Assembly (NCBI GenBank): GCA_900104855.1
Contig: FNSS01000001.1
Location: 6,138,001 to 6,202,000, forward strand
Origin: Rhizobiales bacterium GAS188
GTDB lineage: Bacteria > Pseudomonadota > Alphaproteobacteria > Rhizobiales > Beijerinckiaceae
Direction: 5' to 3'
Length of the DNA stretch: 64,000 bases
Position numbers and translations under genes: made by a program. This document shows, one piece after another, positions 1 through 64,000 of the stretch (positions within the stretch are counted from its first letter, which is position 1; each line of letters begins with the position of its first letter). The notes beneath the pieces were generated by a model, which worked only from the letters and a program-made list of their open reading frames with translations, did not search any database and was not told the DNA's origin.

Positions 1-1
1 C

Positions 2-301
2 GGCGGCGAAGGCTGGAAGACGGCTGCTGCCGCGGTGATGGCGGCCTATCGTGTGCCTGTCGACGTCGTCACCATCGGCCCCGCGGGTTGCGACGCGCTC
101 GATATTTACGCAGACTGGTACCGGCAAAGCGAAGTCGAGGAAGACGGCTGCGTCCTGGTTCGGCCGGACATGTATGTCGGCTGGCGCGCTCATGAAGCCA
201 TGTCGAACGCCTCTGATGTGCTGGTCGGCGTGTTCGGGAGACTGCTCGGCCGCATCGAGGATGCGGCGGACCGCAGCGTAAGATCGGTCGCAGCCGCATA
301 A
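2..301 (+). CDS. FAD-dependent aromatic monooxygenase, C-terminal part (partial)
   Basis: This is the 3' end of a gene that begins before the window; the frame is open from base 2 to a TAA at 299-301. The last ~99 residues look like the C-terminal thioredoxin-like domain of the PheA/TfdB class of flavin monooxygenases: a GEGW start, then DxYADWY and the conserved closing motif LVRPDMYVGWRA. Family members hydroxylate phenols and other aromatics with NAD(P)H and oxygen. The FAD-binding half lies outside the window, so the substrate cannot be judged. It sits 104 bp upstream of an ABC importer on the same strand, which suggests that the importer brings in an aromatic or similar substrate. Confidence 0.75.
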   Translation, partial: GGEGWKTAAAAVMAAYRVPVDVVTIGPAGCDALDIYADWYRQSEVEEDGCVLVRPDMYVGWRAHEAMSNASDVLVGVFGRLLGRIEDAADRSVRSVAAA

Positions 302-405
302 GTCGCAGACGCCGCCGACCGGCAAGGCCGTGCCGACGAACGGCCAGGAGCGGCCAGGAAGTAAAGCCGGGCAAAAAATAGTCCGGAGCATCGGGAGGGA
401 AAGAC

Positions 406-1719
406 ATGACGAGCATGAATTCAAGCTATGACCGTCGCCAGCTTCTCCGCGGCATGGTGGGGGGCGTCGCGGCGACCGGCGCGATGACGCTGTTCGCGCC
501 GGCCGTCCACGCCGCCAAGGCGATCAAGATCGGCTATGTCTCGCCCAAAACCGGCACTCTCGCCGCCTTTTCCGAGGCGGATGATTTCGTGCTGGGGGAA
601 TTCCGGAAATCCATCAAAGACGGCTTGAAGCTTGGATCGCAGACCTATCAGGTCGAGCTCGTGGCCAAGGACAGCCAGTCGAATCCCAATCGCGCGGCCG
701 AAGTCGCCAAGGAGTTGATCACGCGGGATAATGTCGCCCTCATCCTGGTCGGCGCCACGCCCGAAACCAATAATCCCGTGGCGACGCAATGCGAGCTCGA
801 GCAAATTCCGTGCATTTCGAGCGTGGCGCCCTGGCAGACGAATTTCATCGGGCGTCAGAGCAATCCCGGCGATCCCGCGAGCTGGAAGCCGTTCGACTAT
901 ACGTTCCACTATTTCTGGGGGCTCGAGGACGTGGTCGCCGTATTCACCGGCATGTGGAACCAGGTCGCCACCAATAAATCGGTCGGCGCCCTGTTCCCGA
1001 ATGACGGTGACGGCAACGCCTGGGGCGACAAGGTCGTCGGCTTCCCGCCCGTCTTGAGCGCCCAAGGGTTCAAGCTCACCGATCCCGGGCGCTTCCAGAA
1101 CCTGACCGACGATTTCAGCGCGCAGATCGCGGCGTTTCGCGAGGCTGATGCCGAGATCGTCACCGGGGTCGTGATCCCGCCGGACTTCACGACATTCTGG
1201 AACCAGGCGCGGCAGAAAGGCTACAAGCCCAAGGTCGTGTCGGTCGCCAAGGCGCTATTGTTCCCGACCACGGTGCAGGCACTCGGCAAGAGCGGGCATA
1301 ATATTTCGACGGAGGTCTGGTGGACGCCGAACCATCCTTACAAGTCGAGCCTGAGCGGCATCGGCGCGGCGGAGCTGGCGAAGGGTTACGAACAGGCATC
1401 GGGCAAGCAATGGACCCAACCGATCGGTTTCGTTCATTCCCTGTTCGAAGTGGCCGTCGACGCCATGCGGCGCGCCCAGGATCCGACTGACGGGGGCGCC
1501 TTGGCGAAGGCCATTGCCTCGACCAAGCTCGACACCATCGTGGGCCCGATCGCCTTCGGCTCGGGCAAGCTGCCACCCGTCGCTGCGAAGAACATCGCGA
1601 AGACGCCGCTGGTCGGCGGCCAATGGCGGCTGAACGGCGACACATACGACATGGTGATCACCGAGAACAGCCAGGCGCCTCAGATCCCGCTCAGCGGCCA
1701 CATGCAGGCCTTGGACTGA
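406..1719 (+). CDS. Branched-chain-amino-acid-type ABC transporter substrate-binding protein
   Basis: 437-residue periplasmic binding protein of the LivK/Leu-Ile-Val type (Peripla_BP_6). The N-terminus has a twin-arginine motif (YDRRQLLRG) and a hydrophobic stretch ending in AVHAA, so Tat export is likely. The mature part opens with AIKIGYVSPKTG, typical of the family, and includes LILVGATPET in the ligand cleft region. A GGGAGG Shine-Dalgarno lies just before the ATG at 406. It is the first gene of a five-gene importer cluster. In this family the ligands include branched-chain amino acids, amides, urea and aromatic acids; the neighbouring monooxygenase favours an aromatic ligand, but that is inference. 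Confidence 0.9.
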   Translation: MTSMNSSYDRRQLLRGMVGGVAATGAMTLFAPAVHAAKAIKIGYVSPKTGTLAAFSEADDFVLGEFRKSIKDGLKLGSQTYQVELVAKDSQSNPNRAAEVAKELITRDNVALILVGATPETNNPVATQCELEQIPCISSVAPWQTNFIGRQSNPGDPASWKPFDYTFHYFWGLEDVVAVFTGMWNQVATNKSVGALFPNDGDGNAWGDKVVGFPPVLSAQGFKLTDPGRFQNLTDDFSAQIAAFREADAEIVTGVVIPPDFTTFWNQARQKGYKPKVVSVAKALLFPTTVQALGKSGHNISTEVWWTPNHPYKSSLSGIGAAELAKGYEQASGKQWTQPIGFVHSLFEVAVDAMRRAQDPTDGGALAKAIASTKLDTIVGPIAFGSGKLPPVAAKNIAKTPLVGGQWRLNGDTYDMVITENSQAPQIPLSGHMQALD

Positions 1720-1744
1720 CCGTGAGCGATATCGGGGCCGGACG

Positions 1745-2458
1745 ATGCTCGAGCTGAGAGCCGTATCGAAGGCCTTTGGCGCGATCGTCGTTGCGGACGG
1801 CGTCGATCTCACGCTGTCGGGCGGCGAAACGCTGGGCATCATCGGTCCCAACGGGGCGGGAAAGTCGAGCCTGTTCAACCTGATCGCCGGGATGATGCGG
1901 CCCGATCGCGGTCACATCATCCTGGATGGTCGCGACGTCACCCATCTGCCGCCCGAGGACCGGTGCCGCGCCGGCATCGGCCGCTCCTTTCAGATCCCGC
2001 AGCCATTCGACAACCTCACCGTGTTCGAGAACCTCTCGGTCGCGGCATTGTTCGGCGCTCGCCTCGGCGAAGCCGACGCCGTCCGCATTTGCGGCGAAGC
2101 CTTGGCGCTGACCGGCCTCGAAGCCAAGGCTAACAGGCTCGCGGGCAGCCTGCCGCTGCTCGAGCGCAAGCGGCTCGAGCTGGCGCGCGCGCTTGCGACG
2201 CAGCCGCGCATTCTCCTGCTCGATGAGATCGCCGGCGGCCTGACCGAGGCCGAGTGCGAGCTGTTGATCGAGACGATCCGCAGCGTCCATAGCCAAGGCG
2301 TCGGCATCATATGGATCGAGCACGTGGTGCATGCGCTCATCTCCGTGGTCGGCAGGCTCATCGCGCTCGACTTCGGACGCATTATTGCTCAGGGCACGCC
2401 GACCGAGGTGATGGGTTCGAGCGAGGTTCAGGCGATCTATATGGGGCAGCCGGCATGA
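1745..2458 (+). CDS. ABC transporter ATP-binding protein, LivG type
   Basis: 237-residue ATPase of the high-affinity branched-chain amino-acid type importer. The Walker A motif GPNGAGKSS is at residues 34-42 and Walker B is ILLLDEIAGGL. The signature motif is degenerate (LPLLERKRLELARAL in place of LSGGQ), a variation I know from LivG-type subunits. It ends in an ATGA overlap with the next ATPase gene, so the two are translationally coupled. It would pair with the LivF-type subunit on the cytoplasmic face of the LivHM permease. Confidence 0.92.
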   Translation: MLELRAVSKAFGAIVVADGVDLTLSGGETLGIIGPNGAGKSSLFNLIAGMMRPDRGHIILDGRDVTHLPPEDRCRAGIGRSFQIPQPFDNLTVFENLSVAALFGARLGEADAVRICGEALALTGLEAKANRLAGSLPLLERKRLELARALATQPRILLLDEIAGGLTEAECELLIETIRSVHSQGVGIIWIEHVVHALISVVGRLIALDFGRIIAQGTPTEVMGSSEVQAIYMGQPA

Positions 2459-3159
2459 CCGCGCTGCTCAGCGCCATGGCGCTCGACGCATTTTACGGCG
2501 ACTTCCAGGCTCTGTTCGATATCGGCTTCGAGGTCGGGCGGGGCGAGATGGTGGCCGTGATCGGCGCCAATGGAGCCGGCAAGTCGACCTTGCTCAAATC
2601 CCTTGCCGGGCTGGTGCGAAACGGTCGAGATTGCGTTCGCTGGGACGGCCGTCCAATCGGCGATGACGCGGCCGCAGCGCTCGTGCGGCTCGGGCTCGCT
2701 CTCGTGCCGGAAGGACGCCAGCTCTTTCCTTCGCTGTCGGTCGAGGAAAATCTCCTTGTGGGCGCTTATCGCAGCCGGCGTCGATCGCCCTGGGATTTGG
2801 GCGCGGTCTACCGGATGTTTCCGGTCCTGCGGCAGCGGCGCAGGAGCAACGTGACGTTGCTGTCCGGCGGGCAACAGCAGATGGTCGCGATCGGGCGAGC
2901 CCTCATGTCGAACCCGTCGCTCCTCCTATGCGACGAGATCAGCCTCGGCCTCGCGCCGACCGTCATCGAGGATATCTATCGGATGTTGCCGCGCATTCGC
3001 GAAAACGGCACGGCGGTGGTCGTGGTGGAGCAGGATATTGCGCGCGCGCTGCGGAGCGTCGACCGCTTTTATTGCCTGCAGAAAGGCCGCGTGACGCTGT
3101 CGGGTCGACCCTCCGAGGTCGATCGCGACATGATCCGCGCAGCCTATTTTGGGACATAG
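2455..3159 (+). CDS. ABC transporter ATP-binding protein, LivF type
   Basis: 234-residue ATPase. I chose the ATG at 2455, which overlaps the stop of the preceding gene (ATGA), over a longer in-frame extension whose residues look like read-through of the livG gene. Walker A is GANGAGKST, the signature is LSGGQQQM and Walker B is LLLCDEISLGL, all intact. It is the second nucleotide-binding subunit of the importer and lies 6 bp before the first permease gene. Confidence 0.92.
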   Translation: MTALLSAMALDAFYGDFQALFDIGFEVGRGEMVAVIGANGAGKSTLLKSLAGLVRNGRDCVRWDGRPIGDDAAAALVRLGLALVPEGRQLFPSLSVEENLLVGAYRSRRRSPWDLGAVYRMFPVLRQRRRSNVTLLSGGQQQMVAIGRALMSNPSLLLCDEISLGLAPTVIEDIYRMLPRIRENGTAVVVVEQDIARALRSVDRFYCLQKGRVTLSGRPSEVDRDMIRAAYFGT

Positions 3160-3165
3160 CCGCGC

Positions 3166-4047
3166 ATGAACTGGCTCGATATCTTGTCGGAGGGCATTTT
3201 GCTCGGCGGCATGTATGCGCTGTTCGCCTTGGGCCTATCGCTGGTCTTCGGCATCATGCGCCTCGTCAACCTGGCCCATGGCGACCTCATCGTGCTTGCC
3301 GCCTTCCTGGTGCTCGCGACGATTATGGCGACCGGCGTCCCGCTCGCGGTCGCAACCGTGCTCACGATCCTGGCGATGTTCGTCCTCGGCTATGTCCTGC
3401 AACGGGCGGTGCTGGAGCGCGTGCTCGGCGATGACATCATGCCGCCCTTGCTGGTGACCTTCGGCCTGTCGATCGTGTTGCAGAACGGCCTGCTTTTCAT
3501 CTTCGGAGCCGATAGCCGGCGCCTGCAGGCCGGCGCCTTCGAGGCATCGTCCCTTGCGCTCGGGCAAGGACTGAGCGTCGGCCTTGCGCCGCTGACGGGC
3601 TTGATCGCGGCGATCATCGTCATCGCGCTTTTGCAAATGCTGTTCTACCGAACCTCGCTCGGTCGAGCCTTCCGCGCCACTGCGGACAACCCGCAGATAG
3701 CCGAGCTCATGGGCATCAATCCGCGCAATATCTACGCTGTTGCAGTTGGGATCTCGCTTGCGGTGTCGGCCATTGCCGCGGTGTCGCTCGGCATTCGCGC
3801 CAATTTCGATCCCTCGGTCGGGCCGGCGAGGCTGCTCTACGCCTTCGAGGCCGTGATCATCGGCGGCCTCGGCAGTCTTTGGGGCACCTTGGCCGGAGGC
3901 ATCGTTCTCGGCTTGGCGCAAACCATCGGCGCCCGCCTCAATCCGGAATGGCAGATACTCGCAGGCCATGTGGCGTTCCTGGCGGTGCTGACCATCCGTC
4001 CCCACGGTCTCTTTCCTCGAGGCGGCCATGATGTTGGACGGCGCTAG
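3166..4047 (+). CDS. ABC transporter permease, LivH type
   Basis: 293-residue integral membrane protein with about eight hydrophobic segments. It has the family's early motif LSLVFGIMRLVNLAHGD and a late glycine-rich motif (EAVIIGGLGSLWGTLAGG). It forms half of the inner-membrane channel of the importer. It ends in a 20-bp overlap with the start of the LivM-type gene. Confidence 0.92.
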   Translation: MNWLDILSEGILLGGMYALFALGLSLVFGIMRLVNLAHGDLIVLAAFLVLATIMATGVPLAVATVLTILAMFVLGYVLQRAVLERVLGDDIMPPLLVTFGLSIVLQNGLLFIFGADSRRLQAGAFEASSLALGQGLSVGLAPLTGLIAAIIVIALLQMLFYRTSLGRAFRATADNPQIAELMGINPRNIYAVAVGISLAVSAIAAVSLGIRANFDPSVGPARLLYAFEAVIIGGLGSLWGTLAGGIVLGLAQTIGARLNPEWQILAGHVAFLAVLTIRPHGLFPRGGHDVGRR

Positions 4048-5125
4048 CCAGCGCGGCATCGAGGTGCCGTCGGCCGCAGGCGCTGCACCGATCTGGCGCA
4101 TGCACCGGCAGACGCGGCTTTCGCGCATCGCGCGCCTCGTCGGGATCGCCGCCATTGCGGGTTTGCTGTTGCTTCCGGCGATCGCCTCGAGGAGCCTCAT
4201 TCAAGATCTCATCTTCGTCTTCACGATGCTGGCGCTGGCGCAGCTCTGGAATGTGCTCGCCGGATGGGGCGGGCTGGTCTCGGTGGGACAACAAGCCTTT
4301 GTCGGGCTTGGCGCCTATTGCCTGTTTGCGGGCATCCCGCTTGCGGGCTTGGATCCTGTCCTGTGCGTTCCGCTGGCGGGGGGCGTCTCGGCCGTAATCG
4401 CTGCGATGCTTGGCCCGCTGCTGTTTCGCCTCGAGGGCCCGTATTTCGCCATCGGAAGTTGGGTCGCCGCGGAATCGCTGCGTCTCGTCTGCGCGCAGCT
4501 CAAATCATTGGGGGGCGGTACCGGAATGTCGATCTCCAGTTCCGGCCTGTCCGATATGATCGGGGTCAAATGGGCGCAGGCTCTCTTCGGCATCCGGGCA
4601 GCGGTGGCGCGAGATATTGTGATCTACTGGCTTGCGCTCCTGATCGTGGTCGCCGTGACCCTCGCCATCTACGCCTTCATGAGATCCCGTATGGGTCTTG
4701 CTTTGGCCGCCGCGCGCGACAATGCCGTCGCAGCTCGAAGCGTCGGCGTGCGGACGGAGCGTATCCGCTATGTGCTTTGGGTCATCGTGGCCTTCGCCAC
4801 GGGCATGGTCGGAGCGGTGGTCTATCTGCAAAAGGCAAGGATCTCGCCCGACGCAGCCTTCAGCGTTACGGATTGGACCGCCTATGTGCTGTTCATCGTC
4901 GTCATCGGTGGCGTGCGGACGATCGAAGGCCCGATGGTCGGTGTCGTGATCTTGTGGGCGCTCGTCTCCTATCTTTCGCAATATGGCAGTCTTTACCTCG
5001 TTGTTCTCGGCGCTCTGGCGATCCTCATCATGCTGTTCATGCCCAAAGGCGTCTGGGGTGAGGCCGCGCGAAGATGGGGGCTGCAACTTTTTCCGACGCA
5101 AAGGGTCCTCAGACGCACCGAATGA
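4028..5125 (+). CDS. ABC transporter permease, LivM type
   Basis: 365-residue permease, the second channel subunit. It has an N-terminal extension of about 35 residues before the first membrane segment. Family motifs visible are WNVLAGWGGLVSVGQQAFVGLGAY and, near the end, IGGVRTIEGPMVG. The start at 4028 overlaps the LivH-type gene; a later start after the hydrophilic extension is possible. It closes the importer operon. Confidence 0.9.
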   Translation: MMLDGASQRGIEVPSAAGAAPIWRMHRQTRLSRIARLVGIAAIAGLLLLPAIASRSLIQDLIFVFTMLALAQLWNVLAGWGGLVSVGQQAFVGLGAYCLFAGIPLAGLDPVLCVPLAGGVSAVIAAMLGPLLFRLEGPYFAIGSWVAAESLRLVCAQLKSLGGGTGMSISSSGLSDMIGVKWAQALFGIRAAVARDIVIYWLALLIVVAVTLAIYAFMRSRMGLALAAARDNAVAARSVGVRTERIRYVLWVIVAFATGMVGAVVYLQKARISPDAAFSVTDWTAYVLFIVVIGGVRTIEGPMVGVVILWALVSYLSQYGSLYLVVLGALAILIMLFMPKGVWGEAARRWGLQLFPTQRVLRRTE

Positions 5126-5182
5126 CCCGTGCATTCAGGGTGAAGGTCTCACCTGCGGGCGAGGGGCACCGAGTTCCGGCTC

Positions 5183-5407
5183 CTAATGGAGCGTCGATCT
5201 GTCATCGACCGGATCGGCCCAGGTCGAACGCCTGGCCTTTCCGACGAGGCTGCTTCCGTTCCAGATTTCGACCTCGTCGACATAGCGGCGCGATTGCAGG
5301 AGGCTTTTGCCGAAGCTCAGCGCCGCCTGGTCGTCGGCACGCTCCTGATCTTCCGCGAGCGTGATCCGCCCCGTGCTGTCGGTGAAGATGAGCTGATACA
5401 TCGGCAT
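5183..5407 (-). CDS. Short hypothetical protein
   Basis: 74-residue protein starting MPMYQLIFTDSTGRIT, with a helical middle (DDQAALSFGKSLLQ) and a closing strand-like segment (VDEVEIWNGSSLVGK). A possible ribosome binding site (GAGAGGT) lies 7 nt before the ATG. The sequence is coherent and soluble-looking. I do not recognise a named domain, although short proteins of this look are frequent in Hyphomicrobiales. It lies convergent to the LivM-type gene and downstream of the pilin gene. Confidence 0.6.
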   Translation of the reverse strand: MPMYQLIFTDSTGRITLAEDQERADDQAALSFGKSLLQSRRYVDEVEIWNGSSLVGKARRSTWADPVDDRSTLH

Positions 5408-5465
5408 GACGTGACCTCTCGGCTTCAGTTACGCCCTCCTAGAAGGGAATTTCGCCGAGACGACG

Positions 5466-5511
5466 GCCAAAGCTGGGCAGGCCTTGCTGGCCAGACCTGC
5501 CCAGCTTTGGC
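5466..5511 (-). terminator. Perfect 16-bp inverted repeat downstream of the pilin gene
   Basis: The arms at 5466-5481 and 5496-5511 are exact reverse complements (GCCAAAGCTGGGCAGG), with a 14-nt loop. It lies 23 bp past the stop of the Flp pilin gene, in the position of a transcription terminator. There is no T-run after the stem on the minus strand, so it may instead protect the 3' end of the short pilin mRNA. Confidence 0.6.
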
Positions 5512-5534
5512 GGCAACGCGATCGGGATCAGGAT

Positions 5535-5702
5535 TCAATTCGCGCCAAAGCCGGCATTGACGCTCGTGAAGATGGCGGTCAGCGAGGTGCCGATCGATGC
5601 GACGGCGGCTACGATAACCACGAAGATGCTGGCCGCGATGAATGCATATTCGATCGCGGTCGCGCCGCGCTCATCTTGCAGAAGTCGCATGAACATCGAC
5701 AT
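5535..5702 (-). CDS. Flp/Fap-type pilin precursor
   Basis: A 55-residue protein. The N-terminus is MSMFMRLLQDERG, then ATAIEYAFIAA and a single hydrophobic helix, ending in NAGFGAN. The G-ATAIEY junction with glutamate at +5 is the class III (Flp) prepilin cleavage site recognised by TadV-type peptidases; the mature pilin forms adhesive Tad pili. The start may be the ATG at 5702 or the in-frame one at 5696; a purine-rich stretch (GGGACGGGCGAG) precedes both. No tad assembly genes are in the window, so this is an isolated pilin copy. Confidence 0.85.
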   Translation of the reverse strand: MSMFMRLLQDERGATAIEYAFIAASIFVVIVAAVASIGTSLTAIFTSVNAGFGAN

Positions 5703-5862
5703 GGCTCGCCCGTCCCTGGGACAGTTTTGTTGGTCGCGCTCGCGACAGCATTAGTGGCCGATGTCTTCAAGGCCTGTTAACAGCGAAGAAAAATTTGCTT
5801 CCAAGTGATGGCTTTGCAAAGGATCGCTTCGCGAGCCGGGCGATCGCCGACACTTGAGGCCG

Positions 5863-5900
5863 GCAGGTCGCCTTCACGAGAGCAGGTCGCCTTCACGAGA
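5863..5900. repeat. 19-bp perfect tandem duplication
   Basis: The unit GCAGGTCGCCTTCACGAGA occurs twice head to tail (5863-5881 and 5882-5900). It lies in the 387-bp gap between the pilin gene and the hydantoinase operon. No function can be read from it. Confidence 0.85.
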
Positions 5901-5956
5901 ATTGCCGCTCGCTCCTCGGGCGATTGTGCATGGCTTCACGCCATGCTATCAAAATA

Positions 5957-5973
5957 ATGGAATTGCATTCCAT
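5957..5973. promoter_or_regulatory. IclR-type operator candidate upstream of the hydantoinase operon
   Basis: ATGGAATTGCATTCCAT is a perfect inverted repeat (7-bp arms, 3-bp centre) 116 bp upstream of the first gene of the operon. TGGAA..TTCCA palindromes are a common recognition pattern in the IclR family, and the operon ends with an IclR-family gene. Autoregulation of the whole operon is the likely reading; this is inference from pattern and position. Confidence 0.6.
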
Positions 5974-6012
5974 CTGACGGAACGACATGCATGACCGTAA
6001 GCCCGAGCTCCG

Positions 6013-6054
6013 CGGGATAGTCTCGGCGGGATAGTCTTGGCCGGATAGTCTTGG
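6013..6054. repeat. Three tandem 14-bp repeats before the hydantoinase start
   Basis: Three consecutive 14-bp units (CGGGATAGTCTCGG, CGGGATAGTCTTGG, CCGGATAGTCTTGG) end about 35 bp before the ATG at 6090. The 14-bp period is not helical. They could be a recent slippage expansion or serial binding sites in the leader. Confidence 0.8.
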
Positions 6055-6089
6055 ATCGTGCCGGGTCGAGCGAGAAAACGGATGTGTCG

Positions 6090-8177
6090 ATGACAGAGTC
6101 GAAGCCTGGCCTGAACCGCCTTTCCGTCGATATCGGTGGCACCTTCACCGATATCGTGATCGAGGCTGGCGCGAGGCGCTTCACGCTCAAGGTTCTCACG
6201 ACGACGCGCGCCCCAGAGGAGGCGGTGCTCGCCGGCTCGCTGGAGCTGCTCGAGGCGGCCAAGCTGCGGCCGGGCGATCTCGACATGTTCGTGCATGGCA
6301 CGACGCTCGCGACCAACGCCATCATCGAGCGCAAGGGCGCACGCACCGCCCTGATCGCGACCGAAGGCTTCCGCGACATTCTCGATATCGCCGATGAGAG
6401 CCGCTACAACCAGTTCGACATCTTCATCGAGCGCCTGAAGCCATTGGCCGAGCGGCATCTGCGCTTCACGGTCCCCGAGCGCGTCGACGCGGCGGGCCGC
6501 ATCGTCCTGCCGCTCGACGAGGCGGCGGTCCGCGCCGTAGCCCGGCGCCTGCGGGCCGAGAAGGTCGAGAGCGTCGCCGTGGCGCTGATGCATTCCTACG
6601 CCCAGCCGGCCCATGAGCTGCGCATCCGCGACATCCTCGCCGAGGAAGTGCCGGAGCTCTATGTGAGCCTCTCCTGCGAGGTCTCGCCGGAGATCCGGGA
6701 ATATGAGCGGACCTCGACCGTCCTCGCCAATGCCTATGTGCAGAAGCTGATCTCGAGCTATCTGTCGCGGCTCGGCGAGGAGCTGGAGCGGCGCGGCTTT
6801 CGCTGCCCGCTCTACCTGATGACCTCGGGCGGCGGCCTCACGACCTTGCGCACGGCGGGCCGCTTTCCGATTCGCCTCGTTGAGAGCGGTCCAGCCGGCG
6901 GGGCCATTCTCGCGAGCCATCTCGCCAGCGAGAACGGCGTCGCCAAGGCCTTGTCCTTCGACATGGGGGGCACCACCGCCAAGATCTGCCTCATCGAGAA
7001 TTCGACGCCGCAGACCTCGCGCTCCTTCGAGGTCGACCGGCGCGACCGCTTCATGAAGGGCAGCGGCTTTCCCTTGCGCATCCCGGTCATCGAGATGGTC
7101 GAGATCGGAGCGGGCGGCGGCTCGATCGCCCATGTCGATGCCATGCGCCGCATCGCGGTCGGCCCCGAAAGCGCGGGCGCGGAGCCCGGCCCCGCCTGTT
7201 ACGGACGAGGCGGGGAGAGCCCGACCGTGACCGATGCCGATGTCTTGCTCGGCCGTATCGATCCGGACGGCTTCGCGGGCGGGCGCATCCGGCTCGACGC
7301 CGGCAAGGCGGCTTCCGCCATAAGCGAACGCATCGGGGCGAGCTTCGCCATGACCGATGCGCTTGCAGCCTTCGGCATCTCCGAGATCGTCGACGAGAAC
7401 ATGGCGAATGCGGCGCGCGTGCATGCGGTCGAGCGCGGCAAGGCGGTCGCCGATTATACGCTGATCGCCTTCGGCGGCGCGGCGCCCTTGCATGTGGCAC
7501 GCCTTGCCGAAAAGCTCGGGATTGCCCGCATCATCGTGCCTCCCAATGCCGGGGTCGGTTCGGCCATCGGCTTCCTGCGCGCGCCCATCGCCTTCGAGGT
7601 GGTGCGCAGCCGCTATATGCGCCTTGCCGATCTCGACCCCGTCATCGCCAATGAGCTGATCGCCGAGATGCGCGCCGAGGCCCATGAGGTCGTGGCGCCG
7701 GGCGCTGCCGGCGCCGAGCTGGTCGAAGTGCGCCATGCGTTCATGCGCTATGTCGGGCAGGGCCATGAGATCGTCGTGCCGCTGCCGGCCGGCGAATTGA
7801 GCCCGGCCGACGGCGCGAGGTTGCGCGCCGATTTCGAGCGCGAATATACGCAGCTCTTCGCCCGCACCATCCCCAATGCCGAGATCGAGATCCTCACCTG
7901 GACGCTGAGCCTCGGCACCAGGGCCGTGCCTGCGCCTTCGGTCCCGCCCGTCATCGGCAGCCGCTTCGCGGAGCCCGTCTCGCGGCGCAAGGTGTATGAT
8001 CCGCAGACCGGCAGCGACCTGGAGGTGCCGGTCTATCGGCGCTCGGTGCTGGGGCAGGGCGCCCGCCTCACCGGGCCCGCCATCATCGCCGAGGACGAGA
8101 CCACCACCTTCGTCACCGCGAGTTTCGATGCCAGCATCAACGCCCAAGGCTGCATCGTGCTCGACCGCAAAAGCTGA
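6090..8177 (+). CDS. Hydantoinase/oxoprolinase family protein, subunit A
   Basis: 695-residue ATP-dependent amidohydrolase subunit of the HyuA (N-methylhydantoinase A / acetone carboxylase beta) family. The N-terminus LSVDIGGTFTDIV is the acetate/sugar-kinase-like phosphate-binding motif. Further family motifs are VHGTTLATNAIIERKGA, the central SFDMGGTTAKICLI and the glycine-rich AGGGSIA stretch. I prefer the ATG at 6090 to an in-frame TTG at 6051. With the adjacent B subunit it should open a cyclic amide or carboxylate ring at the cost of ATP. The exact substrate (hydantoin, oxoproline or other) is not readable. Confidence 0.9.
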   Translation: MTESKPGLNRLSVDIGGTFTDIVIEAGARRFTLKVLTTTRAPEEAVLAGSLELLEAAKLRPGDLDMFVHGTTLATNAIIERKGARTALIATEGFRDILDIADESRYNQFDIFIERLKPLAERHLRFTVPERVDAAGRIVLPLDEAAVRAVARRLRAEKVESVAVALMHSYAQPAHELRIRDILAEEVPELYVSLSCEVSPEIREYERTSTVLANAYVQKLISSYLSRLGEELERRGFRCPLYLMTSGGGLTTLRTAGRFPIRLVESGPAGGAILASHLASENGVAKALSFDMGGTTAKICLIENSTPQTSRSFEVDRRDRFMKGSGFPLRIPVIEMVEIGAGGGSIAHVDAMRRIAVGPESAGAEPGPACYGRGGESPTVTDADVLLGRIDPDGFAGGRIRLDAGKAASAISERIGASFAMTDALAAFGISEIVDENMANAARVHAVERGKAVADYTLIAFGGAAPLHVARLAEKLGIARIIVPPNAGVGSAIGFLRAPIAFEVVRSRYMRLADLDPVIANELIAEMRAEAHEVVAPGAAGAELVEVRHAFMRYVGQGHEIVVPLPAGELSPADGARLRADFEREYTQLFARTIPNAEIEILTWTLSLGTRAVPAPSVPPVIGSRFAEPVSRRKVYDPQTGSDLEVPVYRRSVLGQGARLTGPAIIAEDETTTFVTASFDASINAQGCIVLDRKS

Positions 8178-8189
8178 GGGAGACGCGAG

Positions 8190-9854
8190 ATGACCGACCT
8201 CTCCGGATTGTCCGAGCTGCGCAAGCAGATCATGTGGAACCGGCTGATCGCCATCGTCGAGGAGCAAGCGCAGACCTTGCTGCGCACCGCCTTCAGCCAG
8301 ATCGTGCGCGAATGCGGCGACCTCTCGGCCGGTGTCTTCGATCTGAGAGGGCGCATGCTCGCCCAGGCCGTCACCGGCACGCCCGGCCATATCAATTCGA
8401 TGGCGGCCTCCGTCTCCCATTTCATCGCGGCCTTCCCGCTGCCGACCATGCGCGAGGGCGATGTCTACATCACCAACGATCCCTGGCTCGGCACCGGGCA
8501 CCGCAACGATTTCGTGGTCACCACCCCGGTGTTCCATCGAGGCTCGCTCGTCGCCATCTTCTCCTGCACCAGCCATCTCACCGATATCGGCGGCATCGGC
8601 TTCGGGCCGGACGCCACCGACCTGTTCATGGAGGCTTTGGGCATCCCCTTCCTGAAGCTGTTCGATCGCGGCGTGCTCAACGAGACGCTGATGGCCATGG
8701 TCAAGGAGAATACGCGCCTGCCGGTCGAGTGCGAGGGCGATATCTATTCGCTCGCGAACTGCAACGAGATCGGCGCGCGCCGCCTCGTCGAGATGCTCGA
8801 CGAGTTCGGGCTCGACGGCATCGAGGGTCTCGCCGATCATGTGGTCGACAGCTCGCGCCAGGCCGTGCTGAACGCCATCGCCAAATTGCCGAAAGGCAGC
8901 TGGCGGAACACGATGACGGTCGACGGCTATGACGCGCCGGTCACGCTCGCTGCGACGCTCACCATCGCCGAGGGCGCCATCACGGTCGATTATCAGGGCA
9001 CCTCGCCGCAAGCGCGTCACGGCATCAATGTGCCGTTGAGCTATTCGACCGCCTATACGGTGTTCGGGCTCGCCAGCGCCCTGGTGCCGGACGTGCCGAA
9101 CAATGCCGGCTCGCTCTCGCCTTACACAGTGGCGGCGCCGCCGGGATCGATCCTGAACGCGCTGCGGCCGGCGGCCGTGATGAGCCGTCATATCATCGGC
9201 CAGATGCTGCCCGATGTGGTGTTCGGCTGCCTGCGCCAGGCGATGCCCAACAAGGTGCCGGCCGAGGGCACCTCCTGTCTGTGGAACCTGATCTTCCAGG
9301 GTTATGACCCGACGACCGGCGGCCAATTCGTCTCGACCGTCGTGACCAATGGCGGCACCGGGGCGCGGCCCACCAAGGACGGCTTGTCGGCCACGGCCTA
9401 TCCGAGCGGGGTGCGCGGCTCGCCGATCGAGGTCGTCGAGGCGACGACGCCCTTGCTGTTCTGGAAGAAGGAGTTCCGTGCCAATTCCGGCGGAGCCGGG
9501 CGCTATCGTGGCGGCCATGGCCTCGAGATCGAGATCGAGAACCGCTCCGGCCGTGACATGACCTTGCAGGCCGCCTTCGATCGCATCGCGCATCCGGCCC
9601 GCGGGCGCGATGGCGGGGCGGATGGCGAGCGCGGTGCGCTATCGCTCAAATCCTCGGGCGTGAAGTTGAAGGGCAAGGGCGCCCAGCAGATCCCGGCCGG
9701 CGAGCGCCTCCTGGTGCGCACGCCGGGAGGCGGCGGCCTCGGCGCGCCCTCGGCACGCGACAGGCTGCTCGTCGAGCGCGATTTGCGCGACGGCACCGTG
9801 ACGGCGGCCGGGATCACCGACGCCTACAAGATCGCGCTGCCGGCAGCAGAGTGA
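8190..9854 (+). CDS. Hydantoinase B/oxoprolinase family protein
   Basis: 554-residue partner of the preceding subunit. The N-terminus WNRLIAIVEEQAQTLLRTAF, a DPWLGTGHRNDF motif and the C-terminal RTPGGGGLGAPSARD motif are hallmarks of HyuB. A GGGAGA ribosome binding site precedes the ATG, and the gap to subunit A is only 12 bp. The two subunits normally form one enzyme. Confidence 0.92.
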   Translation: MTDLSGLSELRKQIMWNRLIAIVEEQAQTLLRTAFSQIVRECGDLSAGVFDLRGRMLAQAVTGTPGHINSMAASVSHFIAAFPLPTMREGDVYITNDPWLGTGHRNDFVVTTPVFHRGSLVAIFSCTSHLTDIGGIGFGPDATDLFMEALGIPFLKLFDRGVLNETLMAMVKENTRLPVECEGDIYSLANCNEIGARRLVEMLDEFGLDGIEGLADHVVDSSRQAVLNAIAKLPKGSWRNTMTVDGYDAPVTLAATLTIAEGAITVDYQGTSPQARHGINVPLSYSTAYTVFGLASALVPDVPNNAGSLSPYTVAAPPGSILNALRPAAVMSRHIIGQMLPDVVFGCLRQAMPNKVPAEGTSCLWNLIFQGYDPTTGGQFVSTVVTNGGTGARPTKDGLSATAYPSGVRGSPIEVVEATTPLLFWKKEFRANSGGAGRYRGGHGLEIEIENRSGRDMTLQAAFDRIAHPARGRDGGADGERGALSLKSSGVKLKGKGAQQIPAGERLLVRTPGGGGLGAPSARDRLLVERDLRDGTVTAAGITDAYKIALPAAE

Positions 9855-9879
9855 TGCTGGACCTCAGGAGGGCATCGAT

Positions 9880-11055
9880 ATGACCAAAACCGTGGCGATC
9901 GTCGGGGGCGGGGCGATCGGCTCATCCATCGCCTATTTCCTGGCGAACGACCCGCAATTCCAGGGCGAGGTCGTCGTGATCGAACGCGATCCGAGCTATC
10001 AATGCGCCTCCTCGGCCCTCTCGGCGAGCTCCATCCGCCTGCAATTCTCGACGCCGCTCAACATCGCCCTGTCGCGTTTCGGCATGGAGTTCCTGCGCGA
10101 CGCGCCCGACCGCATGTGCGTCGACGGCGACCGTCCGGCGCTGAGCGTCAACGAGAAGGGCTATCTCGTGATTGCGAGCGAAGCAGGCCTCGAGACCTTG
10201 CGCGAGCTGCACCGCATCCAGAGAGCGCTCGACGTCCCGGTCGCGCTGCTCGGGCCCGAGGAGGTCGCCGAGCGCTTCCCCTGGATATCGACCGAGGGGA
10301 TCGCTGCCGCTTCGCTCGGCCTCAAGCATGAAGGCTGGTTCGACGGCTACGGCCTGCTGCAGGCTTTCCGCAAGAAGGCGCGCTCGCTCGGCGTGCGCTA
10401 TCTCGCCGACGAGGCGACGGGCTTCACGCTTGCCGGGGAGCGCATCCGCTCGGTGCAGCTGAAGAGCGGCGGCAGCGTCGACTGCGACGTCGTCGTCAAT
10501 GCCGCCGGTCCCTGGGCCGGCAAGGTCGCGGCGCTCATCGGCGTCGACCTGCCGGTGCGCGCCCGCAAGCGCAACGTCTTCGTCTTCTCCTGCCGCGAGC
10601 CTCTGCCGAATTGCCCGCTGATCATCGATCCGTCGGGATTGTGGTTCCGTCCCGAGGGGGACAAATACATCGCCGGCATCAGCCCGAAAGAGGGCGAGCC
10701 CGATCCCGACGACCTGCCGCTCGAGGTCGATCACGAGATCTTCGACGAGGCAATCTGGCCGGCGCTGGCGACCCGCGTTCCGGCCTTCGAGAGCATCAAG
10801 CCCTCGCGCGCCTGGGCCGGCTATTACGAGCTCAACACGCTCGATCATAACGGCGTCGTCGGGCCGCATCCGGTGATCGGCAATCTGTTCTTTGCCAACG
10901 GCTTCAGCGGCCACGGCATCCAGCATTCGCCGGGCGTCGGGCGGGGCGTCGCCGAGTTCATCGTGCATGGCGGCTATCGCAGTCTGGATCTCGCGCCGCT
11001 CTCCTTCGACCGGGTGCTCGCCGGCAAGCCGCTCCTCGAGCTCAATGTCTTCTGA
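9880..11055 (+). CDS. FAD-dependent oxidoreductase, DAO family
   Basis: 391-residue flavoenzyme with an N-terminal dinucleotide-binding motif VAIVGGGAIGSSIAYFLA. A CASSALSASSIRLQFS segment and the C-terminal ANGFSGHGIQHSPGVGR motif match glycine/D-amino-acid/sarcosine oxidase-like (DadA/SoxB type) proteins. An AGGAGG ribosome binding site lies before the ATG. It sits 25 bp after the hydantoinase B gene, so it may oxidise the amino acid or N-methyl amino acid released by ring opening. The pathway link is inference. Confidence 0.88.
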   Translation: MTKTVAIVGGGAIGSSIAYFLANDPQFQGEVVVIERDPSYQCASSALSASSIRLQFSTPLNIALSRFGMEFLRDAPDRMCVDGDRPALSVNEKGYLVIASEAGLETLRELHRIQRALDVPVALLGPEEVAERFPWISTEGIAAASLGLKHEGWFDGYGLLQAFRKKARSLGVRYLADEATGFTLAGERIRSVQLKSGGSVDCDVVVNAAGPWAGKVAALIGVDLPVRARKRNVFVFSCREPLPNCPLIIDPSGLWFRPEGDKYIAGISPKEGEPDPDDLPLEVDHEIFDEAIWPALATRVPAFESIKPSRAWAGYYELNTLDHNGVVGPHPVIGNLFFANGFSGHGIQHSPGVGRGVAEFIVHGGYRSLDLAPLSFDRVLAGKPLLELNVF

Positions 11056-11079
11056 AGCGCCAAAATACGAGGATCGAGC

Positions 11080-11844
11080 ATGCGTCTGAAGGACAAGGTC
11101 GCCGTGGTCACCGGCGCCGCCCAGGGCATCGGGCTTGCTTGCGCCGAGCGGCTTCTCGCCGAGGGCGCGAAGGTGATGCTCTCCGACATCAACGCGCCGG
11201 CCCTGCAGGCGTCGGCGGCGCGGCTCGGCACGGCCTCGGAGCCCGCCGATGCCGGCCTGAGACCCGATGTGGAGCGGCTGGTGCGGCGCGCGGTCGAGAG
11301 CTTCGGCCGCATCGACATCTTCATCTCGAATGCGGGGATCACCTGCCTCGCCGATTTCCTCGACGTCACCGAGGAGGATTATGACCGGGTGCTGCGCGTC
11401 AACCTGAAGTCGCAATTCCTGTGCGGCCAGGCGGCGGCGCGCCAGATGGTCAGCCAGGGCTCGGGCGGGGTGATCATCAACATGTCCTCCGTCAATGCCG
11501 TCCTCGCCATCGCCGACCAGGTGCCCTATGTGGTCTCGAAGGGCGGCTCGGCCCAGCTCACCAAAGTGATGGCGATATCGCTCGCCCGGCACGGCATCCG
11601 CGTGGTCGGCATCGGGCCTGGCACCATCCTCACCGATCTCGCACGCAATGCCGTGCTCGGCAGCGACGAAGCGCGCCGCAAGGTCATGTCGCGCACCCCG
11701 CTCGGGCGTGGCGGCGAGCCCTCCGAGATCGCGAGCGTCGCGGCGTTCCTGGCGAGCGACGACGCCTCCTACATCACCGGCCAGACCATCTACCCGGATG
11801 GCGGCCGGCTGGCGCTCAACTACACCGTCCCGGTCGCCGATTGA
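11080..11844 (+). CDS. Short-chain dehydrogenase/reductase
   Basis: 254-residue classical SDR. It shows the cofactor motif TGAAQGIG near residue 12, SNAG in the middle, the catalytic serine in NMSSVNAV and the catalytic YxxxK as YVVSK, then ASYITGQTIYPDGG at the C-terminus. It is NAD(P)-dependent with unknown substrate. It is in the hydantoinase operon, 24 bp after the FAD oxidoreductase, and probably acts on a downstream alcohol or carbonyl intermediate. Confidence 0.9.
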   Translation: MRLKDKVAVVTGAAQGIGLACAERLLAEGAKVMLSDINAPALQASAARLGTASEPADAGLRPDVERLVRRAVESFGRIDIFISNAGITCLADFLDVTEEDYDRVLRVNLKSQFLCGQAAARQMVSQGSGGVIINMSSVNAVLAIADQVPYVVSKGGSAQLTKVMAISLARHGIRVVGIGPGTILTDLARNAVLGSDEARRKVMSRTPLGRGGEPSEIASVAAFLASDDASYITGQTIYPDGGRLALNYTVPVAD

Positions 11845-11880
11845 ACCGAAGGCAGCCTCCTTTCGAGGTCAGGAGCCGAG

Positions 11881-12627
11881 ATGCCGACCTATGAGCCCGT
11901 GACCGCGATCCTGCGTGGGCTTGCCGTGCTCGAGACGATCGCGGCGAAGGGCTCGGTCGCGGTCAAGGACCTGCATGCGGCGACCGGCCTGCCGAAATCG
12001 ACCCTGGTGCGCATGCTCGAGACGCTGATCCATGCTGGCTATGTCTACAGCAGCGGCAGCGAGCCGCTCTATGCGCTGAGCGCGCGGTCGCTCACCCTTG
12101 CGGGCGGCTTCGACCAGGGAAGGCGGCTCGTCTCGCTGCTCGGCCCGGCCTTGCGCGAGTTCCAGAGCGCCACCAGCTGGCCATCCGATATCGGAATCTT
12201 CGATCGCGACGCGATGGTCATCCTCGAGACGAGCCGGCAGCCGGGAAGCCTCAGCGTCAACTGGCAGGTCGGCTCGCGCGTCACCGCCACGCGCTCGGCG
12301 CTCGGGCGCGCCTATCTCGCCTTCCTGCCGGAAGCCGGGCGCCGTGCCATCCTCGCCATGCTGCACGAGCTGACCGGCGAGCCGCGCGATATGGAGCGCT
12401 TCGAAGCGCTGCTCGGCGAGGTGAAGGCGCGCGGCCGCGCCCTCAACGACCAGGAGGAGCGTCCGGGCATCCGCTCGCTCGCCGCCCCCATCTTCGAGCA
12501 CGCAACGGTGATCGCCAGCGTCAATATCAGCGTCGTCGCCGATGCCATGTCGCTCTCCGAGCTCGACGAGCGCTATGCCGACCAGGTCATCGGCCTCGCC
12601 AAGTGGATGTCGGCGCTGCTGGCGTGA
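11881..12627 (+). CDS. IclR family transcriptional regulator
   Basis: 248-residue regulator with an N-terminal winged helix-turn-helix (VKDLHAATGLPKSTLVRMLETL) and a C-terminal effector domain containing TATRSALGRAYLAF and an S-x-AAPIF segment. An AGGAG ribosome binding site lies upstream. It is the last gene of the hydantoinase operon and probably senses a pathway compound and acts at the ATGGAAT-N3-ATTCCAT palindrome before the first gene. It converges on the MFS gene with only 14 bp between stops. Confidence 0.9.
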   Translation: MPTYEPVTAILRGLAVLETIAAKGSVAVKDLHAATGLPKSTLVRMLETLIHAGYVYSSGSEPLYALSARSLTLAGGFDQGRRLVSLLGPALREFQSATSWPSDIGIFDRDAMVILETSRQPGSLSVNWQVGSRVTATRSALGRAYLAFLPEAGRRAILAMLHELTGEPRDMERFEALLGEVKARGRALNDQEERPGIRSLAAPIFEHATVIASVNISVVADAMSLSELDERYADQVIGLAKWMSALLA

Positions 12628-12641
12628 CGGCTCCGCGTGCG

Positions 12642-14111
12642 TCAAGAGACCGTCGCGGGCTTGCGCATGACGCGGTCGATCGGAATGAGCCAGCAGGTGA
12701 CGAAGGCCAGGACCGCCATGGCGAGAACGCCCCAATAAGTAAGGTGCAGGGCCTTGGCGAGCACGTCCTGCACCAGGAGATCATGGGCGGCGTCCGCGAG
12801 GCCAGCCGGCCGGTCGAGCACCTCATGGACCCGGCCCGCCGTCTCGCCCGTCGCGAAACGGGCGATGCCGATGTTGAGGATGGCTCCGAGCACGGTCGCG
12901 CCGAGCGTGCTGCCGAGGCTGCGCGCGAACATGAAGGAAGCGGTGGCGCTGCCGCGCATCGACCATTCGACACTGTCCTGGATGAGGATGATGCAGGTCA
13001 CGCTCGACAGCCCCATGCCGAAGCCCATCATGAAGGCGCCGAGCGCGGCAAGCCCGGGATGGCTCTGCGGTGTGAGCAGCATCAGGCAGATTGCGCCCAG
13101 TGGAAACATCACGCTGCCGGCCCGCAAGGTGCGGCGGATGCCGAAGGCGCGGAAGAAGCGGCTCGACAGGCTCACCGCCAGCGGCCAGCCGATCACCAGC
13201 GAGGTCAAGGTGAAGCCGGCGACGATCGGCGAGCGTCCGAGCACGCCCTGCACATAGAGCGGCAGGATGGTGGTGAGGCCGATCAGCGTCATGCCGGCGA
13301 CAAGGCTCGCCGCATTGCAGGTGGCGATCAGCCGCCGGCTCCACAGCTCGAGCGAGATCATCGGTTCGGCGGCGCGTCGCTCCTGCCATAGGAAAAGGAA
13401 GCCGGCTGCCAGGACGAGGCAGGCGAGCCCGACCGTTACGCGCTTCGGAGCGCTGGTCTCGGTGAGCAGGGTCAGGAGCGACACGGTGGCGATCGAGAAC
13501 AGCACAACGCCGAGATAGTCGATGCTGCGCTCGCGCGGCTCGACCGTCTCGTGCAGGAACAGCATGAAGCCGGCGATGGCGATGAGGCCGAACGGGATGT
13601 TCACCCAGAAGATCCAGGCCCAGGACAGGTTGTCGACGATGACGGCGCCGGCGAGCGGCCCGATCACCGCCGAGCTCGCCCAAACGCTGGCGAGCAGCCC
13701 CTGCACCTTGCCGCGCTCCTCGAGCGTGTAGAGGTCCCCCACCACCGTCATGGTGACCGGCTGGATGGCGCCGGCCCCTAGCCCCTGCAGCAGGCGGAAG
13801 AGGATCAGGGCGCCCATCGAATTGGCGAAGCCGCAGAGCAGCGAACCGAAGAGGAAGAGCAGGATGCCGCCGATCAGCATGGGCTTGCGGCCATACATGT
13901 CGGAGAGCTTGCCGTAGACCACCGTCGTCGTGGTCTGGGCGAGAAGGAAGGCCGAGAACACCCAGCTGTAATAAGCGAAGCCGCCGAGCTCGCCGACGAT
14001 GCGCGGCATGGCTGTCGCCACGATGGTGGCTTCGATCGCACCGGTGAAGGTCGCGAGCATGATCGATGCGACGACAAGCGGTCGCCGGGTGCGGGCTTTT
14101 GGCGAAGGCAT
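12642..14111 (-). CDS. MFS multidrug-type exporter, DHA2 (EmrB/QacA) family
   Basis: 489-residue membrane protein with about 14 hydrophobic segments. Motifs are IEATIVATAMPRIVGELGG (the D1-type motif of DHA2 proteins, here with E for D), YGKLSDMYGRKP (motif A) and RLLQGLGAGAIQP (motif C-like). I chose the ATG at 14111 because AGGAG lies 4 nt before it; an upstream in-frame start at 14156 has no such site. It probably exports a toxic compound by proton antiport. It is divergent from the Gfo/Idh gene. Confidence 0.88.
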   Translation of the reverse strand: MPSPKARTRRPLVVASIMLATFTGAIEATIVATAMPRIVGELGGFAYYSWVFSAFLLAQTTTTVVYGKLSDMYGRKPMLIGGILLFLFGSLLCGFANSMGALILFRLLQGLGAGAIQPVTMTVVGDLYTLEERGKVQGLLASVWASSAVIGPLAGAVIVDNLSWAWIFWVNIPFGLIAIAGFMLFLHETVEPRERSIDYLGVVLFSIATVSLLTLLTETSAPKRVTVGLACLVLAAGFLFLWQERRAAEPMISLELWSRRLIATCNAASLVAGMTLIGLTTILPLYVQGVLGRSPIVAGFTLTSLVIGWPLAVSLSSRFFRAFGIRRTLRAGSVMFPLGAICLMLLTPQSHPGLAALGAFMMGFGMGLSSVTCIILIQDSVEWSMRGSATASFMFARSLGSTLGATVLGAILNIGIARFATGETAGRVHEVLDRPAGLADAAHDLLVQDVLAKALHLTYWGVLAMAVLAFVTCWLIPIDRVMRKPATVS

Positions 14112-14144
14112 GATGCTCCTGCGCCCCGTGCGGACGCTCAGACG

Positions 14145-14158
14145 GAATGGATCCATTC
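14145..14158. promoter_or_regulatory. 14-bp palindrome between divergent genes
   Basis: GAATGGATCCATTC is a perfect palindrome 34 bp upstream of the MFS start and 136 bp before the divergent oxidoreductase. It is a plausible operator for the divergent pair. No regulator gene is directly adjacent, apart from the IclR gene beyond the MFS gene. Confidence 0.4.
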
Positions 14159-14293
14159 TAGTGCATAAATATGTCGCAGCACCCCGTCTTTCGCATGACG
14201 GCCTTGCGATGCATGTGACAAAAGCGGAAGTGCTGCGTAGACCGAGGTCACGCGGCGCCGCGACGAGCGCCGGCAGGGAGACGAGGTTCCATC

Positions 14294-15409
14294 ATGACCA
14301 GGCTGCGCGTCGGGCTCATCGGCACGGGTTTCATGGGCAAATGCCACGCGCTGGCCTGGACCTCGGTCGCCGGCGTCTATGGCGACCTGCCCGAGATCGA
14401 GCTCGCCTGCCTCGCCGATGCCGATATCGAGGTGGCGCGGCGCCAGGCCGCTTGCTTTCGCTTCGCGCGCGCCACCGGTGATTGGCGAAGCCTTGCCGCC
14501 GATCCCTCGATCGATGTGGTCTCGGTGACCACACCGAACCATCTGCATGCCGAGATGGCGGTCGCGGCCTTGCAGGCAGGCAAGCATGTGTGGTGCGAAA
14601 AGCCGATGGCGACCACTCTCGAGGATGCGGCGCGCATGCTGGCGGCGGCGCGCGCCAGCGGCAAGGTCGCGATCCTCGGCTACAACTACATTCAGAACCC
14701 GGCGATCCGGAAAATTGCTGCCCTGATCCAAGAGGGCGCGATCGGCGACATCACCCATCTGCGCGTCGAGATGGATGAGGATTTCATGGCCGATGCGCAG
14801 GCGCCCTTCTCTTTGAGGAGCGAGGCCCGAGCCGGATATGGAGCGCTCGACGATTTCGGCGTGCATGCGCTTTCGCTCGTCTCGACCTTGGTCGGCGGGG
14901 TGCGCCGGGTCATCGCCCATATGGCGAAGCCTTACGCCAGGCGCCCGCTTGCCGCGGGAGGCGAGCGCGAGGTCGAGACCTACGATATCGCGACCTTGCT
15001 GGTGACGATGCACAACGGCGCATCGGGGATGATCGCGCTCAACCGGGCCGCCTGGGGTCGCAAGGGCCGCATCGCCGTGCAGATCTTCGGGGCGCGCGGC
15101 AGCATCGCCTATGATCAGGAGCGGCTGAACGAGGTGCAGCTCTTCCGGGCCGGCGTTCCGCCAGCCGATCAGGGCTTCACAACCATCCTGATGGGCCCGG
15201 CCCATCCTCCTTACGGCAACTTCATTCCGGCGCCCGGGCACCAGCTCGGCTTCAACGACCTGAAGGTGATCGAATGCCGGCAGCTCGTCGGCCGGATCCT
15301 CGGCGAGCCGTCCCACGCCATCGGTTTCGAGGAGGGCTTTGCGATCGAGAAGACGCTCGCGGCCGCTGCCGAAAGCTTTGCGAATTCGGCCTGGATGGAG
15401 GTGGGGTGA
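14294..15409 (+). CDS. Gfo/Idh/MocA family oxidoreductase
   Basis: 371-residue NAD(P)-dependent dehydrogenase. It has the Rossmann motif GLIGTGFMGKCHALAW, then SVTTPNHLHAEMA and the family-defining EKPMATT with the catalytic-region lysine. The C-terminal half is the usual beta-sheet substrate domain. Family members oxidise sugars, inositols or related polyols. It is divergently transcribed from the exporter, and its 3' end converges on the radical SAM gene with 15 bp between stops. Confidence 0.9.
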   Translation: MTRLRVGLIGTGFMGKCHALAWTSVAGVYGDLPEIELACLADADIEVARRQAACFRFARATGDWRSLAADPSIDVVSVTTPNHLHAEMAVAALQAGKHVWCEKPMATTLEDAARMLAAARASGKVAILGYNYIQNPAIRKIAALIQEGAIGDITHLRVEMDEDFMADAQAPFSLRSEARAGYGALDDFGVHALSLVSTLVGGVRRVIAHMAKPYARRPLAAGGEREVETYDIATLLVTMHNGASGMIALNRAAWGRKGRIAVQIFGARGSIAYDQERLNEVQLFRAGVPPADQGFTTILMGPAHPPYGNFIPAPGHQLGFNDLKVIECRQLVGRILGEPSHAIGFEEGFAIEKTLAAAAESFANSAWMEVG

Positions 15410-15424
15410 GCTCGCGCCGAAACC

Positions 15425-17182
15425 TCAGCGCACTGTCGCGTGCCGCCGCGCCTTCGCCGCCGCGGCGCGGGCGGAGTCGTTGATCTGGAACATCTGCAGC
15501 TCGTCGAGATCGTGTTCCGTCGTCGGCGAGAGGGAGATGTCCATATAGTCCTTGGACCGCGGATCGCGCCTGATCGAGCGCTCCACGCGATGCATCGTCC
15601 AGAAGGCTCTCGCCACCTTCAGATGCTTGATGACGATGTCCGCGACATATTTCGGATAGAAGATCCAGGGGCTTTCGATCGGCATCCCCGGGCGGCGGTC
15701 GGTGCGCACCTTGCGACGGATGATGCCGGTCTCGAGCGGGTAGATGTTCCACAGCTCCTTGCTGACCCAGAACCAGGTGAGGAGAAACATCACCATGTCC
15801 GAGCGCATGCGGCTGGCCACGGCGCGGCGGATGACCGTCTCGACATGCTCCGGCGTATAATAAGTCTTCCAGGCGATGTGATAGGCCTGTTCCCACTCCT
15901 CCCTCGACATTCGGGAATGCCCGGTCGTGACATGTTCCAGATCGTAGCGGTTCATGTCGGCGTCCATGGGAACCCCGGCCATCCATAGCTTCTTGTGATC
16001 CTCCGATCCGGGGAGCGGGGTCAGGCAGGAGAATTCCAGGATGTCGAGCGGCAATTCGCGCTGGATGATCTTGATATCGCGCACGATCGACTCGATCGTG
16101 TCGGTCGGGAACCCCAAAATGAAGCCGCAATAAGTGAGGCAGCGGACTTTGCGCCAGGCGAGCAGCATTTCGCGATAATCGGAGATGCGATTCTGCTTCT
16201 TCTTCGCGGCCACGAGATTTTCCGGATTGATGTTCTCGAGCCCGATGAACACGCGCCTCACGCCGGCGCGCGCAGCCTTCTCGATGAAGTGCGGGATCTT
16301 GTGGCAGAGCGTGTCGACCTGGATGACGAATTTGATCTTCAGGCGCTCGACTTCCCGCAGGTGAATCAGGCGATCGAATATCGCTTCCCAATTCTTGTTG
16401 CGCGCGAGATTGTCGTCGGTGATCAGGAAATGATGGATCTTCTGCGCCAGATTGGCGCGCACGATCGCTTCGATGTCGTCGGCCGTGCGGTAGCGCGACT
16501 TGCGCCCCTGGACATTGATGATGGTGCAGAAGGAACATTGGAACGGGCAACCGCGCCCGGCGTCGAAGCTCGAGATATAGCCGGCGGTTTTCTGGATGCG
16601 ATCGGCCGGCAGGAGCGGCAAGGCCGCGCCGTCGAGCGCCGGCAAATCGTCCACAAAATTGTAGATGGGCTGCAGGCTGCCGCTGGCGGCATCACGCAGC
16701 ACGGCCTCGAGGCGACCCTCCGCCTCGCCTGCGAACAGCGAAATGCCGAGATCGAGGGCTTGTTGCAGGTCCGCCTGCATCTCCGGCAGCATGGCGAGGC
16801 AGCCGGAGACGTGGAAGCCGCCGATGCAGACCTGGATGCCGGCTGCCCGCAAGGGGCGCGCCAGGTCGAGGGCGCGCGGGAACTGGTTCGACTGAACCCC
16901 GACGAGCCCCACCAGGCCGAGCCCGCCATTGTCCTTGATCAGCCGGGCGATGCGCTCGGGGCGCACCCGCGTATTGGTCTCGTCGATCGGGATCGTCTTG
17001 ATGTCGACGTCATGGCCGAGCACGCCACGCTTATCGCAATCGATGGCGATGCCGTAGAGACAGGCGAGCGAATTCGACGGGATGGCGGAGCGAACCCATT
17101 GAATCACATAGCCTTCATCGTCGTAATGCGAAGGTTTGATCAGGACGAGCGTGAAGCGCCGTCTCTTCGATGGTGCCAGCAT
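15425..17182 (-). CDS. Radical SAM protein with B12-binding-like N-terminal domain
   Basis: 585-residue protein. The core has the radical SAM cysteine triad GCPFQCSFC (C212, C216, C219), which binds a 4Fe-4S cluster. The first ~170 residues have the alternating helix-strand layout of a cobalamin-binding Rossmann domain, but the DxHxxG cobalamin motif is not visible; the nearest stretch is GGFHVSG. Later motifs are GLENINPENL and GFILGFPTDT. The layout resembles BchE/HpnR-class methyltransferases or cyclases acting on lipids, tetrapyrroles or natural products. It stands alone, so no pathway can be assigned. Confidence 0.82.
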   Translation of the reverse strand: MLAPSKRRRFTLVLIKPSHYDDEGYVIQWVRSAIPSNSLACLYGIAIDCDKRGVLGHDVDIKTIPIDETNTRVRPERIARLIKDNGGLGLVGLVGVQSNQFPRALDLARPLRAAGIQVCIGGFHVSGCLAMLPEMQADLQQALDLGISLFAGEAEGRLEAVLRDAASGSLQPIYNFVDDLPALDGAALPLLPADRIQKTAGYISSFDAGRGCPFQCSFCTIINVQGRKSRYRTADDIEAIVRANLAQKIHHFLITDDNLARNKNWEAIFDRLIHLREVERLKIKFVIQVDTLCHKIPHFIEKAARAGVRRVFIGLENINPENLVAAKKKQNRISDYREMLLAWRKVRCLTYCGFILGFPTDTIESIVRDIKIIQRELPLDILEFSCLTPLPGSEDHKKLWMAGVPMDADMNRYDLEHVTTGHSRMSREEWEQAYHIAWKTYYTPEHVETVIRRAVASRMRSDMVMFLLTWFWVSKELWNIYPLETGIIRRKVRTDRRPGMPIESPWIFYPKYVADIVIKHLKVARAFWTMHRVERSIRRDPRSKDYMDISLSPTTEHDLDELQMFQINDSARAAAAKARRHATVR

Positions 17183-17364
17183 GAAGCCCTCGTTCGATCA
17201 CGGAAGGGCGGGCCGAAGAGCGGGCAAGCAGACCCGAATCGAACCCGGATCAAGCATCGCATCAGCCGTTAGGATACAAGGCTGCGCTCACGCTTGGCAA
17301 CTGCCCCGATGCTTCTCGCGCGTCGATTGCTCGTGCTCGGTGCCAGCACAGCCGGCCCGTGCCT

Positions 17365-17449
17365 GGGACCGCGGGCGTCCCGCCCGCTCTTGAGACCGCC
17401 AGGCTGGCGCTCCGCTCGGAAGAAGGGCGACCGAGACGGTCGCGGTCCC
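17365..17449 (+). repeat. Dispersed repeat with inverted ends, copy 1
   Basis: 85-bp element bounded by GGGACCGCG and its reverse complement CGCGGTCCC. The left end contains GCGGGC-GTCCC-GCCCGC and the right end GCGACCG-AGA-CGGTCGC, each able to form a hairpin. It lies between the radical SAM and DUF1028 genes. Related copies are at 52077, 53889 and 53979. Confidence 0.85.
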
Positions 17450-17472
17450 GGGGCGGGCGCCACCCTTTGCGC

Positions 17473-18150
17473 CTAGCGATCGCCCGCCACCCCATAGGAT
17501 GGCGCCGAGGACGGATCGAGCGCCCGCGCCACATAGGCGTCCATCTGCGGCTTCCAGAGCGCCCAGAGCCCGGCGAGCTCGCCGATCGGATCGGTCTCGT
17601 GCCAGTCGATGCGCAGATCCGCCACCGGCCAGGCGACGTCACGCGCGAGCAGCATCCCGGCCGAATGGACCGGCCCCTCCTCGCCGCCGGCCGCAAGCCC
17701 GGCCTGCATGGCGCCGATCAGGCGGTCGCCGAGCGGGGCATCGGCGAGCCTCAGGAACGCCTCGACCATGCGCTCGGGAACGCTCGCACGGCTGAGCAGG
17801 TTGCCGGCAGCTACGACGTCGCGGCCGGTGACGCTGCGATGGCGCCCGAGCGTCTTGCTGCCCGAGAAGGCGGCGCTGGCGCCGGTGCGGTCGACGAGCG
17901 CGAGCTGCCGATAATCGATGTGTTTCGCTTCGGCTTTGAGGCGCACCAGCGCCTCCGCTGCCGGCAGGCCCGAAGCGAGGAGATCGAGGCCACGCGGCCC
18001 GAGCCGCGGATCGGTGATGTTCTGGGTCGCCACCGCTCCCACTCCTGCCCGAACATGGGCGCAGCGTGCCGCGACGCAGGGGCTGGACGAGCACACGGCG
18101 ATGCCGAACATGCCGGTCGAAGCACAACGGGCCGAGATGGAGAAGGTCAT
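17473..18150 (-). CDS. DUF1028 family protein
   Basis: 225-residue protein. It starts with MTFSISARCASTGMFGIAVCSS and contains GVGAVATQN and an SGSKTLGRHRSVTG stretch, matching the DUF1028 family, whose fold is Ntn-hydrolase-like. No activity is established for the family to my knowledge. I chose the ATG at 18150, with GGAG 6 nt upstream, over a longer frame starting at 18246. It lies with RidA and the HpaB-like hydroxylase on the same strand. Confidence 0.85.
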   Translation of the reverse strand: MTFSISARCASTGMFGIAVCSSSPCVAARCAHVRAGVGAVATQNITDPRLGPRGLDLLASGLPAAEALVRLKAEAKHIDYRQLALVDRTGASAAFSGSKTLGRHRSVTGRDVVAAGNLLSRASVPERMVEAFLRLADAPLGDRLIGAMQAGLAAGGEEGPVHSAGMLLARDVAWPVADLRIDWHETDPIGELAGLWALWKPQMDAYVARALDPSSAPSYGVAGDR

Positions 18151-18171
18151 GACACGCTCCGCTACGCTAAG

Positions 18172-18286
18172 GCGAGTGGCGAGTAGTGAGTGGCGAGTAG
18201 TGCCTCGGAGGGTTTCTGTGATCTCAGTTCCAGGCGTAACCAACAATTCGCTTAAACTACTCGCTATTCGCCACTCGCTATTCGCC
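18172..18286. repeat. Inverted pair of short GAGTGGCGA-type repeats
   Basis: Between the DUF1028 and RidA genes, GAGTGGCGAGTAGT occurs twice in tandem within 18172-18202. A diverged reverse-complement version (CTCGCTATTCGCC twice) is at 18256-18286. The two halves can pair as an imperfect long hairpin with a loop of about 53 nt. It resembles intergenic palindromic repeats and may form an RNA hairpin within the RidA-DUF1028 transcript. Confidence 0.6.
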
Positions 18287-18298
18287 CTGTAATTGCAG

Positions 18299-18727
18299 CT
18301 AGCACACCGGCTGACCGTCGGGGATGACGGCCGTCACCTCGATCTCGACCAGCCATTCCGGGCGTGCCAGGGCCGAGACGACGAGGCCGGTGGAGCAGGG
18401 GAAGACGCCCTTCAGCCAAGTGCCCATCTCCCGGTAGACGGCCTCGCGGTGGCGCACATCGGTGAGGTAGACGACGACGCGGCAGATATGCCCCATCTCG
18501 CTGCCGGCCTCCTCCAGCAGCGTCTTGATGTTCTGCATGGTCTGGCGCGCCTGCAGCCCGGCATCGCCGACATGCAGGTTTTTGCCTGTCTCGAGGTCCT
18601 GCGAGACCTGGCCCCGCAGGAAGACCATGGTGCCGCGCGCCACGACGCCCTGCGACAGGTCGTTGTCGAGCTTCTGCTCGGGGTAGGTCTCTTTGGTGTT
18701 GAAGGGGCGAAGACGCTTATGGATCAT
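18299..18727 (-). CDS. RidA family protein (YjgF/Rid)
   Basis: 142-residue protein of the Rid superfamily. It includes MVFLRGQVSQDLETG, QTMQNIKTLLEEAGSE and VVVYLTDVRHRE, then an acidic closing strand (VEIEVTAVIP). The arginine that binds carboxylate in true RidA enamine deaminases (usually followed by a C[VA]-type segment) is not obvious here, so it may be another Rid subgroup. I chose the start at 18727 because residues upstream look like shadow sequence. The next gene upstream is the HpaB-like hydroxylase 67 bp away; in pyrimidine and aromatic catabolism, Rid proteins often accompany oxygenases. Confidence 0.85.
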   Translation of the reverse strand: MIHKRLRPFNTKETYPEQKLDNDLSQGVVARGTMVFLRGQVSQDLETGKNLHVGDAGLQARQTMQNIKTLLEEAGSEMGHICRVVVYLTDVRHREAVYREMGTWLKGVFPCSTGLVVSALARPEWLVEIEVTAVIPDGQPVC

Positions 18728-18794
18728 GAGGCTCGGTCTCTCGGAAGGGGGACGGCTTCGTCCTGCGGTTCGGCTCGTCGCGCATGGCCATGCA

Positions 18795-20261
18795 TCATTC
18801 GGCTGCGACCTGCTTGCCGCCATAGACCTGGTCCGACAGGCCGGCCGCTTCCTTGGTGAAGCGCAGCGCTTCGCTCCAGTCGAAGTTGCGGTAGACGGCG
18901 GCGAGATGCGCGAAGGGCGGCGACTGGGCGAAGAGCTGGAAGGTCAGGCGGTGGCCGGCATAGTCCGAGTTGAGCAGGTCGCGCGCAAAGGCAAGGAGCT
19001 TGCGGCGGTCCTCGGCCTGCCAGTCGGCATTCAGCGTATAGAATTTGCTGAGCCATTTGCCGGCCTCCGGATCGCGGAAGGTCGCGGCATCGGGCGTGAC
19101 GCAGATCTGGCCGCCGCAGAGCTCGCGCGCGATATGCATCATCAGATGCAGCTGCGAGCAGGCGAGCACACGACCCGTCATCAGCAGCGACTGGTTCGGC
19201 ATGAGAAGGCCGGCAGGGCTCTTCTCGGCAGTGGCGATGGCCGCCGTCAGATGGGCGTTGATGCCTTCGCGGTAGCAGGCGAGGGTGGCGAGCTTCTCCT
19301 GCACGGCCTGCTGCTGTTCGAGGCCCGTCTGCTTCACGTTCCACAAGGCCGCGCCGATCATCAGGTCGGCGAGCTTCAGGCCGCGCTGCACGAAGGCGAA
19401 GGCCGAATAGCGGTGCAGCGTCGCACGGATGTAGGCGGCGGCGCGCGTATGCTGGTAGAACAGCACGTTTTCCCAGGGGATCAGCACGTCGTCATAGACG
19501 ACCAGCGTGTCGATCTCGTCGAACTTGTTGGACAGAGGATAGTCTTCGGCCGGGGCGCGGCCGGCAAAGCCGGTGCGCGAGATGAAGCGCAGATTGGGCG
19601 AGGCGAGGTCGCAGATGAAGCCGACCGCGTATTCCGAGAGCTTGCTGTCGCCCCAATTGGCGATGGTCGGCTTGGTGAAGGCCTGGTTGGCGTAAGCCGC
19701 GGCCGTCTCGTATTTGGCGCCGCGCACGATGATGCCGGCATCGGTCTCCTTCACCATATGCAGGAGCATGTCCGGATCCTGCTCTTGCGGGCGCTTGGAG
19801 CGGTCCCCCTTCGGGTCGGTATTGGCCGAGACGTGGAAGGGATCGTTGCGGGTGACGAGATCGATATGGCGCGCGATGTTGATCGAAAAGCGCGGATCGA
19901 CCTCGTTGAGCACGTCCTGTCCGTCGAACAGCGACCACATCTCGCCGACCGTCTCATCGCCGACGCGGGTGACGATACCCTTGACCTCCTCGAGCACGAG
20001 GTCGGTCGCGCGCCGCTTATCGTGCCAGTCCTGCTGGGTGCGCGGCAGTTTCAGGCCGATGGCGAAGCGCTCGCCGCTCTCCTCATAGGTCAGCTCGTCG
20101 CGGTAGCGCGGCTCATGCGCCATGTCGTAGATGCGCGCCCTGATGTCGACGAGCGGTTTGAACATCGGATGCGTCGTGACGTCCTTGACACGCTCGCCAT
20201 TGATCCAGACGCGCCGGCCGTCGCGCAGCGAATCCCGATACTGGTTGCCGGTCCTGATCAT
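18795..20261 (-). CDS. 4-hydroxyphenylacetate 3-hydroxylase-type FADH2-dependent monooxygenase
   Basis: 488-residue large oxygenase component of the HpaB/HpaH family, about the usual length. It starts IRTGNQYRDSLRDGRRVWINGERV, a family opening, and has the middle segment DDVLIPWENVLFYQ and a late KFYTLNADWQAEDRRKL stretch. AAAGG lies upstream of the chosen ATG at 20261. It would hydroxylate a phenol or related ring with FADH2 from a separate reductase (HpaC), which is not in this window. It is in series with RidA and DUF1028. Confidence 0.88.
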   Translation of the reverse strand: MIRTGNQYRDSLRDGRRVWINGERVKDVTTHPMFKPLVDIRARIYDMAHEPRYRDELTYEESGERFAIGLKLPRTQQDWHDKRRATDLVLEEVKGIVTRVGDETVGEMWSLFDGQDVLNEVDPRFSINIARHIDLVTRNDPFHVSANTDPKGDRSKRPQEQDPDMLLHMVKETDAGIIVRGAKYETAAAYANQAFTKPTIANWGDSKLSEYAVGFICDLASPNLRFISRTGFAGRAPAEDYPLSNKFDEIDTLVVYDDVLIPWENVLFYQHTRAAAYIRATLHRYSAFAFVQRGLKLADLMIGAALWNVKQTGLEQQQAVQEKLATLACYREGINAHLTAAIATAEKSPAGLLMPNQSLLMTGRVLACSQLHLMMHIARELCGGQICVTPDAATFRDPEAGKWLSKFYTLNADWQAEDRRKLLAFARDLLNSDYAGHRLTFQLFAQSPPFAHLAAVYRNFDWSEALRFTKEAAGLSDQVYGGKQVAAE

Positions 20262-20322
20262 GGGAAGCGCCTTTCCAGCGGTTGGTCTCGAAACTGGACG
20301 GGTTTGAATCCCCGTCGCGACA

Positions 20323-21672
20323 TTAGACTGCAAGCTCGCGCGCGGCCTGCCGCCACCCCACCCAGCGCTCGGGCGGCAGAACGCGTCGCCCGGCGACACG
20401 CTCTAAAATCATCCTGACGTCCTCGGTCAGTCCAGCGCCGCTCGCTGCGTCCAGATACAACTGCTCCAGCACGTCCTGTTGGGCATGGCTGCCGCCCAGG
20501 CGATACATCCCGCTCAGCGCCGGGCGCATGATGGCCACGGCCTCCGCATACCGTCCGGCGCGATGGGCGCGGGCGGCCTCGCTGACCGGCAAAGCGTAGT
20601 CGCGGACGATCGGCGCGACGGTGCCGCCACGGTTGCCGAAGGCGCGCATCGCCTCGGTCATCCGCTCGGCTGCGGCGTCGCGGCCGGCGGCGGCCAGCGC
20701 CATCATCCAATGCGGCAAGGTGAAGGCCGACAAGCAGTCGCCGATCCGCGCCTCCGCCTTGTCGGCGAGCTCGATCCAGCGGTCCCCGATATCGACCCCC
20801 AGCCGTTCCAGCCGGAACAGCATGGAGGCAGCGTTCTGCACGTCGATATAGACATCCGGTTGGGCGATCGTCAGCGGCGAGGCCAGGTTGCGGAACTTTG
20901 TGTCGTACAGTGCCAGCGCCGCGACCGTGTCGCCGTATTCCAAATAGAACAGGGCGCAGTGCCACCACAGATGATGCTGCAGGTTGTTGCCGCCTTCCCA
21001 ATGCGGCGCCAGCGTGGTCAGCCATTGGATACCCTCGCTGCGCCGCCCCTGCATCTCCATCACATGGGCGACGGCATGCGCGGCCCAGAGATCGCCGGGG
21101 TCGATCTCGATGGCCCGCCGCCCGGCGGGCTCCGCTTCCAGGTAGTTGCCGGCCTCCTCCTGCGCGAAGCAGCGGCAGGCCAGCACCGAGGCGTAACCCG
21201 GCAGCGAAGCCGACCAATGCGGAATGATGCGCTCGACCGAGGCCACCATGTCCTGCGGACGGCCGAGCCAGAAATTGGTGAAATGCGCCAGCCGGAAGGC
21301 CAGCACATCATGCGGGTGCTCGCCCAGGATCTGCTCCCAGACCGCCACGGCGCGGTCGAGGTCGCCAGCAATCCAGTGCGCCAGGGCGTCGACATGGGCT
21401 CGTTCACGCGCGGTCGCGGCGGCGGTCAACGCGCGGGCCGTGCGCTCGGCCTGCTGGGCCATCGGCACCATGGCCTCCTTGTAGGCGAGCATGGCGAGAT
21501 AGCCCTGCAAGCAATGCGCCAGCCCGAAAGCGGGATCGGCCTGCAGCAGGGAAGCCACGCGCTGCGGCAGGTCGGCGCGGTATTTCAGGTAGCCGATGAC
21601 GGCATGGTCGAAGGCCGCCGCCGCGGCGTCGGATTCAGTGGTGATCGTCAGTCCGTGGGCGTCCTGGCGCAT
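20323..21672 (-). CDS. TTC38-like tetratricopeptide repeat protein
   Basis: 449-residue all-helical protein. Repeated helix pairs include AVAVWEQILGEHPHDVLAFRLAH and AGRRAIEIDPGDLWAAHAVAH, followed by the tryptophan-histidine-rich stretch LQHHLWWHCALFYLEYGD, as in tetratricopeptide repeat protein 38 homologues. The biochemical role of this family is unknown. Homologues often lie among catabolic genes. It is 61 bp upstream of the HpaB-like gene on the same strand and may be co-transcribed. Confidence 0.85.
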   Translation of the reverse strand: MRQDAHGLTITTESDAAAAAFDHAVIGYLKYRADLPQRVASLLQADPAFGLAHCLQGYLAMLAYKEAMVPMAQQAERTARALTAAATARERAHVDALAHWIAGDLDRAVAVWEQILGEHPHDVLAFRLAHFTNFWLGRPQDMVASVERIIPHWSASLPGYASVLACRCFAQEEAGNYLEAEPAGRRAIEIDPGDLWAAHAVAHVMEMQGRRSEGIQWLTTLAPHWEGGNNLQHHLWWHCALFYLEYGDTVAALALYDTKFRNLASPLTIAQPDVYIDVQNAASMLFRLERLGVDIGDRWIELADKAEARIGDCLSAFTLPHWMMALAAAGRDAAAERMTEAMRAFGNRGGTVAPIVRDYALPVSEAARAHRAGRYAEAVAIMRPALSGMYRLGGSHAQQDVLEQLYLDAASGAGLTEDVRMILERVAGRRVLPPERWVGWRQAARELAV

Positions 21673-21925
21673 CGCTGATCTCCCTTGGCGCAGACCCCTT
21701 CACCGGATTTCCCTGATGAACGGTTCATTCGGCGTCCCGAGGAGAGCCTAGCCTCAGATCCGCGCATCCCGCAACGGACGCCGAAAAGCTCGTCAGCCCG
21801 ATGGTCTGCGGCGCCCACCGCCCCGCAATTCTTTGGCACCACAAGCTTTTGTTGCTGGCGCAAAGGGGCGCTGTTATCGTTCCGAGAAGCGCAAAGGCGG
21901 GGTGCGCATTGTGGAGACCACCGCG

Positions 21926-23509
21926 ATGAAGCGCCGTACCATTCTGAAGGCTGGGGCATTGCTGCCATTGCTGGCGGCGCCGAGGATTGCCGCCGCGCAA
22001 GGCCAGCGGGTCCTGAAGTTCATCCCGCAATCGGATTTGGCTGTCCTCGATCCGATCTTCACGACCGCCTATGTGACGCGCAATCACGGCTATTTGGTCT
22101 TCGATACGCTGTATGGCCAGGATGCCCAGTTCAAGGCGCAGCCGCAAATGGTCGAGGGCGCGGTCACTGAGGCCGACGGCAAATTGTGGAAGCTGACCCT
22201 GAGGCCTGGCCTGAAATTCCATGACGGCACCCCCGTGCTGGCGAGGGACTGCGTCGCGAGCCTGCAGCGCTGGGGCAAGCGCGACGCCTTCGGCCAGGCG
22301 CTGATGGCTGCGACCGACGAGCTCTCGGCGGCCGACGACCGCACGATCATGTTCCGGCTGAAAAAACCCTTCCCACTGCTGCCCGATGCGTTGGGCAAGA
22401 CCGGCAGCAACGTCCCGGTGATCATGCCCGAGCGGCTCGCCAAGACCGATGCCTTCACACAGGTCACCGAGATGGTCGGCAGCGGCCCGTTCCGCTTCAA
22501 GGCGGATGAGCGCGTTGCCGGCTCGCGCGTGGTCTATGAGCGCTTTGCGGATTACCAGCCGCGCCAGGGTGCGGCCTCGTTCACCGCCGGGGGTAAGGTC
22601 GCGAATTTCGACCGCGTCGAATGGAACGTGATCCCGGACTCCGCCACTGCCGCGGCCGCGATGCAGAATGGCGAGATGGATTGGTGGGAGAACCCGCCCG
22701 GCGATCTCCTGCCGCTGTTGAAGCGCAGCGGCAAGCTGAATGTGACGGTGCAGGACCAGACCGGGTTCCTCGGCTATATGCGGCCGAATTTCCTGTTTCC
22801 GCCATTCGATAACCTAGCCTTCCGGCGCGCCCTGCTGGGGGCCGTCAACCAGGCCGATTTCATGGAAGCCGCCGCCGGCGAAGACACCTCCTTGTGGCAC
22901 ACCCCGGTCGGTGCCTTCTGCCCGAGCTCGCCGATGGCCAATACGGTCGGGATGGGAGCCCTGTCCGACAAGCCCGACATGGCCAAGGTCAGGCAGGCTG
23001 TGAAGGACTCAGGGTATAAGGGCGAGAAGGTGGTGGTGATGGGGGCGGTGGACTTCCCGATCATCAACGCGATCGTCAATGTCGGCGTCGACATGATGCA
23101 GAAGGCAGGCGTCAATGTCGACTACCAGGCGGTCGATTGGGGCACCGTGGTGCAGCGCCGCTCGAAGAAGGATCCGCCGGATAAGGGCGGCTGGAATGTC
23201 TTCTTCACTTACTGGTCCGGGCTCGACAACTTCAATCCGGCCGTCGACCTCGCATTGCGCGGCAATGGCGATGGCGGCTGGTTCGGCTGGCCGGTCATGC
23301 CGAAGCTGGAAAACCTGCGCACGCAGTGGTTCGACGCGCCCGACGAAGCCGCGCAGAAGCGCATTTGCGGCGAGATGCAGCAGGTGGTGTTCGACGATGT
23401 GCCCTTCTACCCGCTCGGCCAGCTCTACCAGACGACCGCCTTCAAGAAGGAGCTGAGCGGCGTGCTCGACGGCTTCGTGCTGTTCTGGAACGTCAAGCGG
23501 GGCGCCTGA
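21926..23509 (+). CDS. ABC transporter substrate-binding protein, peptide/opine family (family 5)
   Basis: 527-residue extracellular solute-binding protein. The ATG at 21926 gives a signal peptide with two basic residues (MKRRTILKAGALLPLLAAP) ending near AAAQ. The mature protein has LKFIPQSDLAVLDPIFTTAYVTRNHGY and the family motif LRPGLKFHDGTPVLARDCVAS. Ligands in this family are peptides, opines, nickel or glycosides. No permease or ATPase lies next to it, so it must use a transporter encoded elsewhere, or be an orphan receptor for the neighbouring catabolic enzymes. Confidence 0.9.
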   Translation: MKRRTILKAGALLPLLAAPRIAAAQGQRVLKFIPQSDLAVLDPIFTTAYVTRNHGYLVFDTLYGQDAQFKAQPQMVEGAVTEADGKLWKLTLRPGLKFHDGTPVLARDCVASLQRWGKRDAFGQALMAATDELSAADDRTIMFRLKKPFPLLPDALGKTGSNVPVIMPERLAKTDAFTQVTEMVGSGPFRFKADERVAGSRVVYERFADYQPRQGAASFTAGGKVANFDRVEWNVIPDSATAAAAMQNGEMDWWENPPGDLLPLLKRSGKLNVTVQDQTGFLGYMRPNFLFPPFDNLAFRRALLGAVNQADFMEAAAGEDTSLWHTPVGAFCPSSPMANTVGMGALSDKPDMAKVRQAVKDSGYKGEKVVVMGAVDFPIINAIVNVGVDMMQKAGVNVDYQAVDWGTVVQRRSKKDPPDKGGWNVFFTYWSGLDNFNPAVDLALRGNGDGGWFGWPVMPKLENLRTQWFDAPDEAAQKRICGEMQQVVFDDVPFYPLGQLYQTTAFKKELSGVLDGFVLFWNVKRGA

Positions 23510-23687
23510 CGCGACGCAAGGGGCTCGTCCCCGCTCTGTCAATTCGATAGCTGAGCGAGAATGTTTGGCTTGTCTTGACGGCACGCCTCACGAGGGTCTC
23601 ATCGCGATTATGGCGCGCCGATTGACTCGGCGCGCCCGATGGCCTGCAGCCCCGCGATCTTGAAGGCGTGCGATCAACCGGTGCACG

Positions 23688-23930
23688 TCACATGCGCCGT
23701 TTGACACCGTGTGTGGCGAAACAGGCTTGGCGGTGCGGGCGATTGCGGATCGTCCGGCAATACATTTCCCACTCGGCCGGCGTAGATGGCGCGGCCGCCA
23801 ATTGCTCTCCAATAGCGGATTGCACCAGCCGCTGGTTTGATCCAGCCGTAGCGAGGCCATTCGCCGAGACAGGAAGAGCGGCGAACAAGGCCAGCGACGC
23901 GACCGTCGGCAGAAAAAGGCGGATTTTCAT
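23688..23930 (-). CDS. Small secreted hypothetical protein
   Basis: 80-residue protein with a clear signal peptide (MKIRLFLPTVASLALFAALPVSA) and a short mature part with two cysteines (MYCRTIRNRPHRQACF) that could form a disulphide. A GGAGGG site lies upstream of the ATG. Many alphaproteobacteria encode such small periplasmic proteins; I do not recognise the family. Confidence 0.6.
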   Translation of the reverse strand: MKIRLFLPTVASLALFAALPVSANGLATAGSNQRLVQSAIGEQLAAAPSTPAEWEMYCRTIRNRPHRQACFATHGVKRRM

Positions 23931-24119
23931 TCCTTGATCCCTCCAAGTTGGCCAAGTCTCGTCACACTCGGTGACGAATGATCGCTAGCAGAATGTTCGA
24001 GCCGAACGCCTGTCAATAGGCAATTGAGTGTAGGATTTCCCTGCGGATACAATTCGCTCCCACATGCCAAGACATGTCTTCGGGGCTGCTCTCGCCGAAA
24101 TCTTCGCCCTGCGGCTTGA

Positions 24120-25403
24120 TCACTCCGCTGCGAGGCGTCGGCGCGTCTCCTCCGCGGAGCGCGGGTCGCGGTGCAGCTTGCCGTCCTTCATGATCATCGC
24201 GAAGTGCTTCGGCCCCACAAGCAGCGACAGGTCGGCTAGCGGGTCGCCTTTGACCAGCAGCAGGTCGGCGAGCGCGCCCTGTTTGACGACGCCGAGCTCG
24301 CCCTTGTGTCCCATCAATTCGCCGCCGATCCTGGTGGCGCAGCGCATGGCTTCGGCTGGGGTGTAGCCGAAGAACTTGACGAAATGGCCGACATCGCGGG
24401 CGTTCTGGCCCATCGGCGTGAGGGTGAAGCCGTAATCGCCGCCGATGACGACCCTCATGCCGCGCTTGCGCATCTGCTCATAGGTGCGGCAGGTCGCTTC
24501 GAGCTTGCGGGGCAGGCCCATGCGCTCGGCCGTCTCCTTGCTGAGGCCGACCACATCGCCTTCGAAGACCGCATTATGCACGAGGCCGAAGGCTGGACCG
24601 ACGATCACCTTGTCCTTGACGCCCTCCAGCATGTCGAGGGCTTCCTCGTCGGCGAAATCGCAATGGTAGATGCAATCGACCTTGTTGCGCACCGCGCGCT
24701 TCACCGATGCGGCCGCGCGGGCATGACAGGCGATGCGCTTGCCCCATTCATGCGCGGTCTCGACCGCAGTCGCGACCTCGATCTCGCTCATCGAGGTGAT
24801 CTCGGCGCGCGCCGTGGAGACGAATTCGTCGCCCGAGATGTTGATCTTCACATTGTCGACGCCTTCGCGGCAGCAGAGGCGCACGGCCTTGCGGATCTCG
24901 TCCGGTCCGTCGGCCAGCATGCCGAAGCTTTCGGCATGCATATGGGCCTTGCGCTCATCGCCAAGGCCGCCGGTCACCGTGATCTCCGGACCTGCGGCGC
25001 GATAGCGGGGACCGGCGAGATAGCCATCCGCGATCTCCTGGCGCACCACGACATCGATCCTGAGCTTGGCGGAAGCCGCCGAATAACAGCTCGTGAAGCC
25101 GTGCTCCAAGATCAGCGTGGCGTTGCGGCAGGTGCGCAGCAGATGTTCCTCGGGTGGAATCTCGCCGAGATCCTGGTTGCGGGTGGGCCCGACGAAGGAC
25201 AGATGGCAATGGCCTTCGACGAGACCCGGCATCAAGGTCATGCCGCCGGCGTCGATGACCGAGGCGGTCCGGTCCGTTCCGATCTCGCCATGCCCCCTTG
25301 CGACGGAAGTGATGCGGTTACCCTCGATGAGGACCTCGCCCGGATAGCGATCATCGTGGTCGCCGTCCCAGATCCAGGCGTTCTTGATCAGGGTTGCGGT
25401 CAT
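24120..25403 (-). CDS. Amidohydrolase family metal-dependent hydrolase
   Basis: 427-residue amidohydrolase. The N-terminal beta-domain starts MTATLIKNAWIWDGD, followed by LMPGLVEGHCHLSFVG with the metal-binding HxH, then an IACHARAAASVKRAV histidine, an IYHCDF segment and GGDYGF near the end. A GGGAGGAAGG site just upstream supports the ATG at 25403 against a longer frame. It resembles imidazolonepropionase/prolidase-type amidohydrolases that cleave cyclic amides or peptides. It may belong functionally with the peptide-type binding protein nearby. Confidence 0.88.
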   Translation of the reverse strand: MTATLIKNAWIWDGDHDDRYPGEVLIEGNRITSVARGHGEIGTDRTASVIDAGGMTLMPGLVEGHCHLSFVGPTRNQDLGEIPPEEHLLRTCRNATLILEHGFTSCYSAASAKLRIDVVVRQEIADGYLAGPRYRAAGPEITVTGGLGDERKAHMHAESFGMLADGPDEIRKAVRLCCREGVDNVKINISGDEFVSTARAEITSMSEIEVATAVETAHEWGKRIACHARAAASVKRAVRNKVDCIYHCDFADEEALDMLEGVKDKVIVGPAFGLVHNAVFEGDVVGLSKETAERMGLPRKLEATCRTYEQMRKRGMRVVIGGDYGFTLTPMGQNARDVGHFVKFFGYTPAEAMRCATRIGGELMGHKGELGVVKQGALADLLLVKGDPLADLSLLVGPKHFAMIMKDGKLHRDPRSAEETRRRLAAE

Positions 25404-25722
25404 GGCCTTCCTCCCGATGTCGAGACTTTGATTCTCGCAGGGATGGCAATTCTTGCAAGGATAGAACCTGCCGCCGCCGCCCTGAGGCGTCAAGCTGGCC
25501 ATTCCGGCGCCGGCCATAGCCTCGTCGAAGAGCAGATCAACTCAAGGTTGTTCTGACCGATCGCCCTTGGCGGGCGGCGATGCTCAAGTCGGCGCCGGCG
25601 CCCCTCACCGCAATGTCTCCGACTTTGCCGAAGCTGAAACGAAATCTTCAGGGTTCCCGACCATTCAATATGCAACGCAAGCAGGCCTATAACTGCCTCA
25701 ATGAGTAGCCCAGAGAAGCTGC
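25404..25722. other. Intergenic region, no gene seen
   Basis: 319 bp between the divergent amidohydrolase and GGDEF-EAL genes. It should hold both promoters. I find no small coding frame with a good ribosome binding site, no RNA gene and no convincing palindrome. Confidence 0.5.
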
Positions 25723-28641
25723 ATGGGTCGGATGAAGCATAGCGCCTGCGCTCCGAGGGGACGGACCGGGCAGACACCTCGTCGAGGCCGTCGCAAATCA
25801 TCCGATAGCGCCAAGCTTGCAGTGATCGAGACGGCGCTCGAGCATCTCAATCAAGGCTTCTGCATATTCGACCGGGAGCATAAGCTCGTCATCTGCAATG
25901 ATCGCTATATCAACATGTATAGGTTGCCCGCCGAGCTGAAGCGTCCGGGCACGCCGCTGCGCCTGATCCTCGAGCGCAGATTCGACATTGGGGTTAACGA
26001 TTCCGAAGATCGCGAAGCCTGCATCCGCGACTGGACGCAAGCGGTAAGCGCCAAGACCACAACCAAGACGATGGTGAGGTTCAAGGACGGCAGGGTGCTG
26101 TGCCGCGATCACCTGCCGCTATCGGATGGCGGATTCGTCTCGATCTTCGAGGACGTGACGGAGGGGCTGCGAACCGCGAACGATCTCGATCGGATGCAGA
26201 GCTTCCTCGATTCGGTGATCGCCAATATTCCGGCAATGGTGGTCGTGAAGGAAGTGCGGGAACGTCGTTGCCTTCTCGTCAACAAATCCGCCGAAGAGTT
26301 CCTTGGCATTTCTCGCGAGGAGATGATCGGGAAGACGGTCTACGACTTCCTCCCGAGGGCGGATGCCGAGCTCATCGACAGGCAGGACGACGCCGCCCTG
26401 CAAGCGCGAGACGACCTCACGATCTACCAGACGACGGCACATACGAGACGTGCCGGCCTGCGCCAGTTGAACGCGAAAAGGGTGGTGATCCGCGACCAAC
26501 AGGGATTGCCGCGCTTCTTGATGCTGGTGGCCGAGGATGTGACGGACCGCCTGGAGACCGAAAGAGCGCTCGATCGCACCCAGAGCTTTCTCGACACGAT
26601 CATCGAGAATGTCCCGGCCATCCTGTTCGTGAAGGACGTGCAGGGGCGCTACACTCTGGTCAACCGAGCAGCCGAAAAATTCTTCGGCGCGCCGCGTGAC
26701 GAGATGATCGGCAAGAATGCCGGCGACATCTATGTCAAGGCTCAAGCCGACGACATCGCGGCGCGCGACGCCGAGGCCTTGCAGTCGCCAGAGGCCCTGA
26801 CGATCAACGAACACTCGCTGGACACGCCTGGTTCGGGCTTGCGTCACGTCATCAGCAAGAGGCTCGTCCTGCGGGATCCGAACGGCAATCCCCAATCGAT
26901 GCTCGTCCTCGTCGAGGACCAGACCGAGCGCCTCGAGCGGGAAGGCGAGCTCGATCGTGCGCGGACCTTTCTCGATGCGATCATCGAGAACATCCCCATG
27001 TCGATCACCGTGAAGAGCGCGGCAGAACTCCGATATCGCACGATCAACCGGGCTGCCGAGAAGCTGCTTGGCATGCCGCGCGACAAAGTGATCGGCGCGA
27101 AGTGCTTCGATCTATTTCCGGCGGATCTGGCGGGAACAATCCACGCTTCCGACCGGGAGGCACTCCGCGCCGGTGGCGAGGTGCTGACGCATGAATCGTC
27201 CGCCTTCTCCGAGCCCGGCGCCGAGCGCATACGCGCCGTAAGGAGGCTCGCGATCAATGGTGCCGACGGACAGCCGCAATTCTTGCTGACCATGGGCGAG
27301 GACATTACCGAGCGCAAACGTGCCATCGAACGCATCGAGTTCATGGCGCATCATGATCCTCTGACCCAGCTGCCGAACCGCGCGACCTTTCATGAGCATC
27401 TGGCGCGCATGTTCGGCGAAGCTTCGAATTCAGGGAAAGGTTTTGCGGTCCTGTGCATCGATGTCGACCGCTTCAAGGAGGTCAACGACGTCTTCGGCCA
27501 CGCAGTCGGAGATGAGTTCCTGAAGGCGGTCTCCGAACGCCTGCGGAGGGCAGCGGAAGGGGCATTCCTGGCGCGTCTCGGCGGTGACGAATTCACCTTG
27601 ATCACGGCCTGCGGGCCGCAGCCGGCGCTGGCCGAAGCCTTGGTCGAGCGGATGTTCGAAATGGCCTCGGGCGATGTCGAGATCCAGGGCCACCAGATCC
27701 GTATCGGCCTCAGCGTCGGAGTGTCGATGTATCCGGCCGACGCCACCGATGCCAGCACCCTGCTCAGCAATGCGGATACGGCGCTCTATCGGGCGAAGAA
27801 GGAGGGGCGCGGCACGGTTCGTTTCTACGATGTGGAGATGGATCGGCGCACCCGCGAGCATCATGCCCTGCAGCATGATCTGCGCTTGGGTATCGGCCGT
27901 GACGAGCTCGTGCTGCATTATCAGCCGCAGGCCCGGATGGGGGGCGAGATCATCGGCTTCGAGGCCTTGATCCGCTGGCTGCATCCGAAGCGCGGCCTGA
28001 TTTCGCCGGGCAGCTTCATTCCGGCCGCCGAGGAAAACGGGCTGATCGTGGCGATCGGCGAATGGACGTTGCGCGAGGCCTGCCGCGAGGCGGCGTCATG
28101 GGGGATGCCGCTGCAGGTCGCCCTCAACCTGTCGCCGGTGCAGTTCCGCCACGGCGACCTGCCGAGCCTCGTGCACCGCGTGCTGCTGGAGACGGGCCTC
28201 AACCCCAATCGCCTCGAGCTCGAAATCACCGAGAGTGCCTTGATCGGCGATTTCGCGCGCGCTTTGTCCATCCTGCGCCGGCTGAAGGCGCTCGGCGTCA
28301 GGATCGCCATGGATGATTTCGGGACGGGATACTCATCCTTGTCCTATCTGCAGTCCTTCCCCTTCGACAAGATCAAGATCGATCGCAGCTTCATCATGAA
28401 CCTCATGACCAGCCCGCAATCGGCGACGATCGTGCGCGCCGTGATCGGCCTGGCGCGCGGCCTCGACTTGCCGGTCATCGCCGAAGGGGTCGAGACGCAA
28501 GACCAGCTCGCCTTCCTGGCGCGCGAGGCCTGTGACGAGGTGCAGGGTTACCTGATCGGCCGGCCGCGTCCGATCGACGATTATGCGGCGCTCGTCGGCG
28601 CGGCGCCGGCGACGGCGCAGCCGGCTTCGTCGGTGGGGTAG
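25723..28641 (+). CDS. PAS-GGDEF-EAL cyclic-di-GMP signalling protein
   Basis: 972-residue cytoplasmic sensor with no membrane segment. A first PAS domain (residues about 35-145, ALEHLNQGFCIFDREHKL) is followed by three related PAS repeats (about 155-275, 282-400, 407-525), each opened by a FLDxxIxNxP motif. The GGDEF site is intact at residues 620-624, so diguanylate cyclase activity is possible. The EAL domain begins EALIRW (E at 747) and keeps ELEITESAL, DDFGTGYSSL and KIDRSFI, so phosphodiesterase activity is also possible. It stands alone. Which activity dominates cannot be read. An in-frame ATG at 25732 is an alternative start. Confidence 0.93.
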   Translation: MGRMKHSACAPRGRTGQTPRRGRRKSSDSAKLAVIETALEHLNQGFCIFDREHKLVICNDRYINMYRLPAELKRPGTPLRLILERRFDIGVNDSEDREACIRDWTQAVSAKTTTKTMVRFKDGRVLCRDHLPLSDGGFVSIFEDVTEGLRTANDLDRMQSFLDSVIANIPAMVVVKEVRERRCLLVNKSAEEFLGISREEMIGKTVYDFLPRADAELIDRQDDAALQARDDLTIYQTTAHTRRAGLRQLNAKRVVIRDQQGLPRFLMLVAEDVTDRLETERALDRTQSFLDTIIENVPAILFVKDVQGRYTLVNRAAEKFFGAPRDEMIGKNAGDIYVKAQADDIAARDAEALQSPEALTINEHSLDTPGSGLRHVISKRLVLRDPNGNPQSMLVLVEDQTERLEREGELDRARTFLDAIIENIPMSITVKSAAELRYRTINRAAEKLLGMPRDKVIGAKCFDLFPADLAGTIHASDREALRAGGEVLTHESSAFSEPGAERIRAVRRLAINGADGQPQFLLTMGEDITERKRAIERIEFMAHHDPLTQLPNRATFHEHLARMFGEASNSGKGFAVLCIDVDRFKEVNDVFGHAVGDEFLKAVSERLRRAAEGAFLARLGGDEFTLITACGPQPALAEALVERMFEMASGDVEIQGHQIRIGLSVGVSMYPADATDASTLLSNADTALYRAKKEGRGTVRFYDVEMDRRTREHHALQHDLRLGIGRDELVLHYQPQARMGGEIIGFEALIRWLHPKRGLISPGSFIPAAEENGLIVAIGEWTLREACREAASWGMPLQVALNLSPVQFRHGDLPSLVHRVLLETGLNPNRLELEITESALIGDFARALSILRRLKALGVRIAMDDFGTGYSSLSYLQSFPFDKIKIDRSFIMNLMTSPQSATIVRAVIGLARGLDLPVIAEGVETQDQLAFLAREACDEVQGYLIGRPRPIDDYAALVGAAPATAQPASSVG

Positions 28642-28807
28642 TGCTGGGAAGCATAAAAAGCTGCTGCGCGGATCGCGGCGCGGCGACTCCTCCCATGCGG
28701 TCGAGCCAGGGCGGCTGAAGGCTCGCTCTTGCCAAAAGGTCCGGGATACGCGACGATCGACCTGACGCTCGAATGGCCGGATCTTGTGCATCCACCCAGG
28801 GGGGCAT

Positions 28808-30850
28808 ATGCGTCGCCATCACAGAGCTATGATATTGTCGGTTATTGCCTCGGCAAGCATCGCTGGCGGTCCAGCAACACCCGCTGAGTTCGAGGCCGGT
28901 ACAGCGATAACGGATCCGTCGGTGTTATTCGCGCTCGAGACGGCTGAGCCTGGGAGCCCGGGATTTCGTATCGACGCCCTCGTCGCGCCGAATGGCGGAA
29001 AGTCGGTAGCTATTCGAAATGACAATTTGTTCAGGGGAGCCCTCAGCCCGATAGCGAGGAGCTTGATCCACTCGATCGACACGCTTCCCGAACAGAGCCT
29101 GGACAACGACGCGAAAGCGGTCTTCAAAAATGGAGGGTCACCGGATTTTAGATTCAGCTCTCGATTTATCGTCGACAAAAGTTCGACATTTCAATTGGTC
29201 GGCGTGATCAATCGGATGGACAGGGCATATAGGATAATCGATGGGCATCATAAGAAAATCGATAATTGTGGCGAGATTCGTTTCATATATAGATTCACAT
29301 ATGATGTTGTGACAGTCGACAATATGGAGATTACTTCACGGCTCCCCATCACTTTCAATGTTGTCCTCAACGCAAAGGATGCCTCCGATCCAACTCCTTG
29401 TTCCGTGATTGCCAAACGCTGGTTGGACGCAGGAGCGCAAACGACGACGGGCAAGCCGTTGGCTGATTTTCTTCGCTCGGCGAGCGGGCCGCTCGGAAAC
29501 ATCAATCCATCATTGGTTGACCGAATCGAGGTCAATTTTCAGATGCTCCGTCTGCCGGTTAGCTCAAAGCCGGACATGGGCGGGCATGCAGAGTATCTGC
29601 TGAAGATATTTCGGCGGTCGGGCCCGACCAAGCCGTTCCTGGTCACCTATCTCGAGAATGAGATAGACCGAACAAAGCTGCAATCTGATCCGGCGCTATT
29701 GGGCAATTTCAAAAAGTGGCTCTTCAGGCCGGCGTCAATTGCGGCGCTCGACCAGGGTATTCTTGATATTCCGACCGACTACCTTGCGACAGAAGCAAAA
29801 TCAATATCGCCGGCAGGGCCTGCTCGAAGCGAAAACCAGCCTTCCTTCGGGTTGATGAGTGACGAGGAAATTCAGGCCGCACTCGACCAATATCTCGCTA
29901 CGGGCGCAAAACTCAAAACGGTCCAATCGGTCGGCGGGTTCAAGAAGCGGCTCGACGATTTCAGCTGCAATGGCTGCCATCAGACCCGAGCCATCGCCGG
30001 ATTTCATTTTCCTGGCGCTGATCGAGCCGAAACGATTACGGCAAACTCTGTGCATATTCCTGGTTCTGCGCACTTCTTTGCCGACATTCCTCGGCGAAGA
30101 GCTGTCATCGAAGCCTTTGCCCAGAAAAAGCCTGTCGACTACTCCCGTGGTTTCTCGGGACGGCCGCTCGATAGATACAAGACCGCGCTCGCCGGGACCC
30201 AATTGTTCGATGGATGGGGAGCGGTCTGTTACATACAGCCGCCTGACGGCCAACCCGACAAGAGCTTCTCGTCCTGGACGTGCGGCACTGGCCTGGAGTG
30301 TCGCGACTTGCACGGTTCGGATCGGGAACCGAGCCTGGGAGTTTGCGTCACTGCCGGGGAGCGGAAGATTGGAGATCCGCTGGAGTTCGGCCGCATCGAG
30401 ACGGGCGCCTTCGGGAACGACAATTACAGCCGCATCTTTCCCAAAGGCGACGGTTTTCCCATGCCGCCGGAAGGACGGTCCGATTACGTGGCGTCTCATC
30501 AGGAGTTTCGCGCATCCGACTCGAGCGGTGGATTTCCCGCGGGCATGCTTCGGATCGATGGATGCGAGAACCTTCCCGGCGAAGCCAAATGCGGTCGTGT
30601 CGCCGCTACCGGTTTCAACAAGTGCATCAGCGACGGAAGGCCATTCCAGGATTGTTTGAAGCTGACCAAGACGGCCGGCTTGCGGGCTTGTGACAGAGCC
30701 AATCCGTGTCGACAGGATTATATCTGCACCGACCCCTATGCCGACCTGCCCGGGGACAAGAGCAAAGGTACGTGTATCCCGCCATATTTCGTCTTTCAGT
30801 TCCGCGTCGACGGCCATCCCAGCAGCTTTGGAGAGCCAAACCCGGACTGA
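28808..30850 (+). CDS. Secreted protein of unknown family with one CxxCH motif
   Basis: 680-residue protein. The chosen ATG at 28808 follows a GGGGGG stretch and gives a signal-peptide-like start (MRRHHRAMILSVIASASIAG). The middle contains CNGCHQTR at residues 387-391, a c-type heme binding motif. The C-terminal third is rich in cysteines (at least twelve), suggesting disulphides. The base composition of 28.9-30.0 kb is visibly more AT-rich than its neighbours, with codons such as ATA and AAT, which hints at transfer. Function is unknown; a periplasmic or surface protein with a single heme or metal site is possible. Confidence 0.75.
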   Translation: MRRHHRAMILSVIASASIAGGPATPAEFEAGTAITDPSVLFALETAEPGSPGFRIDALVAPNGGKSVAIRNDNLFRGALSPIARSLIHSIDTLPEQSLDNDAKAVFKNGGSPDFRFSSRFIVDKSSTFQLVGVINRMDRAYRIIDGHHKKIDNCGEIRFIYRFTYDVVTVDNMEITSRLPITFNVVLNAKDASDPTPCSVIAKRWLDAGAQTTTGKPLADFLRSASGPLGNINPSLVDRIEVNFQMLRLPVSSKPDMGGHAEYLLKIFRRSGPTKPFLVTYLENEIDRTKLQSDPALLGNFKKWLFRPASIAALDQGILDIPTDYLATEAKSISPAGPARSENQPSFGLMSDEEIQAALDQYLATGAKLKTVQSVGGFKKRLDDFSCNGCHQTRAIAGFHFPGADRAETITANSVHIPGSAHFFADIPRRRAVIEAFAQKKPVDYSRGFSGRPLDRYKTALAGTQLFDGWGAVCYIQPPDGQPDKSFSSWTCGTGLECRDLHGSDREPSLGVCVTAGERKIGDPLEFGRIETGAFGNDNYSRIFPKGDGFPMPPEGRSDYVASHQEFRASDSSGGFPAGMLRIDGCENLPGEAKCGRVAATGFNKCISDGRPFQDCLKLTKTAGLRACDRANPCRQDYICTDPYADLPGDKSKGTCIPPYFVFQFRVDGHPSSFGEPNPD

Positions 30851-31231
30851 GCGGATTGCTCGTGCATTGCTGGATTTGACGCACGCCACGCCATGACAGC
30901 GCTCCGCGCGGGCGAGGGGAGGGAGGCGGCATATCGCGGGCTCGCGCCCGCCCATCCGGGCAACTCGGGAAGCGGTGATCCGCGCGTCTCCGCTGCGCCC
31001 TGCGGCTCAAGTCAATCCGCATGATGACGTGCCCTCACCGTTGCGGCTGATGCAGTGAACGCATTGGCTGTGGCAAATCTGGGCCGGAATTTTGCCGGGA
31101 CAGCGCCTGAACGGCCGATCCGACGGCGCTTCGCGTGCCGCACGCGCCTGGCCCGGAATCGTCACTTTGTCATGCGAGGCAGCTAGCGGCATAAGGGCGC
31201 TACCTTACCTCCGAGATCCAGGATCGATGCG
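30851..31231. other. Intergenic region upstream of the potassium transporter
   Basis: 381 bp with no supported gene; short frames here are not preceded by ribosome binding sites. It should contain the promoter of the potassium transporter. I see no riboswitch I can identify. Confidence 0.45.
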
Positions 31232-33130
31232 ATGAATGAGGCCAATGCGGGCACGCCCTCTCCAACGCTGCGCCCGATCGTCCCTGCGAGCCTGTTCGGC
31301 TTGGGGCTCTCGGCGCTCGGCATCGTCTTCGGCGATATCGGGACGAGCCCACTCTATACGCTCAAGACCGTTCTCTCCTTGACCGGCGCCGCGCCCACCC
31401 CCGATGTGGTCCTCGGTATCCTCTCGCTGATCCTGTGGACGCTCGTCATCGTCACATCGGTCAAATATGTCAGCTTCGCCATGAGCATCGACAATGACGG
31501 CGAAGGCGGCGTTCTCGCTCTCATGTCGCTTCTCGGCACCAAGAAGCATCAGCGGCCCGCAATCGTCGCCGTGGGGCTGTTTGGGGCAGCGCTGATCTAC
31601 GGCGATGGAGCCATAACCCCCGCGATCTCGGTCCTCTCGGCGCTCGAGGGGCTCGCTATCGCAACGCCCGCTTTCCAGCCTTATGTGCTGCCGGCTGCGG
31701 TGGCGATCCTGATCGCCTTGTTCGCGATCCAACCGCAAGGCACTTCGTGGATCGGCAAGGCCTTTGGCCCCATCATGGGCGTCTGGTTTCTGATGATCGC
31801 GGCGCTCGGAGTTTGGGGTATCGCGCAACATCCCGCGGTCCTGGCCGCCATAAATCCCCTCTACGGACTGCGTTATCTATTCTCCAACGGCTATGCGAGC
31901 TTTCTGGTCCTCGGAGGCGTATTCCTCTGCGTGACCGGCGCGGAGGCGCTCTACGCCGATATGGGACATTTCGGTGCCCGCCCGATCCGCCTCGCCTGGT
32001 CCGGCGTGGTCTTCCCGAGCCTGCTCCTGAATTACGCCGGTCAGTCCGCCATCGTCCTCGACGGAGCTTCGACCACGGACAATATCTTCTTCCGCCTGTG
32101 TCCCGCGCCGCTGCTCGTTCCCTTGGTGGTCCTGGCGACGATCGCGACGGTCATCGCCAGCCAATCGATCATCACCGGGGCATTCTCCATGACGCGCCAG
32201 GCGATCCAACTCGGCTGGCTGCCGCGTCTGCGGATCACCCAGACGTCGGAGCGGGGCTACGGGCAGATCTATGTCGGGGCGGTCAATTGGCTGTTGATGG
32301 TCGTGACCGTCGGCCTGACGCTGTTCTTCGGAAAGTCGGACAATCTCGCCGCCGCCTATGGGATCGCAGTCTCGGCGACGATGCTCATGACCTCGGCTCT
32401 CCTCTTCATCGCCATGCGTGAAGTCTGGGGCTGGAGCCTGCTATCGGCAGGTGCGGTCGCCGGGGCCTTCCTCTGCGTCGACGCCGGATTCTTCGCTGCG
32501 AATATCGTCAAGGTCCTGGACGGCGGTTATGTCCCGCTCATCTTGGCGTGTCTCGTCTACGGGATCATGCTGGTGTGGCATCGCGGTTCGCAAGCGGTCG
32601 CGCAGGCGATCAGCGAACGGCTCATCCCGGTCGACGAGTTCATGGCTTCGATCGAGGCTCGCAAGATTCCGCGCGTTCCCGGCACGGCGGTGTTCATCAC
32701 CCGGACCACGCACGACACGCCGCCGGTGATGGTCTGGCACGTCAAGCACAACCGCGCCCTGCACCATCATCTCTTTGTCCTGACCGTGGTGACCGAATCC
32801 GTTCCCTGGATCGACGACTCCGAGCGGGTGTCCCTTACCGAGCTCGCACCGAATTTCTGGCGGATGACGGCGCGCTACGGATTCATGGAGAGGCCTGATG
32901 TTCCAGCCCTCTTGAGCAAGGCCCGAGGCCATGGATGTACGCTCGGTCTTGACGATGTCACCTATTATGTCGGCCACGAAACGGTCGTCGGTCGCCAGGA
33001 CGGCAAAGGTCTGCCGGCATGGGAAGAAGTGCTCTTCGCCGCGATGCAACGCAACGCCATTCATGCCACCGACTTTTTCCGGCTGCCGTCCGACAGCGTC
33101 GTCGAAATCGGTCGGCAGATCGCGGTCTGA
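31232..33130 (+). CDS. kup: Kup family low-affinity potassium transporter
   Basis: 632-residue membrane protein of the Kup/HAK/KT family. The N-terminus has LGIVFGDIGTSPLYTLKT, the family signature, followed by about twelve hydrophobic segments with GDGAITPAISVLSALEGL and TGAEALYADMGHFG. A C-terminal cytoplasmic domain of about 170 residues follows. It imports K+ by proton symport at the inner membrane. Rhizobial genomes often carry several kup copies; this one is a stand-alone gene. Confidence 0.95.
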   Translation: MNEANAGTPSPTLRPIVPASLFGLGLSALGIVFGDIGTSPLYTLKTVLSLTGAAPTPDVVLGILSLILWTLVIVTSVKYVSFAMSIDNDGEGGVLALMSLLGTKKHQRPAIVAVGLFGAALIYGDGAITPAISVLSALEGLAIATPAFQPYVLPAAVAILIALFAIQPQGTSWIGKAFGPIMGVWFLMIAALGVWGIAQHPAVLAAINPLYGLRYLFSNGYASFLVLGGVFLCVTGAEALYADMGHFGARPIRLAWSGVVFPSLLLNYAGQSAIVLDGASTTDNIFFRLCPAPLLVPLVVLATIATVIASQSIITGAFSMTRQAIQLGWLPRLRITQTSERGYGQIYVGAVNWLLMVVTVGLTLFFGKSDNLAAAYGIAVSATMLMTSALLFIAMREVWGWSLLSAGAVAGAFLCVDAGFFAANIVKVLDGGYVPLILACLVYGIMLVWHRGSQAVAQAISERLIPVDEFMASIEARKIPRVPGTAVFITRTTHDTPPVMVWHVKHNRALHHHLFVLTVVTESVPWIDDSERVSLTELAPNFWRMTARYGFMERPDVPALLSKARGHGCTLGLDDVTYYVGHETVVGRQDGKGLPAWEEVLFAAMQRNAIHATDFFRLPSDSVVEIGRQIAV

Positions 33131-33192
33131 TGAGGTTGGCGCCGCCGGGCGTTCGGAAGGGCGCGCCGCTCGGCTGAATTCACCGGGGAGCT

Positions 33193-33546
33193 ATGTCGAA
33201 GAAGCCTGGCCCCCGGCCCGTGATGGTGGTCCTTGTAATCGTGTTCGCCGCGGTCGCCCGACCACTCCCTGGATCGTCTACCGACCCTGCCGGATTACAT
33301 CGAGCTACTGAGGTCGCCGAAATACCTCATTTTCTTCAAGAACTCGGCGCTCGTCTCGGTTACCGTCGTGACCATCACGATGTTGATCAGCATTCCGGCG
33401 GCCTTCACGCGGTCACGCCCCTCATCAAGGGCGACCTGCTCAATTGGGGCCAGATCATGACCGGCACGGCGCCGCCGCTCATTATCTATGCCTTCTTGAT
33501 GGACTATTGCATCCCTGGCCTCACCGCCGGCGCGATCGAGGCGTAA
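33193..33546 (+). pseudogene. Remnant of a carbohydrate ABC transporter permease
   Basis: Three pieces of one permease lie in two frames. The start MSKKPGPRPVMVVLVIVFA has a ribosome binding site (GGGGAG). The next piece, in the +1 frame from about 33287, reads LPDYIELLRSPKYLIFFKNS then ALVSVTVVTITMLISIPAAF. The end, back in the first frame, reads LIKGDLLNWGQIMTGTAPPL and IIYAFLMDYCIPGLTAGAIE. These match the start, first membrane segments and extreme C-terminus of MalG/UgpE-type permeases of about 280 residues, so most of the middle is deleted. An open frame of 117 codons crosses it by chance. It is very unlikely to make a working transporter. Confidence 0.82.
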
Positions 33547-34019
33547 GCGCAAAGGAGGCCCATTGGCCGAACGGGGTACCCTTTTTCTCGCCCTTGCGCA
33601 GCACCATATTCAGCGAGATCATCGCATCAGCGACATCCCAGGAACGGGAATAGCCGGCCGGGAGTTTGATCAAACGGCCGCTGCGCGAGATGATCGGGAG
33701 CGTGCTGCGCCGTTTGGCTTGCCCGGGGAGTATTGTGTTTCGATGCCGGAGGAGAAATTAATAGCCGGAGAATAGTTCCGTGTCTTCGCTACCCATTGTT
33801 GATGGATTGGTGTCGAAGGCTACTAGATTTGTGGACGCGCCCGGAAAAAATGCATTCGCCCAATAATTACCTCGGATTTGCACAGGGAATGATCAGGAAG
33901 TTTGTTTTGTCGCATTGTCCGTGAACCCGTTTGGGTGTCCAATCGACCCATAAGCTGAACTGATTCGGAATCGGCTTCTGGTTTCCTGTGGTACTTCGCC
34001 TGCGCCATGCCGGCCGGCA
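33547..34019. other. Intergenic region with possible further decayed coding sequence
   Basis: 473 bp between the permease remnant and prkA. On the minus strand, 33530-33712 reads as a coherent peptide without a proper start (SGRLIKLPAGYSRSWDVADA, then MISLNMVLRKGEKKGTPFGQ), which may be another gene fragment. The AT-richer part after 33720 probably holds the prkA promoter. No RNA gene is recognised. Confidence 0.4.
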
Positions 34020-35981
34020 GTGTCTGATGAGGATGCCATGTTCAACGACCATCTCTTTAATGCCTTCGTTCGGTCCTTCGAGGCTCGGCGCGAAACGGGG
34101 ATGTCGCTTCTGGAATATCTTGAAGGATGCCGGGACGAGCCGATGCGCTACGCCAACGCGACGGAGCGCCTGCTTGCAGCCATCGGGGAGCCCCAGATCA
34201 TCGACACGGCCAAAGATGCGCGTCTTGGCCGAATCTTCCTGAACAGGACCATCCGCGCCTATCCGGCCTTTGCGGGCTTCTACGGAATGGAGGAGACGAT
34301 CGAGCGGATCGTCTCCTTCTTCCGCCACGCCGCGCAGGGCTTGGAAGAGCGCAAGCAGATCCTCTACCTCCTTGGGCCGGTCGGCGGTGGCAAGTCGTCC
34401 CTGGCCGAACGCCTGAAATCGCTGATGGAAGTCCATCCGATCTATGTGCTGAAGGCCGGCGACGAGATGAGTCCGGTTTTCGAGAGCCCACTCGGCCTCT
34501 TCGATCCCGACACGATGGGGCCGATGGTCGAGGAGAAATATGGCATCCCGCGTAGGCGTTTGAACGGCCTGATGAGCCCATGGTGCCTCAAGCGCCTCGA
34601 ATCCTTCGGCGGTGACGTTTCCCGCTTCAGCGTCGTCAAGATCCTGCCCTCGCGGTTGCGCCAGATCGCGGTCTCCAAGACCGAACCCGGCGACGAGAAC
34701 AACCAGGATATCTCGTCGCTGGTGGGGAAGGTCGACATCCGCAAGCTCGAAGCCTACGCGCAGAACGACCCGGATGCGTACAGCTATTCGGGCGGTCTCA
34801 ATCGGGCCAATCAGGGCATTCTCGAATTTGTCGAGATGTTCAAGGCGCCGATCAAGATGCTGCATCCATTGCTCACGGCGACCCAGGAAGGCAACTACAT
34901 CGGCACCGAGAATATCGGCGCCATTCCCTTCTCCGGGATCATTCTCGCGCATTCCAATGAAGCCGAGTGGCAGAGCTTCAAGAGCAACAAGAACAATGAA
35001 GCCTTCATCGACCGGATTTCCGTCGTCAAGGTGCCATACTGCCTGCGAGTGGCCGAGGAAGGGAAGATCTACGAGAAGCTGATCCAAGGATCGGAGCTCG
35101 CCAATGCTCCATGCGCCCCGGCGACCCTAGACACGCTCGCCCGCTTTGCGGTGCTTTCACGTTTGCGCAAGCACGAAAACTCGACGCTTTACGCCAAGAT
35201 GCGGGTCTATGACGGGGAGACATTGAAGGAATCAGACCCCAAGTCCAGAAGCGTCCAGGAATACAGAGACACCGCGGGTGTCGATGAAGGCATGGACGGT
35301 GTCTCGACACGCTTTGCGTTCAAGGTCCTGGCAGCGACCTTCAATCACGACACCACGGAGGTCGGCGCCGATCCGGTTCATCTGATGTATGTGCTGGAGC
35401 AGGCCATTCGTCGCGAGCAACTGCCGGACGAGATGGAAAAGCGCTATCTGGAATTCATCAAGGGCGAGCTCGCTCCTCGCTATGCTGAGTTCATCGGAAA
35501 CGAGATCCAGAAAGCCTATCTCGAATCCTATTCCGATTACGGGCAGAACCTGTTCGATCGTTATGTCGACTATGCCGATGCGTGGATCGAGGACCAGGAC
35601 TTCAAGGATCCTGACACAGGCCAGCTCCTCAACCGCGAGCTTCTCAATCAGGAGTTGACGAAGGTCGAAAAGCCGGCGGGGATCGCCAATCCAAAGGATT
35701 TCCGCAACGAGATCGTCAAATTCGCCTTGCGGACGCGCGCCAATAATTTCGGCAAGAATCCCTCTTGGACGAGCTACGAGAAGATACGCGAAGTGATCGA
35801 GAAGCGTATGTTCTCACAGGTCGAGGATCTGCTTCCGGTCATCTCGTTCGGATCCAAGAAGGATGGCGACACCGAGAAGAAGCATGGGGAGTTCGTCGAA
35901 CGTATGGCTTCCCGCGGCTATACCGAGCGCCAGGTCCGGCGCCTGGTCGAGTGGTATATGCGGGTGAAGCAGGCGGGCTGA
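34020..35981 (+). CDS. PrkA family serine protein kinase
   Basis: 653-residue AAA-like kinase (YeaG/PrkA), close to the usual ~645. It starts FNDHLFNAFVRSFEARRETGMSL, a family opening, and has the P-loop GPVGGGKSS at residues 119-127 and YSGGLNRANQGILEFVEMFK. The C-terminal PrkA domain follows the AAA core. The start is a GTG at 34020, or an ATG at 34038. In enterobacteria this kinase acts with YeaH and YcgB in stress and nitrogen-starvation responses. Here it is followed by the same two partners, 20 bp and then 4 bp of overlap away. Confidence 0.94.
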   Translation: MSDEDAMFNDHLFNAFVRSFEARRETGMSLLEYLEGCRDEPMRYANATERLLAAIGEPQIIDTAKDARLGRIFLNRTIRAYPAFAGFYGMEETIERIVSFFRHAAQGLEERKQILYLLGPVGGGKSSLAERLKSLMEVHPIYVLKAGDEMSPVFESPLGLFDPDTMGPMVEEKYGIPRRRLNGLMSPWCLKRLESFGGDVSRFSVVKILPSRLRQIAVSKTEPGDENNQDISSLVGKVDIRKLEAYAQNDPDAYSYSGGLNRANQGILEFVEMFKAPIKMLHPLLTATQEGNYIGTENIGAIPFSGIILAHSNEAEWQSFKSNKNNEAFIDRISVVKVPYCLRVAEEGKIYEKLIQGSELANAPCAPATLDTLARFAVLSRLRKHENSTLYAKMRVYDGETLKESDPKSRSVQEYRDTAGVDEGMDGVSTRFAFKVLAATFNHDTTEVGADPVHLMYVLEQAIRREQLPDEMEKRYLEFIKGELAPRYAEFIGNEIQKAYLESYSDYGQNLFDRYVDYADAWIEDQDFKDPDTGQLLNRELLNQELTKVEKPAGIANPKDFRNEIVKFALRTRANNFGKNPSWTSYEKIREVIEKRMFSQVEDLLPVISFGSKKDGDTEKKHGEFVERMASRGYTERQVRRLVEWYMRVKQAG

Positions 35982-36001
35982 CCGGGTACCGGAGTGGGTC
36001 G

Positions 36002-37282
36002 ATGCAGATTCTCGATCGGCGCGCCAACTCGAGCGGCAAGAGCCTCGAGAATCGTCAGCGCTTCCTGCGGCGCGCCAAGGCGCTCGTGCAGCGAGCGGTG
36101 AGGGACGCGTCTCAAGGGCGCGACATCTCCGATATCCTGCAAGGGGGCGAGGTCAGCATACCGACGGGCGGCCTGGACGAACCGCGATTCCGTCACGGTC
36201 CGGGCGGCATTCATGACCACGTGCTGCCCGGAAACACGGAATTCGTCGAGGGCGACATACTTCCGCGCTCGGGCGACGGGAGCGGCAGCTCACGCAATAG
36301 CGGCGAAGGGGACGGCGAGGACGCGTTTCGCTTTGTCCTGAGCCGCGAGGAATTTCTTGACCTGTTTCTCGATGACCTCGAACTGCCCGATCTCGCCAAG
36401 CGACGGCTCGCCGAGGTCGAGCATGAGGGTGTTCGCCGGGCCGGCTATGCGGTTTCGGGCTCTCCTGTCAATATTGCGATGATGCGCACGATGCGCATCG
36501 CCATGGCGCGTCGCGTCGCACTGCGCCGCCCAAGTCCGCAAGCAATCAGGCTGCTCGAGGAGAAGATTGCCGATTGCGACGACGAGGAGCGCTGCGCCGG
36601 GCTCCGAGCCGAGATCGCGGCTCTCGAGGCAAAAATGCGGCGCATTCCGTATATCGACCCGATCGATATCCGCTATCGCCGCTTCGAGAACCAGCCCAAA
36701 CCTGCCGCGCAGGCAGTGATGTTCTGCCTCATGGACGTGTCCGGCTCCATGTCGGAGCACATGAAGGACTTGGCCAAGCGATTCTACATGCTGCTCTACA
36801 TCTTTCTCACGCGGCGCTATCGCCATGTCGAGATCGTGTTCATCCGGCACACCGACCGGGCCGAGGAGGTGGATGAGGAGACCTTCTTCCGCAGCCCGGC
36901 GACCGGAGGCACGGTGGTGTCGAGTGCCTTGGAAGCGATGCGGCGCATCGTCGAGTTCCGTTATAGCCCGCAAGACTGGAACATCTATGCGGCCCAGGCG
37001 TCGGATGGAGATAATTCCTACGGTGACGGCGAGATGACAGCTCATCTCCTCAAGGATGCTGTCCTGCCCGTCTCCCAATATTTCGCCTATCTCGAGGTCT
37101 GCGAAGACGATCAGCATGGAAACAAAGCCGCATCGAACTCGTCTCTTTGGCGCGTCTACGAGCAGTTGCGCACCGACGGACTTCCTCTCTCCATGCGGAA
37201 GGTGAGCACCCGAGCCGAAATTTTCCCCGTCTTTCGAGATCTCTTCCAGCGCCGGCAGGGCAAAGAGCGGGTTGCGTCATGA
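36002..37282 (+). CDS. YeaH/YhbH family protein (DUF444), VWA-like
   Basis: 426-residue protein starting at the ATG 36002 (MQILDRRANSSGKSLENRQRF). A Gly/Ser-rich low-complexity stretch lies around residues 90-105. The C-terminal half has a von Willebrand A-like metal site (MDVSGSMSEHM, Asp at 245) and GGTVVSSALEAM. It ends overlapping the SpoVR gene start (ATGA). The family partner of PrkA; its molecular role is poorly known. Confidence 0.93.
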   Translation: MQILDRRANSSGKSLENRQRFLRRAKALVQRAVRDASQGRDISDILQGGEVSIPTGGLDEPRFRHGPGGIHDHVLPGNTEFVEGDILPRSGDGSGSSRNSGEGDGEDAFRFVLSREEFLDLFLDDLELPDLAKRRLAEVEHEGVRRAGYAVSGSPVNIAMMRTMRIAMARRVALRRPSPQAIRLLEEKIADCDDEERCAGLRAEIAALEAKMRRIPYIDPIDIRYRRFENQPKPAAQAVMFCLMDVSGSMSEHMKDLAKRFYMLLYIFLTRRYRHVEIVFIRHTDRAEEVDEETFFRSPATGGTVVSSALEAMRRIVEFRYSPQDWNIYAAQASDGDNSYGDGEMTAHLLKDAVLPVSQYFAYLEVCEDDQHGNKAASNSSLWRVYEQLRTDGLPLSMRKVSTRAEIFPVFRDLFQRRQGKERVAS

Positions 37283-38829
37283 CCGCGAACGCGATACCGC
37301 GTCTGTACCAAGGCGCCGACTGGGATTTTTCGACGCTGCGGCGGCTGCATGATGCCTGCGAGGACATCGCATTGTCCGAACTCGGGCTCGACGTCTACCC
37401 GAACCAGATCGAGGTGATTTCGGCCGAGCAGATGCTCGATGCCTACTCCTCCATCGGCATGCCCTTGTTTTACAAGCACTGGTCCTTCGGCAAGCATTTC
37501 ACTCAGCACGAAGCGCTTTATCGCAAGGGGTTGAGGGGGCTCGCCTACGAGATCGTTATCAACAGCTCTCCGTGCATTTCCTATCTCATGGAGGAAAACA
37601 CGACGACCATGCAGGCGCTCGTCATCGCGCATGCCGCTTTCGGTCACAATCACTTCTTCAAGAACAATTATCTGTTCAAGCTCTGGACCGATGCCAAAGG
37701 CATCCTCGAATATTTGAACTTCGCCAAGGGCTATGTCGTCAAATGCGAGGAGCGCTACGGCCAGGCCATCGTCGAGCGTACTCTCGACGCCGCGCACGCT
37801 CTGATGTCTCACAGCGTTCACCGCTATCCGGGCAAGAAGCAGCTCAACCTGCGCCAGGAAGAGGAGCGCGAGCGGGAGCGGCGTGCCCATGCCGAGCGCG
37901 TCTTTAATGATTTGTGGCGTACCGTGCCGTCCGGCTCAGGCAAGAGCGTCTCCGAGCTGAGCGCTGACCGTCGCCGAGCGCTGCTGGGGCTGCCGCAGGA
38001 GAATATCCTTTACTTTCTCGAGAAGTCGGCTCCGCGCCTCATGCCCTGGCAGCGGGAACTCCTGCGCATCGTGCGCCACATCGCTCAATATTTCTATCCG
38101 CAGGGGCAGACCCAGATCATGAATGAGGGGGCGGCGACCTATGTGCATTATCGCATCATGACTCGCCTGCATGAGCAAGGCGGCATTTCCGACGGAAATT
38201 TCCTGGAATTCCTGCAATCGCACACCGACGTCGTGTCGCAACTCCCCTACGACGATCCGCGCTTCTCAGGCTTCAATCCTTATGCCCTCGGCTTCGCAAT
38301 GATGCGCGATATCGAACGGATCGTCACCGAGCCTGAGGATGAGGATCGTCAATGGTTCCCCGAGATCGCGGGCGCCAAGGACGCGCTGACGGTACTGCGT
38401 GATATCTGGGCCAATTACCGTGACGAGAGTTTCATAAGCCAATACCTTAGTCCGCGACTGATGCGGCAAATGCGTATGTTCCAGCTGCATGACGATCCGG
38501 CTCTGACCGAGGGCGTCAGGGTCGAGGCGATCCAGAATGAGCGCGGCTATCGCCGGATTCGGCGCGAGCTCGCAAAGCGACACGATGTGGGCTGGATCAC
38601 CCCCAATATCGAAGTCATCGATGTGGACCTCGTGGGCGACCGGCGCCTCATCCTGCATCATAGCGTTGTCAATGGCTGCCTGCTCGCAGAGGCAGATGCC
38701 AAGCGAGTGCTGCAGCATCTTGGTGATCTCTGGGGCTATGACGTGCTGCTCAGGGAAATAGGATCCACGGACACAGTGCTGAAGGAGCATGCCTGCAGCC
38801 CCAGAGCAGCGGCATTAGTGGCTGCGTGA
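37279..38829 (+). CDS. SpoVR family protein
   Basis: 516-residue protein of the SpoVR/YcgB family. The start at 37279 overlaps the previous stop. Motifs include LDVYPNQIEVISAEQMLDAY, HWSFGKHF, GHNHFFKNNYLF and IMNEGAATYVHYRIM, which contains a metalloprotease-like arrangement of acidic and histidine residues. It completes the prkA-yeaH-spoVR cluster known from many proteobacteria. It is named for the Bacillus cortex gene, but this organism need not sporulate. Its 3' end overlaps the opposite gene by 15 bp. Confidence 0.94.
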   Translation: MTANAIPRLYQGADWDFSTLRRLHDACEDIALSELGLDVYPNQIEVISAEQMLDAYSSIGMPLFYKHWSFGKHFTQHEALYRKGLRGLAYEIVINSSPCISYLMEENTTTMQALVIAHAAFGHNHFFKNNYLFKLWTDAKGILEYLNFAKGYVVKCEERYGQAIVERTLDAAHALMSHSVHRYPGKKQLNLRQEEERERERRAHAERVFNDLWRTVPSGSGKSVSELSADRRRALLGLPQENILYFLEKSAPRLMPWQRELLRIVRHIAQYFYPQGQTQIMNEGAATYVHYRIMTRLHEQGGISDGNFLEFLQSHTDVVSQLPYDDPRFSGFNPYALGFAMMRDIERIVTEPEDEDRQWFPEIAGAKDALTVLRDIWANYRDESFISQYLSPRLMRQMRMFQLHDDPALTEGVRVEAIQNERGYRRIRRELAKRHDVGWITPNIEVIDVDLVGDRRLILHHSVVNGCLLAEADAKRVLQHLGDLWGYDVLLREIGSTDTVLKEHACSPRAAALVAA

Positions 38830-39486
38830 GGCGTTCACAGCCAACGATGGCTGGGCGGGAACGTCGTTCCGAAGTCGCGGCGGTATGGCGGGCATCCATA
38901 GGACGGGCTCGGCAGCGTCGGGGATGCGATGCCTGCCGCGCGCCATGGGGTGTTTCGGCGAGCCGTCCTGCGTCACGCCGAAGGCACAAAGATCGTGTGT
39001 GGCGTCGATCGACATGGCCTGCAGAATCTTCGTCCGATGGGGTACCGGCGGCGCGAGCTTGCCCCAGGCGATGATGCGAATGGCGGCCGTCTCCGCAAGC
39101 CCGCGGATCAGCGCCAGGTTGGCGGAGCAGATCGACGCGTAGCCGCTCGGTTGCTTCCGGGTGATCGCGTCGCGCCATTTGCGCAGATCGGCCGGGTCCG
39201 CTGCCACATAAGGCTCGAAATTCACGACCGTGAAGCCGGAGAGGTGAGGGCGGTCGGTCAGTCGGAGCAGCCGATGGATGGTCGGATCATCGTTGCTGGT
39301 GCCCGCCCGGCTCGGGTTCATCATGCAGATGAGGGCTCGCGGCCCATCGCCCCACCAGCGATCGAGTCGATGGCGCAATGTCCAGCGCCCGAATTGCGAA
39401 AAGACTGCGTCGCCCTGGATTTCGCGAGCGCTCGTCTCCTTGGCCAATTGGCCAGGGAAGCTGGGCTGATCGCGCTTTTCGGTCAT
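38815..39486 (-). CDS. DUF1643 domain-containing protein
   Basis: 223-residue protein. The core reads ALICMMNPSRAGTSNDDPTIHR, then FTVVNFEPYVAADPADLR and IIAWGKLA, matching DUF1643. The N-terminal 40 residues and a basic C-terminal 40 residues are extra. Function unknown. It converges on and overlaps the SpoVR gene. Confidence 0.82.
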   Translation of the reverse strand: MTEKRDQPSFPGQLAKETSAREIQGDAVFSQFGRWTLRHRLDRWWGDGPRALICMMNPSRAGTSNDDPTIHRLLRLTDRPHLSGFTVVNFEPYVAADPADLRKWRDAITRKQPSGYASICSANLALIRGLAETAAIRIIAWGKLAPPVPHRTKILQAMSIDATHDLCAFGVTQDGSPKHPMARGRHRIPDAAEPVLWMPAIPPRLRNDVPAQPSLAVNASRSH

Positions 39487-39511
39487 CCTTCCTTATAGCC
39501 GGTGCTCTCAC

Positions 39512-39889
39512 TCAGATCGCCGAGGGTACTGGCCTCCCGATGAAGCGGATCGATAAAGGACGCCCCGCTATCGCGCCGCCCAATGCATCGGAGATATTGA
39601 GCGGGAAGCATGTGCTCAATGCGCTCAAAGCGCTTCCGACGAATTCCCGCTGATCGTCGCTGTCGCCCTTCAGCTTCGAGTAGGTGATCCGCGGCTTGCC
39701 GAGCAAGGATCCATCGCGCTTGAGGCTGAACAAGATGGTAATCTCGGATCCGGTAGGCTGGATTCTGAGCCTGGCGCAGTGAGTGAATGCTTGCGACAAT
39801 TCCCGCAAGGTGTTTGCCGGTCGTTCAAAAGCCTCGGCACGCTCCAGGCAACCGATAAGCAATAGACCTGCCGCAATCGCACGGTTCAT
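39512..39889 (-). CDS. Secreted protein with TonB-C-like domain
   Basis: 125-residue protein. The chosen ATG at 39889 gives a signal peptide (MNRAIAAGLLLIGCLERAEA). The mature part has IQPTGSEITILFSLKRDGSL, the strand pattern GKPRITYSKL and a CFPLNISDALGGAIAG segment, like the periplasmic TonB C-terminal-like proteins. One cysteine pair is present. A small envelope protein; no partner is adjacent. An ATG at 39913 is an alternative start but spoils the signal peptide. Confidence 0.65.
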   Translation of the reverse strand: MNRAIAAGLLLIGCLERAEAFERPANTLRELSQAFTHCARLRIQPTGSEITILFSLKRDGSLLGKPRITYSKLKGDSDDQREFVGSALSALSTCFPLNISDALGGAIAGRPLSIRFIGRPVPSAI

Positions 39890-40114
39890 GGGAGCGTCCT
39901 GTCGTGTCGGCATAGAGCGAAGAGCGGTCGTTGAGCACGCCGATCTTCACATTGCCGTCGAACTCCTGGGCGGCGGCCGGCGCGACCGTTTTCTTACTCC
40001 TCCCTGTATGTAACCATGAGAACAAGCGGCTAGTCGACGGAATAATGCGGGGCAAGACGAAGGCGCTAGGCCGCCCGCTTCTGCACTTCGGCGCCGATCT
40101 GCTATCGTCGAGGC

Positions 40115-42688
40115 ATGACGAAGCGACCTCAAAAGCTCTCGACCGACACGCCCGCATCGCCCGCTTCCGGCCGCGCCGCCAAGCGAGCGAATGCTCCCGA
40201 TCCGCTCAAGGCCTATCGCAGCAAGCGCGATTTTGCGCGGACTTCCGAACCCGTGGCGAAGCTCGGAAGCGCCGAAGGTGGGCAATTCGTGGTCCAGAAG
40301 CACGATGCGCGTCGGCTCCATTACGATTTGCGGCTCGAACTCGACGGCGTGCTCGTGAGCTTCGCGGTGACTCGGGGGCCAAGCCTCAATCCGGAGGATA
40401 AGCGTCTCGCGGTGCGCACCGAAGATCACCCGATGAAATATCTCGATTTCGAGGGCGTGATCCCGAAAGGGGAGTATGGCGGCGGCACCATGATCGTCTG
40501 GGATCGGGGCACTTGGACGCCGAATTTCGACCCGCATTTCGGCCTCAACAAGGGCCATCTCGAATTCGAGCTGCACGGCAAGCGCCTCGGGGGCCGATGG
40601 CATCTGGTGCGAATGAAGCCGCGCCCGGGCGAGACGAAGGAGCAATGGCTGCTGCTGAAGGCCGAGGACGAATTCGCGAAGGGCGCCGTAGGACCCGATA
40701 TGCTCGAGGAGGAAACGAGGTCCATCCTGTCGGGGCTGACCAATGACGAGGTGGCCAAGGGGGAGCTGGCGCGTCCGGACCACAAGGCGAGGGCGGGGAT
40801 CGCTCGCCGCAGGAAGCAAGCTCTGCCCGAGGCGAGCCGCCTGAAAGGCGCCCATAAGGGGCTGCTGCCGGTTTTCGTCGAGCCGAGCCTAGCGGCGCCG
40901 GCGGCGCATCCGCCCGTTTCGGCGGATTTCGTGCATGAGATCAAGCTCGACGGCTACCGCATGCTGGCGCGGATCGACGGGCGCGAGGTGAAGCTTCTCA
41001 CCCGGACAGGCCTGGACTGGACCCACCGCTTCAAATCCATTGCCTCGGCGGTGAAGGGCTTGCGCATCCCCTCGGCGATGCTCGACGGCGAGATCGTGGT
41101 CGAGGACGCAGCCGGCATTGCGAGCTTCAACGAGCTGGTCACCGACCTCAAATCCGGTCGCCAGGACCGGTTTCGCTACTTCGTCTTCGATCTCATCTAT
41201 TTCGACGGCTCGGATGTGCGCAAGGCCTCGCTCGTCGACCGCAAGGCCTTGCTGAAGGAGGTTCTGGCCGAGCTGCCCGCCGGAGGAGCGATTGCCTATG
41301 GCGACCATCTCGAAGGCCACGGCCCGACCGTATTCGAGCACGCATCTCGCCTGGGCCTCGAGGGCATCGTCTCGAAGCGGCGTGACGCCCCCTATTTTTC
41401 GGGACGCGGCAACCTCTGGATCAAATCGAAATGCGTCGAGCGGCAGGAATTCGTGGTTGTCGGTTATGTGCCCTCGACCGCAGGCAAAGGCGCGGTGGGG
41501 TCGCTCATCCTCGGCTATTATGAAGGCGGCGCGCTCTTCCATGCCGGCCGGGTCGGCAGCGGCTTTTCGACGGACGAGGCCAAGGCCCTCTTCGCCGCTC
41601 TCGAGCCGACGACGATCGACAAGCCGGAATTCGGGCGAAAGCCGATCGCCGGCGCGGAGAAAGGCGTGCGCTGGGTCACGCCGAAGCTCGTCGTCGAGGT
41701 CGAGTATCGGGGCTGGTCGAAGGACGGCGTCTTGCGGCACTCCACCTATCGGGGCATCCGCGAGGACCGGGAGCCGAAGGAAATCGCGCGCGAAGCTCCC
41801 GCGGCAGGCCGCAAGTCGGGCAAGTCGCATGATTGGCGGCTCACCCATCCGGATCGCCTGCTATGGCCGGAACAGGGGATCACCAAGCAGGGCCTCGCCG
41901 ATTTCTACGCCGAGATCGCCGACTGGATCCTTCCTCACCTCGTCAGCCGCCCCTTGAGCCTTTTGCGCTGCCCGGGGGGGATCGCCGCCCAGTGCTTCTT
42001 CGCCAAGCACTCCTGGAGCGGCTCGGGCGATGCGATCAGGCTCGTCCCGAACGGTGGCGGCGAGCCGTTTCTGGCGATCGAGGACCTCGACGGCCTGATC
42101 GAGCTGGTGCAGGCGAACGTCCTCGAGATCCATCCCTGGGGCGCGACGACCGCCGATCTCGAACGGCCTGATCGCCTCATCTTCGACCTCGATCCGGCCG
42201 ACGACGTCCCCTGGGAGGCGGTGGTCGGAAGCGCCCGAGAGGTTCGGGAACGCCTGACGGGCCTTGGCCTGCAGAGCTATGTGAAGACCACGGGAGGCAA
42301 GGGGCTGCATGTCGTGGTGCCGATGATTCCCGCCCTGGAATGGGAACCCGCAAAGGCCTTCAGCAAGAAGCTGGTGGACGCCATGGCGGCCGACAGCCCC
42401 GGCCGCTACCTGACCAATATGGCGAAGAGCCAACGCAAGGGGCGCATCTTTCTCGACTATCTCAGAAACGGCCGCGGTGCGACCGCGGTCGCCGCCTTCT
42501 CGACACGTGCGAGGCCGGGCGCCGCGATCTCGACGCCGCTGTCCTGGGACGAGCTCTCGGCCGTCAAGGCGGATCATTATCGCCTCGACAATATCGTGAG
42601 ACGCCTCGATGCCCTCAAGCGAGACCCGTGGGAGGGCTTCTTCAGCCTGCGGCAGCGATTGCCGGCCGCACGCAAAGCCAAGACATGA
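40115..42688 (+). CDS. ligD: ATP-dependent DNA ligase LigD
   Basis: 857-residue non-homologous end-joining enzyme with three domains. The N-terminal 3'-phosphoesterase (about residues 30-200) has VVQKHDARRLHYDLRLEL and GVIPKGEYGGGTM. The ATP-dependent ligase (about 245-545) has the nucleotidyl lysine K277 in HEIKLDGYRM. The C-terminal polymerase/primase (about 570-850) has LSLLRCPGG and the metal-site LIFDLDPAD. All domains look intact. It repairs double-strand breaks with Ku, whose gene is 146 bp downstream on the same strand. Confidence 0.95.
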   Translation: MTKRPQKLSTDTPASPASGRAAKRANAPDPLKAYRSKRDFARTSEPVAKLGSAEGGQFVVQKHDARRLHYDLRLELDGVLVSFAVTRGPSLNPEDKRLAVRTEDHPMKYLDFEGVIPKGEYGGGTMIVWDRGTWTPNFDPHFGLNKGHLEFELHGKRLGGRWHLVRMKPRPGETKEQWLLLKAEDEFAKGAVGPDMLEEETRSILSGLTNDEVAKGELARPDHKARAGIARRRKQALPEASRLKGAHKGLLPVFVEPSLAAPAAHPPVSADFVHEIKLDGYRMLARIDGREVKLLTRTGLDWTHRFKSIASAVKGLRIPSAMLDGEIVVEDAAGIASFNELVTDLKSGRQDRFRYFVFDLIYFDGSDVRKASLVDRKALLKEVLAELPAGGAIAYGDHLEGHGPTVFEHASRLGLEGIVSKRRDAPYFSGRGNLWIKSKCVERQEFVVVGYVPSTAGKGAVGSLILGYYEGGALFHAGRVGSGFSTDEAKALFAALEPTTIDKPEFGRKPIAGAEKGVRWVTPKLVVEVEYRGWSKDGVLRHSTYRGIREDREPKEIAREAPAAGRKSGKSHDWRLTHPDRLLWPEQGITKQGLADFYAEIADWILPHLVSRPLSLLRCPGGIAAQCFFAKHSWSGSGDAIRLVPNGGGEPFLAIEDLDGLIELVQANVLEIHPWGATTADLERPDRLIFDLDPADDVPWEAVVGSAREVRERLTGLGLQSYVKTTGGKGLHVVVPMIPALEWEPAKAFSKKLVDAMAADSPGRYLTNMAKSQRKGRIFLDYLRNGRGATAVAAFSTRARPGAAISTPLSWDELSAVKADHYRLDNIVRRLDALKRDPWEGFFSLRQRLPAARKAKT

Positions 42689-42834
42689 TGAAGATTTCGG
42701 CCATTTTATCATCAATCGTATTTAATTCGTTCTTGCTGCGTTCCAGGCGGGCCATATTCACGCTCCGTGACACCCGATTGACTCCAAGGGTCGTACGTTG
42801 AATTGTCGGCGGTCTCGTAGAGTGGAGTGCAGTT

Positions 42835-43836
42835 ATGGCGCCCAGGAGTAACTGGAAGGGATTCCTCAAACTATCCCTCGTTTCCTGTTCCATTGCGCTC
42901 TATCCGGCGGCCAGTTCGTCGGCTCGCATTACCTTCAACACACTCAACCGCAAGACCGGCAACCGGCTGAAGCGCCAGTTTGTCGATGCCGAGACCGGCG
43001 AAGAGGTGGATACGGAGGACCAGGTCAAGGGATTCCGCGTCGATCGGGACAATTACCTGATGATCGAGGAAACGGATCTGGACGAGATCCGCATCGAGAG
43101 CACGCATACGATCGAAATCGAAAAGTTCGTTCCGAAAGCGGAGATCGATCCGCGTTACATGGATGCGCCCTACTATATCGCCCCGACCGAGAAGGTGGGC
43201 GAGGAAGCCTTCGCCGTCATCCGCGACGCGATGCGCGACGAGAAAGTGGTCGGCCTCGGCCGTGCCGTGATTTCGAGGCGCGAGCGCATCATGATGATCG
43301 AGCCCTGGGACAAGGGGCTTCTCGGCACCGTGCTTCGCTACGCCTATGAGGTTCGAGGCGAGGAGGCCTATTTCAGCGAATTGCCGAGCCTCAAGCTCGA
43401 CGCCGACCTGAACGACATGGCCAAGGTCATCATCAAGCGCAAATTCGGGCATTTCGACCCCACCGAGTTCACCGATCGCTATGAGGACGCCATCGCCGAA
43501 ATGGTGCGCGGCAAGCAGGCCGGCTCCAAGCCGCGGCTGGCGAAGAGCGCCCCCTCGGGGGGCAATGTGATCAATCTCATGGATGCGCTGCGACGCAGCA
43601 TGGAGGCTTCCGGCGCAGCACAGCCGAAGCGATCGGCTGAAGCTCCGGCCCAATCGCCTTCAGCGCAGGCGCCTTCCGCGGCATCGAAGAAACGTGCGAA
43701 CGCCAAGCAGCTTCAGCGCGACCAGCCCCAGCTCAAGCTTCCCATCCCCGGAGGCAAGTCGAAGCCGGCCGGGAAGGCCAAGGTCGAAGCGCCGAAGGAG
43801 GAGATCAGGCCGTCTTCGAGGAAGAAGGCGTCGTGA
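42835..43836 (+). CDS. ku: Non-homologous end-joining protein Ku
   Basis: 333-residue bacterial Ku. The core (about residues 1-260) has LSLVSCSIALYPAASS and ETGEEVDTEDQVKGF, GLGRAVISRRERIMM and ends in GGNVINLMDALRRSME. It dimerises on DNA ends and recruits LigD. The C-terminal tail of about 70 residues is basic and Ala/Ser/Pro-rich, with the motif QPQLKLPIPGGK at residues 297-308. The same motif recurs in the next protein. The stop overlaps the next gene's GTG. Confidence 0.95.
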   Translation: MAPRSNWKGFLKLSLVSCSIALYPAASSSARITFNTLNRKTGNRLKRQFVDAETGEEVDTEDQVKGFRVDRDNYLMIEETDLDEIRIESTHTIEIEKFVPKAEIDPRYMDAPYYIAPTEKVGEEAFAVIRDAMRDEKVVGLGRAVISRRERIMMIEPWDKGLLGTVLRYAYEVRGEEAYFSELPSLKLDADLNDMAKVIIKRKFGHFDPTEFTDRYEDAIAEMVRGKQAGSKPRLAKSAPSGGNVINLMDALRRSMEASGAAQPKRSAEAPAQSPSAQAPSAASKKRANAKQLQRDQPQLKLPIPGGKSKPAGKAKVEAPKEEIRPSSRKKAS

Positions 43837-44516
43837 GCGCGAACCCGACCGATCGCGCCTGTGTGCTGTGGATGGAGCTCGACGGCGAAATCTATTCGCC
43901 GGCGATGAGCCTCGGCCGGGCTACGCAGGAGACCATCGAGCGGGACATCTGGAACGGCGCTCATGCGGGTGTCTGTCACGCGGTCTACAGCTATGGCAGC
44001 TTTGCGAATGGCGGCAGCTATTGCCGCGAGATCACGCGAGAGGTCGCCGAAAGGCTAGGGCGGATGAGCCTGGCGAGCAGCGGCAAGCCGGCGGCCTCCG
44101 CGCTCGCTTTCCTCGAGATGTTCGGGGTCGGGCATTGCGATGCGGGCGCGGCGGCCCCGGCCCGTTCCGACGATCGCCCGGTTTTCGCGCAGATGCCGGC
44201 AGGCTCGGCTGCGAAGCGACCCCCGGCGCGAAAGAGACGCGCCAAGGTGCTATCTCCGGAGGAGCTGCGCGCCCAGCCTCAGTTCAAGCTGCCCATAGCG
44301 GGAGGCAAGCAAGATGTTGCGCCGTCATCGACCCGGATCGAAACCGAGGAAGAGGCAGACGTCGAGGTCCTGTCATTGAAGGACACGCGACCGCTGGCCG
44401 AGATCGAGGCCGGTTGGACCCGGTTCGACCAGAAGCTCCGCGACATGGGCATCAAGCTTCCGAAGGACGAGAAAACCGCCGTCCCGGAACCGCTTAGGGC
44501 GGCCAAGGCCTCTTAA
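43833..44516 (+). CDS. Unknown protein coupled to Ku, with shared C-terminal motif
   Basis: 227-residue protein starting at a GTG inside the Ku stop (GTGA), so it is translationally coupled to ku. An N-terminal domain (about 1-95) starts MSANPTDRACVLWMELDGE and has a cysteine-containing core (YSYGSFANGGSYCREIT). A basic linker (KRPPARKRRAK) leads to QPQFKLPIAGGK at residues 148-159, nearly the same as the Ku tail motif; DNA identity there is 32 of 39 bases. A C-terminal helical part follows. I do not recognise a family. The context and motif suggest a partner in end joining, which is inference. Confidence 0.8.
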   Translation: MSANPTDRACVLWMELDGEIYSPAMSLGRATQETIERDIWNGAHAGVCHAVYSYGSFANGGSYCREITREVAERLGRMSLASSGKPAASALAFLEMFGVGHCDAGAAAPARSDDRPVFAQMPAGSAAKRPPARKRRAKVLSPEELRAQPQFKLPIAGGKQDVAPSSTRIETEEEADVEVLSLKDTRPLAEIEAGWTRFDQKLRDMGIKLPKDEKTAVPEPLRAAKAS

Positions 44517-44544
44517 TTGACAATCCGACCGTTCGTGCTAAATA
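44517..44544 (+). promoter_or_regulatory. Promoter of the TetR gene with embedded operator site A
   Basis: The -35 box TTGACA (44517-44522) is followed by a 16-bp spacer and a -10 box TAAATA (44539-44544). The operator half-site CGTTCGTGCT fills the spacer (18-bp site at 44522-44539, right arm exact, left arm degenerate). The expected start of transcription coincides with the ATG at 44551, so the mRNA may be leaderless. The layout predicts autorepression. Confidence 0.7.
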
Positions 44545-44550
44545 TGACGC

Positions 44551-45147
44551 ATGGGAAAAGGCGAAGTGACCCGTGCGGCAATCATCAGCGAAGCGTTGTC
44601 GCAGGCCGTGGTCGGCGGGCTGGAAGGGCTGACGCTCGGCGTTCTCGCCTCCAGCCTCAAGCTCTCGAAAAGCGGCTTGTTCGCCCACTTCAAGTCGAAG
44701 GAGGCCTTGCAGCTCGCGGTCCTGGAAACGGCCATCGACCGCTTCACCAGGAAGGTCGTCGTTCCGGCCCTGTCGAAGGCGGAGGGTGTGGCGCGCCTCG
44801 AGATGCTATTCGGCAATTACCTTGACTGGATCCGGCGCGGCGACGGCTCGGGTGGGTGTCTCTTCGTGACCGTCGCGCAGGAAGTCGATGATCGGCCGGG
44901 GCCGGTTCGCGATCTGTTGGTCGAGTCCCAAACCAAATGGCGAGGCGTTCTCGGCCAATGTGTCGCCGATACCGTCAAAGCAAAGACATTTCGGGCCGAC
45001 GCCGACCCTAATCAGATCGTGTTCGAGATGGTCGGGATCGCCCTGTCATTCCAGCATTCGCTCAAGCTGTTCGGCGACAAGCGGGCCCGCCTTCTGGCCG
45101 AGCAGGCTTTCGCCCGCCTCATCGACGACAATCGCGTGCTCCAATGA
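44551..45147 (+). CDS. TetR family transcriptional regulator
   Basis: 198-residue regulator. The N-terminal helix-turn-helix reads GGLEGLTLGVLASSLKLSKSG then LFAHFKSKEALQLAVLE, typical TetR. The C-terminal domain (about 80-190) is like TetR_C of the YcdC/TfdR class, with a GCLFVTVAQEVDD segment. It lies 35 bp after the Ku-linked gene but has its own operator-bearing promoter. Matching palindromes lie before the next GST gene and before the divergent GST operon, which makes these the likely regulon. Confidence 0.9.
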   Translation: MGKGEVTRAAIISEALSQAVVGGLEGLTLGVLASSLKLSKSGLFAHFKSKEALQLAVLETAIDRFTRKVVVPALSKAEGVARLEMLFGNYLDWIRRGDGSGGCLFVTVAQEVDDRPGPVRDLLVESQTKWRGVLGQCVADTVKAKTFRADADPNQIVFEMVGIALSFQHSLKLFGDKRARLLAEQAFARLIDDNRVLQ

Positions 45148-45190
45148 CGCCGCAACTCGATGAATCCGGCATTCGTTATTTGCAGAAATA

Positions 45191-45208
45191 AGCACGAACG
45201 TTCGTGTG
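45191..45208. promoter_or_regulatory. TetR operator site B, upstream of first GST gene
   Basis: AGCACGAACGTTCGTGTG contains the perfect 14-bp palindrome CACGAACGTTCGTG (45193-45206). A -10-like GATAAA follows at once, so a bound repressor would block the promoter of the GST gene that begins at 45242. Confidence 0.72.
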
Positions 45209-45241
45209 ATAAATTGAGCAACCCCACCCTTCGGAGCGGCT

Positions 45242-45922
45242 ATGATCGACTATTACACCGCGAAATCGCTCGGCGGTAACACCCGCAAGATCACCATCAT
45301 GCTGGCCGAGACCGGGCTCGAGCATGTGGTCAACTATGTCGACCTCGACAGGAACGAGCAGTACGAACCCTGGTACAGGGCCATCAATCCGAATTGCAAG
45401 ATTCCAGCGATCGTCGATCACGATGTGCCGGGCGGTCTCGCCTTCGGCGAGTCGGGCGCGATCCTGATCTACCTTGCGGAAAAGACCGGTCGTTTTCTCC
45501 CGGTGAGCGGACCGGACCGCGCCAGGGTCATGCAATGGGTCTTCTGGCAGGTCGGCAGCGTTGGCCCGATGGTCGGTCAATTGTCCTATTTCGCCGGTCG
45601 CGCGCCGGAAAAGATCGACTTCGCCATCAATCGCTACCGCGATGAGTGCGGCCGCTTGCTGGACGTGCTGGAGGGACAGCTCTCGGGCACCGAATATATC
45701 GCCGGCGATTATTCGATCGCCGACATGGCGAATTATTCCTGGATCAAGCCGCTGTATGAAAGCTTCATGCGGGCCAAGAGGCCAAGCCGGGTCACCGATC
45801 TCACCCACATTCCCCGGTGGATCGCCACCATGTCGACGCGTCCCGCCGTAACCATCGCCATGACGAAATTCGAGGGAACGGCGCTGCGCGTCGGCAAGGA
45901 TGTCGAGGCCCCGCTGGCCTGA
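45242..45922 (+). CDS. Glutathione S-transferase family protein
   Basis: 226-residue GST. The N-terminal thioredoxin-like domain has a YYTAKSLGGNTRKI region, NPNCKIPAIVDHD with the cis-proline, and FGESGAILIYLAEKTGRFLP with the glutathione-binding ES motif. The C-terminal helical domain has AGDYSIADMANYSW, the N-capping box. It resembles the YfcG/Nu class. CGGAG lies before the ATG. It should be induced when the adjacent TetR releases operator B. Confidence 0.9.
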   Translation: MIDYYTAKSLGGNTRKITIMLAETGLEHVVNYVDLDRNEQYEPWYRAINPNCKIPAIVDHDVPGGLAFGESGAILIYLAEKTGRFLPVSGPDRARVMQWVFWQVGSVGPMVGQLSYFAGRAPEKIDFAINRYRDECGRLLDVLEGQLSGTEYIAGDYSIADMANYSWIKPLYESFMRAKRPSRVTDLTHIPRWIATMSTRPAVTIAMTKFEGTALRVGKDVEAPLA

Positions 45923-46000
45923 GGCATTATCGCCTGGGGGCGGCACGGAACAGGTGGTGGGCGGGCGCGCAACTCGCCGAGGCGCACACACCGATCCTAG

Positions 46001-46675
46001 CTAGACGGTCACCTTCGTGACGTAAGACATGATGTCGGGAATGGACCCGCGCACCGCCAGTTCCGACGGAGAATGCTGTCGAGACCGCGGCCGCGAGCCG
46101 TCAACGGCTTCGCTGGCCCAGCCATTCGCAAGCCACTGATCGATGGGCACCAAGGTCCTCAGGCTTCGACGCGCAGGCTTGCGCCGGGCATTGCCGACAT
46201 TGAAGGGTGTGACGAACGCAATGTCCCGATAGGCTGCGACGAGGGCGAGCGCGTCGATCGTCAGCAGCACCTGGGCTCGTCCGCGAAGAGCGTGGCGATG
46301 CCGTTCGAGCCGCTCAGGATCAATCCAGAAGAAGACGCAGGCATTGAGGAGGCCGTACCACTCCCGTGGTGATAGGCCGTCTTCCAGGCAGGCGGCGAGC
46401 GCGTTCGGCGGCATCGGCGCTTGGTCGCGGACATAGGCGCCGTTGGGCAGGAGAATGGCCTTCGGGCGGTGCGCGCGCACGGCGCTCTCGATTTCGGGCG
46501 AAAATCGCGAGCGCCGCAGGATGGCGTCCGTGCTCAGCAGGCCGTCGCGTTCGATCGACGGCCAGTTCACCGCATCTGCGATATGGAAAACCTGAGCGGG
46601 GAGGGGACGCATGATCTGCCAGTACGGGCAAGCGGCGAGCCACTGAGTGTAATCGCCGCTGCCGCTGCCCTTCAA
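46001..46675 (-). CDS. DUF7002-like protein
   Basis: 224-residue protein, last gene of the minus-strand GST operon. It has FHIADAVNWPSIERDGLLST, LPNGAYVRDQAPMPPNALAA and VFFWIDPERLERH, the pattern of the DUF7002 family, which looks like an ADP-ribosyltransferase-type fold with an early H and later Y/W residues; that fold link is uncertain. The frame starts at a TTG overlapping the stop of the SnoaL gene (TTGA); an ATG at 46612 is an alternative that still keeps the domain. Confidence 0.65.
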   Translation of the reverse strand: MKGSGSGDYTQWLAACPYWQIMRPLPAQVFHIADAVNWPSIERDGLLSTDAILRRSRFSPEIESAVRAHRPKAILLPNGAYVRDQAPMPPNALAACLEDGLSPREWYGLLNACVFFWIDPERLERHRHALRGRAQVLLTIDALALVAAYRDIAFVTPFNVGNARRKPARRSLRTLVPIDQWLANGWASEAVDGSRPRSRQHSPSELAVRGSIPDIMSYVTKVTV

Positions 46676-47109
46676 GGCGCCGCCAGCGCCTCGCGGACCT
46701 GGGCTGAGTCCACGAACGTGTCCTTGCGCAGGACCAGGCCGTCTTCGTCGACCTCGACCACATCGAGACAGTCGAATCGCACGGGCCGATCGGCGCCGTC
46801 AGGGCCCTTCAACACGGCGGTCGCCGCCCAATCGAGGACCCAATGGCGATCCGCGAAGATCACCCGGTAGATCTCGAATCCGAACTGAGGCCATTGTCGG
46901 AAGAAGCCTGCGAAGGTCGTGGCGATGGCGCCGCGGCCTTGAACCGGCTTGCCGCCGGCATGCAGCCAGAATGTGCCGCTTGGCGCGTGCAGCTGGACGA
47001 TGTCTTCCGGCTGACGGCTGCCGAAGGTGCCGACATAGCGGTCATAGATCGCTCTGATGTCCAAATCGGCGAGCGGGGTTGCGGCCTCGATCTTGGCAGG
47101 CGTGCTCAT
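46672..47109 (-). CDS. SnoaL-like/NTF2-fold protein
   Basis: 145-residue protein of the SnoaL-like polyketide cyclase fold. The pattern is DIRAIYDRYVGTFGSRQPEDIVQLHAPSG-style opening, then VQGRGAIATTFAGFF, VLDWAATAVLKG and a VRFDCLDVVEVDEDGL closing strand. AGGAAG precedes the ATG. Members act as small-molecule cyclases, isomerases or dehydratases. It is the third gene of the GST operon, 26 bp after DUF3237. Confidence 0.85.
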   Translation of the reverse strand: MSTPAKIEAATPLADLDIRAIYDRYVGTFGSRQPEDIVQLHAPSGTFWLHAGGKPVQGRGAIATTFAGFFRQWPQFGFEIYRVIFADRHWVLDWAATAVLKGPDGADRPVRFDCLDVVEVDEDGLVLRKDTFVDSAQVREALAAP

Positions 47110-47135
47110 GTCATTTCTTCCTGAATTCGTGAGGC

Positions 47136-47647
47136 TTATTTGACGCTGTAGATCCGATAATTGACGTGGCTGAGCGAGAACTCGTTGACCGCGATCGTCA
47201 CGGTCGAGTTCAGCCAGGCGTATTTCTCCGCGCCGGTCTCGAAGAGCGGCGAGGAGCGGGTGAACATCTCGTCCCAGCGGATGAGCGCACCGGTGGCGAG
47301 CTTGGCGCTGATCTCGGGGGTCAATCGGGCGCGGCCCGTATTGGTGACGAAGATCAGTTCGCCATCATCCGTCTTGAGAGTGGCGCGAACATCGAGGGTG
47401 GCCACACGATCCGGCCCGACGATGATCCAGTCGCCGCCGCCTTTGAGGAATTCGCCGCGCAGCCTCGGTCCTTCCGCTACGCCATGTTTGACGACGTAAA
47501 TCATCCGCATGCCGCGCGGGTGTTGAACCGTTGCACCGGTTCGAAATCGATGCTGAAGTCGCAGAGATGCTCCACATCGAGCCTGGTGGACATCGGGATG
47601 TCGACCAAGGTCTGGGGTGGATCAACGACAGATTGAGCAAGGGTCAT
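47136..47647 (-). pseudogene. DUF3237 family gene interrupted by a frameshift
   Basis: Two parts of one DUF3237 protein lie in adjacent frames. From the ATG at 47647 the first part reads MTLAQSVVDPPQTLVDIPMS, STRLDVEHLCDFSIDFEPVQ and RFNT, then hits a TGA. The second frame continues GMRMIYVVKHGVAEGPRLRG and FVTNTGRARL to the stop at 47136. The expected junction NTPRGMRMIY is restored by adding one base to the GGG run at 47518-47520. The gene overlaps the preceding GST stop (ATGA) and has an AAGGAG site. It is either a real inactivation, a sequencing error or a slippage site; the second part could also start by itself at the ATG at 47510. Confidence 0.8.
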
Positions 47648-48426
47648 CGGTTGTCTCCTTCGCTTCGGGGTTCACTGCTGGGCGATGCATTCGAGAGAGG
47701 TGATTTCGGACGGGACCGTGAGGCACCAGCCTGGGCGCCCGATCGCAGGACCGGGGACAGGAAGGCTGGAACCGCGAGCCCCTGGGACGCCATGAACGCA
47801 GCCATTGCGCCGACCACCTGGGCGACGGCCGGCCGCGCCGTCATGCGCTCGCGCCAGGCTACGAGACGTGGCGTAGCGTTCCCGATCGGGGCGCCCAGCA
47901 TCGCGCCGAAGAGCTGAGCCAGGTAGAAGGCGATGTCGGCGAAGCCATAGCTTCCTGCGAGGAAAGCGTTGCCGGCGAGGAGCCGCTCCATCTCGTTGTA
48001 GTAGCGGTTCGCCGCGGTGCATGCGGTGAGCGCCGCTGGATCCTGCGGCGTCGCCTGAAGGCTCATCAGGCGGATTATGTGGGGAAAGAACACCTCATCG
48101 GATTTGTGTTCGAGCAGCCGGGCTCGCGCGCGTGCGGCAGGGCTCGTTGGCCAGAGCGCCGGCTCGGGCCGCAGCTCTTCGAGATATTCGAAAATCTGTG
48201 TCGAATCGAAAATCTCGACATCTGCGTCAATCAACACAGGCACTTGCCGCTTCGGATTGATCCGAACGACCACCGCATGCTTTGGCTCGTAGCGTTCGCG
48301 CAACCCGAACGGAACCATCACGACCTCGCAATCGATACCCTTTTCCAGGATTGCGATCTCGGCCTTCGCCCCGAACATGCTCATCGGCCCGGAGTAGAGG
48401 CGCGTCTCGCCCCGCCGAATGCTCAT
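47644..48426 (-). CDS. Glutathione S-transferase family protein
   Basis: 260-residue GST, first gene of a four-gene minus-strand operon. The N-terminal domain has RLYSGPMSMFGAKAEIAILEK, NPKRQVPVLIDADVEIFDST with cis-proline and the D/S pair that binds glutathione, then EYLEELRPEPALWP. The C-terminal domain has LAGSYGFADIAFYL. A basic, Ser/Pro-rich tail of about 40 residues is unusual. Transcription probably starts from the TetR-controlled promoter near 48660. Confidence 0.9.
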   Translation of the reverse strand: MSIRRGETRLYSGPMSMFGAKAEIAILEKGIDCEVVMVPFGLRERYEPKHAVVVRINPKRQVPVLIDADVEIFDSTQIFEYLEELRPEPALWPTSPAARARARLLEHKSDEVFFPHIIRLMSLQATPQDPAALTACTAANRYYNEMERLLAGNAFLAGSYGFADIAFYLAQLFGAMLGAPIGNATPRLVAWRERMTARPAVAQVVGAMAAFMASQGLAVPAFLSPVLRSGAQAGASRSRPKSPLSNASPSSEPRSEGDNR

Positions 48427-48551
48427 GCGCCCGTCTCCGCGCGCGAGCTCTCACTCTGGCTGCCGTTCGGAAGCGCCCAACGAGGGCCGCCAATTGCGCT
48501 GTCGCACGAAGCGTCATCAGGCGAGGCGAGATCATACATTCGATTCTCATA

Positions 48552-48569
48552 AGCACGAACGATCGTGCT
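48552..48569. promoter_or_regulatory. TetR operator site C, upstream of GST operon
   Basis: AGCACGAACGATCGTGCT has perfect 7-bp arms (AGCACGA and TCGTGCT) around ACGA. It is 126 bp before the start of the minus-strand GST operon and about 95 bp downstream of the promoter at 48659-48686. It could act as a roadblock or auxiliary operator, allowing looping with site D. Confidence 0.72.
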
Positions 48570-48658
48570 ATTTTCTCAACGCGTTTAGTGCGATCTGAGG
48601 AACCTGCTGGATCTTGAGCTTGCTGGACCTGTCGTCAACGTCGCTTCCGAGAGCGAGT

Positions 48659-48686
48659 AATTTAGCACGATCGTTCGGTCTGTCAA
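48659..48686 (-). promoter_or_regulatory. Promoter of the GST operon with embedded operator site D
   Basis: On the minus strand, TTGACA (48681-48686) is followed by a 16-bp spacer and TAAATT (48659-48664). The spacer holds operator D (48664-48681, AGCACGATCGTTCGGTCT). The ~30 bp here match the tetR promoter at 26 of 30 positions, in the same relation of boxes and operator. It predicts a leader of about 225 nt before the GST start. Confidence 0.72.
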
Positions 48687-48718
48687 TTATGAAGTTCGAT
48701 GCCGTCCGGTGCGGCTGC

Positions 48719-49408
48719 TCAGCGGGGACCGATGAGCACATCGATCCAGGCGGCGAGCGCATCCAGCATCTCGCTGCGGATCTCCGGGTCCTTGCGCCCG
48801 GTCCGGGCCGGCACATGGAAGTTATGATCGGCCTCCTCGAACAGCTTCAAGGTGGCGCGTCCGCCGAGCGCTTGGCAAACCGGCTCGAGCTGGTCCAGCA
48901 TCGCCAGCGCGTCGCGCGTCCCCTGCAGGAACAGCATGGGGATCCTCACGTCGAAGAGATGCTTCGCACGCTCCTGAGATGGCCGTCCGGCCGGATGCAG
49001 CGGAAATCCGAGGAACGCCAGTCCGCGCACGCCTGGAAGGGGATCGGCGGCCTGCGCTTGCGACGTCATGCGGCCGCCGAAGGATTTGCCACCGGCGATG
49101 AGCGGCAGCTCCGGCAGCAGGCGCCTTGCCTCGGCCGTGGCGGCGCGGACCGTGGCATGAGCGAGCCTGGGCGGGTCGGGCCGCTTGCTGCCTTGCTCCA
49201 TATAGGGAAACTGATAGCGCAAACTGGCGATCCGGCGCTGCGCGAGTTCGGCCGCCACCGCTGCCATGAATGCGTGCGACATGCCGGCTCCTGCGCCATG
49301 CGCCAGCACATAGCAGGCCCGCGCCTGCGTCGGGGCATTCAGCAGGCCGGAAACGCGGATTGCATCGCCGACCGCAATGGTGAGGGGCTCTGCTTCAGAA
49401 GATGCCAT
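48719..49408 (-). CDS. Alpha/beta hydrolase (KANL3/Tex30-like)
   Basis: 229-residue hydrolase. It has YVLAHGAGAGMSHAFM as the oxyanion region, the nucleophile elbow GGKSFGGRM with the serine, PMLFLQGTRDALA with the aspartate and EEADHNFHVPAR with the histidine, so the catalytic triad is complete. The family matches small predicted dienelactone-hydrolase-like proteins. Its end lies 33 bp from the GST operon promoter, but it is transcribed independently from upstream. Confidence 0.87.
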   Translation of the reverse strand: MASSEAEPLTIAVGDAIRVSGLLNAPTQARACYVLAHGAGAGMSHAFMAAVAAELAQRRIASLRYQFPYMEQGSKRPDPPRLAHATVRAATAEARRLLPELPLIAGGKSFGGRMTSQAQAADPLPGVRGLAFLGFPLHPAGRPSQERAKHLFDVRIPMLFLQGTRDALAMLDQLEPVCQALGGRATLKLFEEADHNFHVPARTGRKDPEIRSEMLDALAAWIDVLIGPR

Positions 49409-49561
49409 CGCTCGCTCCCTGCAAACCGAAAGGCCAGCCGCACGCGATCACTATACCGGCGTCCGCGACAGAGCGCTAAGCTGTAGGCAGAGAAGGGGCT
49501 GTCGCCTACATTCCGATGATCTGGTCCCCGACATCAAAACATCTGCCAATGGGAAGCATCC

Positions 49562-49843
49562 ATGTGTCGCAATATCCGCACGCTCTTCAATTTCGATCCT
49601 CACGCAACGGATGACGAGATTCGCGCCTCGGCGCTGCAATTCGTGCGAAAGCTGAGTGGCTTCACGCATCCTTCGAAGGCGAATGAGGCAGCTTTCGCGC
49701 GCGCCGTCGACGAGGTTTCGGATGTCGCCCGCCGACTTCTGCATTCGCTGACGACGGCGCAGCCGCCGCGCGACCGTGAGACGGAAGCCGAGAAAGCGCG
49801 GGCGAGGTCGAGAGAGCGATTTGCGACAAACCATAGCCATTGA
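49562..49843 (+). CDS. DUF2277 family protein
   Basis: 93-residue protein. MCRNIRTLFNFDPHATDDEI and ALQFVRKLSGFTHPSKANEA, then FARAVDEV, are the conserved core of DUF2277. The family is small, conserved and of unknown function. The charged tail (ETEAEKARARSRERF) is typical too. A stand-alone gene, divergent from the hydrolase. Confidence 0.9.
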   Translation: MCRNIRTLFNFDPHATDDEIRASALQFVRKLSGFTHPSKANEAAFARAVDEVSDVARRLLHSLTTAQPPRDRETEAEKARARSRERFATNHSH

Positions 49844-49889
49844 TTGGTGGGGTCCTGCGAGCTCCCTGCGCATTGCCGGCGCAATCCTC

Positions 49890-50213
49890 TCACGCAGCCA
49901 CGGCGTCGATGGGCGTGATCTCATCGATCTCTGAACCGATTGCTGCGAGCGCGGCCTCGAGCTCATAGCGCTTCTGCAAGTTCATCCAGAACTCGGGCGT
50001 GGTGCCCAGCGCCTTGCCTAGCCGCAAGGCCGTATCGCCGGTCACGCCGAGTTCCTCGCGCGCGATGCGCTCGATGCGCGTGCGCGGCACGCCGCAGATT
50101 TTGGCGAGCCGGCCCGGCGCCATCTTCAGCGGGACCAGGAATTCCTCCCGGAGCATCTCGCCTGGATGCATCGGGGGCAGCGTCTCCACGATCTCGATCT
50201 TTCTCCGCGGCAT
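49890..50213 (-). CDS. higA: HigA family antitoxin
   Basis: 107-residue antitoxin with an XRE-type helix-turn-helix. It has PPMHPGEMLREEFLVPLKM then LAKICGVPRTRIERIAREEL and GTTPEFWMNLQKRYELE, the HigA signature. The start is ATG 50213 (a GTG directly before it at 50216 is also in frame). It lies 12 bp after the toxin gene. With HigB it binds the two palindromes upstream of the pair and represses it. Confidence 0.92.
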   Translation of the reverse strand: MPRRKIEIVETLPPMHPGEMLREEFLVPLKMAPGRLAKICGVPRTRIERIAREELGVTGDTALRLGKALGTTPEFWMNLQKRYELEAALAAIGSEIDEITPIDAVAA

Positions 50214-50225
50214 CACGGCTCTCCC

Positions 50226-50507
50226 TCAGTGGTAGTCCACGATTTCCACGTCTGTTGGACCATTTCTGGTCCAGCGAAAGCAGACCCGGTATTGATCGTT
50301 GACCCGAATAGAATGCTGGCCTGACCGATCGCCCCTTAGCGCTTCCAGGCGATTGCCCGGAGGCGCATTGAGATCATCAAGGATCGCCGCAGCGTCGACC
50401 GCCCTAAGCTTGCGGCGAGCGACCTTGAAGATATCGGCGGGAAAGCCTTTGGGGCATTTCCCTTTGAACACCAGCTCGGTCTTCTCATCCTTAAACGCCT
50501 GGATCAC
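50226..50507 (-). CDS. higB: HigB family toxin (RelE/ParE superfamily)
   Basis: 93-residue toxin. It has FKGKCPKGFPADIFKVARRK, LNAPPGNRLEALRGDRSGQH and IRVNDQYRVCFRW, the HigB pattern with the RelE-fold basic residues. The start is a GTG at 50507. In this family the toxin is a ribosome-dependent mRNA endonuclease. The toxin-first order (higBA) is normal for Hig modules. Confidence 0.92.
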   Translation of the reverse strand: MIQAFKDEKTELVFKGKCPKGFPADIFKVARRKLRAVDAAAILDDLNAPPGNRLEALRGDRSGQHSIRVNDQYRVCFRWTRNGPTDVEIVDYH

Positions 50508-50529
50508 CGACGCCGCCTCCCCATCCGCG

Positions 50530-50558
50530 TTTGTATCTCAAAGAGATACATGGGTCAA
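50530..50558 (-). promoter_or_regulatory. Promoter of higBA
   Basis: On the minus strand a TTGACC -35 box (50553-50558) and a TACAAA -10 box (50530-50535) are separated by exactly 17 bp. The first operator palindrome fills the spacer and part of the -10 box, which explains autorepression. A GGGAGG stretch follows before the GTG. Confidence 0.7.
50532..50550. promoter_or_regulatory. higBA operator 1
   Basis: TGTATCT-CAAAG-AGATACA, a 19-bp inverted repeat with exact 7-bp arms (the arms extend to 8 bp). It lies over the -10 and spacer of the higBA promoter. Confidence 0.75.
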
Positions 50559-50563
50559 GCGGT

Positions 50564-50582
50564 TGTATCTGGAGAAGATACA
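50564..50582. promoter_or_regulatory. higBA operator 2
   Basis: TGTATCT-GGAGA-AGATACA, the same arms as operator 1 with a different 5-bp centre. Its centre is 32 bp from that of operator 1, three helical turns, so two antitoxin dimers could bind on one face of the DNA. Confidence 0.75.
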
Positions 50583-50648
50583 GTCCTTCCTTAGGAGTGC
50601 AGACGGGGCAAGCGAAACGGCTTCCTCTCGCGGCCCTCGCCGATCCGT

Positions 50649-51959
50649 TCACGCAGCGAGCGATCTCCTCGCCACGGCCGGCACCCCGCAGGCTCGTGTG
50701 GCGAAGAACGCGATGGCGCCTGACGCCAGCGAGCATGCGGCCAGGAAATAGAGGGCCATCTCGAAGCTGTTGGTCGTGTCCTTGATCCACCCCACGACAA
50801 AAGGACCGACATAGCCGCCGAGATTGCCGACGGCGTTGATGAACGCGATGGCACCCGCCGCGGCCGTTCCGCTCAGGAACAGCGAAGGCAGGGGCCAGAA
50901 CGAGGCTCGCGAGCCATATATGCCGACCACAGCAACCGACATGGCGGCGAGCGCCAGGAAGGAGCTTCCCAAGGCGCCGGCGCCCGCGAGCCCGACGCAG
51001 CCGGTGATCGAGGCGACGATCAGATGCCAGCGGCGCTCCTGGCTCCGGTCGGACGACCAGCCCCAGACCACCAACCCGATCATGCCGACCAGATAGGGGA
51101 TCGCCGAGGCGAAGCCGGTCATCAGATTCGACATGCCGAGCCCCTTGACGATCTGCGGCATGAAGAAGGTCGTTCCGTAATTCGCCGTGACGCTTGCAAA
51201 ATAGATGAGCGAAAGGGTGATGACGCGCGGATCCAGCAAGGCCTTGCTCAAGGTCAGGCGCCCGCGTCCCTCGACGCTCGCTCGCTCGCCGTCGAGCTCC
51301 GCCTTGAGCCATTGCTGTTCTGCCGGCTCGAGCCAAGTCGCCAGAGCGGGGCGATCGGTCATGATCCGCAGCACGACCACCGAGAGGATCACGGCGGGCG
51401 CCGCCTCGATGAGGAACACCCATTGCCAGCCTCGAAATCCCAGGAAGCCGTCCATTTCGAGAATGATGGCCGATACGATGTTGGCAAGCGCATTGGCGAT
51501 CGGCTGGGCGAGGAACAGCCCGGCGATGATGCGGCCGCGATAGCGATCCGGGAACCAGTAGGTGAAATAGAGGATCATGCCCGGAAAGAACCCGGCCTCC
51601 GCCACGCCTAAGAGGAAGCGGATCACCATGAAGCTCACCGGCCCGGTCACGAAGGCGCAGGCGGCCGAGAATATCCCCCAGGTGAACATGATGCGCGCGA
51701 TCCAAAGCCGCGCCCCGACGCGCTCGAGGATCACATTGCTTGGAATCTCGAAGATGAAATAGCCGAGGAAGAACACGCCCGCCCCGAGGCCGTAGATCGT
51801 GGCGCTGAAGCCGAGGTCCTTGTTCATCGTCAGCGCAGCGACCGCGATGTTGGTCCGATCGATATAGGCGATGCAATAGGCGATGATGGCGAGCGGCATG
51901 ATGCGCCAGGCGATCTTCTTGATGATCGCGGCTTCGACGAGGTCGGGTGAGGAATTCAT
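50649..51959 (-). CDS. MFS transporter, anion:cation symporter (ACS) family
   Basis: 436-residue transporter with twelve hydrophobic segments. Motifs are YIDRTNIAVAAL in the first segment, FFLGYFIFEIPSNVILERVG, GVAEAGFFPGMILYFTYWFP and SVTANYGTTFFMPQIV, all typical of the ACS family, which imports organic anions such as phthalate, tartrate or galactonate. It is a stand-alone gene; its substrate is not readable. Confidence 0.9.
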   Translation of the reverse strand: MNSSPDLVEAAIIKKIAWRIMPLAIIAYCIAYIDRTNIAVAALTMNKDLGFSATIYGLGAGVFFLGYFIFEIPSNVILERVGARLWIARIMFTWGIFSAACAFVTGPVSFMVIRFLLGVAEAGFFPGMILYFTYWFPDRYRGRIIAGLFLAQPIANALANIVSAIILEMDGFLGFRGWQWVFLIEAAPAVILSVVVLRIMTDRPALATWLEPAEQQWLKAELDGERASVEGRGRLTLSKALLDPRVITLSLIYFASVTANYGTTFFMPQIVKGLGMSNLMTGFASAIPYLVGMIGLVVWGWSSDRSQERRWHLIVASITGCVGLAGAGALGSSFLALAAMSVAVVGIYGSRASFWPLPSLFLSGTAAAGAIAFINAVGNLGGYVGPFVVGWIKDTTNSFEMALYFLAACSLASGAIAFFATRACGVPAVARRSLAA

Positions 51960-52076
51960 GGCGTTTCCCCTCGACGTGATCGCCTCGGATGCGAGCGCGA
52001 TCCGATGCTTGGCTCATTGCGAAGCTGGCCAATTCTGCAATATTCGTAACGGTGGAACGGCCGATTGGCAAAGCAC

Positions 52077-52158
52077 GGGACCGCGACCGTCTCGGTCGCC
52101 CTTCCTACCGGCGGCGCGCCTCACCTTCGCAAGAGTGGGCGGGGATGCCCGCGGTCCC
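52077..52158 (-). repeat. Dispersed repeat with inverted ends, copy 2
   Basis: 82-bp copy in opposite orientation to the others. It opens GGGACCGCGACCGTCTCGGT and closes with CCCGCGGTCCC; the central part differs strongly from the other copies. It lies between the MFS gene and a small protein gene. Confidence 0.8.
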
Positions 52159-52255
52159 AGAACGCCGACCCTTCATTTGCCCAAATTGGGCCGCGTGAAG
52201 GGAATAGCGATGCAGCGTTGCGCGTCGGCCGCGCGGAAAGAGGAGTTCCTGCCCG

Positions 52256-52765
52256 ATGTCGTTTCTCGGCAAGCTGTTCGGCCAGGGGCCGTCACCCGTA
52301 GGACCCCCGCAACCCGCCGCGACGGTCCGCGCCGCCATCCTGGCGGTCAACCGCCCGATGGCGCCGTTCCAGGTTCGGCCCGGCAATGCGGACGAGGCGG
52401 AGCTTGTGGCGGAGTGGAAGCTCGTCGATGCCGGCTGGTACGAGATCTTCGCCAAGGCCCATCTCGAGAAGGCGTTCAAGGTGCTGATGCGGCTGGACGA
52501 GGCCGCGCATGAGGTGCGCAGCGTCGATCAGGAATGGTCGGTCGAGTGGCGTGCAGGCATTCCCCAGATGAGCCTCGCCGCCTCGATCTTCCGGGGGCAA
52601 CAGACCTCCATCGAGTTTGGCAAAGCCTATGGCTTTACCGAGAAGCTGACGCTGGGCGAGATCTACAATTACAGGTTTACGACCAAGGAGTTGAAGGAGC
52701 CGTTGCAGAAAGCGGTCGCGGCCCATGGCTGGCGCTGGCGACCGGTCGCCTTCGGCAAGCTGTAG
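52256..52765 (+). CDS. Hypothetical protein
   Basis: 169-residue soluble protein starting MSFLGKLFGQGPSPVG, with a folded body (ELVAEWKLVDAGWYEIFAK, YGFTEKLTLGEIYNYRFTT) and a closing helix ending HGWRWRPVAFGKL. Codon use matches its neighbours and the body is coherent, so it is a real gene. I do not recognise the family. A small secreted protein gene follows 9 bp later. Confidence 0.75.
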   Translation: MSFLGKLFGQGPSPVGPPQPAATVRAAILAVNRPMAPFQVRPGNADEAELVAEWKLVDAGWYEIFAKAHLEKAFKVLMRLDEAAHEVRSVDQEWSVEWRAGIPQMSLAASIFRGQQTSIEFGKAYGFTEKLTLGEIYNYRFTTKELKEPLQKAVAAHGWRWRPVAFGKL

Positions 52766-52774
52766 GGAACCGCA

Positions 52775-53146
52775 ATGCGCGTCATGCTGATCTCCGTGGC
52801 TTTGCTCAGCCTGTGCTGGTCGGCGAGCGCGAGGGCGGCGGATTTCGCAATCGCTGTCACGTGGTGCGGCGGCGGTTCGCCGGAGATCAGCCTGCGCAAC
52901 GTGCCGAAGAACACGGCCCGCCTCGAGGCCCATATGATCGACCTGATGGTGCCGAGCTATCAGCATGGCGGCGGCAAGGTCGAATTCAAGGGCGAAAACG
53001 CGATCCCCTGCGGCGCCCTGAATGCGGGCTTCCGGGGCCCTTCGCCACCTCCCCACCAGATCCACGACTATGAGTGGACGGTCAAAGCCTATGGCGCCGA
53101 CGGCGCGGTCTTGGGAGCCGCCAGGACGGTCAAGAAATTTCCGTAG
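52775..53146 (+). CDS. Small secreted protein
   Basis: 123-residue protein with a signal peptide (MRVMLISVALLSLCWSASARA). The mature part has AVTWCGGGSPEISLRNVPKN, HGGGKVEFKG, IPCGALNAGF and HDYEWTVKAYGADGAVLG, with two cysteines that may pair. Similar periplasmic proteins occur in Hyphomicrobiales without known function. It probably forms an operon with the preceding gene. Confidence 0.75.
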   Translation: MRVMLISVALLSLCWSASARAADFAIAVTWCGGGSPEISLRNVPKNTARLEAHMIDLMVPSYQHGGGKVEFKGENAIPCGALNAGFRGPSPPPHQIHDYEWTVKAYGADGAVLGAARTVKKFP

Positions 53147-53148
53147 CG

Positions 53149-53820
53149 CTAAAGCACTCCGAAGCGGTCGAAGACATCCTTGAGCTTGGCGCCGCGCAGC
53201 AACTCGTCGCGCGTGGCGTTCTCGCCGCTCACCTTTTCGAAGGCGCGCGCCAGCACCTGCTCTTCGACCCGACGCGGCACCACGACCACGCCGTCGACAT
53301 CGCCGAACACCAGGTCTCCGGGCTCGATATGGACGCCGGCGCAGGCGATAGGCACGTCGATCTCGGCGACCTTGCCGCGCCCTTTTGAATCGAGCGGCGC
53401 GATGCCGCCATGGAAGACCGGGAAGCTGGCGTTGCGGATGGCCCGCACATCGCGCACGAAGCCGTCGGTCACGGCGCCGACCGCGCCGCGGGCCCGCGCC
53501 GCCGTCGTCAGCAGCTCGCCCCAGGGCGCGATCCGCTCGGACCCGCCGCAGCCGAACACGACGATATCGCCCGGTTTGAGGTCATCGATGATCTTGATCT
53601 CGAGCTCATAGGGATTCTCGCCCGGGGCCACGTGGAAGACCTCGCGGAACAGCCCCGTCCGCGCGAAGCCGGCCATCACCAGCTGATCGTCGAGGGGCCT
53701 GATGCGCGCCGCCATCGCTTGATCGCGGAAGCCTACCTCGTCGAGAACGTCGGAGAGCACCGCGCAATAAAAATGCTGCCTGAGCCCCTCGAGGAAGCCG
53801 CTATCGCCTCGCTTCAGCAT
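53149..53820 (-). CDS. RraA family protein
   Basis: 223-residue protein of the RraA/demethylmenaquinone methyltransferase-like fold. It has DIVVFGCGGSERIAPWGELL, AVTDGFVRDVRAIRNASFPV and IVFGDVDGVVVVP-like FGDVDGVVVVPRRVEEQVLA, which hold the conserved D-G-x-x-R-D residues of the aldolase branch. Members without the RNase E-inhibitory role act as 4-hydroxy-4-methyl-2-oxoglutarate/oxaloacetate aldolases. It may serve in catabolism with the next operon. A second copy is at 59830. Confidence 0.88.
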   Translation of the reverse strand: MLKRGDSGFLEGLRQHFYCAVLSDVLDEVGFRDQAMAARIRPLDDQLVMAGFARTGLFREVFHVAPGENPYELEIKIIDDLKPGDIVVFGCGGSERIAPWGELLTTAARARGAVGAVTDGFVRDVRAIRNASFPVFHGGIAPLDSKGRGKVAEIDVPIACAGVHIEPGDLVFGDVDGVVVVPRRVEEQVLARAFEKVSGENATRDELLRGAKLKDVFDRFGVL

Positions 53821-53888
53821 CGATAACCTCCCGTCGCGCGATTGCGGCAGCGATCATCCACCATCCTGACGGCGCTTGCCAGCCTGCT

Positions 53889-53975
53889 GGGACCGCGGGT
53901 GTCCCGCCCGCTCTTGACACCGCCAGGCTGGCTGCGGCGTTGGGAAGAAAGAGCGACCGAGACGGTCGCGGTCCC
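53889..53975 (+). repeat. Dispersed repeat with inverted ends, copy 3
   Basis: 87-bp copy, GGGACCGCGGGTGTCCCGCC at the left and the 9-bp inverted end CGCGGTCCC at the right. Copy 1 is its closest relative, with CTCTTGA-ACCGCCAGGCTGG in the middle. It is followed 3 bp later by another copy. Confidence 0.85.
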
Positions 53976-53978
53976 AGT

Positions 53979-54062
53979 GGGACCGCGGGCGTCCCGCCCG
54001 CACTTGCGAACGGCGAGGCCGACACCGCCCGATTGAAGGGCGACCGGGACGGTCGCGGTCCC
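53979..54062 (+). repeat. Dispersed repeat with inverted ends, copy 4
   Basis: 84-bp copy in tandem with copy 3, same ends, different middle. Both fill most of the 450-bp gap before the amino-acid transporter operon; the rest of the gap (54063-54270) holds no gene and should contain the operon promoter. Confidence 0.85.
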
Positions 54063-54270
54063 ATGTTTCACGATCCCACTTGACGCCGATGGCCTTCGCA
54101 AATGAAGCTCACTGCGCCCGAAAGACTATCCTGCTCCGGGACCACCCATGGCGGGCAGCCCAACTGGCCTGAAAACTGCTTAGCTCCCGAACCACCCGAT
54201 CGGGCTGGCCGATACCTATCGACGACGAGAGGCTAAATCGGATTCATAAACGCAACTCAGGAGGCAGAAG

Positions 54271-55317
54271 ATGACACGACATGTCGCTAGAGCCATGACC
54301 TGCTCGGCGGTCCTCGCCGGCATGATAGGTTTGACGAGCCCAGCCTGGTCGCAGAACGAGGTCAAGAGCCCGACGCTCGACGCCGTCAAGAAGCGCGGCC
54401 AGCTCATCTGCGGCGTCGACACCGGCATTCCGGGCTTTGCTTTCCAGGATTCCGCCGGCAAATGGCAGGGGCTCGACGTTGCCTATTGCCGCGCCATCGC
54501 GGCGACCGTGCTCGGCGACGCCGACAAGGTCAAATATGTCGGCACCACCTCGAAGGTGCGCTTCTCGGTGCTGCAATCGGGCGAGATCGACGTGCTGATC
54601 CGGGATTCGACCCATACGCTCACGCGCAACACGGATCTCGGCCTCAGCACGGCGGCGATCAACTTCTTCACCGGCGAGTCCTTCATGGTGCGAAAGGCGC
54701 TGAACGTCGCGCATGTCAAGGAGCTGAACGGGGCGACCATCTGCGTTTTGACCGGCACCACGCTCGAGCTCAACATCGCCGACTACGGGCGCGCCAACAA
54801 CATCAAGATCAACACCTTGCTGTTCGAGAAGCCGGAGGAGGCCTTCGCGGCCGCCGAGGCTGGGCGTTGCGACGGCTACACCGATGACGGCGGCAGTGTC
54901 GCTGCGTCGCGCTCGGCGATGAAGAACCCGAATGACTGGGTGATCCTGCCCGAGCTGATCTCGAGGGAGTTCCTCGGCTCCTATGTGCGGCAGGGCGACG
55001 AGCGCTGGTCGATCCTGGTGAAGTGGGTCCATTACGCCATGCTCGAAGGCGAAGTGCTCGGCATCACCAAGGACAATGTCGATAAGATCAAGGCGGAGAC
55101 CAAGGATCCCGAGACGCGCGGCTTCCTCGGCCTCGAGAGCGATTTCGGCAAATTCCTCGGCGCCGACAACGAATGGGCCTATCGGATCATCAAGTCGGTG
55201 GGCAATTACGGCGAGAATTACGAGATCTATTTCGGTCCCAAAGCGCTCGCTTTGCCGCGCGGCTGGAACGAGCTCTATACCCATGGCGGCCTGCAATATC
55301 CGTTGCCCTGGCGCTGA
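54271..55317 (+). CDS. General amino-acid ABC transporter substrate-binding protein (AapJ-like)
   Basis: 348-residue periplasmic protein. A signal peptide (MTRHVARAMTCSAVLAGMIG) ends near SPAWSQ. The mature part has SPTLDAVKKRGQLICGVDTG, FQDSAGKWQGLDVAYCRAIA, RWRFSVL-like region VRFSVLQSGEIDVLIR and DVYTDD-like GYTDDGGSVAASRSAM, matching AapJ/BztA. AGGAGG precedes the ATG. It binds polar amino acids for the two permeases that follow. Confidence 0.92.
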   Translation: MTRHVARAMTCSAVLAGMIGLTSPAWSQNEVKSPTLDAVKKRGQLICGVDTGIPGFAFQDSAGKWQGLDVAYCRAIAATVLGDADKVKYVGTTSKVRFSVLQSGEIDVLIRDSTHTLTRNTDLGLSTAAINFFTGESFMVRKALNVAHVKELNGATICVLTGTTLELNIADYGRANNIKINTLLFEKPEEAFAAAEAGRCDGYTDDGGSVAASRSAMKNPNDWVILPELISREFLGSYVRQGDERWSILVKWVHYAMLEGEVLGITKDNVDKIKAETKDPETRGFLGLESDFGKFLGADNEWAYRIIKSVGNYGENYEIYFGPKALALPRGWNELYTHGGLQYPLPWR

Positions 55318-55355
55318 CCCTTGCGGGTGAGGACTGCCGGTGAAGGCCTGTCGCC

Positions 55356-56471
55356 ATGATTAGGCGCCCGTCGCGCCGCGCTTATGCCGGCCAGTGGGTT
55401 TTCCTGCTGGTCGTCGTCGCGGCCGGCGGGTTCCTCGTGTCGATGCTCGCCGAGAATCTGGCGCGCCGGAACCTGCATTTCGGCTTCGGCTTTCTCGCCA
55501 ATCCGGCGAGGTTCGACATCCCCTTTCATCTGGTCACCTGGTCGATCTTCGACACCTATGGCAAGGCGCTGTGGGTCAGCTTGCTCAACACCTTACTGGT
55601 CTCGGCCATGGGTATCGTGGCCGCGACCGGGCTCGGCCTGCTGGTCGGCATCATGCGGCTGTCGGTCAACTGGCTGATCCGCAACCTGGCGCTGGCCTAT
55701 ATTGAGTTCGTGCGCAATACGCCGCATCTGGTCCAGATCATCTTCTGGTATTTCGCCGTCCTCCAGACGCTGCCATCGCCGCGGCTGAGCATCGTCATTC
55801 CCGGCGGGGTGCTGCTCAACATCCGGGGCCTCTACGTGCCGGATGCGATCATGGGCGAGGGCGGCCCGCTCCTCTCCCTGATCGCCGGCGCGCTCCTCAT
55901 TGCGACGCCTTTCGTCTGGCGCCTGCGGCGCAACGGACATCGCCTCGGCGCCAAGGCGCTCGTCTTGCCCCTGGCGGCCGCGGGCTTGCTGGTTGCCGGG
56001 ATCGAGCGGATCGAGTTTCCGACGCTCACCGGCTTCAACATCACCGGCGGCATGCAGATCCCGCCTGAGCTCGCGGCGCTGTGGGCGGGGCTTTCGATTT
56101 ATTTCGCCGCCTTCATCGCCGAGATCGTGCGCAGCGCCATCCAGGCCGTGCCCAAAGGCCAGCACGAAGCGGCGCAGTCCATGGGGCTTCGCAACGCGCC
56201 GCTGCTCCTTCTGATCGTCCTGCCGCAAGCGGTGCGCATCATGGTGCCGCAGCTCACGAGCCAGTATCTCAACCTGATCAAGAGCAGCACGCTCGGCGCG
56301 GCAGTCGCCTATCCGGAGATCTTCCAGATCTTCGCCGGCACGGTGATGAACCAGGCGAACAAGGAGGTCGAGACGATCATCATCGTGATGGCGGTCTTCC
56401 TCATCATCAACCTCCTCTTCTCGGCCTTCATGAACTGGTACAATCGACGCGTCGCCCTGGTGGAGCGCTGA
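55356..56471 (+). CDS. Amino-acid ABC transporter permease (AapQ-like)
   Basis: 371-residue permease with about eight hydrophobic segments. It has FVRNTPHLVQIIFWYFAVLQ, a periplasmic loop, and the ATPase-contact loop QHEAAQSMGLRNAPL with VLPQAVRIMVPQL. This longer type is typical of Aap/Bzt first permeases. It is 38 bp after the binding protein gene. Confidence 0.92.
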   Translation: MIRRPSRRAYAGQWVFLLVVVAAGGFLVSMLAENLARRNLHFGFGFLANPARFDIPFHLVTWSIFDTYGKALWVSLLNTLLVSAMGIVAATGLGLLVGIMRLSVNWLIRNLALAYIEFVRNTPHLVQIIFWYFAVLQTLPSPRLSIVIPGGVLLNIRGLYVPDAIMGEGGPLLSLIAGALLIATPFVWRLRRNGHRLGAKALVLPLAAAGLLVAGIERIEFPTLTGFNITGGMQIPPELAALWAGLSIYFAAFIAEIVRSAIQAVPKGQHEAAQSMGLRNAPLLLLIVLPQAVRIMVPQLTSQYLNLIKSSTLGAAVAYPEIFQIFAGTVMNQANKEVETIIIVMAVFLIINLLFSAFMNWYNRRVALVER

Positions 56472-56544
56472 TCATGCACCGTGCCGCCATAAGCGCATCG
56501 AGCTTGCCCTACGAGCGGCCTAGTCGGGCAGGGGAGGGCCAAAC

Positions 56545-57672
56545 ATGACGGTGCAGATGCCGGTCGAGGCCGCTGCTCCGCCGAGCGGCGGCTTCGAAGG
56601 TTCGACCGGTGGCGCCGCGCGTGTCTTCGATTGGCTGCGCCGCAACCTCTTCAGCTCCGTGTCGAATGCGCTCCTGACCGTGCTGGTCGTGGGGCTGCTC
56701 ATTATCGTTGTGCCGCCGGTCTTCAACTGGGCGATTGCCGACGCGACCATTTCCGGCAGCAGCAAATCCGCCTGCACCGGCGACGGCGCCTGCTGGACCT
56801 TCATCAAGCTCCGCCTGCACACCTTCTTCTGGGGCCACTACCCGGACGCGGAACTGTGGCGGGTTGGTCTGGCTGCGGTGCTGCTCGTCGCCTTCCTCGT
56901 GCCGGTCATGCGCGACCAGGTCAGGCATCGCGGGCTGTTCCTGCTCCTGTTGCTGACGCTGTATCCCCTGCTCGCTGGCATCCTGCTGGTCGGCGACGTG
57001 CCGGGATTGCCTTATGTCGACACCAGCGAATGGGGCGGGCTGATGCTCGACGTCATCATCTCGTTCGTGACGGTGGCGGGCGCCTTGCCGCTCGGCGTGC
57101 TTCTGGCGCTCGGCCGCCGCTCCGAGCTCGGTGTGTTCAAATACCTCTCGATCGCCTTCATCGAGCTGTGGCGCGGCGTGCCCTTGCTCACCGTCCTGTT
57201 CATGTCGGCCGTCATGGTGCCGCTATTCCTGCCGCACGGCGTCAGCATCGATCGCCTCCTCCGCGCCATGGTGGCCTTCACCCTGTTCAATGCCGCCTAC
57301 ATGGCCGAGACGGTGCGCGGCGGCCTGCAGGGCGTGCCGGTCGGACAGGAGGAGGCGGCCTCCTCGCTCGGCCTCGGTTGGTGGCATGTGCAGGTCTTCG
57401 TGACCTTGCCGCAGGCGCTCCGCATCGTCGTGCCCGGGATCGTCAACAACATCGTCGACTTGTTCAAGGACACCTCGTTGGTGACCATCATCGGTCTCGT
57501 CGACCTGCTCGGCGCGGTCGAGCAGTCGCTCAAGGATCCGGCCTGGCTCGGTTTGGCCAAGGAGGGCTATATTTTCACGGCCGCCCTGTTCTTCGTCTGC
57601 TGCTTCGCCATGTCGAGCTATGGCCGCCGTTTCGAGCGGCGCCTCAATCGGCATCGGACGGGAGCGCCGTGA
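56545..57672 (+). CDS. Amino-acid ABC transporter permease (AapM-like)
   Basis: 375-residue permease, the second channel subunit. It has FIELWRGVPLLTVLFMSAVM and the EAA loop GQEEAASSLGLGWWHVQVFV with TLPQALRIVVPGIVNNIVDL. A GGGAGG site precedes the ATG. No AapP-type ATPase gene follows; the GTGA overlap instead couples it to a flavin dehydrogenase gene. Confidence 0.92.
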   Translation: MTVQMPVEAAAPPSGGFEGSTGGAARVFDWLRRNLFSSVSNALLTVLVVGLLIIVVPPVFNWAIADATISGSSKSACTGDGACWTFIKLRLHTFFWGHYPDAELWRVGLAAVLLVAFLVPVMRDQVRHRGLFLLLLLTLYPLLAGILLVGDVPGLPYVDTSEWGGLMLDVIISFVTVAGALPLGVLLALGRRSELGVFKYLSIAFIELWRGVPLLTVLFMSAVMVPLFLPHGVSIDRLLRAMVAFTLFNAAYMAETVRGGLQGVPVGQEEAASSLGLGWWHVQVFVTLPQALRIVVPGIVNNIVDLFKDTSLVTIIGLVDLLGAVEQSLKDPAWLGLAKEGYIFTAALFFVCCFAMSSYGRRFERRLNRHRTGAP

Positions 57673-58835
57673 CCGGCAGCGGCGGCGATTGGCGCAGGCG
57701 CGCCTACAGCGTTGCCGCGATGCGGGCCGCCGCGCGAACAGCTCTTCCTCGACCCATCTTCGATTTTGCCGATGGCGGCGCCGAAGACGAGCGCACGCTG
57801 CGCGGCAATGAGACCGCTCTCGCCGAGCTGCGCCTGCTGCCGCGACCCTTGCGGGGGGCTGCGAGCCGCGACCTCTCGATCGAGCTCTTCGGGCACCGGC
57901 TGAGCCTGCCGCTGCTGATCGCACCGACCGGTCTTGCCGGCCTGTTCTGGCCCGACGGCGAACGCGCCGCGGCGCGCTCGGCCCACGCCGCCGGCACGAT
58001 CTATTGCACCAGCCACGCCTCGGTGACGAGCCTCGAGGCCATCGCCGAAACCGGCGTATCGCCCCGCTGGATGCAGGTCTTCGTCTACCGGGATCGCAGC
58101 TTTACGCGCCGTTTCGCCGAGCGGGCGGCGGCGGCGCGTTACGACGCCCTGGTGCTGACGATCGACAATCAGCTCACCGGCAATCGCGAGCGGGATCTGC
58201 GCAACGGCTTCACCATCCCGCCGCGCTTCGGCCCTTTGGCGATGGCCCAGATGGCGCTGAAGCTGCCCTGGCTCCTGCGGATGCGCGCGGAGCTCGGCCG
58301 CATCACCTTCGCCAATTATGTCGAGCTCCTCGATGCAACCGATCTGAAGACGATCGCTGCCCGCATGCCGGCTCTGCTCGATCCGTCGATGTCCTGGCGT
58401 GACGTCGACGAGTTGCGGCGCCTATGGAGCGGTCCGCTCCTGCTCAAGGGCATTCTGCATCCGGGCGATGCTCGGGAGGCCCTCGAGCATGGGATCGACG
58501 GCCTTATCGTGTCGAATCATGGAGGCCGCCAGCTCGACGGCGCGGTCGCCTCCATCGAAGCATTGCCTAGGGTGGTTGAAGCGGTCTCAGGCCGCATCCC
58601 GGTTCTCGTCGATGGCGGCATTCGGCGCGGGGCGGATGTCGTCGCAGCGCTGGCGCTGGGTGCGAAGGCTTGCCTGATCGGCCGGCCTCATCTCTGGGGA
58701 CTGTCCGTGGCGGGCGAGGCGGGCGTCACCGCTGTTCTCGACATCTTTCGGCGCGAGATTGACCGCGCCATGGGGTTGTGCGGCGCAAGCCAAATCGCCC
58801 ACATCGGGCCGGACCTTCTCTTCGACCCGCCTTAG
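57669..58835 (+). CDS. FMN-dependent alpha-hydroxy-acid dehydrogenase (LldD/glycolate oxidase family)
   Basis: 388-residue enzyme, starting at a GTG inside the permease stop codon. It has PIFDFADGGAEDERTLRGNE, LIAPTGLAGLFWPDGE, VLTIDNQLTGNRERDLRNGF and LLKGILHPGDA with the FMN lysine, then SNHGGRQLDGAVASIEALPR with the catalytic histidine, and LVDGGIRRGADVVAALALGA. Family members oxidise L-lactate, glycolate or mandelate. Translational coupling to an amino-acid importer suggests a substrate made from the imported compound. Confidence 0.92.
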   Translation: MTGSGGDWRRRAYSVAAMRAAARTALPRPIFDFADGGAEDERTLRGNETALAELRLLPRPLRGAASRDLSIELFGHRLSLPLLIAPTGLAGLFWPDGERAAARSAHAAGTIYCTSHASVTSLEAIAETGVSPRWMQVFVYRDRSFTRRFAERAAAARYDALVLTIDNQLTGNRERDLRNGFTIPPRFGPLAMAQMALKLPWLLRMRAELGRITFANYVELLDATDLKTIAARMPALLDPSMSWRDVDELRRLWSGPLLLKGILHPGDAREALEHGIDGLIVSNHGGRQLDGAVASIEALPRVVEAVSGRIPVLVDGGIRRGADVVAALALGAKACLIGRPHLWGLSVAGEAGVTAVLDIFRREIDRAMGLCGASQIAHIGPDLLFDPP

Positions 58836-58843
58836 TGTGCGTC

Positions 58844-58867
58844 ATGGCCGGGTTTCGGCCCGGCCAT
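58844..58867. repeat. Hairpin repeat ATGGCCGGG..CCCGGCCAT
   Basis: Two exact 9-bp arms (58844-58852 and 58859-58867) around a 6-nt loop, directly after the dehydrogenase stop. There is no T-run. Hairpins of this kind are common between genes in Bradyrhizobium-like genomes; it may stabilise or end the operon transcript. Confidence 0.7.
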
Positions 58868-58940
58868 CCACGCCTTCCTCAAACTGACGCGTGTAGAGAC
58901 GACGAGTGTTAGAGCCAGTACGCCAACGGGGAGAAACGCG

Positions 58941-59798
58941 ATGCCGAACTTCGCGATCGTCGACAGCCATGTCCATCTCTACGATGTCGAACGCTTTCGC
59001 TATGGCTGGCTTGATGCCGTGCCGAAGCTGAAGCGCACCTCGCTGCTCGCGGATTTCGACGCGGCGCGCGGCAAGGTCGAGGTCGACAAGATCGTGTTCG
59101 CGGAAGTCGCCATCGATCCGGGCCTGCATCTCGCGGAAGCTGCCTTCATCCAGGGCCTCGCCGACCGGGATGCGAGGCTATGCGGCATGGTGGCTCATGC
59201 GCCGCTCGAAAAGGGGGCGGCGATCGAGGCCGATCTCGTCGCGCTCAAGCAGCATCGCAGCCTGCGCGGCATCAGGCGCCTGATCGAGACCGAGCGCGAT
59301 CCTTCCATCTGCCTGGCACCTGCCTTCATCGAAGCCGTCAAGCTCCTGCCCAGGCACGGCCTGACCTTCGATATCTGCGTCAAGCATTGGGGGCTCGTCT
59401 ACGGCATCGAGCTCGCGCGGCGTTGTCCCGAGACGACCTTCATCCTCGACCATATCGGCAAGCCCGATATCCGCCATCGCCTGCGCGAGCCCTGGTGGGG
59501 ACAGATCCGCGAGATGGCGGCGCTGCCGAATGTCGTCTGCAAGGTGTCGGGCGTCATCACCGAAGCGGACCACGCGCATTGGCAGAAGGACGAGGTCAAG
59601 CCCTATATCGCCCATGTGATCGAGGCCTTCGGCTTCGATCGGGTGATGTATGGCAGCGACTGGACGGTTTCGAGCTTGACACACCCCTATCCGGTCTTCG
59701 TCGAGCTGCTCGATGAGGTCGTGGCGGGGGCCAGCGAGGCCGACCGGCGCAAGCTCTATCGCGACACGGCCATTCGCATCTACCGCCTGGACGAGTAA
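58941..59798 (+). CDS. Amidohydrolase, 2-pyrone-dicarboxylate lactonase/fuconolactonase-like
   Basis: 285-residue TIM-barrel hydrolase of the Amidohydro_2 family. VDSHVHLYDVERFRYGWL gives the HxH motif, GIRRLIETERD and TFILDHIGKPDIR follow, and MYGSDWTVSSL has the final aspartate. Family members open lactones, for example in aromatic or sugar-acid breakdown. A GGGGAG site precedes the ATG. It is 105 bp after the dehydrogenase and converges with the RraA gene. Confidence 0.88.
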   Translation: MPNFAIVDSHVHLYDVERFRYGWLDAVPKLKRTSLLADFDAARGKVEVDKIVFAEVAIDPGLHLAEAAFIQGLADRDARLCGMVAHAPLEKGAAIEADLVALKQHRSLRGIRRLIETERDPSICLAPAFIEAVKLLPRHGLTFDICVKHWGLVYGIELARRCPETTFILDHIGKPDIRHRLREPWWGQIREMAALPNVVCKVSGVITEADHAHWQKDEVKPYIAHVIEAFGFDRVMYGSDWTVSSLTHPYPVFVELLDEVVAGASEADRRKLYRDTAIRIYRLDE

Positions 59799-59829
59799 TG
59801 CGGGCCCATGACGCGTGGCGCGCCGCCGC

Positions 59830-60519
59830 TCAGTCGAGATAGCGCACCCGGTCCGACCGCATCAGCGCTTCGATCGCATCGAGCACGCCCAAGCCGCCGG
59901 CGATGCGCGCCTGCAAGGCCCGTTCGGCCTCGATCACCTCGGCGAGACGCTTGATCACCCTGTCGAGCATGCCGCGCGGCACCACGACGACGCCGTCGAC
60001 ATCGCCCACAATGACGTCGCCGGCATCGATCGCCACGCCGCCGCACAGGATCGGCAGGCCGATCCGGCCGGGGCCGCTGCGCATGCAGGAGTTCGGCGTG
60101 ACGCCGCGCGCGAATACCGGCAATCCGGCAGCGACGATGCCGGGCCGATCTCGCGCCATGCCATCGGTGACGAGCGCGACGACCCCGCGGTTCTTCGCCA
60201 TCATGGCGACGTTGTCGCCGATCACCGCGGTGCCCGCGAAACCGTCGCTCGCGGCGACGATCACGTCGCCGGGCTCTGCGATTGCGAGCGCGCCCATGAT
60301 GGCGAGGTTGTCCGACGGCCCGGTCTCGCAGGTCAGCGCCGTGCCGACGAAGCCCGCGCTTTGCGGATCGATCGGCTTGATGGCGGCATCGAGCCCGCCG
60401 CGGCCCTCCATGGCGTCGACCAGATGCCCCGTCTGCATGCCCGCAAGGGCAGAGAGGCTCGAAGCGTCAGCGCGCGGGAAGCTTCGGCGCACAGTCAGCA
60501 GCGGCGGATCAACGATCAT
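59830..60519 (-). CDS. RraA family protein
   Basis: 229-residue RraA-fold protein, second in the window. It has IGDNVAMMAKNRGVVALVTD, GMARDRPGIVAAGLPVFARG and DVIVGDVDGVVVVPRGMLDR, conserving the D-G-x-x-R-D site of the oxoacid aldolase branch. AGGAGA lies before the ATG. Together with the lactonase it may act on a ring-cleavage oxoacid; RNase E inhibition is not supported for such members. Confidence 0.88.
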   Translation of the reverse strand: MIVDPPLLTVRRSFPRADASSLSALAGMQTGHLVDAMEGRGGLDAAIKPIDPQSAGFVGTALTCETGPSDNLAIMGALAIAEPGDVIVAASDGFAGTAVIGDNVAMMAKNRGVVALVTDGMARDRPGIVAAGLPVFARGVTPNSCMRSGPGRIGLPILCGGVAIDAGDVIVGDVDGVVVVPRGMLDRVIKRLAEVIEAERALQARIAGGLGVLDAIEALMRSDRVRYLD

Positions 60520-60699
60520 GGGAGGTCTCCTCTGGGACGGTGATCTCTATCACAGGCCGATCGCAACGGTTCCGCGATTCGGCCGGAGTCACATCTGACG
60601 GTTCACGACGATGGAATGAGATTCAAGGATGGGCTGCACATAGGATGCAGGCAGCCAACAAAATCGTGAAGCCAGGCGGAGATCTTCCGTTGTCAATCG

Positions 60700-60942
60700 A
60701 TGTTACACTCGATGATGCATCAGGCGCGGTTGACTATCCTGCTCGTCCTTCTGCTGAGCGCATATGTCTGTGCTGATCTCATTCGAACGCTGCGAACGGG
60801 CCGCGCGCGTGGTCGCGGGGGTACCATAACGAGGCAAAGGCGGCCTGAACAATATTGGCGATATGTCTACTCCAGCTACGCTGTCTTGGTGCTTTGTGCC
60901 GTGGCGCTGTTGTGGGTGATAATCTCACCAGGATCGTTCTGA
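60700..60942 (+). CDS. Small membrane protein
   Basis: 80-residue protein with two hydrophobic segments (LTILLVLLLSAYVCADL and YAVLVLCAVALLWVII) and a basic linker (TGRARGRGGTITRQRR) between them. ATG at 60700. No family recognised; coding is plausible but supported only by this pattern. Confidence 0.5.
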   Translation: MLHSMMHQARLTILLVLLLSAYVCADLIRTLRTGRARGRGGTITRQRRPEQYWRYVYSSYAVLVLCAVALLWVIISPGSF

Positions 60943-61004
60943 CAGTCGGGGGCAGAGGGCCGGGTCGCCAATCGGCGCCTTGAGGCGGGCGGGCGAACAG
61001 CAGC

Positions 61005-61469
61005 TCAGCGCCTCGGCACCACGTAGAGCGGGGCGCCGGAATAGGGATTGCCGGCCCCATAGGGATTGTTCGGGCTGTCGGCCGAATACGGGCTGCCATA
61101 GCGACCATATGGATTTGAGACCGAATCCGGGTCGTAGATATTCGCGCTCAGATTGCCGCGAAAATTGCCGTTCTGGTCATAAAGCCGCGGTGCCTGCGTG
61201 GCGTAGGGATTGGTCCATGACTGGTTGCTATAGGGGCTGCCATAGGGGCTGTAGGGGTTCATCAGCCCATTCGGCGCGTAAGGGCTGCCGGCGCCATAAG
61301 GGTTATTCAGGCAATTGGGATCATAGGGGCAGGTGGCAAAAGCTGGTCGCGACAGCAAGAGAACCGACAACGCCACGGCGCCGAGAAGCGCGAAACAATG
61401 GCGAGCCACTCCGCCGTTCTTGTTGCTGGAACTACCGTGCCACGCTGCCATTTTCGCATTCGGCGTCAT
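61005..61469 (-). CDS. Secreted Asn-Pro-Tyr repeat protein
   Basis: 154-residue protein. The chosen ATG at 61469 has a GGGGGAG site; an internal hydrophobic stretch (CFALLGAVALSVLLLSRPAFA) is the export signal. The mature part is low-complexity, built of NPYG-A-GSPY-type units (about ten NPY or SPY repeats) with a central RLYDQNGNFRGNLSAN block. Such proteins are frequent in Bradyrhizobiaceae. An outer or surface role is likely, mechanism unknown. Confidence 0.78.
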   Translation of the reverse strand: MTPNAKMAAWHGSSSNKNGGVARHCFALLGAVALSVLLLSRPAFATCPYDPNCLNNPYGAGSPYAPNGLMNPYSPYGSPYSNQSWTNPYATQAPRLYDQNGNFRGNLSANIYDPDSVSNPYGRYGSPYSADSPNNPYGAGNPYSGAPLYVVPRR

Positions 61470-61552
61470 TGAACAGCTCCCCCGAGGCGAGATGCGTGTT
61501 CCTACTTTGTTCGCAAATGGAGCCGGAGTCAAGCCGGGTGATAGTGGCCAGC

Positions 61553-62851
61553 TCACGCGTTGATGCGAACCGGCAAGCTCTCATAGCCTCTGACGAAGCT
61601 CGAATAGACGCGCTTGGGCTCGCCGACGACTTCGATGTCGTCGAAGCGCTTCAGGATCTCCTCCCAGACGATCTTCAATTGCAGCTCGGCCAGCCGCATG
61701 CCGACGCAACGATGAATTCCGAAGCCGAACGACATATGCGTTCGCGGACGGGCCCGATCGATGATGAAGCTGTCCGCATCCTCGATGACCTCGCTGTCGC
61801 GATTGCCCGAGACGTACCACATCACCACCCGGTCGCCCTTCCGGATGAGCTTGCCGCGAAGCTCAGTGTCCTCGAGCGCGGTCCGCCGCATATGGGCAAG
61901 CGGCGTTTGCCAGCGGATGACTTCCGGAACGAAGCCATCGAGCAGCGCGTGATTCTTGCGCAACTTGTCGAATTCACCTGGATTCTCGTTCAGCGCCAGC
62001 ACCGAGCCGGTCATCGAATTGCGGGTGGTGTCGTTGCCGCCGACGATCAACAAAATGAGATTGCCGAGCAGATTGGCCCGGTCCATATGGCGCGTGGCAT
62101 CGCTGTGCGCCATCATGGAAATCAGATCGCTTTTCGGCTCGGCATTGACGCGCTCGTTCCAGAGCCTGGCGAAATAATCGCCGCACTCCCCGAGCTCGGC
62201 GCGGCGCTGCGCTTCATTCTCGAACACCATGCTCTTCGGCAAGGCAGTCGCAACATCGGACCATCGGGTCAGCTTGCGGCGTTCCTCCCATGGAAAATCG
62301 AAGAGGACTGCCAGCATCTGGGTCGTCAGCTCGACGGAGACGCGATCGACCCAGTTGAAGGTCTCGTTGCGCGGCAGCTTATCGAGCACTTCCGCAGACC
62401 GCTCGCGGATGGACACCGCCAGCTTGTCGAGATGGGTCGGCGTGAACATCGGCGCGACGGTCTTGCGTTGCGGACCGTGCTTGGGCTCGTCCATGACGAT
62501 AAAGCTCGGCCATTGATATTCCGGGTCGAGGTCGCGCAGCATGATGCCGCCGAGGTTCACATCGGATGAAAAGATCGCGGGGGTGCTGTCGACATGCATG
62601 ATGTCGTTGTATTTCGTCACCGACCAATAGGAACCGACAGGGCTCGTCGTGCAGAAATGCACCGGCTCTTCGTTGCGCAGGCGCTCGAAATAGGGCCACA
62701 GCGTATCGCTGCGGAAGAGCTCGGGATTGCCGGGGTGAAATTCGGACAGCGGCGTGGCGTAAGCCTTCTCGCGCGCGGCTCGTCGGCGTTCCTCCCGCGC
62801 AGCATTCGTGTCCGCGTGCATCTTCACTCCGTTCGTCGTCTCGCGCGACAT
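61553..62851 (-). CDS. Cytochrome P450
   Basis: 432-residue soluble P450. The I-helix reads LILLIVGGNDTTRNSMTGS, the K-helix EVIRWQTPLAHMRR with ExxR, and the heme loop FGFGIHRCVGMRLAE with the heme-thiolate cysteine. It resembles bacterial CYP108/CYP111-like or linalool and steroid hydroxylases. No ferredoxin or reductase gene is next to it. Its 3' end is 84 bp from the repeat-protein gene. Confidence 0.93.
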   Translation of the reverse strand: MSRETTNGVKMHADTNAAREERRRAAREKAYATPLSEFHPGNPELFRSDTLWPYFERLRNEEPVHFCTTSPVGSYWSVTKYNDIMHVDSTPAIFSSDVNLGGIMLRDLDPEYQWPSFIVMDEPKHGPQRKTVAPMFTPTHLDKLAVSIRERSAEVLDKLPRNETFNWVDRVSVELTTQMLAVLFDFPWEERRKLTRWSDVATALPKSMVFENEAQRRAELGECGDYFARLWNERVNAEPKSDLISMMAHSDATRHMDRANLLGNLILLIVGGNDTTRNSMTGSVLALNENPGEFDKLRKNHALLDGFVPEVIRWQTPLAHMRRTALEDTELRGKLIRKGDRVVMWYVSGNRDSEVIEDADSFIIDRARPRTHMSFGFGIHRCVGMRLAELQLKIVWEEILKRFDDIEVVGEPKRVYSSFVRGYESLPVRINA

Positions 62852-63043
62852 CGTCCCAGGCGGCGCCCAGCGCCCTCAATGAGGTCATCAAGCTAACTCG
62901 CGGCCGGCATGCGGGGCAAGATCGATCCGGCGGGCCCGCTCAAAGACCTACGCTCGAGCCAATAGCGATGGGCTCGGATTTGTGGCGAGCAACGACCATA
63001 TCCTTCGTTGGAGGGCATCACCAACGCACCAGGGAAGGGCAGG

Positions 63044-63175
63044 ATGCGGCAGTTTCTCCTCGGGCTTGCGCTATGTCTGCTGCTTGCAGCTTGCCAGACA
63101 TCCGGCAGCGCCCCATCGCAGTTGGATACGCCGAACGGGCATAATGAGGGAGGCGGCGGCCGCGACGCAAGATGA
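63044..63175 (+). CDS. Tiny lipoprotein
   Basis: 43-residue protein, MRQFLLGLALCLLLAACQTS then a Gly/Asn-rich tail. The lipobox LAAC places the lipidated cysteine at residue 17. An AGGGAAGG site precedes the ATG. Size and layout resemble entericidin-like lipoproteins, but identity is not certain. The sugar-type binding protein gene follows 124 bp later. Confidence 0.6.
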   Translation: MRQFLLGLALCLLLAACQTSGSAPSQLDTPNGHNEGGGGRDAR

Positions 63176-63299
63176 GCCAGTCGATCACCCGCTCAGCGGC
63201 TCGGCGCATGGACTTCCGCTCGCCAGCCCCTAACATGCATTCCTGACGCGCCGTCCGATCGGCATCGGAACAAGGCCGCGCATGACCAGGGAGGACAAA

Positions 63300-64000
63300 A
63301 TGAACCGTGCTTCTGTTTTGGCTGGCGTCTCGCTTGCCTTCATGCTCGCGGCAGCGGGCGGAGCGGCGGCGGCCGACAAATATGTGGTGGGCGTATCCAA
63401 TACGCTCATTGGCAATGGCTGGCGCGAGGAGATGATCTGCTCGATCAGGGCCGAGGCGGAAGCCTCCGGTCTCGTGTCGAAGGTGATCGTCGCTAACCGC
63501 AATGGCGGCCCTTCGGAGCAGATCGCCGATATTCGCAATTTGATCTCGGCCGGCGCCAACGCCATCATCATCAACCCATCCGACCGCGACGCGCTCAATC
63601 CGGTGATCAAGCAGGCCGCCGACAAGGGCATCGTCGTCGTCGCCGTCGACCAGGCGGTCTCGGCGCCCGAAGCCTATGTGCTCACCAACGACCAGGTGGC
63701 TTATGCGAAAGTCGGCGCGAAATGGCTCTTCGACAAGCTCGGGGGCAAGGGCAATGTCGTGGAGATGCGCGGCATCGACGGCGTGCCGGCGGACGCCGAT
63801 CGCCACCAGGGGTTCACCGAGACGCTGAAGGATTATCCCAATATCAACGTGGTCTCTTCGGTTTTCTCCGGTTGGGCGCTGAACAAGACAGCCCAGATTA
63901 CCAAGGACCTGCTCGCCTCCGGCAAGCAAATCGACGGGATCTGGACATCGGGCATCGATTCCACGGTGGTCGACGCCTATCGGACGGCGCAAAAACCCTT
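63300..64000 (+). CDS. Sugar-type ABC transporter substrate-binding protein (partial)
   Basis: Runs off the window end; 233 residues are visible. A signal peptide ([20 protein letters not shown]) ends near AAAADK. The mature part has [40 protein letters not shown] and [12 protein letters not shown], the Peripla_BP_4 (RbsB-like) pattern. A GGGAGG site precedes the ATG at 63300. Permease and ATPase genes probably follow. The ligand, perhaps a sugar or polyol, cannot be read. Confidence 0.9.

Follow-up and report, generated by a model that had tools for sequence, protein, structure and literature searches.

The window analysed here, a 64,000-nucleotide stretch of the genome of Rhizobiales bacterium GAS188, carries on its forward strand a ligD gene, a ku gene, and a third gene, referred to below as the neighbour, that begins inside the ku stop codon (Table 1). 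The overlap was called correctly in the original prediction, which placed an open reading frame at 43833 that shares the bases GTGA with ku. The core of the Ku protein is a bacterial Ku beta-barrel, whose match to TIGR02772 scores 263 bits against a cut-off of 150. The end of ku also contains a putative ribosome-binding sequence for the neighbour, and a GGAAGG stretch precedes the neighbour start in two of the three other genomes of the genus. The ligD gene lies 146 bp upstream of ku and adjoins it only in the window genome among the four genus genomes. Downstream of the pair (44551-45922) are a gene for a TetR-family regulator (44551-45147) and a glutathione-S-transferase-like gene (45242-45922), neither of which was seen beside the ku pair where flanking open reading frames were read, in two other members of the genus. 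Besides the ligD of the window, the same genome has further matches to the LigD ligase region (C1:7283303, C1:2114213, C2:86771, C1:1593484, C1:7551739, and C1:7553779), and some of these frames are short or interrupted.

Table 1. Genes and sequence features around ku; positions are those of the window.
Feature	Position	Strand	Evidence or remark
ligD (3'-phosphoesterase, ligase, and polymerase domains)	40115..42688	+	PF13298, PF01068, PF04679, PF21686
ku	42835..43836	+	333 aa; TIGR02772 Ku_bact E=2.5e-78, PF02735 E=2.8e-44
Core of the Ku minimal C-terminus, NVINLMDALRRS	43564..43599	+	kept in most Hyphomicrobiales Ku tails
Ku tail motif QPQLKLPIPGGK, residues 297-308	43723..43758	+	hexapeptide QLKLPI at 43729-43746
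Shine-Dalgarno-like GAGGAAGAAGG for the neighbour, within the end of ku	43818..43828	+	sequence
Overlap of neighbour start and ku stop, GTGA	43833..43836	+	GTGA or ATGA in 4/4 genus genomes
Neighbour gene, 227-aa orphan protein	43833..44516	+	GTG start inside the ku stop
N-terminal half of the neighbour, residues 1-100	43833..44132	+	46/100 columns invariant; conserved CH and NGGSYCREIT
Neighbour motif QPQFKLPIAGGK, residues 148-159	44274..44309	+	hexapeptide QFKLPI at 44280-44297
Predicted C-terminal helix of the neighbour, residues 188-204	44394..44444	+	low-confidence model; WxRFDxKLRxMG conserved

Is the neighbour a genuine gene? Homologues are present in all four available genomes of the genus and share 47-51% identity with the window copy across the aligned region. 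Nonsynonymous divergence (dN 0.23-0.46) is well below synonymous divergence (dS 0.9-2.0, a range near saturation), and codon position 3 is the most variable. The neighbour is therefore very probably translated and constrained by purifying selection. The original prediction had proposed a search of Hyphomicrobiales for the gene, and this search gave a divided answer: the neighbour is present and linked to ku in all four genus genomes, and nothing convincing was found elsewhere in the order (397 genomes searched, 396 of them others). Among 199 genomes of the family, no convincing homologue appeared outside the genus, the matches being no better than E=1e-3, and viral contigs and plasmids likewise gave no convincing homologue. 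A search of 385 genomes of the class (384 others) with the N-terminal domain returned three weak matches at chance level (E 7e-4 to 8e-3). A seeded scan of 84,980 species, which detects close relatives only, returned only three Hyphomicrobiales MAG contigs, consistent with the three known genus members. Comparisons with Pfam, NCBIfam, PHROGs, and PDB gave no convincing match and no curated domain. As far as these searches reach, the neighbour is a genus-level orphan, and it follows that it is not a general component of non-homologous end joining (NHEJ). Its N-terminal half is a probable small alpha/beta domain, modeled as strand-strand-helix-strand-strand-helix-helix at low confidence (pLDDT 47-48 for the full protein and the N-domain). 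Residues 147-187 have no regular structure in the low-confidence model.

The conserved unit at this locus is the ku-neighbour pair, without ligD. The four-base overlap joins the neighbour to ku in all four genus genomes, and the outer neighbourhood and the position of ligD vary. In the three other genus genomes, the best LigD is encoded on a different contig from ku. In the two of them in which flanking frames were read, the pair has an alpha/beta-hydrolase-like gene on one side and a convergent alpha-amylase-like gene on the other, as named from reading the translations. Linkage to ku had been named beforehand as a check on the functional connection, and it held: the neighbour always occurs with ku (4/4), and no convincing ku-free occurrence was found in the genomes searched.

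The two genes of the pair both encode the block QPQ[LF]KLPI[AP]GG[KR]. It had been claimed that a motif in the Ku tail recurs almost unchanged in the neighbour, and a comparison of QPQLKLPIPGGK with QPQFKLPIAGGK bears this out. The highest-scoring ungapped alignment of the two proteins has the block at its centre and reaches a score of 77, whereas 200 shuffles of the neighbour yield no more than 49; a Gumbel fit gives P about 7e-6 for that score of 77. Beyond the block, the match consists of Ala/Lys/Pro low complexity. The pattern Q[LF]x[LF]P[LIVM]xGG has three matches in the 9.09-Mb genome, namely Ku, the neighbour, and one spurious-looking frame. Across the four genus genomes, Q[FL]KLP[LI] has nine matches, eight of which are in Ku or the neighbour and the ninth in a 66-residue frame. 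The motif is essentially absent from the remainder of each genus genome.

The original prediction further noted that the two motifs match at 32 of 39 DNA positions, and it left open whether a segment had been copied or both proteins had come to bind the same partner. The count is right. When codons for the two peptides are drawn from local usage, 29.6 +/- 1.8 identities are expected (P>=32 = 0.14), so the DNA identity follows from the peptides and codon use and provides no separate evidence for copying. Copying of the DNA segment was accordingly rejected as an explanation supported by the 32/39 match. What stood was that Ku and the neighbour both have the motif fixed across the four genomes, as would be expected if it were a shared binding motif.

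Evidence for constraint on the block comes from the divergence around it. The motif is fixed in Ku and in the neighbour, in all eight proteins of the four genomes, and the surrounding sequence diverges; conservation of the motif in orthologues, which had been proposed as a check, was thus seen on both sides of the pair. In the four Ku tails, a 16-column block around RDQPQxKLPIxGGK has 14 invariant columns versus 14 of 65 in the remaining extended tail. In the neighbour, a 15-column block around LRAQPQFKLPIxGG[KR] has 13 invariant columns versus 25 of 131 elsewhere in the C-terminal half (Fisher P=3e-7), a comparison based on four sequences, which are all that exist. The block ranks joint first in conservation among the stretches of the neighbour, and synonymous sites within it vary between genomes. 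Conservation extends beyond the hexapeptide to QP before it and [AP]GG[KR] after it, about 12 residues in total.

How widely do Ku proteins carry such a block? Among 126 Ku sequences surveyed from Hyphomicrobiales, the tails are mostly simple, fast-evolving Ala/Lys/Pro/Arg sequence, and a conserved tail island is found in two lineages only. One is the genus studied here (four sequences), and the other is a clade of family f36 (41 sequences, genera g78 and g148) whose island reads Q[RK]EML[LM]PIxGK. The window Ku resembles bacterial Ku (TIGR02772) in having the core domain, a minimal C-terminus of the LigD-recruiting type, and a basic extended tail; it differs from most surveyed Hyphomicrobiales Ku proteins in that its extended tail bears the conserved island QPQ[LF]KLPIxGGK. 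The f36 island has a similar place in the tail and shares the outer Q, the PI, and the following Gly, but E replaces Q at the first position of the hexapeptide. A tree of 105 Ku cores places each island lineage in one clade, and the two clades are not sisters, which implies two gains, or one gain with losses. The f36 motif pattern was matched in all 31 genomes searched of that lineage, and nearly all matches were the Ku motif itself. Because this pattern search of the 31 genomes found no convincing second motif-bearing protein, the motif-bearing neighbour is so far peculiar to the genus studied here.

Which partner would the shared block bind? The original prediction had put forward LigD as a protein to which both tails might bind, and this now appears less likely. 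Studied Ku proteins recruit LigD via the minimal C-terminus (PMC9638933, PMC13201618). In the window Ku, the minimal C-terminus NVINLMDALRRS is present and intact upstream of the motif and aligns with other Ku tails, which suggests, by likeness to the studied proteins, that it is the LigD-recruiting segment. The corresponding pattern N-V-[IV]-N-L-M-[DE]-A-L is absent from all four neighbour proteins. LigD is a less likely shared partner because this site is separate from the motif, because the neighbour is without it, and because ligD lies on another contig in the other genomes. The separate known site and the unlinked ligD led to the rejection of LigD as the obvious common partner.

The sliding clamp DnaN, which the original prediction did not name, is a more specific candidate than LigD. 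The block contains the hexapeptide Q-[L/F]-x-L-P-[L/I], as QLKLPI in Ku and QFKLPI in the neighbour, at the same positions in all four genomes. The E. coli form of the clamp motif is given as QL[SP]LPL, and Caulobacter HdaA requires QFKLPL for DnaN contact (PMC3836487). The neighbour's QFKLPI is identical to the HdaA motif at five of six positions and has I for L at the last. This resemblance makes a DnaN-binding hexapeptide of the QL[SP]LPL or QFKLPL kind the most likely identity of the core Q[LF]KLPI, and the chances appear about even that Ku and the neighbour both dock on the clamp. The segment that holds QFKLPI in the neighbour may be flexible, like that of the HdaA/Hda motif, to judge from the low-confidence model, and for Ku proteins the C-termini have been reported to be flexible or in part helical (PMC9638933). 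The two proteins probably carry the same short linear docking motif, placed in a region of each that may be flexible. Unlike HdaA/Hda, whose motif, QLSLPL in E. coli, is N-terminal, the pair has it in an internal linker (neighbour) or a C-terminal tail (Ku), with no AAA+ domain and with flanks conserved beyond the hexapeptide; the clamp contact here is predicted. In non-replicating Caulobacter cells, the clamp is loaded on damaged DNA (PMC8102061), which would be a setting where end joining matters.

Several observations speak against the clamp. The conserved block is longer than the canonical clamp motif, and canonical motifs do not need conserved flanks beyond the hexapeptide. In addition, the clamp-motif candidate in the HdaA of this genus is QLLLDL, which is a related pattern but not an identical one. 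Among HdaA-like proteins, the N-terminal candidates for a clamp motif vary from lineage to lineage, with QLLLDL in this genus, QLAFSLP or QLAFALP in f36, and QLTFDLPL in f1 g9. When QFK[LF]P[LIMV] was surveyed across 192 Alphaproteobacteria, nearly all matches fell in short or wrong frames; those in frame were the neighbour itself and one GatB-like enzyme, with no known clamp binder among them. The exact hexapeptide is therefore not a frequent clamp motif in that sample. The f36 pattern search, which turned up no convincing second protein with the related motif in 31 genomes, and the small set of neighbour sequences, four in all, also count against the clamp. The sequence of the GatB-like enzyme, QFKFPIVGEG, resembles the motif probably by chance and is a caution for pattern searches. 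Caulobacter MutS uses DLPLF and MutL uses QTLLLP (PMC8034640). The residue at position 1 is flexible in Alphaproteobacteria, as DLPLF of MutS shows, so EMLLPI of the f36 Ku could fit too.

How could a clamp contact serve end joining? The Ku core would bind DNA ends, the minimal C-terminus would recruit LigD, and the island in the extended tail would contact DnaN. Through the motif in its linker, the neighbour would occupy a clamp cleft of the same kind, which would place its N-terminal domain at the repair site; its C-terminal helix would also be presented, both structures being low-confidence predictions. Because the sliding clamp is a homodimer and has two clefts, the Ku tail and the neighbour could sit on a single clamp; the neighbour might instead compete with Ku for the clamp cleft. 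What the sequences show is the gene, its linkage to ku, its restriction to one genus, and a motif that is conserved and rare; clamp binding, joint occupancy of the clamp, and a role of the neighbour in end joining are what we infer. The arrangement in full, in which Ku and a dedicated accessory sit on DnaN, one per cleft, with the clamp bridging them at the broken end and a related Ku-only contact in f36, is put forward tentatively, and its being right in every part is doubtful.

Another possibility, which we regard as somewhat unlikely, is that the block binds a different common end-joining partner (LigD, the Ku core, or another repair protein) via the longer QPQ[LF]KLPIxGG[KR]. If that partner were the Ku core, the neighbour would mimic the Ku tail. 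The roughly 12 conserved residues, exceeding a clamp hexapeptide, would be accounted for in this way, as would the f36 lineage, which keeps Q--M-[LM]PI-GK with the same outer Q and following Gly and whose Q[RK]EMLLPI is without the canonical clamp Q in register. However, Ku is known to recruit LigD through a different segment, the minimal C-terminus (PMC9638933, PMC13201618), the pairing of ku with the neighbour persists where ligD is elsewhere, and no specific candidate can be named. It is a good deal less probable that the neighbour opposes or regulates Ku, acting as a decoy of its tail that would compete for the cleft and limit end joining, for example during replication. The same motif in both proteins would suit a decoy, the four-base overlap suggests translational coupling and hence proportionate amounts, and the neighbour has no catalytic family match; nevertheless, a decoy would need a shared partner just as docking of both proteins on DnaN does. 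Least probable is that the block is a functionless piece of tail, copied or alike by chance, in a neighbour unrelated to repair: Ku tails are low-complexity and fast-evolving and the pairing occurs in one genus only, but in both proteins the columns of the motif show far higher conservation than the tail around them even though synonymous sites vary, the DNA identity is no higher than codon use predicts, and the block is retained in all four genomes.

If both proteins do dock on DnaN, end joining in this genus would have a physical link to the sliding clamp of replication. The usual view of bacterial NHEJ is of a two-component system, Ku and LigD, and to our knowledge little is known about its coordination with replication. 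A clamp-type motif conserved both in Ku and in a partner whose gene overlaps ku would offer a direct, mutable handle on that coordination. No literature linking bacterial Ku to the sliding clamp was found in a search that left subscription papers and preprints largely outside. A precedent for a further participant is Sir2, reported as a proposed participant in mycobacterial NHEJ (PMC3102665). Like Sir2 as described there, the neighbour is a candidate third protein in bacterial NHEJ beyond Ku and LigD; unlike Sir2, it has neither a Sir2 domain nor that of another family. The motif and the gene coupling suggest that the neighbour may be an unrecognised third part of bacterial break repair. The f36 Ku island, Q[RK]EML[LM]PIxGK, is worth a separate study.
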